A stretch of 45,623 nucleotides of DNA from Bifidobacterium breve (GTDB taxonomy: Bacteria > Actinomycetota > Actinomycetes > S36-B12), in NCBI GenBank assembly GCA_945901095.1, contig CAMDKQ010000004.1, forward strand, positions 1-45,623, in the 5' to 3' direction. Under the pieces are notes generated by a model, which was given only the letters and a program-made list of their open reading frames with translations, had not been told where the DNA came from and made no database searches. Shown here piece by piece: positions 1 to 45,623 of this stretch. Numbering within the stretch: the first letter of the stretch is position 1; the number at the start of each line of letters is the position of its first letter. A program made the translations under genes and the position numbers.

Positions 1-262
1 GGACCTTTGTGCCGACCTTGATATCACTCGGGTTCCCCTTCACCTTCAGGGTCTTGACGATCGTCACTGTGTCGCCGTCGGCTAGAGGCTTCCCCACCGA
101 ATCCTTGATGACCGACACTCCCGGCAAGCCAAATTCCGTGTCACCGTCAGAGCCACCAGCACCGGTCGACCATTCGTGGGCACACAGCGAACACACCAGG
201 AAGTCTCCCATCTCGTAGGTGAACTCGCTCGCGCACTCGGGGCACACCGACATCTCGCTCAT
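1..262 (-). CDS. phnA: PhnA/YjdM family zinc-ribbon protein (C-terminus beyond left window edge)
   Basis: Minus-strand translation from ATG at 262: MSEMSVCPECASEFTYEMGDFLVCSLCAHEWSTG...VIKDSVGKPLADGDTVTIVKTLKVKGNPSDIKVGTKV; CPEC/C..C ribbon and 'DGDTVTIVKTLKVKG' core typical of PhnA/YjdM. Not in the ORF track because it runs off the edge. Confidence 0.85.
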   Translation of the reverse strand, partial: MSEMSVCPECASEFTYEMGDFLVCSLCAHEWSTGAGGSDGDTEFGLPGVSVIKDSVGKPLADGDTVTIVKTLKVKGNPSDIKVGTKV

Positions 263-350
263 TCGGTCAGGGTAGCGACTTCATGAAACCGTAGCCACGA
301 TCGAGTCCATTGGGCGAGATGAACACATTCGCAGTGAATCGGTTCTATTT

Positions 351-385
351 GCTTCATCTGCCCCGGAATCTGGGTCAGATGAAGC
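351..385 (-). terminator. Hairpin just downstream of ctaB
   Basis: GCTTCATCTG (351-360) / CAGATGAAGC (376-385), perfect 10-bp arms, 15-nt loop; 6 bp beyond the ctaB stop on the minus strand; no clear U tract. Confidence 0.6.
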
Positions 386-391
386 GGGGGG

Positions 392-1306
392 TTAGTTGAG
401 GAAGGGGTCGATTGCCACGGCTAGGAAGAGGAGCGAGAGGTAGGTGATCGACCAGTGGAACAGGCGCATTGCCGTGTCATTGATGTTCGAATCCTCGCGC
501 TTGGCGGCGGCACGTAGCCGGTACGCCATCACGATGAAGACGATGCCGACGACGAGCGCTGTTACGCCATAGACCCAGCCCATCGGGGCAATCCACACGA
601 GCGACAATGAAACCGCCACCATCACCCACGAGTACCAAATGATGCTTGCAGTCACCTGCAGGTTGGTGCGCACAACCGGCAGCATGGGAACACCTGCGTT
701 GGCGTAGTCATCTCGGTACTTCATTGCCAGTGGCCAGTAATGCGGTGGCGTCCAGAAAAACACGATGAGAAACAGAACAACCGGAGTTAAGGACAACCCC
801 CCAGTGACTGCGGACCAGGCGATGAGCACGGGCATGCAGCCGGCGGCACCGCCCCAGACGATGTTCTGCGAGGTGCGGCGCTTCAGGATCATGGTGTAGC
901 CGAGGACATACATGAGGACGGCGGCGAGGGCCAGCGCCGCTGAAAGCCAGTTCGCCAGCCACGCGAGCACGATCGCGCTCAGCAGGCTGAGCACGAGTCC
1001 TTGGATGACCCCGGCACGGACAGAAATTGAGCCGACGGCAGCCGGACGGGACTCAGTCCGGTGCATGAGGGCGTCGATATCCCGGTCGTACACGCTGTTC
1101 AGGGTGTTTGCGCCACCGGCGGCGAGGGCGCCACCGAGCAGGACTGCAATGGTCATCGTCAGGCTCGGAAGGCCATCTGCGGCAAGGAACATCGTCGGTA
1201 TAGCCGTCACGAGGAGAAGCTCGATGATTCGGGGCTTCGTCAATGCAAGATGAGCCCGGAATTTCGACCCTCCGGGGACAGCGAGCGGGGCGGCTGCAAG
1301 CGTCAC
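392..1306 (-). CDS. ctaB: Protoheme IX farnesyltransferase
   Basis: 304 aa UbiA-type membrane protein; 'LNSVYDRDIDALMHRTESRPAA' and 'WTPPHYWPLAMKYRDDYANAGVPMLPVV' motifs; GTG start. Confidence 0.95.
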   Translation of the reverse strand: MTLAAAPLAVPGGSKFRAHLALTKPRIIELLLVTAIPTMFLAADGLPSLTMTIAVLLGGALAAGGANTLNSVYDRDIDALMHRTESRPAAVGSISVRAGVIQGLVLSLLSAIVLAWLANWLSAALALAAVLMYVLGYTMILKRRTSQNIVWGGAAGCMPVLIAWSAVTGGLSLTPVVLFLIVFFWTPPHYWPLAMKYRDDYANAGVPMLPVVRTNLQVTASIIWYSWVMVAVSLSLVWIAPMGWVYGVTALVVGIVFIVMAYRLRAAAKREDSNINDTAMRLFHWSITYLSLLFLAVAIDPFLN

Positions 1307-1312
1307 GTAACG

Positions 1313-1318
1313 AGCGTA
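1313..1318 (-). promoter_or_regulatory. Candidate -10 box (TACGCT) for leaderless ctaB
   Basis: Minus strand TACGCT-CGTTAC-GTG: TANNNT exactly 6 nt before the start codon. Confidence 0.5.
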
Positions 1319-1384
1319 GTCAGATATCGCCCAATGGGCATCGTCGGTCCTCGAAGGGACAGCAATTCCGTAGGGCGCATTGGC

Positions 1385-1390
1385 TAGGGT
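1385..1390 (+). promoter_or_regulatory. Candidate -10 box (TAGGGT) for leaderless tkt
   Basis: TAGGGT-TTAACC-ATG: TANNNT exactly 6 nt before the ATG at 1397. Confidence 0.55.
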
Positions 1391-1396
1391 TTAACC

Positions 1397-3475
1397 ATGA
1401 CGCCGCCTGAAGCCTTGGACTCGCAGACAGCCCACCTGGCCTGGACACAGACCGATGAATCAGCAGTGCGGCATCTTCGGGCCCTTGCGATGGACGCAGT
1501 TCAGAAGGTGGGAAACGGCCACCCCGGTACCGCCATGAGCCTCGCCCCCGCGGCCTACCTGCTGTTCCAACGCGTCATGCGGCACGATCCGAGTGACCCC
1601 CGCTGGCTTGGCCGCGATCGGTTCGTCCTGTCCGCCGGCCATTCGAGCCTCACGCTGTACAGCGAGTTGTTCCTGTCGGGCTATGGCCTGAGCATGGAAG
1701 ACCTCGAGTCCTTCCGTACCTGGGGCAGTCGCACGCCTGGACACCCGGAATTCGGGCATACTTCGGGCGTTGAGACGACCACTGGTCCCCTTGGGCAGGG
1801 TCTGGCGACGGCGGTCGGCATGGCCATGTCGGCACGCTACGAGCGCGGGCTATTCGACCCCAATACCCCGGACGGTGACAGCCCCTTTGACCATCGAATT
1901 TGGGTGATCGCCTCCGACGGGGATCTTGAGGAGGGCGTCACCTCCGAAGCATCGTCCCTTGCAGGCACCCAGCGGCTCAACCGACTGTGCGTCATATGGG
2001 ACGACAACCACATCTCGATCGAAGGCGATACTGCGGTTGCCTTCACTGAGGATGTCTTAGCGCGTTACGCCGCCTACGGCTGGGCAACCCACAGTGTCGA
2101 CCGCCTGCCCGACGGCGACATCGACCGCGAGGGTCTCTTCTCCGCACTCATGGCAGCGACCGTCGAGCCCGACCGACCGACCTTCATCCGGATGCGGACC
2201 ACCATCGCGTGGCCAGCCCCCAACGCGCAAAACACCGCCAAGGCCCACGGCTCCGCCCTAGGTGCGGCAGAAGTGGCCGCCACCAAGACCGCACTCGGTC
2301 TGGATCCAAAGGAGTCTTTCGCCTTCGATCCGGCAATACTCGCCAATGTGCGATCGGCGCTCGCCTCTCGTGTGACGGCAGGTCGTTCTGCGTGGCAAGC
2401 TCAATTCGATCTGTGGCGGGCAAGTGAGCCGCAGCGCGCCGAGTTGCTCGATCGGCTCGTCGCCAACGAACTCCCGGCCGAGTTCGATGCTGCATTCCCG
2501 CACTACGACCTCGGTGGTTCGGTTGCCACCCGCAAGGCCTCCGGCGAGGTCATCAACGCCGTTGCTGACGTCATGCCCGAACTCTGGGGAGGCTCCGCCG
2601 ACCTCGCCGAATCAAACAACACGACTATCGAGGGCGGCGGTAGTTTCCTGCCCGCCAGCTCGACCTTGCCCGGTGCTTCACCCTACGGACGCATCCTGCA
2701 CTTCGGCATCCGCGAGCATGCCATGGGTTCAATCCTCAACGGCATTGCGGTCGACGGACTCACCCGTCCCTTCGGCGGAACGTTCATGGTCTTCAGCGAC
2801 TACATGCGTGGGGCCGTCCGGCTCGCAGCCCTCATGCAACTGCCGAGCATCTTCGTCTGGACCCATGACTCGATCGGCCTCGGCGAGGACGGCCCGACCC
2901 ACCAGCCGGTCGAGCACCTCTGGTCATTGCGAGCCGTACCGGGCCTGAGCATCGTCCGCCCCGCCGACGCGAATGAGACCTCCGCGGCATGGCACGCCAC
3001 CCTGTCGCGACGTACCCCGGTCGGCCTCGTCCTCACCCGGCAGAACCTGCCGACCCTCGTCGCCGCAGACGTCGCGCTCAACGGCGTTCGGCAGGGTGCT
3101 TACGTCCTGCTCGATTCGCCAGACCCCCAGGTTCTCCTCCTCGCGACGGGTTCCGAGCTGCAGTTGGCCGTGGGCGCCCACGACCGTCTCAAGGCCGACG
3201 GCATCAGCAGTCGCGTCATCTCGATGCCGTGCCTCGAATGGTTCGATGAGCAGGATGAGGCCTATCGCGATTCCGTGCTGCTCCCCTCAGTTCGAGCCCG
3301 GGTTGCGATCGAGGCTGGCAGCACCCTTGGTTGGTGGAAGTACGTCGGCGACCGTGGGCACATCATCGGCATCGATCACTTCGGCGCCAGCGCCGACCAG
3401 CAGGTCCTGTTTGAGGAGTTCGGCATCACCGTCGACGCGGTCGTCGCGGCCGCAGTCATATCGATTCGCCCGTAG
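1397..3475 (+). CDS. tkt: Transketolase
   Basis: 692 aa; 'GHPGTAMSLAPAAYLLF', 'GPLGQGLATAVGMA', 'SDGDLEEG', 'HDSIGLGEDGPTHQPVEHL' motifs. Confidence 0.97.
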   Translation: MTPPEALDSQTAHLAWTQTDESAVRHLRALAMDAVQKVGNGHPGTAMSLAPAAYLLFQRVMRHDPSDPRWLGRDRFVLSAGHSSLTLYSELFLSGYGLSMEDLESFRTWGSRTPGHPEFGHTSGVETTTGPLGQGLATAVGMAMSARYERGLFDPNTPDGDSPFDHRIWVIASDGDLEEGVTSEASSLAGTQRLNRLCVIWDDNHISIEGDTAVAFTEDVLARYAAYGWATHSVDRLPDGDIDREGLFSALMAATVEPDRPTFIRMRTTIAWPAPNAQNTAKAHGSALGAAEVAATKTALGLDPKESFAFDPAILANVRSALASRVTAGRSAWQAQFDLWRASEPQRAELLDRLVANELPAEFDAAFPHYDLGGSVATRKASGEVINAVADVMPELWGGSADLAESNNTTIEGGGSFLPASSTLPGASPYGRILHFGIREHAMGSILNGIAVDGLTRPFGGTFMVFSDYMRGAVRLAALMQLPSIFVWTHDSIGLGEDGPTHQPVEHLWSLRAVPGLSIVRPADANETSAAWHATLSRRTPVGLVLTRQNLPTLVAADVALNGVRQGAYVLLDSPDPQVLLLATGSELQLAVGAHDRLKADGISSRVISMPCLEWFDEQDEAYRDSVLLPSVRARVAIEAGSTLGWWKYVGDRGHIIGIDHFGASADQQVLFEEFGITVDAVVAAAVISIRP

Positions 3476-3499
3476 CACCGGGCCACGAGGGAGCAGCGC

Positions 3500-4612
3500 A
3501 TGACATCACCGGCACCATTAGTGGAGTTGACCGCCCTCGGCGTGTCTATCTGGCTCGATGATCTTGACCGCCATCGAATCGACTCCGGTGGACTTGCCCA
3601 ACTCGTCGACACTCGATGCGTGCGCGGGGTCACGACAAACCCATCGATCTTCGAAAAAGCCATCTCGGGTGGGGCTGCCGCCTACGCAGCCGACCTCGCG
3701 ACCCTCTCGGCGGCTGGCGCCGATGTCGACTCCGCCATTCGGCGCCTCACCACCGACGACGTCCGCGCCGCGTGCGATGTTCTTTATGAGGTCTGGGTCG
3801 CCAGCGGGCACGTCGATGGTCGCGTTTCAATCGAGGTCGACCCGAGGCTCGCCGACGATACCGAGGCCACCATCGCGCAGGCCCGATCTCTCTGGTCGAC
3901 CGTCGACCGACCCAATGCCCTCATCAAGATTCCCGCGACCAAAGCCGGGCTCCCCGCTATCACCGCGACGATTGCCGCAGGCATCAGCGTCAATGTCACC
4001 CTGATCTTCGCGGTCGAGCGTTACCTCGAGGTGGTGAGCGCCTTCGAGGAGGGTCTGCAACAGGCCGCGGCCGCCGGACGAGACCTTGCTGCGATTCACT
4101 CGGTGGCCTCGTTCTTTGTGAGCCGCGTCGACGTGGAAGTCGACGCTCGACTCGACGCCCTTGGAACCGATGAGGCTGCCGCGCTGCGGGGCCGTGCCGC
4201 GATCGCGAACGCCCGTCTGGCTTGGGCCGCACACATTGCATCACTCGCCACTCCAGCATGGCTCGCTCTGGCCGATCAGGGCGCACATCCGCAGCGGCCA
4301 CTGTGGGCTTCGACCGGTGTCAAGGATCCCGCCTACCTCGACACCCGATACGTGATCGACCTCGCGGTTGACGGCTGTGTCAACACCGTGCCTGAGCCGA
4401 CGCTTGAGGCTGTTGCAGACCATGGCCTTGTCTTGGGCGACACAGTCACCGGCATGGCCATCGAGTCCGCCGCCGTCTGGCAGGACCTTGCTCGGCTCGG
4501 AATCAACGAATCTGAGGTGTGCGAGAAGCTCGAGGTCGAAGGGGTCGCGAAGTTCATCGACTCCTGGGAGTCGCTCAGGTCAACGGTCGCCCGAGTCCTA
4601 GATGCGACATGA
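3500..4612 (+). CDS. tal: Transaldolase
   Basis: 370 aa; 'GVTTNPSIFEKAI', 'ALIKIPATKAGLPAI', 'INVTLIFAVERY'-like region; sits between tkt and zwf. Confidence 0.97.
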   Translation: MTSPAPLVELTALGVSIWLDDLDRHRIDSGGLAQLVDTRCVRGVTTNPSIFEKAISGGAAAYAADLATLSAAGADVDSAIRRLTTDDVRAACDVLYEVWVASGHVDGRVSIEVDPRLADDTEATIAQARSLWSTVDRPNALIKIPATKAGLPAITATIAAGISVNVTLIFAVERYLEVVSAFEEGLQQAAAAGRDLAAIHSVASFFVSRVDVEVDARLDALGTDEAAALRGRAAIANARLAWAAHIASLATPAWLALADQGAHPQRPLWASTGVKDPAYLDTRYVIDLAVDGCVNTVPEPTLEAVADHGLVLGDTVTGMAIESAAVWQDLARLGINESEVCEKLEVEGVAKFIDSWESLRSTVARVLDAT

Positions 4613-6129
4613 CGAATCCACTTCGCGATCCCCTCGATCGCCGGCTACCCCGGGTGGCGGGTCCGTGCGGTGTCGTGTTGTTCGGCGTCACCGGCGATCT
4701 GGCTCGCAAGAAGGTCATGCCAGCTATCTACGACCTCGCCAACCGCGGGCTACTGCCTCCGGGTTTCGCCCTCGTGGGGTTTGCTCGGCGCGATTGGGAG
4801 GACGAGGACTTCGCACAGATTGTTCACGATGCTGTACGCGAGCACTCCCGAACCCCGTTCAGCGAAGACACGTGGCGGCAACTTTCCGAGGGGATCCGTT
4901 TTGTCTCTGGCGAACTTGCGGATCCCGCCGCGTACGAGGAGTTGAGCAGGGTTGTCGCTGACCTCGATCTCACACGCGGAACGAACGGCAACCACGCCTT
5001 CTACCTGTCGATCCCGCCGGGCCTCTTCCCCGTTGTGCTTGAGCACCTGAAAACCTCCGGCCTCGCGACGAGCGCACCGGGCGCCTGGCGACGCGTCGTC
5101 ATCGAAAAGCCCTTCGGGCACGATCTCGCGAGTGCCGAGGAGCTCAATCAAGTTGTTGGCGACGTCTTCCCGTCCGGCTCGGTGTTCCGCATCGACCACT
5201 ACCTCGGCAAGGAGACTGTCCAGAACATCTTGGCGGTGAGATTCGCGAACGCCATGTACGAGCCCATCTGGAACAGCAACTACGTCGACAACGTCCAGAT
5301 TACGATGGCCGAGGACATCGGTATAGGCGGTCGTGCCGGCTACTACGACGGCATCGGCGCAGCCCGTGACGTCATGCAAAACCACCTCCTCCAACTGCTC
5401 GCCCTCACCGCTATGGAGGAGCCACTCTCCTTCTCCCCCGACGACGTCAGGGCCGAGAAGGAGAAGGTTCTCCGGGCAATCCGACTCCCGAAGAACATCG
5501 ATTTGCATTCATCTCGTGGGCAGTACACCGCTGGATGGCAGGGCGGCATCCCGGTGAAGGGCTATCTCGAGGAGGACGGCATCTCCCCCGAATCGACCAC
5601 CGAGACATTCGCAGCGCTGCGCCTAGATATCGACAACCGGCGTTGGGCTGGCGTGCCGTTCTACCTGCGCACCGGCAAGAGGCTCGGCCGCCGGGTCACC
5701 GAGGTTGCGGTCGTGTTCAAGCGCGTACCGCACCTGCCGTTTGAATCCACGGCCGTCGAGGAGCTCGGCAACAATGCCTTTGTGTTCCGGATCCAACCGG
5801 ATGAGGGCATTACCGTGCGTTTCGGCTCCAAGGTGCCAAACACCTCTTCCATCGAGGTGCGTGACGTCACGATGGACTTTCAATACGGGGAGTCATTCGT
5901 CGACTCGAGTCCGGAAGCCTATGAGCGACTCATCCTTGACGTGCTCCTTGGCGATCCTCCGCTTTTCCCGCGGCATGAGGAGGTCGAGCTCGGGTGGCGG
6001 ATCCTGGACCCGGTGCTCGATCGGTGGAGTGAGCAAGGCCAGCCTGATCAATATGTCTCGGGCGGGTGGGGGCCTCACTCGCAGTACGACATGGTAAATC
6101 TCGATGGACGGGTCTGGAGGCGGCCATGA
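4609..6129 (+). CDS. zwf: Glucose-6-phosphate 1-dehydrogenase
   Basis: 'GVTGDLARKKVMPAIYDLANRGLLP', 'RIDHYLGKETVQNI'; start placed at ATG 4609 (ATGA overlap with tal) rather than the ORF-track start at 4519. Confidence 0.96.
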   Translation: MTNPLRDPLDRRLPRVAGPCGVVLFGVTGDLARKKVMPAIYDLANRGLLPPGFALVGFARRDWEDEDFAQIVHDAVREHSRTPFSEDTWRQLSEGIRFVSGELADPAAYEELSRVVADLDLTRGTNGNHAFYLSIPPGLFPVVLEHLKTSGLATSAPGAWRRVVIEKPFGHDLASAEELNQVVGDVFPSGSVFRIDHYLGKETVQNILAVRFANAMYEPIWNSNYVDNVQITMAEDIGIGGRAGYYDGIGAARDVMQNHLLQLLALTAMEEPLSFSPDDVRAEKEKVLRAIRLPKNIDLHSSRGQYTAGWQGGIPVKGYLEEDGISPESTTETFAALRLDIDNRRWAGVPFYLRTGKRLGRRVTEVAVVFKRVPHLPFESTAVEELGNNAFVFRIQPDEGITVRFGSKVPNTSSIEVRDVTMDFQYGESFVDSSPEAYERLILDVLLGDPPLFPRHEEVELGWRILDPVLDRWSEQGQPDQYVSGGWGPHSQYDMVNLDGRVWRRP

Positions 6130-7028
6130 TTCGGCTCGAGGACACGAGCGGCGGTGCTGTCTCGGCAGCGATCGCGGCGGAGCGACGTCGAATGGGGTCA
6201 CCAACCACCGGGATGGTCTTGACCCTCCTCATCATGGCCGACGAGGACTCCCAGTCTGACGCGACTTCAGCAGCAGTCACCGCCGCCCGCCAGCATCCGA
6301 TGAGGATCGTGACGCTCGTCCCGCGTCCCGAAAGCACGGTCACTCGTCTCGACGCCGAAATTCAGGTGGGTGGTGACCAAGGCCCCGGCGAGGTCGCTGT
6401 GCTGCGACTTCGCGGACAACTAGCGGAGCATGCAAACTCCGTGGCAGTCCCCTTGCTCCTGCCTGATACGCCCATCGTTGCCTACTGGCCGGGTGCTTCC
6501 CCCAGCGTGCCGTCCGATGATCTCATCGGTCGCCATGCGCAGCGCCGCATCACCGACGCGGCAGCGGCTGCCGATCCGATCAGCGAACTTCACGCGCGCA
6601 AGTCTGGCTACATACCCGGCGATACAGACCTCGCCTGGGCCCGCATCACGCCGTGGCGCTCAGTTCTGGCCTCCATGTTTGACCAGAATGTCGGCCAAGT
6701 CTCGGCCATCATCGTGAGCGGCGAGCACGCCAACCCGAGCCTGCCACTTCTCGCGGCTTGGCTCGGTGCCGCACTCGGCGCCCCAAGTGAGGTTCGCGTC
6801 GACGATGGTCCTGGTGTGACCTCTGTGTTCCTCACGACCCCGGATGGCAACATCACCATCCAGCGTTCCGATAGCCGCACCGCGACGCTAATCCGACCCG
6901 GGTTCCCAGATTCAACCGTAGCAATTCCTCGTCGTGACCTTGCCGCCTTGCTGAGCGAGGAGCTACGCCGCCTCGATCCTGATGACACCTATGCCAGCAC
7001 CCTCGACGCACTCGACACCATCCCGTGA
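6126..7028 (+). CDS. opcA: OpcA, glucose-6-phosphate dehydrogenase assembly protein
   Basis: Follows zwf with ATGA overlap; 'VPLLLPDTPIVAYWPG' and 'DLAWARITPWRSVLASMFD' typical of OpcA; start set to 6126. Confidence 0.93.
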   Translation: MIRLEDTSGGAVSAAIAAERRRMGSPTTGMVLTLLIMADEDSQSDATSAAVTAARQHPMRIVTLVPRPESTVTRLDAEIQVGGDQGPGEVAVLRLRGQLAEHANSVAVPLLLPDTPIVAYWPGASPSVPSDDLIGRHAQRRITDAAAAADPISELHARKSGYIPGDTDLAWARITPWRSVLASMFDQNVGQVSAIIVSGEHANPSLPLLAAWLGAALGAPSEVRVDDGPGVTSVFLTTPDGNITIQRSDSRTATLIRPGFPDSTVAIPRRDLAALLSEELRRLDPDDTYASTLDALDTIP

Positions 7029-7801
7029 CCCATCGTGAAGTACTGCGGTACCCTGCGGCGCAAGCATTGGCCCTGTCGGTCGCTGCGAAACTCATCACCC
7101 GCATCGTCGAAGCTCAGGAAGCCTCCGGCTTCGCGCGCATTGTCCTGACGGGCGGCGGAGTCGGGACGGCAGTTCTCGCCGCCACCGCACGTGAGCCCGG
7201 TCGCGACGCCGTCAACTGGGCTCACGTCGAATTCTGGTGGGGCGACGAGCGATACCTACCGTCTGGAGATCCAGATCGAAACGACACCGCCGCCAACTCA
7301 GCACTCCTCGATCAGGTCGGTGTCGACCCGCGGCATGTTCATGCAATCGAGGGCCCTGACCGCTCGACGAGCCCGGAGGATTCCGCGCAGCACTACGCCG
7401 ATCAAATGAGAGCGCAAGCTAGGCCCGCGGATGACGGTCAGGTTCCTCGGTTCGATGTCGTTCTGCTCGGCATCGGCCCTGACTCCCACGTCGCAAGCCT
7501 GTTCCCCGGCTATCCTTCGCTCCGCGTGACTGACCGGTCAACCGCCGCCGTGCACGATTCGCCGAAGCCCCCTGCGACCCGCATCACCCTCACCCTGCCA
7601 GCCATCAATGCGGCGAGCGAGGTGTGGGTTCTTGCGAGCGGGACCGAGAAAGCGGAAGCCGTGCGCCTCGCACTGGACCCAGAGTCAGGCCCACTTCAGG
7701 TGCCAGCAGCCGGGGTCTGTGGCCGTGACCGCACCATGTTCTTCATCGATGAGGCAGCGGCTGCGGCGCTCCCGCTCGATTTCGGGCGACCGATCGCTTG
7801 A
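7025..7801 (+). CDS. pgl: 6-phosphogluconolactonase
   Basis: 258 aa; 'VEFWWGDERYLPSGDPDRND', 'GIGPDSHVASLFPGYPSL', 'PPATRITLTLPAINAA'; GTGA overlap with opcA. Confidence 0.95.
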   Translation: MTHREVLRYPAAQALALSVAAKLITRIVEAQEASGFARIVLTGGGVGTAVLAATAREPGRDAVNWAHVEFWWGDERYLPSGDPDRNDTAANSALLDQVGVDPRHVHAIEGPDRSTSPEDSAQHYADQMRAQARPADDGQVPRFDVVLLGIGPDSHVASLFPGYPSLRVTDRSTAAVHDSPKPPATRITLTLPAINAASEVWVLASGTEKAEAVRLALDPESGPLQVPAAGVCGRDRTMFFIDEAAAAALPLDFGRPIA

Positions 7802-7812
7802 TCCCCGACACA

Positions 7813-8448
7813 TCATGACCCTGCTATGTCCCGCATCTGCTCGATCATGGCGCACAGCGCGGTCATCCCCAACTCGAACCCCGATTCGTCAATGTGCTTG
7901 CGCGGACTACTGCGAAGGGCTCGGCCGATCGCTGGGAACTGGGCGTCATAGGACTGCGCCGAGCCGATGAAGCCAGCACTGAACGGCTCCACGGCCGAGC
8001 CCAGCACCAAGGAATCGAGGAGTGCCATGACCGGCATGATCGAAGGTGCAGGTACCCCAAACCGCTCGAAAAAGGCTGCGATCGGCTCGTAAATTGCTAG
8101 CGCATAATCCTCGTTGATCGCCCGTGACACGATGATCGTCGCGGCAACATGATGGTTGCGGTAGCAGTTCAGGTAGCTCCTTGCCATGATGCGTAGGTCG
8201 CCGAGGTCCTCGCTGGCCGCAAGCACGCTCGTGTCAATGCCGGCGTTGATGCGTCTATGAACAAGGGTGATGACGTCGTCAATCCCGCTCACGTGCGCAT
8301 ACAGCGATGGGGCTTGAACGCCGAGTCGTGCAGCGAGAACGCGCATCGTGAGCGCAGACTCGCTCTTGGACTCGTCGAGGATTGCGAGGGCAGCCTCGCC
8401 GATGAGTTCGCGGGTGACCCCGGGTCGAGCAGTTGTTCTCAGCAACAC
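7813..8448 (-). CDS. TetR family transcriptional regulator
   Basis: N-terminal HTH 'ELIGEAALAILDES...LTMRVLAARLGVQAPSLYAHVSGIDDVITLV'; GTG at 8448 preceded by AGAGGAG preferred over the ORF-track start at 8529; divergent from potA. Confidence 0.88.
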   Translation of the reverse strand: MLLRTTARPGVTRELIGEAALAILDESKSESALTMRVLAARLGVQAPSLYAHVSGIDDVITLVHRRINAGIDTSVLAASEDLGDLRIMARSYLNCYRNHHVAATIIVSRAINEDYALAIYEPIAAFFERFGVPAPSIMPVMALLDSLVLGSAVEPFSAGFIGSAQSYDAQFPAIGRALRSSPRKHIDESGFELGMTALCAMIEQMRDIAGS

Positions 8449-8504
8449 GCTCGGCTGACTCCTCTGTGATGTTACGACTTGGTAAAGGACCAACCACGGT
8501 CTTC

Positions 8505-8517
8505 CTAACGTCGTTAG
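8505..8517. promoter_or_regulatory. Palindromic candidate TetR operator CTAACG-T-CGTTAG
   Basis: Perfect 6-bp inverted arms around one base in the tetR/potA divergent gap, overlapping a candidate -10 (TAGTCT, 8515-8520). Confidence 0.5.
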
Positions 8518-8562
8518 TCTGTGGGTCACGTGTGCTTGACGTCAACCATTTCGGAGGAACCC

Positions 8563-9657
8563 TTGGACGCTTCGGCTCCGGCGCTCAGCGTGCGGGACGT
8601 CACGAAGACATTCCAAACACCCGAGGGCGGCCAGATCAGCGCCCTCGATTCGGTGAGTTTGGATATCGCCGACGGATCCTTCATGGTGCTCCTCGGTCCC
8701 TCGGGATGCGGCAAGACGACCCTGCTGCGCTGCATAGCCGGCCTCGAGTCCCCAGACTCCGGACGGATCGACCTTCGGGGGCAACGCATCGACAACATGC
8801 CGGTTTGGCGTCGGCGGGTTAACACGGTGTTTCAGTCGTACGCCCTGTTCCCCCACATGACCGTGGCACAGAACATCGCCTTTGGACTGCAGATGGACAA
8901 GGTTCCCGGCGACATCATTAAGCGCAAGGTCGGCGAATCCCTCGACATGGTGCACCTCTCTGGCCTCGGCTCACGTAAGCCCTCTCAGCTCTCAGGCGGT
9001 CAGCAACAGCGCGTGGCTCTCGCGAGAGCCCTGGCCAAGGAACCGGAGGTCCTTCTTCTCGACGAGCCGCTTTCCGCGCTGGACCTTAAATTGCGCCGTG
9101 GCATGCAGTCAGAGCTCAAACGTCTCCAGCGCGAAACATCGATCACCTTCGTCCTCGTTACCCATGATCAAGACGAGGCGATGGCGATGGGTGATCAGGT
9201 GGCCGTGTTCAACGATGGCAGGATTGTGCAGGTAGGCGAACCTCGCGAGGTATATCTGCGCCCATGCAGCCGTTTCGTCGCCGACTTCATCGGCGAGGCG
9301 AATGTCCTCACGGGAGCCCTCGATACCTACGGTCTGGTCATTGAATCCGTGGGCTTTGTTCCACGCGATCGGCTGATGCCCGACACTCAGGCCGCCCTCG
9401 GTCAGGTTCACGTAGCCGTGCGCCCCGAGAACGTCTCTCTCCAGCTCGATCCGGTGGGGTCGGCCAAGATCATCGATGTGTCGTACGTGGGTGGCGACAT
9501 GAGGGTCGAGGCGGTTGCCGCGGCTTCAGGCACAGCAGTAAACGCGGCGGTAAGCATCGTCTCTCGGGTGCCATCGCAGGGGGTCCAGCCGCCCCGCATC
9601 GGCGACCGGGTCAGCGTCAGCTTCGCCGAGGGATCACTCACCGTGGTGGCCGACTGA
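8563..9657 (+). CDS. potA: Spermidine/putrescine-type ABC transporter, ATP-binding protein
   Basis: Walker A 'LLGPSGCGKTTLLRCIAGLE', signature 'LSGGQQQRVALARAL', Walker B 'EVLLLDEPLSALD', C-terminal TOBE region; TTG start at 8563 after TCGGAGGAACC. Confidence 0.92.
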   Translation: MDASAPALSVRDVTKTFQTPEGGQISALDSVSLDIADGSFMVLLGPSGCGKTTLLRCIAGLESPDSGRIDLRGQRIDNMPVWRRRVNTVFQSYALFPHMTVAQNIAFGLQMDKVPGDIIKRKVGESLDMVHLSGLGSRKPSQLSGGQQQRVALARALAKEPEVLLLDEPLSALDLKLRRGMQSELKRLQRETSITFVLVTHDQDEAMAMGDQVAVFNDGRIVQVGEPREVYLRPCSRFVADFIGEANVLTGALDTYGLVIESVGFVPRDRLMPDTQAALGQVHVAVRPENVSLQLDPVGSAKIIDVSYVGGDMRVEAVAAASGTAVNAAVSIVSRVPSQGVQPPRIGDRVSVSFAEGSLTVVAD

Positions 9658-10601
9658 TGAAGGCACCGTGGTCCGCCACGGCTCGGCAGCGACGTCAAGC
9701 CGGGCAGGGTTCCTGGTGGAGCGGACTTCCGGGCGTCGTGTATCTCATCGCGCTGGTGTTCCTCCCGCTTGTCATCATCTTCGTCTATTCATTCCTCAGC
9801 CGGGCGAAACTCGGGGTCGGGGTCAAGTGGCAGTTCAGCCTCACCCCGTACACCGAATTGCTCTTCAGCGAGTCCCTCTCAGGAGGACGATCCTTTGACC
9901 CGACGTACCTCCAAATCATCGCGAACTCCTTCTGGTACGCAATCATCACGAGCGTCGTCTGCCTCGTCCTCTCAATACCGATCGCGCTGTGGCTCGCGAC
10001 CCGTGCGCCCGAGCGCCGCACCGCCCTCGTCTTCGCCGTCACGATCCCCTTCTGGACGAGCCTGCTGATCCGCACGTACTCCTTCATCATCATCCTCAAC
10101 GACAACGGACCGATCAACGGACTTCTCAAGGGCATTGGCATCATTGACGAACCCATTGCGATGCTCTACACGCCGTTCGCCACCGTGGTCGGGCTCGTCT
10201 ACACGTTCCTTCCGTTCATGATCCTTCCGATCTACGCCAGTGCAGAGCGATTCGACTTCCGCTTGGCGGAAGCCGCTTACGACCTCGGTGCCGCAAAGTG
10301 GACAGTCTTGCGACGTATTGTCCTCCCCAGCATCAGACCCGGGATCATCGCCGGAATGGTCCTTGTCTTCATCCCCGCGCTCGGCTCCTACCTCGCTCCC
10401 GAACTCCTTGGCGGTGGCAAAACCTCAATGATCGCCAACGTCATCGCGGCCCAGTTCGGAGCCTCCCGCAACTGGCCATTCGGTGCAGCCCTGTCCGTGC
10501 TCCTCCTCGTCATCACCCTGCTTGTCCTGGTCATCTTCGCCGTCGTCGCAAAGCGTGCGAGTCGGGCGGCAGGCCGAGGTGGATGGGAGGCCCTCATATG
10601 A
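9657..10601 (+). CDS. potB: Spermidine/putrescine-type ABC transporter permease
   Basis: Multi-TM; EAA loop 'AEAAYDLGAAKWTVLRRIVLPSIRPGIIAG'; overlaps potA stop. Confidence 0.92.
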   Translation: MKAPWSATARQRRQAGQGSWWSGLPGVVYLIALVFLPLVIIFVYSFLSRAKLGVGVKWQFSLTPYTELLFSESLSGGRSFDPTYLQIIANSFWYAIITSVVCLVLSIPIALWLATRAPERRTALVFAVTIPFWTSLLIRTYSFIIILNDNGPINGLLKGIGIIDEPIAMLYTPFATVVGLVYTFLPFMILPIYASAERFDFRLAEAAYDLGAAKWTVLRRIVLPSIRPGIIAGMVLVFIPALGSYLAPELLGGGKTSMIANVIAAQFGASRNWPFGAALSVLLLVITLLVLVIFAVVAKRASRAAGRGGWEALI

Positions 10602-11434
10602 CGATGGACAGCATGCCGACGAGGGGTCGAAAGCGCCGACGAAACGGTGGGGTCGGCCCGGGACTGCGCGACTTCCCGACCTTCAAGGCCGTCTCATACC
10701 TCGTGTTCGTATTTCTGTACCTCCCTTTAGTCGTCGTCGTCGCATACTCGTTCAACTCAAACCGCGTCGTGAGCGTGTGGCGCGGATTTACCTTCTCGTG
10801 GTACTCCGAGGTGCTCGGCAACGACGACATCCAGCGTGCCCTCTTCAACTCGCTGAGAATCGGTGTCGTTGCCACCATTGTCTCCGTGGTGCTCGCCACC
10901 GGACTCGCGATCGGTTTGCTTACGATGGCTCGAGCCGGTCGTACCTTCGCATGGACCCTTATCGGCGCACCCCTCATCATCCCTGAGATCGTGTTCGCGA
11001 TCGGCACGCTCGCCCTGTTTGTCCAAAGTCGCATCCCACTCGGGGTCAATGCCATCACGCTGGCTCACATCGCCTTCTGCGTCCCGTTCGCACTCCTACC
11101 GATCCGAGCCCGGCTGCGTGGCGTCGACCCTGCGGTCTACGAGGCTGCCGCGGATCTCGGCGCGGGCGAGTTCACGATCTTCCGGCGCATGACACTGCCG
11201 CTCCTCGCACCGGGAATCGTCGCCGGTGCACTTCTCGCCTTCATCATCAGCCTCGACGACTTCATCGTGTCGTACTTCCTCGCCGGCCCTGGCGGCACCA
11301 CCCTGCCCGTCTACATCTTTGGGATGATCCGCAACGCTGTCACCCCAGGAGTCAATGCATTGTCCACCCTCATGCTCGTCGCGAGCATCCTCATCGTTTC
11401 ACTGTCCTATCTGTTGGCCCGAAAAAGGAGATAA
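10598..11434 (+). CDS. potC: Spermidine/putrescine-type ABC transporter permease
   Basis: EAA loop 'YEAAADLGAGEFTIFRRMTLPLLAPGIVAG'; ATGA overlap start at 10598; the ORF-track extension to 10298 is a shadow of potB. Confidence 0.92.
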   Translation: MTMDSMPTRGRKRRRNGGVGPGLRDFPTFKAVSYLVFVFLYLPLVVVVAYSFNSNRVVSVWRGFTFSWYSEVLGNDDIQRALFNSLRIGVVATIVSVVLATGLAIGLLTMARAGRTFAWTLIGAPLIIPEIVFAIGTLALFVQSRIPLGVNAITLAHIAFCVPFALLPIRARLRGVDPAVYEAAADLGAGEFTIFRRMTLPLLAPGIVAGALLAFIISLDDFIVSYFLAGPGGTTLPVYIFGMIRNAVTPGVNALSTLMLVASILIVSLSYLLARKRR

Positions 11435-11437
11435 GGA

Positions 11438-12592
11438 ATGATCGCAATGAAGACACGACGCGGATTCGCCGCAGCGTTCGCGCTGAGCGCAGCCAGCGTC
11501 ATGATCCTGGCCGGATGCGGAGGCGAGGCCACCCCGGCCGGTGCCGCCGCGACCGAGCCTGCTGCACCAGCAGCAAGTGAGGCGGCTGCGTCAGCTCCCG
11601 CAGCTGACTTCCCGACCGCAAACGGAGGTGAACTCAACCTCTACAACTGGACCGACTACATCTCGCCTGAGGTGCTCAAGCGCTTCGAGACCGAGACAGG
11701 CATCAAGGTCAACCTCGATAACTTCGACTCAAACGAGACCCTGCTCGCCAAGCTCCAGGCCGGTGGTGCCAACTACGACGTCATCGTCCCGAGTGACTAT
11801 ATGGTCGCCCAGATGATCGAACTCGGCTTGCTCGAGCAGGTGAATCCGGCTTCATTCCCCAACGGCCAGAACATCAAGCCAGCGTTCCTTGACGTCTACT
11901 TCGATCAGGGACGCGGCTACACGGCGCCGTACATGTACGGCACCACAGGCATCGCCTACGACCCCAGCAAGACCGGCGGGCCAGTCACGAGTTGGGCCGA
12001 CTTCTTCTCACCGAGCAGCCCTGCCGCCGGTAAAGTTGGCACACTCAACGATCAGGTCGAGGTCGTCCACGCGGCCCTGCGTGCCGTCGGCGCCCAGCCC
12101 TGCTCCACCGACAAGGCCGACTACGTCAAGGTCGAGAGCCTGCTCGCGGACTGGAAGCCAGGCGTTGCCGTCATCAACTCAGACGGTGTCATCGGCCGTA
12201 TGGCGAGTGGCGAACAGTCAATGCACATGATGTGGAACGGTGCCTTCCACCGAGCCAAGGCCGACAACGCTGGGCTCGAATACGCATTCCCGTCCGAGGG
12301 TCTCAACCTCTGGCAGGACAACTTCGCGGTGCCAGTAGGAGCCCAGAACGTTGACAACGCGAAGATCTTCATCAACTGGATGATGGATCCCGCAAACATC
12401 GGCGAGGCGACCAACTTCGTCGGCTACGACAACGGCATCACTGGTTCGGACGCCTTCATGGATGCCGAGATCGCCGGCGACCCAGCAGTCGTCATGTCGG
12501 CGGAAAACGCCGCTCTGGCGAAGCCGACCCCGGGTTGCTCCGTTGAGGCCATCGACCTGTACGACCAGGTCTGGACCACCTTTAAGAAGTAG
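11438..12592 (+). CDS. potD: Polyamine-type ABC transporter substrate-binding lipoprotein
   Basis: Lipobox 'VMILAGCGG'; 'LNLYNWTDYISPEVLKRFETETGIKV', 'MMWNGAF', 'EGLNLWQDNFAVPV' align with PotD ligand-site regions. Confidence 0.92.
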   Translation: MIAMKTRRGFAAAFALSAASVMILAGCGGEATPAGAAATEPAAPAASEAAASAPAADFPTANGGELNLYNWTDYISPEVLKRFETETGIKVNLDNFDSNETLLAKLQAGGANYDVIVPSDYMVAQMIELGLLEQVNPASFPNGQNIKPAFLDVYFDQGRGYTAPYMYGTTGIAYDPSKTGGPVTSWADFFSPSSPAAGKVGTLNDQVEVVHAALRAVGAQPCSTDKADYVKVESLLADWKPGVAVINSDGVIGRMASGEQSMHMMWNGAFHRAKADNAGLEYAFPSEGLNLWQDNFAVPVGAQNVDNAKIFINWMMDPANIGEATNFVGYDNGITGSDAFMDAEIAGDPAVVMSAENAALAKPTPGCSVEAIDLYDQVWTTFKK

Positions 12593-12628
12593 TCCATCCA
12601 AGAAAGGCAAGTGCAGGTCACCCACCCC

Positions 12629-12669
12629 GCTCGGGTGGCACCGCGGCTCATTCGCGCTGCCACCCGAGC
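12629..12669 (+). terminator. Strong hairpin between potD and the amidohydrolase gene
   Basis: GCTCGGGTGGCA (12629-12640) / TGCCACCCGAGC (12658-12669), perfect 12-bp arms, 17-nt loop; no U tract. Confidence 0.65.
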
Positions 12670-12729
12670 CCGGGGGTAACCACATCATCACGACAACCAT
12701 CGGCACGTTGACGACACGATCGGAGCACT

Positions 12730-14367
12730 GTGAGCACGACCAGCCCAGGAAAGGTCACCCGCATCGAGAACGCCATCGTCTGGACCGGTCGGCAAATTCC
12801 CGGCACCGCTGATTACGCCGTCACCGATGCCATTGCCTTCGTCGGAGATCGCGTCCTCGCGCTCGGCCAAGCCGCACGCTCGATGGCAGCAGACCACGTC
12901 ATCGACGCTGAGGGCGGATTCATTTGCCACGCGTTCGGAGACGGCCATGTGCACTCGATCTTCGGCGGCCTTGAGCAGCAGTTCGCGCCGGTTCGGGGCC
13001 ATGGCGACCCGCAGGGGATCGCCAGAGCGGTCGGCGAGTGGGCCCGGGCCCACCCAGAGGTCCCCTGGATCAGGGGCGAGGGCTTCGACCATACGCTCGC
13101 GCCCAGTGGAATCTTCCACGCTGCCTGGCTTGATGCCGAGGTGCCGGACCGTCCGGTCGTCCTCCGGGCAACCGACTACCACACCGTCTGGGTGAACAGC
13201 GCCGCCCTGCGGCTCACGGGCTATGAGCGCGGCGTTACCCAGCCGCACGACGGGGAGATCGTCTGCGACGAAATGGGAGACCCGACCGGAACCCTGCGCG
13301 AGTGGGGTGCGTGGCGACCGGTCTACGACCTCATGCCCGAGGTACCCCTCGAGATGCGGATGGCCGCCATTGAGCACGCGGCTCGCTCATTCGCATCTTC
13401 TGGCCTCGCTTGGGTTCAGGATGCCTGGGTTGAACGCGCCGACGTCAATACCTGGATCGAGGCTTCCACTCGTGGTCTCCTCACCTTCCGCGCCGACCTC
13501 GCGCTCTGGGCCGATCCCAATTCGTGGCGAGATCAACTCGCCGGGTTCTCAGAGGACCGCGCACGGGTCGCTGCCCACGGCTCTCCTGCACTGTCGGCCA
13601 ACACGATCAAGTTCTTCGCCGATGGCGTTATCGAATCGGGCACGGGTGCGCTCCTTGAGCCCTACTGCGATTGCCCCCACTCAAAGGGCATGCCGAACTG
13701 GGATACCGCCGAACTCGCTCTGGCAGTCACAGCGATCGATGCCCTCGGATTTAATGCGCATATTCACGCAATCGGTGATGGGGCCGCGCGGATGGCTCTC
13801 GATGGGATTGAGTCCGCAATCATCGCCAACGGTCCGCGTGACCGACGGCCCGTCATTGTCCATCTCCAACTTGTCGATGATGCGGATCTGCCACGATTTG
13901 CGGCCCTCGGTGTTGTCGCCAACTTCGAGCCCTACTGGGCGAAGTTCGACTCCTGGCAGACGGAGTTGACGGCCCCAAGACTTGGTGAGCTGCGCACGAG
14001 TCGGCAGTACCTCATGAAGACCCTCGTTGATTCCGGAGCGACCGTCTCGTTTGGCAGCGACTGGCCGGTGACCACCTATGCCCCACTGGCAGGCATCCAG
14101 GTCGCGGTCAACCGCCGTATGTCAGCTGATCCGGTGGACGAGCCCTGGCTCCCGGGTGAGCGCGTCAGTGTCGAGCAAGCGCTTGCCGCCTACACCTCTG
14201 GGGTCGGCTGGCAGACCGCTCAGCAAGACGAAGGGATGCTCCGCCCTGGTGGACGTGCCGATGTGGTGTGGCTTGCGAAGGATCCTCGTGCCGTCGATCC
14301 GATGGCGATCGATGAGATAGCGATTCTGGGCACCTGGTCATCCGGCGTGCGGGTTCACGGGGGTTAG
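12730..14367 (+). CDS. YtcJ-type (Amidohydro_3) metal-dependent amidohydrolase
   Basis: 545 aa; 'FGDGHVHSIFGG' metal motif, 'TIKFFADGVIESGTGALLEPY', 'HIHAIGDGAARMALDGIE', 'VSFGSDWPVTTYAPLAGIQVAVNR'; GTG start. Confidence 0.88.
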   Translation: MSTTSPGKVTRIENAIVWTGRQIPGTADYAVTDAIAFVGDRVLALGQAARSMAADHVIDAEGGFICHAFGDGHVHSIFGGLEQQFAPVRGHGDPQGIARAVGEWARAHPEVPWIRGEGFDHTLAPSGIFHAAWLDAEVPDRPVVLRATDYHTVWVNSAALRLTGYERGVTQPHDGEIVCDEMGDPTGTLREWGAWRPVYDLMPEVPLEMRMAAIEHAARSFASSGLAWVQDAWVERADVNTWIEASTRGLLTFRADLALWADPNSWRDQLAGFSEDRARVAAHGSPALSANTIKFFADGVIESGTGALLEPYCDCPHSKGMPNWDTAELALAVTAIDALGFNAHIHAIGDGAARMALDGIESAIIANGPRDRRPVIVHLQLVDDADLPRFAALGVVANFEPYWAKFDSWQTELTAPRLGELRTSRQYLMKTLVDSGATVSFGSDWPVTTYAPLAGIQVAVNRRMSADPVDEPWLPGERVSVEQALAAYTSGVGWQTAQQDEGMLRPGGRADVVWLAKDPRAVDPMAIDEIAILGTWSSGVRVHGG

Positions 14368-14369
14368 GA

Positions 14370-15119
14370 ATGGCGCTCACCCCGGGCGAGGCGGACCGGC
14401 TGCTCCTGTACACCCAGGGGCTCCTCGCTCGTGAGCGACATGCTCGCGGACTTCGACTGAACGTCCCCGAGTCGACCGCGATCATCGCGAATGCTGTGTG
14501 CGAGGCCGCTCGTGACGGCAAGGATCTTGTGTCGGCGCGCGAGACCGGTCGCAGCGTTCTCGGCGCTGCCGATGTTCTTCCGGGGGTCGTTGAGATCGTC
14601 ACGGACGTGTCAGTCGAGGCGCGGTTCGACGACGGAACTCGACTCGTGGTCGTCCGCGACCCGTTCAGAACATCACACGAATCTTCAACGTCTGTAGTCG
14701 AATCACCGGCAATCCCATCGAGCGGTGTCATTCGCATCGAGAATTGCGCTCTGACGCCAATCGGTCTCACCTCGCACATCCATCTGGCCGAGGTCAACCC
14801 GCGGCTCCGTCTCGATCGCGAGGCGGCCTATGGCCACCGCCTGGCGATCCCCAGCGGCGACACCATCTGGATCCAACCGGGCGAGACCATCGAGCTTGGA
14901 ATCCAGCCGATCGCTGGGTCTCGAGTCGTCATCGGAAATACTGGGGTTATCGATGGATCCCTTGACGATCCCATCTTGCGCCGACGAGCACTCGACACTC
15001 TGCACGCCTGCGGGTACCTCGATACTCAAGCCCGGCCGGCAACGGGATCGCCGGCGGAAATGCCCCCGGCGGATGATGCCGTGAGCATGCTCATCCAGCA
15101 CCGACAGGCGAACCAATGA
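14370..15119 (+). CDS. Urease-like gamma-beta subunit fusion
   Basis: N-term 'LTPGEADRLLLYTQGLLARERHARGLRLNVPESTAIIANAVCEAARDGKDL...VLPGVVEIVTDVSVEARFDDGTRLVVVRDPF' matches urease gamma; C-term 'IENCALTPIGLTSHIHLAEVNPRLRLDREAAYGHRLAIPSGDTIWIQPGETIEL' matches urease beta. Confidence 0.92.
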   Translation: MALTPGEADRLLLYTQGLLARERHARGLRLNVPESTAIIANAVCEAARDGKDLVSARETGRSVLGAADVLPGVVEIVTDVSVEARFDDGTRLVVVRDPFRTSHESSTSVVESPAIPSSGVIRIENCALTPIGLTSHIHLAEVNPRLRLDREAAYGHRLAIPSGDTIWIQPGETIELGIQPIAGSRVVIGNTGVIDGSLDDPILRRRALDTLHACGYLDTQARPATGSPAEMPPADDAVSMLIQHRQANQ

Positions 15120-16786
15120 CAGCGCACCCTCGACCCTACGGGCCGATCCGCGGAGACATCGTCGACCTCGGTGACACAGGCCTACGACTCCGGATCACCA
15201 GTCGTGTCGACGACGAACACGATGAGTTCCGGGTCGGCTTCGCGAAGTCTGGCCGCGATGGCATCGGGCTTCGAGGGGCCACGACAGGCGACTCCTGCGA
15301 CCTCGTCATCACGAATGTCATCGTCCTTGATCCGGTGGACGGGGTGCAGGTCGCGAGCATCGGGATCCGCCAGGGCCGAATTTGCGGGATTGGCCGCGCC
15401 GGCAATCCTGATACGAGCGATGGCGTCGATCTCATCGTTGGGACGAGCACGGTGGTTATCGATGGTGATGGACTCATTGCGACTCCGGGTGGCATCGACA
15501 CCCATGTACACAGCCTGAGTCCGCGCGTCTTCGATGCAGAGATTTCTTCGGGAGTCACGACGGTGATAGGTCAGGAGGCCGGACCAATGTGGGGGGTCGG
15601 GCTCGGTTCACGCTGGGTCATTGACCGTGCACTGCGGGCAATGGACGCCTTCCCGGTGAACATCGGACTCCTCGGTCGCGGCTCATCCTCCAACCCGCAG
15701 TCAATCCGCGAATCCCTTCACGCCCATGCATGTGGTCTCAAGGTGCACGAGGACACCGGAGCGACCCTGCGAACCATCGACACCGCCCTTCGCATGGCGG
15801 ATGAAGCCGATGTTCAGGTCGCGCTCCACACCGATGGCCTGAACGAGACCCTTTCGGTGGCCGACACCATCGCTGTCATCAGCGGCCGAGCGATCCACGC
15901 CTTTCACGTCGAAGGGTGCGGAGGCGGTCATGCACCTGATGTCCTGCGTCTCGCCGGGCACGACCACATCTTTACTTCCTCCACGAACCCGACGCTCCCG
16001 TATGGGTTGAATGCTGTAGAAGAGCATCTCGACATGATCATGTTCTGCCATGGAATGGATGCGGACCGGGCGAGCGACGTGCGCATCGCACGCGCCCGAG
16101 TGCGCGCTGCGACGATGGCCGCCGAAAGTCGCCTGCATGACCTAGGGGTAATCCACATGACCTCCTCGGATGCTCAAGGTATGGGGCGGGCAGGTGAGAC
16201 CTGGTGGCGGACCTTCGCCCTAGCCGGGGTCGTCGCCTCCACCGATCCGGGGCGGGCCGATCGTTCAGAGGCGGATGACGACAATGAACGAATCCTTCGC
16301 TACCTGGCGAAGATCACCGTCAATCCGGCAATCGTCCATGGCATCGTTCATGAGGTTGGGAGGCTCGCACCCGGGTTTCTCGCCGACATAGCCTTGTGGA
16401 GGCCCGAGATGTTCGCGGCCAAGCCCTGGCTCGTACTCAAGGGCGGATTCCCAGCGTGGGGGGTGACCGGGGACCCAAATGCAAGCATCGACTCCGCCCA
16501 GCCCCTCATCCTCGCCGAGCAGTTCGGAGCGATTGGCGCGGCGCCGAGCGACCTGTCGTTCCTGATATCCAACAGCGAAGCATTGGCACAGGGCCCCGCG
16601 CCAATGGCACGGCGGGCGATCGCGACATCAGGCTGCCGGACAATCCGGTCAAGTGATCTTGTCAGACACAGTGAGCCGGGTGAGGTCCGAGTGTCCGCTC
16701 AGGGGGATGTGGTCACGTGGAACGGCGATACCCTCACCCTTGACCCAGTCCGCCAGGTGCCGCTCTCGAGGTTGCATTTCTGGTAA
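15116..16786 (+). CDS. Urease-like alpha subunit (divergent, catalytic residues retained)
   Basis: 556 aa; 'ATPGGIDTHVHS', 'GLKVHEDTGAT', 'VALHTDGLNE', 'HAFHVEGCGGGHAPD', 'STNPTLPY', 'MFCHGMD', 'MTSSDAQGMGR' match UreC motifs; ATGA overlap with the gamma-beta gene. Confidence 0.92.
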   Translation: MTAHPRPYGPIRGDIVDLGDTGLRLRITSRVDDEHDEFRVGFAKSGRDGIGLRGATTGDSCDLVITNVIVLDPVDGVQVASIGIRQGRICGIGRAGNPDTSDGVDLIVGTSTVVIDGDGLIATPGGIDTHVHSLSPRVFDAEISSGVTTVIGQEAGPMWGVGLGSRWVIDRALRAMDAFPVNIGLLGRGSSSNPQSIRESLHAHACGLKVHEDTGATLRTIDTALRMADEADVQVALHTDGLNETLSVADTIAVISGRAIHAFHVEGCGGGHAPDVLRLAGHDHIFTSSTNPTLPYGLNAVEEHLDMIMFCHGMDADRASDVRIARARVRAATMAAESRLHDLGVIHMTSSDAQGMGRAGETWWRTFALAGVVASTDPGRADRSEADDDNERILRYLAKITVNPAIVHGIVHEVGRLAPGFLADIALWRPEMFAAKPWLVLKGGFPAWGVTGDPNASIDSAQPLILAEQFGAIGAAPSDLSFLISNSEALAQGPAPMARRAIATSGCRTIRSSDLVRHSEPGEVRVSAQGDVVTWNGDTLTLDPVRQVPLSRLHFW

Positions 16787-16804
16787 TTGCCTAGGCAGGC
16801 CAGC

Positions 16805-17134
16805 TCAGAAGCGGATCTTCTCCAGGGCTTCAGCGAGAATTGCGGCGCCGTCCTCGTCCGACCGGCGTTCCTTCACATAGGCCAGATGGGTCTTGTAGGG
16901 CTCCACCTTCTGGGGTGAGGGGGGATTGGCTTGATCCGGTCCTGATGGCAGTCCGCAGCGCGGGCAGTCCCACTCCTCCGGGACTACGGCATCGGCCGCG
17001 AAACTTGGCTTGGACTCATGTCCCCTCGAGCACCAGTAGGAGACCCAGATGCGCGGGGCGGCATCGCCGCGCTCCGCCTCCCCCATCGGCCCAGCCCCAA
17101 CTCGGCTGCCACGAATCGCACTGCCTCCGGCCAT
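16805..17134 (-). CDS. rbpA: RNA polymerase-binding protein RbpA
   Basis: 'YWCSRGHESKPSFAADAVVPEEWDCPRCGLPSGPD...PYKTHLAYVKERRSDEDGAAILAEAL' typical RbpA. Confidence 0.93.
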   Translation of the reverse strand: MAGGSAIRGSRVGAGPMGEAERGDAAPRIWVSYWCSRGHESKPSFAADAVVPEEWDCPRCGLPSGPDQANPPSPQKVEPYKTHLAYVKERRSDEDGAAILAEALEKIRF

Positions 17135-17182
17135 GGATGAATCCCTTCAAAACGATCAGTGGTGCGCGGGTACCTTGCGAAC

Positions 17183-17431
17183 TCAGGTGGCGGTGCGGAC
17201 AAGCAGTCCGACAGCGACGATACTGGCTGCCCAGACGAGGCCAAGTCCAACGGTGAGGCGATCGAGATTTCGTTCAGCGACAGACGAACCGCCAATCGAG
17301 GACGAGACGCCGCCGCCGAACAGGTCCGACAGTCCCCCACCCTTGCCACGGTGCAGCAGGATGAGGACGACGAGCAAGGTGCTCGTGATGACAAGGATCA
17401 CGGCGAGGACGATGGTGAGGATCTGAACCAT
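17183..17431 (-). CDS. secG: Preprotein translocase subunit SecG
   Basis: 82 aa, two TM segments, 'VLLHRGKGGGLSDLFGGG'; downstream of tpiA. Confidence 0.93.
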   Translation of the reverse strand: MVQILTIVLAVILVITSTLLVVLILLHRGKGGGLSDLFGGGVSSSIGGSSVAERNLDRLTVGLGLVWAASIVAVGLLVRTAT

Positions 17432-17437
17432 TGGGTA

Positions 17438-17443
17438 AGGATA
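17438..17443 (-). promoter_or_regulatory. Candidate -10 box (TATCCT) for leaderless secG
   Basis: Minus strand TATCCT-TACCCA-ATG: TANNNT exactly 6 nt before the start codon. Confidence 0.45.
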
Positions 17444-17452
17444 CGGGTCTGG

Positions 17453-18268
17453 TCAGCCGGCGAGTTCTGCCGGGTGCATTCGGAAACGGGCGATCCCGAC
17501 GAACTCGTCCGGATCTAGGCTCGCGCCCCCGACCAGGGCACCGTCGACATCGGCCTTTGCCATGATTCTCGCCACGTTGGAAGCCTTCACCGAACCGCCG
17601 TAGAGCACGCGCACCTGCTGGGCGACTCCAGCGCCCCAGACATCGCTTACGCGGGCCCTGATCGCCGCACAGACCTCCTGGGCATCATCAGGGGTCGCGA
17701 CCTCGCCGGTCCCAATGGCCCAGACTGGCTCATACGCCACAACGAGGTCGGCGACCTGCTCAGCGGTGAGGCCCGCCAGCGATGCATCAAGTTGCTCGAG
17801 CACGTGGGCAACATGGATTCCGGCCTTGCGGATGTCGAGTCCCTCGCCGACGCAGACGATCGGAACGATCCCAGCGCCGATGGCCGCCCGCGCCTTCGCA
17901 TTCACGATGGCATCGCTTTCGGCATGGTGCTGACGACGCTCACTATGGCCCACGGTCACGAAGGTGCATCCCAGTTTGGCAAGCATGCTCGCGGCGATCT
18001 CACCGGTGTAGGCACCTGACGCGTACTGCGACACGTCCTGAGCGCCGTAGAGCAATTCGTACTTGTCACCCTCAATGAGGGTCTGCACTGAACGGATATC
18101 GGTGAACGGTGGCAGTACCGCGACCTCAACTGCTGCAAAATCAGACTCGTTGAGCGCGAACGCCAACTTCTGTACCAGAGCAATCGCCTCGAAGTGGTTG
18201 AGGTTCATCTTCCAGTTGCCAGCTATGAGCGGCTTGCGTTCCAGAGTCTTGCGTTCAGGACTTGCCAT
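17453..18268 (-). CDS. tpiA: Triosephosphate isomerase
   Basis: '[14 protein letters not shown]', '[10 protein letters not shown]', '[17 protein letters not shown]', 'VLYGGSVK'. Confidence 0.97.
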
Positions 18269-18271
18269 GGT

Positions 18272-19477
18272 TCAGGGCTCCTTGAGAATGTCGAGGCCAG
18301 GAAGGGTCTTCCCTTCGAGGAATTCAAGGCTGGCGCCGCCACCGGTGCTGATGTGACCGAAATCGGCTTCATCGAGTCCGAGGAGCCGGATAGCAGCAGC
18401 TGAGTCGCCACCACCGACGACGGTCATGGCATTCGATGCGGCGAGTGCCTCGGCAACAGCCCTCGTGCCAGACGCGAATGGCGCCATCTCGAAGACCCCC
18501 ATCGGGCCATTCCAGACGACAGTCGCCGCCTGAGCAATCTGCCCAGCGAACAGTGCCGCCGTCTTCGGCCCAATGTCTAGGCCTCGCCATCCTTCGGGAA
18601 TGGCGTCGGCAGTGACAACCTGCGTGGCAGCATCGGCCGAGAACGCATCGGCGATCACCACATCGACTGGGACGAGGAGATCAACCCCGCTCGCGCGTGC
18701 CTGCTCGATAAAGCCCTTCACCGTGTCGATCTGATCGGGCTCGAGGAGGGAATCCCCGACCGGATGGCCTGCTGCCGCAAGGAAGGTGAATGCCATGCCG
18801 CCGCCGATGAGCAGGCAGTCCACCCTCCCGATGAGATTGCCAATGACGCCGAGTTTGTCACTCACCTTCGAACCCCCGAGGATGACGACGTAAGGCCGGG
18901 CCGGGTCGGCGAGCAACTGCGCGAACACGGTTGCTTCCGTGTGGACGAGGCGGCCCGCTGCGCTCGGCAGGAACAGGGCGATATCGGTGACGGAAGCCTG
19001 CTCGCGGTGCACGACGCCGAAGCCATCAGAAACAAACAGGTCAGCGAGGCTTGCCAACTCGGCGGCGAGTGCAGCCCGCTCTTGCTGATCCTTGCTCGTC
19101 TCCCGGGCGTCAAACCTGATGTTCTCGAGCAATACGACGTCGCCGGGCTGCATCGCCGCGACCAGCGCTTGAGACTGCGGCCCGGTGATGTCATTGCCAA
19201 ATCCGACCGGTACTCCCATGAGCTCACCGAGCCGCACAGCGACCGGGCCTAGGCTCAACTCGGCGGAAGGACCACCCTTCGGGCGGCCAAGGTGGCTGAC
19301 AATGACGACCTTGGCCCCCGCCTGGCTCAGGTGGGTGATGGTGGGGAGGCTCGCACGGATCCGGCCATCGTCGGTGATGACACGGGTGCCATTCGAGCCC
19401 TTGGCGAGGGGGACATTGAAGTCCGATCGCACAAGGACCGTGCGCCCGGCAACCACAAGGTCGTCGAGTGACTTCAC
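18272..19477 (-). CDS. pgk: Phosphoglycerate kinase
   Basis: '[11 protein letters not shown]', 'VSHLGRPKG', '[11 protein letters not shown]', '[15 protein letters not shown]', '[11 protein letters not shown]', '[14 protein letters not shown]'. Confidence 0.97.
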
Positions 19478-19486
19478 GCCGGTGCC

Positions 19487-20551
<1,065 letters not shown>

Positions 20552-20583
20552 CTACCCGGCCAACAAGTCGAGTACCCGGTGAA

Positions 20584-21564
20584 TCAGGAGCCAATCATGT
20601 CCGGTTCGAGCGCAGACTCGGTATCAGGAATGCCAAGATCACTCGCCCGTTTATCAGCAAGGGCCAGGAGGCGGCGGATCCTGCCGGCGATAGCATCCTT
20701 GGTCATGGGTGGGTCGGCGAGAGCGCCAAGTTCTTCGAGGCTTGCCTGCTGATGCTCGAGACGCAGGCGCCCAGCAACGAGCAGGTGGTCTGGAATGTCA
20801 TCGGCCAAGATCTCCATTGCCCGAGCAACACGAGCTCCGGCAGCGACGGCCGCTCGTGCAGATCGCCGGAGGTTGGCATCATCGAAGTTCGCGAGGCGAT
20901 TCGCGGTTGCGCGCACCTCACGGCGCATCCGACGCTCCTCCCACGCCATTACAGATTCGTGGGCTCCAAGCCTGGTGAGCATCGCACCGATCGCGTCACC
21001 ATCACGGATGACCACCCGATCAACCTGGCGCACCTCACGTGACTTCGCGGGGATCCCGAGGCGACGCGCTGCGCCGACGAGCGCCAGTGCGGCCTCGGGC
21101 CCCGGGCAGGTGATCTCAAGGGACGAGGAACGCCCAGGTTCGGTGAGCGAACCATGCGCGACGAATGCTCCGCGCCACGCAGACTCACAATCGCAGACGG
21201 CCCCGGAGACGACGGCCGGAGGAAGGCCCCGAACGGGTCGGCCACTCGAGTCGATGATGCCGGTCTGGCGAGCGAGTACGTCGCCACCCTCAACGACCCG
21301 TACGAGGTACCTCGTTCCCTTACGTAGCCCGGCCTGCTGGACCATCGCGATATCGCAGGTGTGGCCGTAGATCTCAAAGAGGTCTTTTTTCAGTCGGCGA
21401 GCGGCAGCACCAGTGTCGAGCTCAGCCTCAATGACGATGTGCCCGGCAACGAGATGCAGGCCCCCTGCGAACCGTAGGATGCTTGAGACCTCGGCCTTGC
21501 GACAGCAGATCTTGGTGATCTCCACCCGGCTGAGCTCATCCTTCACCGCCGATGTCATCGCCAT
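20584..21564 (-). CDS. whiA: DNA-binding protein WhiA
   Basis: '[34 protein letters not shown]', homing-endonuclease-like body, C-terminal HTH '[17 protein letters not shown]'; next to yvcK/rapZ. Confidence 0.95.
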
Positions 21565-22565
21565 AGGGGTTCATCCTGCCACCTGCCAAGCACAGAACCG
21601 AATGACACGGCAAGTCTGCCAGGGTCGTGCTCGCCGCGGCGATCGCTCCCGGGGTATCCCACTGACGCAAGTTCTAGGCGCGCACCCATGTCCGCGCATA
21701 TCTGTCGAAGCGCCACCTCGTCATCGACGTTCGCTGGATCTGCCACGACGACATCGAGTCGAAGGTCAGGAACAAGCCGCTGCATGAAGTGCAGGTGGTC
21801 ATCGAGCGACGCCCCTGACGTCTCAGTATCACTCCCCGGATCGAGGTTCAGCACGAGCAGTTTGAGCGCCGGGCTTGCGCGTATCGCGGCGACCTGCGCA
21901 GGGATGAGCAGGTGTGGCATGACCGAGGTGAACCACGATCCCGGTCCGAGAATGATCGCATCGGCGACACCGAGGGCAGCGAGAGCATCAGGGCACGGTT
22001 CAGGTTCAGCCGGTTCCAGCCGGATTCCCAAGACATTCCCCATCGTCCCCGCGACGGCTGCCTGACCCTCCACGACGGAGACGACATCAGGTTCAGCCGG
22101 ATCGTGCCCGCGGACATCGGCAACAATCGCCACCGGAGTCACGCTGCACGGGAGGACCCGGCCATGAGCCTCCAACAGGGCTGCCCCCCAGTCGAGTCCG
22201 GTGACGGCATCGTGGGTCTCCTCCCACAGGGCGGTGATGAGGAGGTTCCCGAGTGAGTGCCCGGCCAGGTCGCCATCGCCACCAAAGCGATGCTGGATCA
22301 CCTGCCGCCAGGTTCGGCCCCAAGTGTCGTCGCCGCACAGGGCCGCCAGTGCCATTCGCAGGTCGCCGGGTGGTAGACCGCCAAATTCAGCGCGCAACCG
22401 CCCGCTGGACCCGCCATCATCGGCAACACCGACGATGGCCGTGATCTGATCGGTCACCCGGCGCAATGCCTTGAGGGTGGCCGCTAGGCCATGACCCCCG
22501 CCCAGAGCAACGACGCGCGGCCCGCTCCCCTGCCCGTCAAGACGCAGGCCAGAACCCCGAATCAC
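21555..22565 (-). CDS. YvcK/CofD-family gluconeogenesis factor
   Basis: '[41 protein letters not shown]', '[12 protein letters not shown]', '[16 protein letters not shown]'. Confidence 0.93.
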
Positions 22566-23443
22566 TCCCGGCCCAAATCACGATGCATGACGAGGGTCTC
22601 CATGCCGCCGAGCCGCAGTCGAGCGCCCAGTTCTTCGGCCATCGCCACGCTTCGGTGCTTCCCGCCCGTGCATCCCACCGCGATCGTGACGTAGCGCTTG
22701 CCCTCATCGAGATATCCAGGTGTGACGAGAGCGATTTGCGCAGAAAAAATCTCGAGAAACCGCTGCGCGGTATCGGTCGCGAGAACTGTCGACGAGACGG
22801 CCAAGTCCCGTCCGGTGAGAGGGCGCAACTCCGGGTTCCAGTGGGGATTCGGCAGAAACCGAACGTCGGCGACCATGTCAGCGTCGACGGGAATGCCATA
22901 TTTGAACCCGAACGACATGACAGTCGCATGGAGTGCCCGAGGGTCACCTTCGGCGAATGCGGCCTCCACCTTGCGGCGCAGGTCGTGGACATTAAGGGTC
23001 GAAGTGTCGATGACGACATCGGCATTGGCACGTAGGTCGCCAAGGATGGCGCGCTCAGCTCGCAACCCGTCGACGATGCGATTGGAGCCCTGAAGCGGAT
23101 GGGGCCGCCGAGAACTCTCGAACCGGCGCACAAGGACTTCGTCGGATGACTCGAGGAAGAGGGTGCGGACCCCGATGCCGACCGCAGGAAGGGCCTCGAG
23201 CGCCTGACTCAGGTGCGTGAAGAACGACTTGCCTCGCACATCGACGACAACAGCCATTTTGGTGATGTCATCGGATGCTCGGGCCAGTTGCACCGCTTGC
23301 TGCAGGAGGGATGGCGGCAGGTTGTCAATGACAAACCAACCCAGATCTTCAAGTGCCCGCGCGGCGGTCGAACGACCGGCCCCTGACATGCCGGTGACGA
23401 GCGCGACCTCAAGATCGACCCCGATCGAAACATTCGTGCTCAC
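22562..23443 (-). CDS. rapZ: RapZ-family nucleotide-binding protein / RNase adapter
   Basis: 'VTGMSGAGRSTAARALEDLGWFVIDNLPP', 'FLESSDEVLVRRFESSRRPHPL', 'GCTGGKHRSVAMAEEL'. Confidence 0.95.
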   Translation of the reverse strand: MSTNVSIGVDLEVALVTGMSGAGRSTAARALEDLGWFVIDNLPPSLLQQAVQLARASDDITKMAVVVDVRGKSFFTHLSQALEALPAVGIGVRTLFLESSDEVLVRRFESSRRPHPLQGSNRIVDGLRAERAILGDLRANADVVIDTSTLNVHDLRRKVEAAFAEGDPRALHATVMSFGFKYGIPVDADMVADVRFLPNPHWNPELRPLTGRDLAVSSTVLATDTAQRFLEIFSAQIALVTPGYLDEGKRYVTIAVGCTGGKHRSVAMAEELGARLRLGGMETLVMHRDLGRE

Positions 23444-25371
23444 GCGGAACCCTCCCGTGGATGAAGCGTCGAGTAGATTGTGGCACCAAGCGCAGGCCCG
23501 ATGCCCTCCACCACCAAGAGTTCATCCACGGTCGCCATCGCAACCTTCTTGGCACTGCCAAAATGCTTCACGAGCGCCTTTGCGCGCTTTGGACCAAGAC
23601 CCGGGATTCCGTCAAGGACGCTCGTGGTTGCCCGCTGACCCCGACGCTTGCGATGCAGACCGATGGCACTTCGGTGGGCCTCGTCGCGGATCCGCTGCAG
23701 CAGGTAGAGCCCCTCGCTCGTTCGAGGCAGGATCACCGGATCAGGGTCGTCCGGCAGCCACACCTCTTCGAGTCGCTTCGCAAGACCGATGACCGGGACG
23801 TCGGTAACCCCCGCCGCCATGAGGGCGTCCTGCGCTGCCCGCACCTGTGGCTGACCGCCATCAATGACGAGCAAGCCGGGCGCGTAGGCGAAAGCCCGTC
23901 GCTCCGTACGGGCCGCCGCTACGTCACTATCACTAACCTCAGTTTTGGAATCCGTCGTCTCCTCGTCAGCCTCTCGCCTCGCGAAGCGGCGCTGAACCAC
24001 CTCCGCCACCGCCCCGGTGTCATCGGCCGTAACCGTCCTGATGATGAATGACCGGTAATCACGCTTTTTCGGCAGCCCGTCCTCGAAGACAACGAGTGAT
24101 GCCACGGTGTCTTGACCTTGAAGCGTCGAGATGTCGATGCACTCGATGCGAAGGGGCGCATCAGGAAGGTCCAGCGCCTCCTGGAGTTCTTGCAGGGCTT
24201 TGCTCCGCGTCGTGAGATCGGTCGATCGCTTGAGCTTGTGCTGGGCGAGCGAGTGGCTGGCATTGAGGAGCGCGGTATCCATGAGGCTGCGCTTGTCCCC
24301 ACGCTGCGGCACCCGCACATCAACCTTCGACCCACGCACCTCCGACAGCCAGTCCGACCAGGCTGAGCCGGATTCCGGATCGCATGACACGAGAACCTCA
24401 CGGGGGATGTCGAGGTCGACTCCGTCGACATAGATCCGCTGGAGGATGCGCTCTAGGTACCCGGAACTTGGCAGATCCTCCGACTTCTCGAGGATAAATC
24501 CGCGTTCACCCCGGATACGCCCCCCACGGACATGGAAGACTTGGGCGGACGCCTCAAGTGGATCCTCTACCATTGCAACGACATCTGCGTCGGTGCTGTC
24601 GGTGAACACGACGGCATTGCGCTCGAGGGCCCGCCTGAGCACACCGATCCGGTCGCGTAGGCGCCCCGCTTCCTCATAGGCCTGCGAGTCGGCCGCGGAC
24701 TGCATTTTCCGCTCGAGATCGCGAACGAATCGATCCGACTGGCCGGCCATGAAAGTGCAGAAGTCATCCACCAGGGAGCGGTGCTCTTGCGCCGTGACAC
24801 GTCCGACGCAGGGGGCGCTGCACTTGTCGATATATCCAAGGAGGCACGGACGCCCGATCCCCTGCGCCCTTCGAAACACGCCGTCGCGACAGGACCGGAT
24901 CGGAAAAACCTTGAGCAACTCATCGACCGTGCCGCGGATGGCCCAGGCGTGGGCGTACGGTCCGAAGTACCGAGTGCCCTTGCGCTTTGCCTCACGGACA
25001 ACTGAAACGCGCGGGATCTCATCGCCGACCGTGACCGCGAGGTACGGGTAGGTCTTGTCATCGCGGAATCTGACGTTGAACCGCGGGTCGTACTCCTTGA
25101 TCCACGCATACTCGAGGGTGAGTGCCTCGACCTCGTTACCAACGACCACCCAGTCCACGTCAACTGCAGTGCCAACCATCGATGCCGTGCGGGGGTGCAT
25201 ACCCGATGGATCTTGGAAGTAGCTCGTCAGGCGAGAACGCAGATTCCTTGCCTTGCCGACGTAAATCACTTGACCGCGTGCATCTCGAAAACGGTAGACG
25301 CCCGGGTTCGTCGGGATGGTGCCTGTGGCCGGGCGTAGTGGGGATTTCGGTGAGGACGTGGCTCCAGTCAC
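23440..25371 (-). CDS. uvrC: Excinuclease ABC subunit C
   Basis: 'NPGVYRFRDARGQVIYVGKARNLRSRLTSYF' GIY-YIG, 'RIECIDISTLQGQDTVASLVVFEDG', C-terminal HhH. Confidence 0.97.
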   Translation of the reverse strand: MTGATSSPKSPLRPATGTIPTNPGVYRFRDARGQVIYVGKARNLRSRLTSYFQDPSGMHPRTASMVGTAVDVDWVVVGNEVEALTLEYAWIKEYDPRFNVRFRDDKTYPYLAVTVGDEIPRVSVVREAKRKGTRYFGPYAHAWAIRGTVDELLKVFPIRSCRDGVFRRAQGIGRPCLLGYIDKCSAPCVGRVTAQEHRSLVDDFCTFMAGQSDRFVRDLERKMQSAADSQAYEEAGRLRDRIGVLRRALERNAVVFTDSTDADVVAMVEDPLEASAQVFHVRGGRIRGERGFILEKSEDLPSSGYLERILQRIYVDGVDLDIPREVLVSCDPESGSAWSDWLSEVRGSKVDVRVPQRGDKRSLMDTALLNASHSLAQHKLKRSTDLTTRSKALQELQEALDLPDAPLRIECIDISTLQGQDTVASLVVFEDGLPKKRDYRSFIIRTVTADDTGAVAEVVQRRFARREADEETTDSKTEVSDSDVAAARTERRAFAYAPGLLVIDGGQPQVRAAQDALMAAGVTDVPVIGLAKRLEEVWLPDDPDPVILPRTSEGLYLLQRIRDEAHRSAIGLHRKRRGQRATTSVLDGIPGLGPKRAKALVKHFGSAKKVAMATVDELLVVEGIGPALGATIYSTLHPREGSA

Positions 25372-25374
25372 GAG

Positions 25375-25797
25375 TCAGGGAAGAACGACGTTGTCACCCT
25401 GCACCGTCACGATCGCCGAGGTGAGGCCCTCGGTCGCCGGCCCCTGCAGCACCACACCGTCGACCGCGGAGAACCGTGAACCGTGACACGGGCAGATGAT
25501 CTCGTTCTCTACGACCTCGGACACTAGGCAGCCCTGATGTGGGCATACTGCGGTGAATGCCTTGATCGAGCCTTCGTTCGGCTGCGTCACTACGACTGCG
25601 ACCTCTTCGTTGACGAAGCCACCGCCGACTGGGACATCGCCGAGCGACGCAATGACGACTCCCTGGCCATCGGGCGCGGGGCCTGTTACTGCCGAGGCCT
25701 CCGCGGCCCCGGTTTCCGATCCTCCTCCGCAGGCGGCGAGTATGCCGCCGACCGCAATGGCACCACTGACCTGAAGGACTGTACGACGTTCAACCAT
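25375..25797 (-). CDS. Rieske [2Fe-2S] protein with Tat/lipoprotein-like signal
   Basis: 'VERRTVLQVSGAIAVGGILAACGGG' signal; cluster motifs 'CPHQGC' and 'CPCHGSRF'. Confidence 0.9.
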   Translation of the reverse strand: MVERRTVLQVSGAIAVGGILAACGGGSETGAAEASAVTGPAPDGQGVVIASLGDVPVGGGFVNEEVAVVVTQPNEGSIKAFTAVCPHQGCLVSEVVENEIICPCHGSRFSAVDGVVLQGPATEGLTSAIVTVQGDNVVLP

Positions 25798-25822
25798 GAC
25801 TAACTCCCTTCGATGACTCAGG

Positions 25823-28765
25823 CTATTTCACGACGGTTCGGGGTGCGCGAGCGGCCTTGGCAGGAACCTTGGCCGGAACCTTCGCAGGAGCCTTGGCCGG
25901 AGTTTTTCGCGGTGCCTTGGCCGGGGCCTCCGCAGTCAGCATGCCCGCGAGGAATTCGCCGGTGTAACTCCCGGGCGTGCCGGCGATCTGCTCAGGGGTT
26001 CCTGCCCCGACGACAAAGCCTCCACCCGACCCACCCTCAGGCCCCATGTCGATGACCCAATCCGCGGTCTTGATGACATCGAGGTTGTGCTCGATGACAA
26101 GGACGGTGTTGCCCTTGTCAACGAGTGAGTGGAGCACCCCGAGGAGTTTGCGGATGTCCTCGAAGTGGAGCCCGGTCGTCGGCTCATCGAGCACGTAGAT
26201 GGTGCGTCCGGTCGAGCGCTTCTGCAGTTCTGCGGCCAGTTTCACACGCTGGGCCTCGCCGCCCGAAAGGGTTGGCGCCGACTGACCCATGCGCACATAG
26301 CCGAGGCCGACGTCGACGAGGGTCGCGAGGTGGCGGGCAATCGGCGGAACCGCCGCAAAGAACTCGAGAGCCTCCTCGATCGGCATGTCGAGCGCCTCAG
26401 CAATCGTCTTCCCCTTGAATCGCACCTCGAGGGTCTCGCGGTTGTAGCGCTTACCGAGGCAGACCTCGCAGGGTACGTAGACGTCAGGTAGGAAATTCAT
26501 TTCGATCTTGAGGGTGCCGTCACCTGAGCAGGACTCGCAGCGGCCACCCTTCACGTTGAAGGAGAACCTTCCCTGGAGATAGCCGCGTACTTTCGCCTCG
26601 GGAGTCTCGGCGAAGAGTTTGCGGATGTGGTCAAAGACGCCTGTGTAGGTCGCGGGGTTGCTTCGTGGAGTGCGCCCAATCGGGCTTTGATCGACGTGGA
26701 CAACCTTGTCGACGTGCTCGAGGCCATCAACCCGCTTGTGTCGGCCGGGAACGATGCGGGCGCCATTGAGGTCCCGGGCGAGGACGTTGTAGAGGACGTC
26801 ATTCACGAGGGTTGACTTCCCGGAACCGCTGACCCCTGTCACCGCGACGAGGCATCCGAGCGGGAATGACACAGTGACGTCGCGCAAGTTGTGCTCGCGC
26901 GCACTGTGGACCGTGATCTCGCGATCCTGTCGAGGACGCCGGATCGCTGGAATCGCGATGGACCTTCTCCCGGTGAGGTACTGGCCCGTGATGGAGTCGG
27001 GGTGATTGAGGAGGTCGTCGACCGGACCGCTCACGACGATGTGGCCGCCGTGCTCACCGGCGCCCGGGCCGATGTCGACCACCCAGTCGGCGACTCGAAT
27101 GGTGTCCTCATCATGCTCGACGACGATGAGGGTGTTGCCAAGGTCGCGTAGCCGAATGAGGGTCTCAATAAGTCGACGATTATCGCGCTGGTGGAGCCCG
27201 ATGCTCGGCTCGTCGAGAACGTACAGCACTCCGACCAGCCCCGAGCCGATTTGCGTGGCGAGCCGGATTCGCTGCGCCTCACCGCCCGCCAAGGTGGCGG
27301 ATGGCCGATCGAGGGAGAGGTAATGCAGGCCGACGTCGACCAAGAACTGCAGTCGCTCATTCACCTCCTTGAGGACCCGGCTCGCGATCGCTGCATCACG
27401 GCTCGACAGTACGAGTCCACCGAGCATGGCGGAGAGTTCACCGATTGGCAGGGCCGCAATCTCGGCGATCGAGTGACCCGACATGGTGACCGCGAGGGTG
27501 AGCGGCTTGAGCCGCGTGCCACCGCAGCCCTGACACGGTACCTCTCGCATGAAGCCTTCGAACTTCTCGCGGACGGCGTCACTTTCCGACTCCGAGTGCC
27601 GCCGCTCGATGTAGGGGATGACTCCCTCATAGGTTGTCGTATACGACCGCGTGCGTCCGTAGCGGTTCTTGTACCTCACAAGCACCTCGGTCGGAAAGCC
27701 GAAGAGGATCGCCTTGCGAGCCTTTGCAGGCAGATCCGACCACCGGGTATTCATGTCAATCTCGAGGTCCTCGCATAGCGCCTCGAGCAGCCTGCCGAAG
27801 TAGTCCGATACGTTTCCACCCGCCCATGGCGCAATGACGCCCTCGTTCAAGGTGAGATCGGGATTCGGGGTGACGAGCTCCTCATCGACCTCCCTGCGGG
27901 TGCCAAGACCGGTACACACCGGGCAGGCACCGAAGGGCGAGTTGAAGGAGAAGGATCGCGGCTCAAGTTCCTCGAAGGAGAGCCCATCCTTGATGCACGC
28001 GAGGTGCTCACTGAAGACCCGCTCCCGGTTCGGGTCGCCCTCCTCGAGGTCGACGAAATCGAGGACGACAAGTCCACTGCTGAGCTTCAGCGCCGTCTCA
28101 ACTGAGTCGGTGAGACGGCGGCGCGAGTCGGGCTTCACCGCGAGACGGTCGACCACCACCTCGATCGTGTGCTTCTCCTGCTTCTTCAGCGTCGGCACCT
28201 CATCGAGGCCAACCACCGTTCCATCAACGCGGACCCGCGAGTAGCCCTGGGTCTGCAACTGGCGGAAGAGCTCGCCGTACTCCCCCTAACGCTCGCGCAC
28301 CACCGGCGCGAGGACCTGGAATCTGGATTCAGCAGGCAGTTCGAGGACCTGATCGACGATCTGCTGTGGTGTCTGGCGCGCGATGACCGCGCCGCACTCG
28401 GGGCAGTGCGGCACGCCGATGCGCGCATACAGGAGCCTGAGGTAGTCATAGACCTCAGTGATCGTGCCGACCGTCGAACGGGGATTGCGTGATGTCGACT
28501 TCTGGTCGATGGACACTGCGGGCGACAAACCCTCGATGAAGTCGACGTCGGGCTTGTCCATCTGGCCGAGGAACTGGCGCGCATAGGCCGACAGGCTCTC
28601 GACATAGCGGCGCTGACCCTCGGCGAAGATGGTGTCGAAGGCTAGGCTCGATTTCCCCGAACCGGATAGCCCGGTGAACACGATGAGTGCATCCCGCGGC
28701 AAGTCAAGGGAGACATCCTTAAGATTGTGCTCGCGGGCACCTCGTACGACGAGCCGGTCTCCCAC
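25823..28765 (-). pseudogene. uvrA: Excinuclease ABC subunit A interrupted by an in-frame TAG (28286-28288)
   Basis: N-terminal ORF 28286..28765 ([40 protein letters not shown]...[10 protein letters not shown]) and C-terminal ORF 25823..28258 share the same frame; reading through gives ...[27 protein letters not shown]..., continuous with canonical UvrA. Confidence 0.9.
25853..25930 (-). repeat. Degenerate short tandem repeat coding for the UvrA K/A/P tail
   Basis: Plus strand 'ccttggcaggaaccttggccggaaccttcgcaggagccttggccgg...' encodes [27 protein letters not shown] at the uvrA C-terminus. Confidence 0.7.
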
Positions 28766-28809
28766 GACACTTCCTTCCTAATGATCCACCACGTTGAGAG
28801 GACAGTCCA

Positions 28810-29463
28810 ATGTATACCGGCACCGTGACAGTCGCTGGTCCTGCCGATATTCGCGAGCTCCCCATGCTCATCATCAGCAAGCTGGCCGTCGGGCCCTATG
28901 ACAACAATGCCTATCTACTTCGGTGCCGGGCGACGGGTGCCTCGGTGCTCATCGACGCCGCTGCAGAGCCGGAGCGCCTGCTCGCGCTCTGCGGCGAGAC
29001 TCCCCCAGAACTCGTTGTAACGACGCATGCACATGCCGATCACTGGCAGGCCCTCGCCGAGATCGTGGAGGCCACCGGTGCGCGTACCGCAGCCGGTGTC
29101 AATGATGCGCCGGATATTCCGGTCCCGACCGAGGTCGGCGTGAGCGATGGTGACGTCATCGGATTCGGACGGATTGAGCTCACCGCGATCGAGATCGTCG
29201 GCCACACCCCAGGATCCATCGCCCTGCTATACAACGACCCGCAGGGACCACCGCACCTCTTCACCGGTGATTGCCTGTTTCCCGGCGGACTCGGCAACAC
29301 CAAGGGTGATGCAGATCGTTTTGCCTCACTCCTCACAGACGTCTCCAAGAAGCTCTTTGCCCGCTTGCCGGACGAAACTTGGGTTTACCCGGGCCACGGC
29401 CATGACACGACCCTAGGAGCCGAACGTCCGCACCTCGAGGAGTGGCGCGAACGCGGTTGGTGA
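28810..29463 (+). CDS. MBL-fold metallo-hydrolase (glyoxalase II-like)
   Basis: 'VVTTHAHADHWQAL', 'IVGHTPGSIALLY', 'FTGDCLFPGGLGNT', 'VYPGHGHDTTLGAERPHLEEW'. Real start may be 28864 (MLIISKLAVGPYDNNAYLL). Confidence 0.9.
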   Translation: MYTGTVTVAGPADIRELPMLIISKLAVGPYDNNAYLLRCRATGASVLIDAAAEPERLLALCGETPPELVVTTHAHADHWQALAEIVEATGARTAAGVNDAPDIPVPTEVGVSDGDVIGFGRIELTAIEIVGHTPGSIALLYNDPQGPPHLFTGDCLFPGGLGNTKGDADRFASLLTDVSKKLFARLPDETWVYPGHGHDTTLGAERPHLEEWRERGW

Positions 29464-29469
29464 GCCACC

Positions 29470-29961
29470 TCAAGCAGATGCGTCGACAATCCCTGTAGCA
29501 AACGCCCAGAGGTCGTAGTCATCGAGCGTGATCCCCGGGATTCCACTCACCTCAAGCGCGCACGCGATCTGGGTGCGGTGCTCGGTGGAGTGGTAGCAGG
29601 CTTGCGCAAGGACGATCGACCGCATCGCCGATCGAGTTCCGTCCTCGTCTTCGAAATGAACTTCCTCGTCGGCCTTTGATGCTTCCGTGAGCAGAACGTC
29701 ATTGAGTGCACGCAGACGCTGGCGCAGCGCATCGAGGTCAGCCGGGTTCCTCGGCAGTACGAGATCAGTCCACGGTATCCCGGTCAGGCAGAAGCAAAAC
29801 CACTCCGCGCTCCCGACCATGTGCCGTGCGAGGTGCGACACGGTCCAGTCCTTCGGCCCGTAGGTGGCGTCGAGTGCTTCGGAGGGGAGGGTCGCCATCT
29901 GCTCGAAGAGCAGGTCATCAGCCCACCGCAGATGACGAAGCGCTGTCGTCATTTCGACCAT
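29470..29961 (-). CDS. DinB/mycothiol-dependent maleylpyruvate isomerase-like protein
   Basis: 'TTALRHLRWADDLLFEQMATLPSEAL', 'WTVSHLARHMVGSAEWF', 'HSTEHRTQI' (His motif of the DinB fold); start at 29961, just after the terC stop. Confidence 0.8.
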   Translation of the reverse strand: MVEMTTALRHLRWADDLLFEQMATLPSEALDATYGPKDWTVSHLARHMVGSAEWFCFCLTGIPWTDLVLPRNPADLDALRQRLRALNDVLLTEASKADEEVHFEDEDGTRSAMRSIVLAQACYHSTEHRTQIACALEVSGIPGITLDDYDLWAFATGIVDASA

Positions 29962-29965
29962 TTCC

Positions 29966-30955
29966 TCACCCTTCCGCTGAATCTTCATGCCCGCCCGTGA
30001 GTCGTCCCGCATGCGCGGTAGCCGTCGGATCCTTGCGGACCTTCAGCCATGACGCGATGACCACAACGACGAGCACGATCGCGATGACACCGAGTGACAT
30101 TTCAGTCGAGATCTTCGGCACGCCGGGGAACTGCTCGTGGAAGAAGGTGAGAACAAGCTTGACGCCGATGAAGACGAGAATGACCGCGAGTCCGGTCGAG
30201 AGATAGATGAGCTTGTCAAGGAGACCCTTGAGGAGGAAGTACAAGGCTCGCAGGCCAAGAAGCGCGAATGCATTTGCGGTAAACACCAAGTACGGGTCCT
30301 GGGTGACGCCGAATGTCGCCGGAATTGAATCGAGCGCGAAGAGCAAATCGGTGGCACCGATCGAAATCATGACGAGAAGGAGCGGGGTCGCCACCCGACG
30401 TGCGTCAATCCTGGTAAACATGCGCGTTCCGTCGTACTCGTCACTGAAGGGGACACGGGACCGGACGCGTCGAATGATGAAGTTGTCCATCGGGTCGGGA
30501 TCCTCATTGCGGTGCCGGGCAAGTTGGATCCCCGTCCAGATGAGGATCGCACCGAAGATCACGAAGGTGAAGGCGAATGCCGAGATGGCTGCCGCGCCGA
30601 TCGCGATGAAGATCGCACGGAAGATGAGTGCAAGCACGACACCAAAGAGCAGCACTCGCTGGTGCAGTGCAGCCGGAACCGCAAACTGCGCAAGGATGAT
30701 GATGAAGACGAACAGGTTGTCGACGCTCAGTGACTTCTCGACGAGATAGGCAGCGAAGTACTCCGTACCGACGGCGCTCCCCTGCCACACGATGAGCGCG
30801 ACGCCGAACGCAATCGCGACACCGACGTAGAACACCGACCAAAGTGCCGCCTCGCGGAACTTCACCTCATGAGGCTTGCGGCTCACCATCACGAAATCCA
30901 AGGCGATGAGCAGGAGGATCCCCACGACCGTTATGGCCCACAGGGTCAGTGACAT
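29966..30955 (-). CDS. TerC family integral membrane protein (copy 1)
   Basis: '[34 protein letters not shown]', '[42 protein letters not shown]'. Confidence 0.93.
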   Translation of the reverse strand: MSLTLWAITVVGILLLIALDFVMVSRKPHEVKFREAALWSVFYVGVAIAFGVALIVWQGSAVGTEYFAAYLVEKSLSVDNLFVFIIILAQFAVPAALHQRVLLFGVVLALIFRAIFIAIGAAAISAFAFTFVIFGAILIWTGIQLARHRNEDPDPMDNFIIRRVRSRVPFSDEYDGTRMFTRIDARRVATPLLLVMISIGATDLLFALDSIPATFGVTQDPYLVFTANAFALLGLRALYFLLKGLLDKLIYLSTGLAVILVFIGVKLVLTFFHEQFPGVPKISTEMSLGVIAIVLVVVVIASWLKVRKDPTATAHAGRLTGGHEDSAEG

Positions 30956-30956
30956 T

Positions 30957-31907
30957 TCATTTCTCCCTTGTTGATCGAGCTGATATGTAGCTCCAGATGA
31001 TGGTGACGGCGAGGACGGTGACGATCACGACGAGGGAAATCCAGACCGGGATGACAGGTACCGGTAGCGCGGTCGTCTCATGGATCGCCTGCAGGATGAG
31101 CTTGATTCCGATGAATCCGAGGATGATCGCGAGTCCCTTGCCGAGGTGCTTCAGGCTCCCGAGCAGGCCCTTGAGCAGGAAGAAGAGTTGGCGCAGGCCC
31201 ATGAGTGCGAAGGCGTTCGCGGTGAACACAATGTAGGCCTCGCTCGTAATCCCGAAGACCGCCGGGATGCTGTCGAGGGCGAAGAGTAGGTCGGTGGTAC
31301 CAATCGCGAGCATGACGAGCGCCATTGGCGTGAGCATCCGATGGCCCGCGACGATCGCCGTCAGCCTCGTCCCATTGAACTCGGTTGAGGTTGGAAAGCG
31401 CCGCGCAACAAAACGGACGAGGCCATTGCCGCCCGGGTCAGGCTCAGCATCCTCCTTGGCGAGCCATACCTTCCACGCGGTGAACAGCAGAAAGGCCCCA
31501 AATATGTAGAAGATGCCAGAGAAACGCGCGATGAGCTCCGCACCGACGACGATGAGGATGCCGCGCAGGATGAGGGCGATAACGATGCCGACGAGGAGCA
31601 CGCGATGCTGATAGGCAGCAGGCACCGCGAACGAGGTCATGATGACGAGGAAGACAAACAGGTTGTCGACGCTGAGCGAATACTCGGTGAGATAGCCGGC
31701 GATGAACTCACCCGAGTAGGCGACGCCGAAATACCAGCCGATGAACACGGCGAATAGCGCTGCAAGCCCAACGTAGAGGATGACCCAACGGGTCGCCTCC
31801 TTGGGGCCGAAGGGGTGCGGGCGCCGATCGACGATCACTAGGTCAAGTGTGATGACCCCGATGATTCCGATGATGGTTACCGCCCACAGCCATGCCGGAA
31901 CGATCAC
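30957..31907 (-). CDS. TerC family integral membrane protein (copy 2)
   Basis: '[34 protein letters not shown]', '[42 protein letters not shown]'; ATGA overlap with uvrB. Confidence 0.93.
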
Positions 31908-33964
31908 GACCCCTGACCTTCCCTCATGCCCCGTAATTCCCGTTTCAGGTCGCCAACCTCATCGCGTAGCCGCGCAGCGAGTTCGAATTGCAGCTCGCCC
32001 GCTGCATGGTGCATTTGAGCGGTGAGGTCATCGATGAGTGTCACGAGTTCATCCTGTGCCTTTGGCCTGCGCCGATTCGATCCGTCGCCGGCCGCCGTCT
32101 CCTGCAGGAGAGCCGCCGTGTCGGCGTCCTCTCGCGCCAGCAGGTCGGTGATATCGGCGATCTTCTTTCGCAGTGGCTGCGGGTCAACTCCATGCGCAAC
32201 GTTGTAGGCAACCTGCTTGGCACGGCGCCTCGTTGTCTCGTCGATGGCCCGCTCCATCGAGGGGGTGATCTTGTCGGCATACATGTGGACCTGGCCAGAC
32301 ACATTGCGCGCCGCGCGGCCAATTGTCTGGATGAGCGAGGTCTCCGAGCGAAGGAAACCCTCCTTGTCGGCATCGAGGATCGCGACGAGCGACACTTCCG
32401 GGAGGTCAAGGCCCTCCCGGAGCAGGTTAATGCCGACGAGGACGTCGAAGACGCCCATACGGAGTTCACGCAGCAGTTCAACACGCCGCAGGGTGTCGAC
32501 CTCTGAATGGAGGTACTGCACCCGTATCCCGTTCTCGAGGAGGTAGTCAGTGAGGTCCTCGGACATCCGCTTCGTGAGGGTCGTGACGAGGACGCGTTCG
32601 TTCCGTGCTGCCCTCTGCTTGATCTCGTCCATGAGATCGTCAATTTGCCCCTTGGAAGGTTTGACGATGATTTCAGGATCGACGAGACCCGTTGGCCGGA
32701 TGACCTGTTCGACGAACTCGCCCCCAACCCGGCCAAGCTCATATGGACCCGGCGTCGCCGACAGGTACATCGTCTGGCCCACCCGCTCGACGAACTCATC
32801 CCATCGAAGTGGCCGGTTGTCCATCGCACTTGGGAGCCGAAAGCCGTGATCGACAAGCGTGCGCTTGCGACTCATGTCGCCCTCATACATTGCACCGATC
32901 TGTGGCACCGTTACATGAGACTCGTCGATCACGAGGAGGAAGTCCTCGGGAAAGTAGTCGATGAGGCAGTTGGGGGCGCTCCCTTGCTCACGGCCGTCGA
33001 TATGCCGTGAGTAGTTCTCAATACCTGCGCAAGATCCCATTTGTCTCATCATCTCGATGTCGTACGTGGTCCGCATCCGCAGCCGTTGCGCCTCGAGCAA
33101 CTTGCCTTGGGTCTCGAACTCGGCAAGCCGCTGCTCAAGTTCGGCCTCGATGCCTGCGACCGCCCGATCCATCCGCTCCGGACCAGCCACATAGTGCGTC
33201 GCCGGGAAGATGTAGATCTCCTTGTCCTCGGTGAGGATCTCCCCCGTCACCGGGTGCAGCGACATCAGTCGCTCAATCTCGTCTCCGAACATCTCGATCC
33301 GGATGGGGTGCTCCTCGTACACCGGGAACACCTCCACCGTGTCGCCCCGGACCCGGAAGGTGCCCCGCTGGAAGCTGATGTCGTTTCGGGTGTATTGGAT
33401 ATCGACAAACCTTCGAAGGAGTACATCACGCTCGATCGACTCTCCGATTCTGAGCCGGACCATCCGATCGACATACTCCTGGGGCGTGCCGAGGCCGTAG
33501 ATGGCAGACACGCTCGCCACGACGATGACGTCGCGCCTCGTCAGCAGACTGTTCGTCGCAGAGTGACGCAGTCGCTCAACCTCCTCGTTGATCGACGAGT
33601 CCTTCTCGATGAAGGTGTCGCTCTGCGGGATGTAAGCCTCGGGCTGGTAGTAGTCGTAATAAGAGACGAAGTACTCGACTGCGTTGTTGGGGAGAAGTTC
33701 CTTGAACTCCGAGGTCAACTGTGCGGCAAGGGTCTTATTCGGTGCCATGACAAGGGTCGGCCGCTGCAGTTCCTCGACAAGCCAGGCCGTTGTGGCGCTC
33801 TTGCCGGTGCCGGTCGCGCCGAGGAGCACAGTGTCTTGCTCCCCGGAACGAATGCGCTTTGCGAGGGCGGCGATGGCCGCCGGTTGGTCACCGGACGGCT
33901 CGAAGGGAGCTTTGACCTCGAAGGGGGCGACCCGCCGCTGAAGGTCGGTCACCGGCCTCGTCAT
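31904..33964 (-). CDS. uvrB: Excinuclease ABC subunit B
   Basis: '[14 protein letters not shown]', '[10 protein letters not shown]', '[33 protein letters not shown]', C-terminal UVR motif. Confidence 0.97.
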
Positions 33965-33968
33965 GTCA

Positions 33969-34562
33969 TCACACTACGGCCTGAAGCTCATCCCAGACTC
34001 CACGCACCTGTCGCTCCGTGGCATTTAAGGAGCCCGCGTTGTCGATGACGAAGTCCGCCTCGGTCACCCGCATTGAACGGGACACCTGCACCTCCATGCG
34101 CCGCCGCACATCCTCCTCATCTAAGCCGCGTCCGACAGCACGCTTGACCTGTAGCGCCTCGGGAACGTCTACGACAACGACCACATCGACTAATTGCGCC
34201 TGATCAGTCTCCAAGAGCAATGGCATGTCGTAGAGCACGACACCCGATAATGCGGCGGCCGCCAGCCTTCGCTCGCTCTCGACCCTGATGAGGGGGTGCA
34301 TGATCGCGTTGAGCCGCTCCGTCGCGGTCCGATCCTGAAAGGCAATGTTCGCTAGTTCACTGCGTCGAAGTGAGCCGTCGGGGGCGATGATCCCGTCTCC
34401 GAACTCGTCGACAAGTGCCTGCAGCGCGGGCTGGCCCGGTTCGACGAGTTCACGTGAGATCGCATCGGCGTCGATCACGACAGCGCCGAGTGTGGCGAAC
34501 ATTGCCGCGACCGTCGACTTGCCGGAGCCGATACCACCGGTGAGTCCGATTTTCATCATCAC
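33969..34562 (-). CDS. coaE: Dephospho-CoA kinase
   Basis: '[40 protein letters not shown]', '[12 protein letters not shown]'. Confidence 0.96.
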
Positions 34563-34585
34563 CTCACCCTAGCGACCCCGTGAAC

Positions 34586-34630
34586 GCACGCAGGCGGCCA
34601 CCGGCTCAATGCCAGCGCCCGCCTGCGTGC
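34586..34630 (-). terminator. Hairpin downstream of rpsA
   Basis: GCACGCAGGCGG (34586-34597) / CCGCCTGCGTGC (34619-34630), perfect 12-bp arms, 21-nt loop; no U tract. Confidence 0.6.
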
Positions 34631-34646
34631 AGCGACTCTTCGGGGA

Positions 34647-36104
34647 CTAGTCCCCGGCAAGCTTGTCGCGAAGTGCCTGAAGCGCCTCGTCCGAGGCCAA
34701 TGCGCCCTCGCCGTCATTGGACTCGCTCGAGTACGACGACACGTTCTCGCCGGACTCCAGTGCGGCCGCCTGATCTGCGCTGCGTGCCTCTTCGATTTGC
34801 TTGCGATGGGCCTCCCATCGCGAGTGAGCCTCGGAGTACTCCTTCTCCCACTGCGCACGCTGGTCCTCGAAATCGGCCTTCCACTCGCCTGTCTCCGGAT
34901 CGAAGCCCTCCGGACCGACGTAGCCGCCAGCCTCATCGAATGCTGGCGCCATGCCGTAGAGGTACGGATCAAACTCCTCCACCGCCTGCGCATCAGAGGA
35001 GTCGTTCGCCTGCTTAAGCGAAAGCGAGATGCGCCGGCGCTCGAGGTCAATGTCGATGACCTTGACGAAGATGTCGTCATTGACCTGAACGATCTGCTCC
35101 GGCAGCTCGATGTGACGCTCGGCGAGCTCCGAGATGTGGACGAGGCCCTCGATGCCCTCGTCGACGCGTACGAATGCACCGAACGGCACAAGCTTGGTGA
35201 CCTTGCCAGGAACGACCTGACTGATCGCGTGGGTCCGGGCGAAGTGCTGCCACGGATCCTCTTGCGTCGCCTTGAGCGACAGCGACACTCGCTCGCGGTC
35301 CATGTCGACGTCGAGGACCTCGACGGTGACCTCCTGACCAACCTCGACTACCTCGGACGGGTGATCAATGTGCTTCCAAGACAACTCAGAAACGTGGACG
35401 AGGCCGTCAACGCCACCGAGGTCGACGAAGGCGCCGAAGTTGACGATGGACGAGACGACGCCGGTGCGGATCTGCCCCTTCTGAAGCTGCTTGAGGAAGG
35501 TGTTGCGCACCTCGCTCTGGGTCTGCTCAAGCCAAGAGCGACGGGAGAGCACAACGTTGTTGCGGTTCTTGTCGAGCTCGATGATCTTTGCCTCGAGCAC
35601 CTTGCCGACATACGGCTGGAGGTCGCGGACCCGGCGCATCTCGACAAGGGATGCCGGGAGGAAGCCGCGCAGGCCGATATCGATGATGAGACCGCCCTTG
35701 ACGACCTCAATGACCATGCCTTCGACGACGCCATCCTCGTCCTTAACCTTCTCGATCGTGCCCCACGCACGCTCGTACTGGGCGCGCTTCTTGGACAGGA
35801 TGAGCCGGCCTTCCTTGTCCTCCTTCTGGAGGACGAGGGCCTCGACGTGGTCACCCACGGAGACGACCTGGCTGGGATCGACATCATGCTTGATCGACAG
35901 TTCGCGAGAGGGGATGACACCCTCGGTCTTGTAACCGATGTCGAGGAGGACCTCGTCGCGGTCAACCTTGACGATGATGCCTTCGACGATGTCACCGTCA
36001 TTGAAGAACTTGATGGTCGCATCGATTGCGGCGAGGAAGTCTTCCTCTGAGCCGATGTCGTTGATGGCGACCTGAGCGGGGATTGCGCGAGTGATTACGG
36101 TCAT
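34647..36104 (-). CDS. rpsA: 30S ribosomal protein S1
   Basis: 485 aa, four S1 repeats, e.g. 'GDIVEGIIVKVDRDEVLLDIGYKTEGVIPSRELS', 'RTGVVSSIVNFGAFVDLGGVDGLVHVSELSWKH'. Confidence 0.97.
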   Translation of the reverse strand: MTVITRAIPAQVAINDIGSEEDFLAAIDATIKFFNDGDIVEGIIVKVDRDEVLLDIGYKTEGVIPSRELSIKHDVDPSQVVSVGDHVEALVLQKEDKEGRLILSKKRAQYERAWGTIEKVKDEDGVVEGMVIEVVKGGLIIDIGLRGFLPASLVEMRRVRDLQPYVGKVLEAKIIELDKNRNNVVLSRRSWLEQTQSEVRNTFLKQLQKGQIRTGVVSSIVNFGAFVDLGGVDGLVHVSELSWKHIDHPSEVVEVGQEVTVEVLDVDMDRERVSLSLKATQEDPWQHFARTHAISQVVPGKVTKLVPFGAFVRVDEGIEGLVHISELAERHIELPEQIVQVNDDIFVKVIDIDLERRRISLSLKQANDSSDAQAVEEFDPYLYGMAPAFDEAGGYVGPEGFDPETGEWKADFEDQRAQWEKEYSEAHSRWEAHRKQIEEARSADQAAALESGENVSSYSSESNDGEGALASDEALQALRDKLAGD

Positions 36105-36247
36105 TGAGTAGGGAATCCGATGGATAGGAGGAGTGCTCCGCGGGCGCGCAGCCCCTTAAGACTACGCCTACGCGCCTCTACGGGTCATCCCGGGTGAGCC
36201 GGTCTCCTCGGCTACTCCGTCTTCGACCCGCCATTGCGTGTCGCCCT

Positions 36248-38893
36248 CTAGTGAGCGGCCTCATGCCACGACGATCCCAGACCCACCGATACATCAAGGG
36301 GGACCGTGAGGTCGCCCGCACTCGCCATCGCTGATCGCACGAGCGCTTCGAGCCGATCCGCCTCGCCTCCAGCCACCTCGAGCACCAGTTCATCATGAAC
36401 TTGCAGCAGGATCCGGCTGCGAAGTCCGGCCGACCGGATGCTCTCCTCGACACCAAGCATGGCGATCTTCATGATGTCCGCTGCCGTGCCCTGAATCGGC
36501 GCATTGAGTGCCATGCGCTCTGCCATCTCGCGACGCTGGCGGTTATCGCTGTTGAGGTCAGGAAGGTACCGGCGGCGTCCGAACATGGTCTGCGTATACC
36601 CGGTGCCGCGCGCCTCGGCCACGACCTTGGCCAAGTAGTCGCGGACCCCGCCGAATCGAGTGAAGTACTCCTGCATGAGAAGCCTCGCCTCCTCCGGCGA
36701 GATACCGAGTTGCTGTGACAGGCCGTATGCCGACAGGCCGTAGGCGAGGCCATAGGACATCGCCTTGATCCGGCGGCGCATCTCGGCATCGACAGCCGAG
36801 GCCGGCACACCGAAGACCTGGCTCGCAACAGTCGTGTGCAGGTCCTCGCCGCTCTGGAATGCGGCGATGAGCCCGGCGTCAGCCGAGGCATGCGCCATGA
36901 TCCGCATTTCGATCTGACTGTAATCGGCGGTCATGAGCGACTCGAATCCCTCGCCCACGATGAAGCAGGCCCTGATGCGCCGGCCCTCATCGGTGCGCAC
37001 CGGAATGTTCTGCAAATTCGGGTCGGCGCTCGAGAGTCGTCCGGTTGCAGCGACGGTCTGATTGAACGTTGTGTGGATTCGCTGGGTCGCATCGGCAAGC
37101 GGGACGAGGCCCTCGACGGTCTGGCGCAGCTTCGATCGGTCGCGCCACAGGAGGAGCTGCTCGAGCAGCGGGTCGCGGGTCTGAGTGAACAGCGACTGCA
37201 GCGCATCAGCATCGGTCGTGTACCCGGTCTTGATTTTCTTCGTCTTCGGGAGTCCCCGCTCGTTGAAGAGGATCTCCTGGAGCTGCTTCGGGGAACCAAG
37301 GTTGAAGGGGCGCCCCACGAGCTCGTGGGCCTTCTCCTCAGCCTGCCTCATCGACTCGCCAAACTCCGCCGAAAGGCCGCGGAGGCCCGCCATGTCCACG
37401 GCGATCCCATCGTGCTCCATCTGGGCGAGGAGTCCTGTGAGGGGTAGCTCCATGTCGACGAGCAAGGAACGCACGCCCTCCGCATCGATGACCTCGCCAA
37501 GAGCACCGACGAGCTCACAGATCGCAAGCGCCTGCTGCGCCAACTCCTGGTGCGCGACCTCGGAACCCTCGTCGAAGGTGAGCTGATCTGCCACGGACTC
37601 GACCGTCAGCGAGCGGTGGAGTACCCGGTGCACGACATCGGGGAGTGCATACGAGCGTTGCTCGGGCGCCGCGAGATAAGCCGCAAGTGCGGTGTCCATG
37701 ACGAGTCCCTCAATGGTCCCTCCGGCCGCAATGACCGCAAGGGCGGGGCCCTTGACATCGTTCCCCTGCTTGGGAATATCAGGGTTCGCCAGCCAGCCAA
37801 GGAGGGCTGCGGCGGACAACGGCTCGTCGCACTCGATGACGCCCGCCACGCCGAGGCCGTCGATGACGCAGGCGGCATCTAGCTCCCCAGTCCCCCTGCC
37901 CCATCGGCCGGCGAAGGCGATTGAGCACGGAACTTCGAGCGAGGTCAGCCACTCGGCCACCTTGGCTGACTCGATCACCGGCGCCTCGAGTAGTGGGGTC
38001 TGGACAATCGGCGGAGCACCACCAAGGTCCTGAGCCAGCAGTCGCTCCCGCAGGGCGCGGAACTGCAGGGTGTCGAAGAGCTGGTCGACCGCCGGAATAT
38101 CCCAGGGGCCTCTTGCGCAGTCACGCAGGTCAACCTCGATGGGCACATCGGCGCGCAGCTGGGTCAGGCGCCGGTTCGTCATCACCTGGGCAAGGCAGGC
38201 GCGGAGAGACTCACCCGCCTTGCCCTTCACCTCACCGACGCGATCGATGAGCCCATCGAGTGATCCATATTCCTGAATCCACTTCGCGGCCGTCTTCTCC
38301 CCCACGCCCGGAATCCCTGGCAGGTTGTCGCTGGGGTCGCCGCGGAGTGCCGCATAGTCCGGGTACTGCGTCGGGGTCAGCCCGTAGCGTTCCTCAACTG
38401 ATTCGGGTGTCATTCGAGCAAGATCGGATACGCCCTTTTTCGGGTACAGGACGGTCACGTTCCCGGTTACGAGCTGGAACGCATCGCGATCCCCGGTGAC
38501 GATGAGGACTTCGGTGCCGACCTCGGTCGCCTGCCGGGTGAGCGTCGCGATGATGTCGTCCGCCTCAAATCCGTCGAAGGAGACCGACCTGATGCCCAGG
38601 GCCTTGAGGACTTCCTCGATGAGGGCCACCTGCCCCTTGAACTCATCGGGCGATGACGATCTGTTCGCCTTGTACTCCGGGAACTCCTCGCTGCGGAACG
38701 TCTTTCGGGACACATCGAACGCAACGACAATCTGGTCGGGCTGCTCGTCGCGGAGCATGTTGATGAGCATCGACGTGAATCCGTACACGGCATTTGTGGG
38801 CTGACCTGTTGTGGTGGAAAAATTCGCGACTGGCAGGGCAAAGAAGGCCCGGTAGGCGAGGGAATGTCCATCAAGGAGCAGCACGCGGGTCAC
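36248..38893 (-). CDS. polA: DNA polymerase I
   Basis: 881 aa; 'LLLDGHSLAYRAFFAL' 5' nuclease, 'TADYSQIEMRIMAHASAD', 'RRRIKAMSYGLAYGLSAYGLSQQLGIS', 'LLQVHDELVLEV'; GTG start. Confidence 0.97.
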   Translation of the reverse strand: MTRVLLLDGHSLAYRAFFALPVANFSTTTGQPTNAVYGFTSMLINMLRDEQPDQIVVAFDVSRKTFRSEEFPEYKANRSSSPDEFKGQVALIEEVLKALGIRSVSFDGFEADDIIATLTRQATEVGTEVLIVTGDRDAFQLVTGNVTVLYPKKGVSDLARMTPESVEERYGLTPTQYPDYAALRGDPSDNLPGIPGVGEKTAAKWIQEYGSLDGLIDRVGEVKGKAGESLRACLAQVMTNRRLTQLRADVPIEVDLRDCARGPWDIPAVDQLFDTLQFRALRERLLAQDLGGAPPIVQTPLLEAPVIESAKVAEWLTSLEVPCSIAFAGRWGRGTGELDAACVIDGLGVAGVIECDEPLSAAALLGWLANPDIPKQGNDVKGPALAVIAAGGTIEGLVMDTALAAYLAAPEQRSYALPDVVHRVLHRSLTVESVADQLTFDEGSEVAHQELAQQALAICELVGALGEVIDAEGVRSLLVDMELPLTGLLAQMEHDGIAVDMAGLRGLSAEFGESMRQAEEKAHELVGRPFNLGSPKQLQEILFNERGLPKTKKIKTGYTTDADALQSLFTQTRDPLLEQLLLWRDRSKLRQTVEGLVPLADATQRIHTTFNQTVAATGRLSSADPNLQNIPVRTDEGRRIRACFIVGEGFESLMTADYSQIEMRIMAHASADAGLIAAFQSGEDLHTTVASQVFGVPASAVDAEMRRRIKAMSYGLAYGLSAYGLSQQLGISPEEARLLMQEYFTRFGGVRDYLAKVVAEARGTGYTQTMFGRRRYLPDLNSDNRQRREMAERMALNAPIQGTAADIMKIAMLGVEESIRSAGLRSRILLQVHDELVLEVAGGEADRLEALVRSAMASAGDLTVPLDVSVGLGSSWHEAAH

Positions 38894-38899
38894 CGTGCG

Positions 38900-38905
38900 A
38901 TCCTA
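38900..38905 (-). promoter_or_regulatory. Candidate -10 box (TAGGAT) for leaderless polA
   Basis: Minus strand TAGGAT-CGCACG-GTG: TANNNT exactly 6 nt before the start codon. Confidence 0.5.
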
Positions 38906-38949
38906 GGGCGCACCCCGCAGCGGCACTCGAACCGCGCTCTAGCCTCGCC

Positions 38950-38955
38950 TAGAGT
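38950..38955 (+). promoter_or_regulatory. Candidate -10 box (TAGAGT) for the leaderless thioesterase gene
   Basis: TAGAGT-GTTGCG-ATG: TANNNT exactly 6 nt before the ATG at 38962. Confidence 0.5.
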
Positions 38956-38961
38956 GTTGCG

Positions 38962-39387
38962 ATGGTCAATGACATGGTGGAGCAATTCAACGCGGCAAGT
39001 GCGGGCGGCCTCGCGCAGCGCATGGGGATCGTCATCACCGCCGCCGAGCAAGGGCGGGTGGAAGCAACGATGCCCGTCGATGGCAATACGCAGCCCTACG
39101 GCCTGCTGCACGGCGGTGCCAGCGCCGCACTCGCCGAGACCATCGGATCGATTGCGGGCGCCATTCACGCCGGCCCAAGCCGGATGATCGTCGGCGTTGA
39201 CCTTTCATGCACTCATCACCGGGCGGTTCGGAGCGGAACGGTGACCGGCATAGCCACCGCCCTCCATGAAGGGGGAACCGTCGCGACCTACGCAATCCGT
39301 ATTTCTGACGAGGACGATCGACTCGTGTGCACGGCGCGCCTGACCTGCCTCGTACGCGCCCTTCCGGCCAAAAAAACTGGCCAGTAA
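38962..39387 (+). CDS. PaaI-type hotdog-fold thioesterase
   Basis: 'MPVDGNTQPYGLLHGGASAALAETIGSIAG', 'VGVDLSCTHHRAVRSGTVTG'. Confidence 0.92.
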   Translation: MVNDMVEQFNAASAGGLAQRMGIVITAAEQGRVEATMPVDGNTQPYGLLHGGASAALAETIGSIAGAIHAGPSRMIVGVDLSCTHHRAVRSGTVTGIATALHEGGTVATYAIRISDEDDRLVCTARLTCLVRALPAKKTGQ

Positions 39388-39493
39388 CATCGTTGCCGCA
39401 CCTCCGTCGTCGATTCTGGTTATGCTGCCGAAATCTTCGAATGAACGCGCGATGAACGACGTCCACGAGCACGAATGCTGCAAGGAGGGGTCA

Positions 39494-40861
39494 GTGCCAA
39501 GAGGCTTCCAGTTGATGACTGGATCCACGAGCGAAGGCGGCAGGATGAGTAATCCGATGGCGACCGGGAAGGTTGCTCGCCGGCAGGGCTATCGCCGCGG
39601 CATAGCCTTCGCCCTCGCACTCTTCGCCGGATTGCTCATGGCGATCGCGCCCGCGATCGCCGCCGACGCCGGGCTCAAGGGCACGGTTAAGGATCCCACG
39701 AGCGGTACGGGCATCGCCGGGGTCGTCATCACTGCCGAGGGCGATGGCTTCAGCGAATCGGCAACGACCGGCGCCGACGGCAAGTGGGCGATCGCGCTGC
39801 CTGGCGAGGGTACCTACACCGTTTCCCTGGACACGACTTCGCTTCCATCGGGCCTCGGGCTCGCCGACCCCGAGCGAGGAACCACCTCAATTGACGCCTA
39901 CTCGGGCCAGATAAAGACGATTCTCTTCCCCCTCGGTGACGGCTCAGCCCCAGCCCCGGACTCGGAGGCGGCGTCCAAGTGGAGCCAGATCCCGCAACTC
40001 ACCATTGACGGGATCATCTTCGGCATCGTCATCGCCCTCGCCGCCGTCGGACTCAGCCTCGTCTTTGGAACCACGAAGCTCACAAACTTCGCTCACGGCG
40101 AGCTCATCGCACTCGGCGCCCTCCTCACGTTCTTCTTCAGTTCGATCGTCGGTCTTCCACTGGTGATCGCGATCATCATCGCCGTCCTAGCATCAGCATT
40201 CATCGGTGGGTGGGTGCAGAACCGGGTGCTGTGGAAGCAGTTGAGAATGAGGGGTACGGGCCTGATCGCGGCACTGGTCGTCTCGATCGGCCTCGGCTTC
40301 TTCCTTCGATACTTCTTCCTCTTCGTCTTCGGCGGACAAACACGGCAGTTCGATCAGTTCGCCGGCCAGGCCGGTATTGAGATCGGCCCGGTCCTCATTA
40401 CCCCGAAGGACCTCATCGCCAGCTTCGTCGGCATCATCCTCATCGGTCTCACCACCTACTGGCTGCTGCGCACAAAGGCCGGCAAGGCAACGCGCGCCGT
40501 AGCGGACAACCCTGCGCTCGCGTCCGCTTCCGGGATCGAGGTCGAGAAGGTGATCTCAACGGTGTGGGTCCTCGGCGCCGGGCTCGCTGCCTTCTCGGGA
40601 GTCATGATCGGACTCCAGTCCGGTGTGAGCTGGTACATGGGGTTCCAAGTGCTGCTCCTCGTCTTTGCGGGGACAGTCCTCGGCGGACTTGGCACCGCAT
40701 TCGGTGCCATCATCGGATCGTTGATTGTCGGCGTTCTCATCCAACTGTCGACCCTCATCATTCCGACCGAGCTCAAATACGTCGGCGCGCTCGTCGTGCT
40801 GATTCTCATACTCCTCATCCGGCCAGAGGGCATCCTCGGCCGGCGTGAGCGGATCGGCTAA
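39494..40861 (+). CDS. livH: Branched-chain amino acid ABC transporter permease with extracytoplasmic N-terminal carboxypeptidase-regulatory-like domain
   Basis: C-terminal LivH fold ('IIFGIVIALAAVGLSLVFGTTKLTNFAHGELIALGAL'); N-term signal plus 'GLKGTVKDPTSGTGIAGVVITAEGDGFSESATTGADGKWAIALPGEGTYTVSLD'; GTG start at 39494 after AAGGAGG. Confidence 0.9.
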   Translation: MPRGFQLMTGSTSEGGRMSNPMATGKVARRQGYRRGIAFALALFAGLLMAIAPAIAADAGLKGTVKDPTSGTGIAGVVITAEGDGFSESATTGADGKWAIALPGEGTYTVSLDTTSLPSGLGLADPERGTTSIDAYSGQIKTILFPLGDGSAPAPDSEAASKWSQIPQLTIDGIIFGIVIALAAVGLSLVFGTTKLTNFAHGELIALGALLTFFFSSIVGLPLVIAIIIAVLASAFIGGWVQNRVLWKQLRMRGTGLIAALVVSIGLGFFLRYFFLFVFGGQTRQFDQFAGQAGIEIGPVLITPKDLIASFVGIILIGLTTYWLLRTKAGKATRAVADNPALASASGIEVEKVISTVWVLGAGLAAFSGVMIGLQSGVSWYMGFQVLLLVFAGTVLGGLGTAFGAIIGSLIVGVLIQLSTLIIPTELKYVGALVVLILILLIRPEGILGRRERIG

Positions 40862-40871
40862 GGGGCGAGAC

Positions 40872-41864
40872 ATGGATTGGCTCACTGTTTTCCAGAACTC
40901 ACTCACACAGATGATCGGCGTCCAAGCCATCATTTACTGCCTCGCCGCACTGGGCCTGAACATCCAGTTCGGTTACACGGGCCTGCTGAACTTCGGGCAG
41001 GCGGGGTTCGCCGCCATCGGCGCCTACGCCATCGCAGTCACCGTGGCAACCCTTGGCTGGCCCCTGTGGCTCGCCCTGTTCTTCGGCATTCTCGGCGCCA
41101 TAATCTTCGCGCTCCTCCTCGGCATCCCCACGCTGCGACTTCGAGCCGACTATCTCGCCATCGTCACGATCGCAGCGGCCGAGATCATCCGGCAGGTCGC
41201 CCGTTCAGTGTCGCTCAACGACTACTTCGGTGGATCAGACGGTATCTCTGGAAAGTACGCTGCCGACTGGTACGCCCTCAATCCCCTTCCAGTCGGCATC
41301 GACACTGCTCTCATCCGCTTCAGCCGCAATGATCTATGGGTCGTCATCAACGGCTGGACCCTCGTCGCCGTCATCGTTCTCATTACGTGGCTGCTCGTGC
41401 GGTCGCCATGGGGCCGGGTACTCAAGTCGATCCGCGAGGATGAGGACGCCGTACGCAGCCTCGGCAAGAATGTCTACCTCTACAAGATGCAGGCGCTCAC
41501 GCTCGGTGGGGTGATTGGCGCCTTCGCCGGCGTCATCTTCGCTGTCGCTGCGCAGTCGGTACAACCGGACAACTATGCGACAACCCTCACCTTCTTCGCC
41601 TACGCGGTGCTCATTCTCGGCGGCGCAGCCCGCGTCTTCGGTCCGGTGGTCGGTTCGATGATCTTCTGGTTCTTGCTCGTATTCGTCGGCCAAGCACTGA
41701 ACAATGCGGTCAAGGCGGGCTACATCTCGAGCAGCATCCTGCGCCCGGACCAAGTTGGCCAGATTCAGTTCATGCTCGTCGGATTGGGGCTGATGGCTCT
41801 CATGATCTTCCGGCCGCAAGGCATCTTCGGAGACAAGAAGGAGTTGGCTCTCGATGAGCGATAG
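40872..41864 (+). CDS. livM: Branched-chain amino acid ABC transporter permease
   Basis: 'ALGLNIQFGYTGLLNFGQAGFAAIGAYA', 'LRADYLAIVTIAAAEIIR'; start at 40872 rather than 40845. Confidence 0.94.
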   Translation: MDWLTVFQNSLTQMIGVQAIIYCLAALGLNIQFGYTGLLNFGQAGFAAIGAYAIAVTVATLGWPLWLALFFGILGAIIFALLLGIPTLRLRADYLAIVTIAAAEIIRQVARSVSLNDYFGGSDGISGKYAADWYALNPLPVGIDTALIRFSRNDLWVVINGWTLVAVIVLITWLLVRSPWGRVLKSIREDEDAVRSLGKNVYLYKMQALTLGGVIGAFAGVIFAVAAQSVQPDNYATTLTFFAYAVLILGGAARVFGPVVGSMIFWFLLVFVGQALNNAVKAGYISSSILRPDQVGQIQFMLVGLGLMALMIFRPQGIFGDKKELALDER

Positions 41865-42780
41865 TCCAGCAGCACCATCACGCACGAAGGCATCGAGTAT
41901 CAAGGCGGCACTTGCAAGCGTCTCGCCAGTGCCGGGTGCCCCCAAGCCTGACGCAATCTTTGTCGGAGATTCGATCACACGATCATTCGGCGGCCTCGCT
42001 GCGGTCGACGTCAGCCACCTCGAGGTCCAGCGCGGATCCATTACCGCGCTCATCGGCCCGAACGGGGCGGGCAAGACCACCTTCTTCAACGTCATTACCG
42101 GCTTCGACCCGCCGAACACAGGTACCTGGTCCTTCGAGGGATCATCCCTCGCAGGGACACCCGCCTACAAGGTGGCCCGTGAGGGAATGATCAGGACCTT
42201 CCAGCTCACGAAGGTCCTGAATAAACTCAGCGTCCTAGAGAACATGCGATTGGGAGCACAGGGCCAGACCGGCGAGGGCCTCTTCCGTGCCCTCATCCCG
42301 GCTCTCTGGCGCAAGCAGGAGGAGGAGATCACCGAGCGGGCGCTTGGCATGCTCGAGCAGTTCAATCTCATCCACGTCAAGGATGATTTCGCGGGATCGC
42401 TGTCAGGCGGCCAGCGCAAACTGCTCGAAATGGCCCGGGCCATGATGTCGAATCCATCGATGCTCATGCTCGACGAGCCAATGGCCGGGGTGAATCCGGC
42501 CCTCACCCAGTCCCTTCTCGAGCACATCAAGGAGTTACGCGAGACCGGAATCACGATCTTCTTCGTCGAGCATGACATGGACATGGTTCGCGACATCAGC
42601 GACTGGGTCATTGTCATGGCCCAAGGCTCCATCATTGCCGAGGGACCGCCCGCTGACGTCATGCGCAACCCAGCGGTTATTGACGCCTACCTCGGAGCCC
42701 ACCATGATGTAGCGCTCACCGAATCCGGCGAATCGCTGACCGATACGAGTGTTTCCCTGACCAAGAGCGAGGAATCATGA
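41854..42780 (+). CDS. livG: Branched-chain amino acid ABC transporter ATP-binding protein
   Basis: 'ALIGPNGAGKTTFFNVITGFDPPNTG', 'LSGGQRKLLEMARAMMSNPSMLMLDEPMAGVNP'. Confidence 0.94.
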   Translation: MSDSPAAPSRTKASSIKAALASVSPVPGAPKPDAIFVGDSITRSFGGLAAVDVSHLEVQRGSITALIGPNGAGKTTFFNVITGFDPPNTGTWSFEGSSLAGTPAYKVAREGMIRTFQLTKVLNKLSVLENMRLGAQGQTGEGLFRALIPALWRKQEEEITERALGMLEQFNLIHVKDDFAGSLSGGQRKLLEMARAMMSNPSMLMLDEPMAGVNPALTQSLLEHIKELRETGITIFFVEHDMDMVRDISDWVIVMAQGSIIAEGPPADVMRNPAVIDAYLGAHHDVALTESGESLTDTSVSLTKSEES

Positions 42781-43568
42781 GCGATCAGGCGGCCACCAGT
42801 GAGACACCAACCCCCGAGCCGCCGCACACCGAGGTGCCGCCGCATAAGGTTCCACTCCTCAACGCCATTGATGTCGAAGCGGGCTACTTCCCCGGGGTGA
42901 ACATCCTCAACGGCATGACCCTGCATGCTCAGGAGGGCGAACTCGTCGGGATCATCGGCCCAAACGGCGCCGGCAAGTCGACCTTCCTCAAGGCAGTCTT
43001 TGGTTTGGTGGGGGTTCGGTCGGGCACCATGGCCCTAAAGGGGCACGACATCACCGGCCTACGGGCTGATGAACTGGTGCGCCGGGGTGTGGGCTTCGTG
43101 CCCCAGACAAACAACGTGTTCCCCTCGCTCACCATTGAAGAGAATCTTCAGATGGGTGTCTACCAGGAGCCGAAGAAGTTCCCTGAGCGCTTCGAGATGG
43201 TGACAACCCTCTTTCCGATGCTCGGCGAGCGACGCAAGCAGCGGGCAGGATCACTGTCGGGCGGAGAGCGCCAGATGGTCGCAATGTCGAGGGCTCTCAT
43301 GATGAGCCCAAGCCTGCTCCTCCTTGATGAGCCGAGTGCTGGCCTATCCCCCGCACTCCAAGACGAGGTGTTCCTGCGCGTCAAGGAGATCAACGCGACG
43401 GGCGTCACAATCGTCATGGTCGAGCAGAATGCCAGGCGCTGCCTCCAAATCGTCGATCGAGGGTACGTCCTTGATCAAGGGCGTAATGCCTATGAGGGCA
43501 CCGGACGTGAGCTTGCGAATGACCCGAAGGTCATCGAACTGTATCTGGGCTCCCTTTCACAGGCCTAA
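42777..43568 (+). CDS. livF: Branched-chain amino acid ABC transporter ATP-binding protein
   Basis: 'GIIGPNGAGKSTFLKAVFGLVGVRSG', 'LSGGERQMVAMSRALMMSPSLLLLDEPSAGLSP'; ATGA overlap with livG. Confidence 0.94.
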   Translation: MSDQAATSETPTPEPPHTEVPPHKVPLLNAIDVEAGYFPGVNILNGMTLHAQEGELVGIIGPNGAGKSTFLKAVFGLVGVRSGTMALKGHDITGLRADELVRRGVGFVPQTNNVFPSLTIEENLQMGVYQEPKKFPERFEMVTTLFPMLGERRKQRAGSLSGGERQMVAMSRALMMSPSLLLLDEPSAGLSPALQDEVFLRVKEINATGVTIVMVEQNARRCLQIVDRGYVLDQGRNAYEGTGRELANDPKVIELYLGSLSQA

Positions 43569-43611
43569 GCATCCCTGCGCCAGACGCGCACTCCATCAAG
43601 AACTCAAGAGG

Positions 43612-43645
43612 GCCCCGATCTCAGCTCGCGAGGTCGGGGCCTTTC
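43612..43645 (+). terminator. Intrinsic terminator downstream of livF
   Basis: GGCCCCGATCTC (43612-43623) / GAGGTCGGGGCC (43631-43642), one G-U wobble, then TTT. Confidence 0.75.
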
Positions 43646-43683
43646 ACTGTCTACTGCACTTGGGGTTTAGGTGACTCATGACA

Positions 43684-43723
43684 TGAGCGTGGGCCGATCC
43701 CTTTCGGGATCGACCCACGCTCA
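43684..43723. terminator. Long hairpin between convergent livF and livK
   Basis: TGAGCGTGGGCCGATCCC (43684-43701) - TTTC - GGGATCGACCCACGCTCA (43706-43723): 18-bp stem with one wobble and a 4-nt loop. Confidence 0.75.
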
Positions 43724-43759
43724 CAGGTCACGAGTTCACACTCGCCGACGGAACCAACC

Positions 43760-45064
43760 TCAGGAGGTGGGAACCGTTCCGGTCACGAACTCATCGAAAC
43801 GAGGAACGTACTTGTCGTTCGCCTCGTACTCGTAGACGCCCATGGTGGCGATGCTGGGGTCGCCATTGTCAGCGAACTCAACCGGGCCGGCCTGGCCCTC
43901 GTAGTTGAAGTCGGTGCCAGCATCAAGGAGCGCCTTGCAGGAAGCGAAGTCGGTGCAGTTCTCGCCGTCCTTCGAGACACCCTGAAGTGCGGCGGCGATT
44001 GCGGCGCCGTCGCAGGACTTCGCGACCTCCATGCCGAGAGCAATGAGGATGACTGCGTCGTATGCCTCAGCTGCGTACGGGAATTCGGTCAGATCCGGAT
44101 TGACTGTGAGCAACTCGCCCTGCAGCTCCGCGCTCGCTGCAACACCCGGGAGGGTGCCCTTGGTACCGACCATGATGCCCTTCGGCAGGTCGGCAAACGC
44201 CTCCTGTGAGAGGTTGCCATCAACGAGGTACAGGGGAACGGTGTCCGGACCGATGCCCTGCTTGATGAGCTCCTGAACGATCTTCACCGACTCCTCGAAA
44301 CCGATGACGGCGATCGCACCGGGCTTGCTCGCCTTGAGCTTGCCGACCTCAGCACTAAACTCGGCGGCCTGCGGGTTGTAAATGACCTTCGCGGTCACGG
44401 TGCCACCACCTGCGGTGAAGTTGACATCAAGTGCATCGGCCAGCCCGGTACCGTAGGAATCGTCCATCGCAATGATGCCGGCCTTCTCGACGCCCGCATC
44501 GAGCATGAGCGAGCCGAGCACAGCGCCCTGGAAGAGGTCCGAGGGGGCGGTACGGAAGTAAAGACCGTTGTCTGCGTAATCCGAAAGAGCCGGCGAGGTG
44601 TTCGCCGGGGAGAAGTGGATGACGCCCGCACCGGTGATCTTGTCGATGACGGTGAGCGAAACACCCGAGGATGCCGCACCGATGATCGCGGAAACTCCAG
44701 CAGCAATGTGGCTGTCAGCGGTCTGCGATGCAATGTCAGTGCTGGTATCGCCCGAGTCACCCACGAGGTTCTCGAGCGGGCTGCCGAGGACGCCGCCTGC
44801 TGCGTTGATCTGTGCGACAGCAAGATCGACGCCCGCGAACTCGGGTGGGCCGAGGAATGCAAGGTTGCCCGTCTGCGGCAGCATCGTACCGATCTTGCAG
44901 GCTGCCGTGACTGCTGCCTCGCTGGCTGCGGCGCTCGGCGCCGCACTGCTTGCAGCCGGTGCTGCACTCGATGCCGCTGTCTCGCTGCTGCCACCGCATG
45001 CGGCGAGCGTGAGCGAAAGAGCACCGAGCACGGCGGCCGACTTAAGGACCGTAGTGCGCTTCAT
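43760..45064 (-). CDS. livK: Branched-chain amino acid ABC transporter substrate-binding lipoprotein
   Basis: Lipobox 'LSLTLAACGGS', Ala/Ser linker, 'ACKIGTMLPQTGNLAFLGPPEFAGVDLAVAQINAAGGVLG'; start at 45064 after AAGGAGAAAC. Confidence 0.93.
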   Translation of the reverse strand: MKRTTVLKSAAVLGALSLTLAACGGSSETAASSAAPAASSAAPSAAASEAAVTAACKIGTMLPQTGNLAFLGPPEFAGVDLAVAQINAAGGVLGSPLENLVGDSGDTSTDIASQTADSHIAAGVSAIIGAASSGVSLTVIDKITGAGVIHFSPANTSPALSDYADNGLYFRTAPSDLFQGAVLGSLMLDAGVEKAGIIAMDDSYGTGLADALDVNFTAGGGTVTAKVIYNPQAAEFSAEVGKLKASKPGAIAVIGFEESVKIVQELIKQGIGPDTVPLYLVDGNLSQEAFADLPKGIMVGTKGTLPGVAASAELQGELLTVNPDLTEFPYAAEAYDAVILIALGMEVAKSCDGAAIAAALQGVSKDGENCTDFASCKALLDAGTDFNYEGQAGPVEFADNGDPSIATMGVYEYEANDKYVPRFDEFVTGTVPTS

Positions 45065-45198
45065 GTTTCTCCTTGGATACATGTCAACGACGACTCTTGT
45101 CATCGCGGTGGGTTGATTCTATGACGGCTTCTGCTACCGAGGGGTAACCGCGGAGCGTTTCGGTGCCCCTTCGTAACCGATCCGTTATAAACAACGAG

Positions 45199-45623
45199 TT
45201 ACTGCTGCGATTTAGCGTTCGCGACAACCCGCGAGGCCTCTTCAGCGAGCGTGATGCGCGCGTCCATTGCCTGCCGCCGCAGCAGGGTGAACGCTTCAGC
45301 CTCGGTGAGACCGAGGGCTCTTTGCATGAGGGTTTTCGCGGCGTCAACCGTCTCACGGGCCCCAACTCGCTCGCTCAGGTCACCCACCTGCTCCGCCAGA
45401 TCGCGCATCTGCAGCCATCGCGCCCGGGCCATCTCCACCGCGGGGCCGAGATCAGACCCAGAGCATGGCTTGACGACATATCCCATGACACCTACCTCAG
45501 CGGCTCGCAGCACCGTGTCACGCTGGCTGAAGGCGGTGAGCATCACAACCGCCGCGAGTCCACCGTCAACGATTTCTTCTGCGGCCGAAAGACCATCCCG
45601 CACCGGCATCGCGACATCGAGTA
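45199..45623 (-). CDS. Response regulator with ANTAR RNA-binding output domain (N-terminus beyond right window edge)
   Basis: 'LDVAMPVRDGLSAAEEI', 'VMLTAFSQRDTVLRAAEVGVMGYVVKP', C-terminal ANTAR 'VDAAKTLMQRALGLTEAEAFTLLRRQAMDARITLAEEA'. Confidence 0.93.
   Translation of the reverse strand, partial: LDVAMPVRDGLSAAEEIVDGGLAAVVMLTAFSQRDTVLRAAEVGVMGYVVKPCSGSDLGPAVEMARARWLQMRDLAEQVGDLSERVGARETVDAAKTLMQRALGLTEAEAFTLLRRQAMDARITLAEEASRVVANAKSQQ

Follow-up and report, generated by a model that had tools for sequence, protein, structure and literature searches.

A urease-like gene pair with a remodelled active site and no UreD, UreF or UreG: a possible hydrolase of substituted ureas

Introduction

Urease is usually regarded as a nickel enzyme with a single substrate that needs dedicated chaperones, and fused small urease subunits are also known in Helicobacter. 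Gene clusters encoding ure(AB)C without accessory genes have been described in Streptomyces coelicolor and Streptomyces avermitilis (PMC2492869) and in cave Streptomyces (PMC5489568). SCO5525-5526 were labelled 'urea-utilizing' in a study that also gave SCO5527 as homologous to a gene of the arginine decarboxylase pathway (PMC3293853). The second urease-like Streptomyces locus that was mentioned in a sequence-only reading of the DNA studied here is real, and no functional test of any ure(AB)C pair was found in the literature. In Helicobacter, the second urease UreA2B2 has an iron cofactor (PMC11541087).

In the present study, a ureAB-ureC pair of a freshwater actinobacterium was analysed in a window of 45,623 nucleotides, the whole stretch of DNA under investigation. 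Judging from its residues and its gene neighbours, the encoded enzyme probably splits a urea-like molecule other than urea.

Methods

The window is contig 4 of a metagenome-assembled genome (MAG; 3.33 Mb, 92 % complete, 338 contigs). The comparison set consisted of 118 genomes, its own and those of relatives, of which 49 by count have an orphan-type ureC, that is, one without linked accessory genes. The genome search for maturation genes covered UreD, UreF and UreG. Residues were read from alignments with Klebsiella UreC, from an alignment of 48 UreC sequences (the window and 47 others), and from one of 79 (13 chaperone-linked, 66 orphan). The UreC tree was made with IQ-TREE and is unrooted; 200 bootstrap trees were inspected. 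Neighbouring genes were called with a codon-usage caller; plain ORF tiling gave antisense false neighbours. In the tally of 42 Nanopelagicales loci, Amidohydro_3 genes were counted upstream of ureAB and deiminase homologues anywhere in the genome. An AlphaFold model of UreC from a restricted alignment (mean pLDDT 38) was not used.

Results

The two genes are coupled by an ATGA overlap at 15116-15119, and their products are, as had been proposed, a UreA-UreB fusion and a UreC-like protein. Pfam domains of all three urease subunits are present: Urease_gamma (PF00547, 3.5e-32) and Urease_beta (PF00699, 2.4e-20) in the fusion, with Urease_alpha (PF00449, 5.1e-28) and Amidohydro_1 (PF01979, 1.5e-43) in UreC. 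Among NCBIfam models, the fusion scores slightly below the cut-off of PRK13192 for bifunctional gamma/beta subunits (226.8 bits against 243), and UreC passes the broad alpha subfamily NF009686 (644 bits, cut-off 354) and fails the urease alpha equivalog TIGR01792 (546.7 bits, cut-off 680). Between congeners, ureC has dN of 0.02-0.10 against dS of 0.46-1.33, and is therefore under strong purifying selection. A pseudogene is ruled out by this ratio and the intact frames, and phage cargo by the absence of any PHROGs match.

The pair ends an operon, following potABCD (8521-12592) and an Amidohydro_3 gene that stops 2 bases upstream of ureAB (table below). The convergent rbpA directly after ureC is confirmed. 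The PotD/PotF-like protein retains an N-W-T-D-Y motif, and the closest solved relatives of the Amidohydro_3 protein are uncharacterised metal-dependent hydrolases. The importer in the operon is of the Pot type, and NCBIfam models identified no urea-specific transporter there. The divergent TetR-type gene is retained at 79.6 % in a congener locus (L127). A promoter and terminator scan gave results near chance, with no promoter signal above it.

Features of the operon and its flanks in the window
Feature	Coordinates	Strand	Remarks
TetR-family regulator (start approximate), divergent from potA	7813..8529	-	Weak TetR match, 8.2e-07
PotA-like ABC transporter ATPase	8521..9657	+	NCBIfam PotA 6.3e-108, below equivalog cut-off
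PotB-like permease	9657..10601	+	NCBIfam PotB 1.5e-69, below equivalog cut-off
PotC-like permease (start approximate)	10598..11434	+	NCBIfam PotC 1.5e-68, below equivalog cut-off
PotD/PotF-like solute-binding lipoprotein	11438..12592	+	Polyamine-binding proteins are the nearest of solved structure (3ttl, E 2.7e-56)
Amidohydro_3 (YtcJ-like) metal-dependent hydrolase	12730..14367	+	PF07969 4.8e-84
ureAB-like gene	14370..15119	+	249 aa; urease gamma homologue (residues 1-98) fused to a urease beta homologue (121-196)
ureC-like gene	15116..16786	+	556 aa; homologue of urease alpha with an intact metal site and a remodelled flap and pocket loop
rbpA, convergent, directly 3′ of ureC	16805-17134	-	PF13397

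Elsewhere in the window, uvrA is seemingly split into two frames on the reverse strand (25823-28258 and 28289-28765), a 159-aa N-terminal part and an 811-aa remainder; this is likely to be a frameshift or an assembly error. Two adjacent similar membrane proteins (29966-31907, reverse strand) have the appearance of TerC-family paralogues. At 39422-40861, the forward strand encodes a branched-chain ABC permease of LivH type that carries an additional N-terminal domain (GLKGTVKDPTSGTGIAGVVITAEGDG...); LivM/G/F-like genes follow, and a binding protein is encoded at 43760-45103 on the opposite strand.

The searches detected no UreD, UreF or UreG in the window, as had been noted, or in the rest of the genome, which has a single ureC and a single ureAB. 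All three are likewise absent from 47 of the 49 related Nanopelagicales genomes with the orthologue; of the 34 with a completeness of 90 % or more, 32 lack them. One of the two exceptions has a canonical ureC with its set (G483) and the other a UreG fragment at a contig edge (G487); weak UreG/HypB-like matches occur in a few relatives. As a control, UreF and UreG scored over the cut-off in 16 of 27 test genomes, and canonical sets were recovered in G479 and G483. An assembly gap as the cause of the missing chaperones is rejected on the evidence of the 47 genomes, and the lack of UreD, UreF and UreG is a trait of the family as well as a gap in this genome. Maturation by chaperones encoded elsewhere, which the sequence-only reading had allowed for, is contradicted for this genome and for the 47 by these results. 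Amidohydrolases with a carbamylated lysine commonly assemble without dedicated chaperones, therefore the loss of UreD, UreF and UreG need not mean a loss of activity.

In a second orphan group, from other classes (f16 and f48), UreF and UreG are also absent. Streptomyces-type genomes carry a second ureAB-ureC, with UreC 54-58 % identical to that of the window, alongside a canonical ureABCFGD; the term paralogue, which had been applied to the window gene, is thus right for Streptomyces and wrong for the window genome, where ureC stands alone. Since the canonical chaperones are present in the same genome for most Streptomyces orphans, maturation in trans may occur there. In one Streptomyces-like genome (G172), an intact orphan ureC is accompanied by a broken canonical ureC; UreF is missing, and UreG has a weak match far below the cut-off. 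The related loci are from freshwater records, some named Nanopelagicales in their titles, on which this placement is based. Public MAG records titled Bifidobacterium breve contain the loci L113, L114 and L128, with UreC 85-96 % identical to that of the window, and these titles look mislabelled.

In the tree, chaperone-linked and orphan UreC are parted by one branch with support of 100/100, present in 100 % of the bootstrap trees, and an earlier tree agrees. The window UreC groups with the orphan set, apart from every chaperone-linked UreC sampled, and the window pair therefore shares with the orphan ure(AB)C the clade, the fusion plus alpha layout, and the lack of linked accessory genes. Because the tree has no root, it is compatible with either one or two clades of orphans, and does not distinguish whether chaperones were lost or gained. 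The Helicobacter structure 3qga, which lies outside the tree, matches at 457 bits, against about 489 for the Klebsiella chains.

The metal and catalytic residues previously assigned to H130, H132, K209, H211, H238, H264, C311/H312, R328 and D352 are found there in the alignments. The ligands of the binuclear metal site and the carbamylated lysine (H130, H132, K209, H238, H264 and D352) are all present. Eleven positions are invariant among the 48 UreC (H130, H132, K209, H211, E212, D213, H238, H264, H312, R328 and D352), with C311 varying, and the metal ligands and acid/base residues are unchanged across the 79.

The surroundings of the metal site are different. All 13 chaperone-linked UreC have V318-C319-H320-H321-L322 and W222. 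Of the 66 orphans, none has H321, a single one has V318 and 16 have C319; the window, with F-C-H-G-M in its flap, keeps the Cys. The pocket loop at 155-178 has 24 residues in ten of the linked UreC, 23 in one, and 21 in two of fusion type. The orphan loops are shorter, with 20 residues in the clade of the window and 13 in that of f16/f48. In place of TGPAxGTxATT the window has AGPMWGVGLG, in a loop four residues shorter than that of Klebsiella. Not all of the changes are universal, since W222 is kept among the orphans by the f16/f48 group, and T249 and A363 are retained in orphan UreC from nonribosomal peptide synthetase (NRPS) clusters.

The neighbours of the orphan pair recur across lineages. 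A PAD_porph deiminase-family gene adjoins ureAB-ureC in Streptomyces-type loci, three f1 loci, L150, L073 and L080, and is one gene away in L155; by lineage, such neighbours occur in the Streptomyces type, the f1 genus g248, f82, G209 and G007. The linked deiminases retain a Cys-containing GGGxHC motif, and most score below the agmatine deiminase cut-off. Around a single orphan pair in L072 (G353:C19), four PAD_porph paralogues lie inside 19 kb. Pot-type transporters adjoin the pair in 11 f1 loci, most f81 loci and two f16 loci (L076 and L083). In six f81 loci (L158 and L160-L164), ahy-ureAB-ureC lies next to potABCD, genes for an AAT-family enzyme and an FAD oxidoreductase, and a diol/glycerol dehydratase set, which suggests a larger catabolic island.

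The window genome has no deiminase homologue, and an Amidohydro_3 gene is upstream of ureAB instead, as it is in 27 of the 42 Nanopelagicales loci. Amidohydro_3 only is found for 22 of these loci, a deiminase only for 14, and both for five; one is cut, with a deiminase, and none has neither. Outside this tally is G510, a genome that shows no deiminase and whose partial orphan ureC is situated at the edge of a contig. Deiminase homologues are present in 23 of the 49 genomes with an orphan ureC, compared with six of the 69 without. Fisher tests gave p=3e-7 for the mutual pattern of Amidohydro_3 and deiminase and p=3e-6 for deiminase with orphan ureC, but these values ignore kinship and overstate the evidence, as the tree permits only three independent pairs. 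On these pairs, which are on supported branches, the direction was consistent and the result not significant (underpowered). AguB did not score over the cut-off in any of 37 genomes, and its low scores were not discriminating; other N-carbamoylputrescine hydrolases, such as AguY or generic nitrilases, may be present.

On three Streptomycetaceae plasmids (L170, L171 and L172; NZ_CP109047, NZ_CP109401 and NZ_CP108786), ureAB-ureC lies within NRPS clusters, with a phosphotransferase gene and a downstream gene that is annotated as a 2OG-Fe(II) oxygenase on one of the three. Directly upstream of the pair, all three plasmids encode an uncharacterised 528-aa protein with a weak B12-binding match.

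Discussion

A different urea-like or guanidino substrate, suggested before, gains support from the remodelled flap and pocket and from the neighbourhoods. The lack of UreD, UreF and UreG, the altered pocket, and the polyamine-uptake neighbours together make a urea-like substrate other than urea probable. The reaction indicated by the reshaped pocket, by polyamine-type uptake and by a frequent partner enzyme for guanidine-to-ureido conversion is the hydrolysis of a substituted urea. With a probability of roughly 0.55, the pair would encode a chaperone-independent (UreAB)-UreC hydrolase of a ureido, possibly a guanidino, compound rather than of free urea.

The PotABCD-type importer would take up a cationic nitrogen compound, although Pot-type binding proteins differ in ligand, and the Amidohydro_3 enzyme would convert it. 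The (UreAB)-UreC complex, assembled without UreD, UreF or UreG, would be built like urease, its binuclear metal site having a carbamylated lysine and its flap an acid/base histidine, and could free NH3 and CO2 from the ureido end to leave an amine. In other lineages, the agmatine-deiminase homologue may supply the ureido compound by turning a guanidine into a urea group; N-carbamoylputrescine would be the simplest candidate substrate. As the window genome has no deiminase homologue, the ureido link there is drawn by analogy, through a putative role of the Amidohydro_3 gene.

The retention of all metal and catalytic residues would also suit a true urease whose metal is loaded without UreDFG and whose substrate is free urea, perhaps a product of guanidino degradation upstream. 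Nitrogen-scavenging ureases are common in freshwater bacteria, and the iron-cofactored second urease of Helicobacter is a precedent (PMC11541087). Against this, the orphans have lost the flap His, most of the flap Cys and the pocket loop of the sampled chaperone-linked ureases, and the operon has a Pot-type importer with no urea-specific transporter identified. The pair also occurs in NRPS clusters, an unlikely place for a nitrogen-scavenging urease. Hydrolysis of free urea is therefore considered unlikely.

An ordinary nickel urease would require chaperones that are missing from the assembly, too diverged to be found, or replaced by unknown or HypAB-like proteins. The incompleteness and many contigs of the MAG, the fast evolution of the UreD family, and the weak UreG/HypB-like matches in a few relatives could be read in this way. 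However, the absence in 47 of 49 genomes, with controls detected, and a pocket change that tracks chaperone absence make it very improbable. If the urease-fold enzyme instead acted on a group that is neither ureido nor guanidino (an amide or a cyclic imide, for example), its substrate would be better indicated by the neighbouring Amidohydro_3 and NRPS genes. The lack of a deiminase homologue in the window genome, the additional enzymes of the f81 clusters, and the NRPS contexts fit such a group, but the adjacency of deiminases in several lineages, and their presence in the genomes of loci without Amidohydro_3, would be left unexplained; this too is improbable. Hydrolysis of a substituted urea is the preferred reading.

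It is tentatively proposed, at a little under even odds, that the orphan pairs are a new class of chaperone-independent, urease-fold hydrolases for N-substituted ureas, which remove carbamoyl or guanidino nitrogen from polyamine-like compounds taken up by freshwater and soil actinobacteria and have been recruited into NRPS biosynthesis. If so, neither urea nor nickel nor UreDEFG would be obligatory for an enzyme of urease architecture. A conserved branch that has the metal site and lacks both the chaperones and the canonical pocket would demonstrate reuse of the fold, and would be a natural example of a carbamylated binuclear site that is assembled without chaperones. The annotation as urease would then be wrong for many ureC genes of Streptomyces and of freshwater MAGs, and estimates of urea use in lakes and soils would be biased as a result. 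The orphan enzymes may also open a way of converting agmatine-like compounds into amines and, in NRPS clusters, may act as a new kind of tailoring enzyme.

Comparison with known systems

The window pair shares with Klebsiella aerogenes urease the fold family, the metal ligands, the carbamylated-lysine position, and flap His320, Arg336 and Asp360. Unlike Klebsiella UreABC/UreDEFG, it is in a genome without UreD, UreF or UreG and is below the TIGR01792 cut-off; the Klebsiella flap V-C-H-H-L is F-C-H-G-M in the window, and the loop GPAAGTHATTCTPG is replaced by the shorter GPMWGVGLG. Helicobacter UreA2B2 (3qga in the PDB) sets a precedent, being a second urease whose metal is not nickel, but is a urea hydrolase of gastric species, unlike the enzyme proposed here.

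AguB is a nitrilase-superfamily enzyme. AguY is of the amidase family, and its role was inferred from adjacency to aguA (PMC12283126). Both share the activity proposed for the window enzyme, hydrolysis of N-carbamoylputrescine, and neither has the metal-dependent urease fold.

Streptomyces SCO5525-5526 is likewise a gamma-beta fusion with an alpha subunit, in a cluster without accessory genes, and the Streptomyces-type loci analysed fall in the same supported clade as the window pair. Whereas the Streptomyces ure(AB)C has a deiminase homologue as neighbour and usually a canonical ureABCFGD elsewhere in the genome, the neighbours in the window are potABCD and Amidohydro_3, and no further urease is present. 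A bare ure(AB)C arrangement had already been described in Streptomyces, under the name of urease; its remodelled active site and its guanidino and polyamine context appear to be new.
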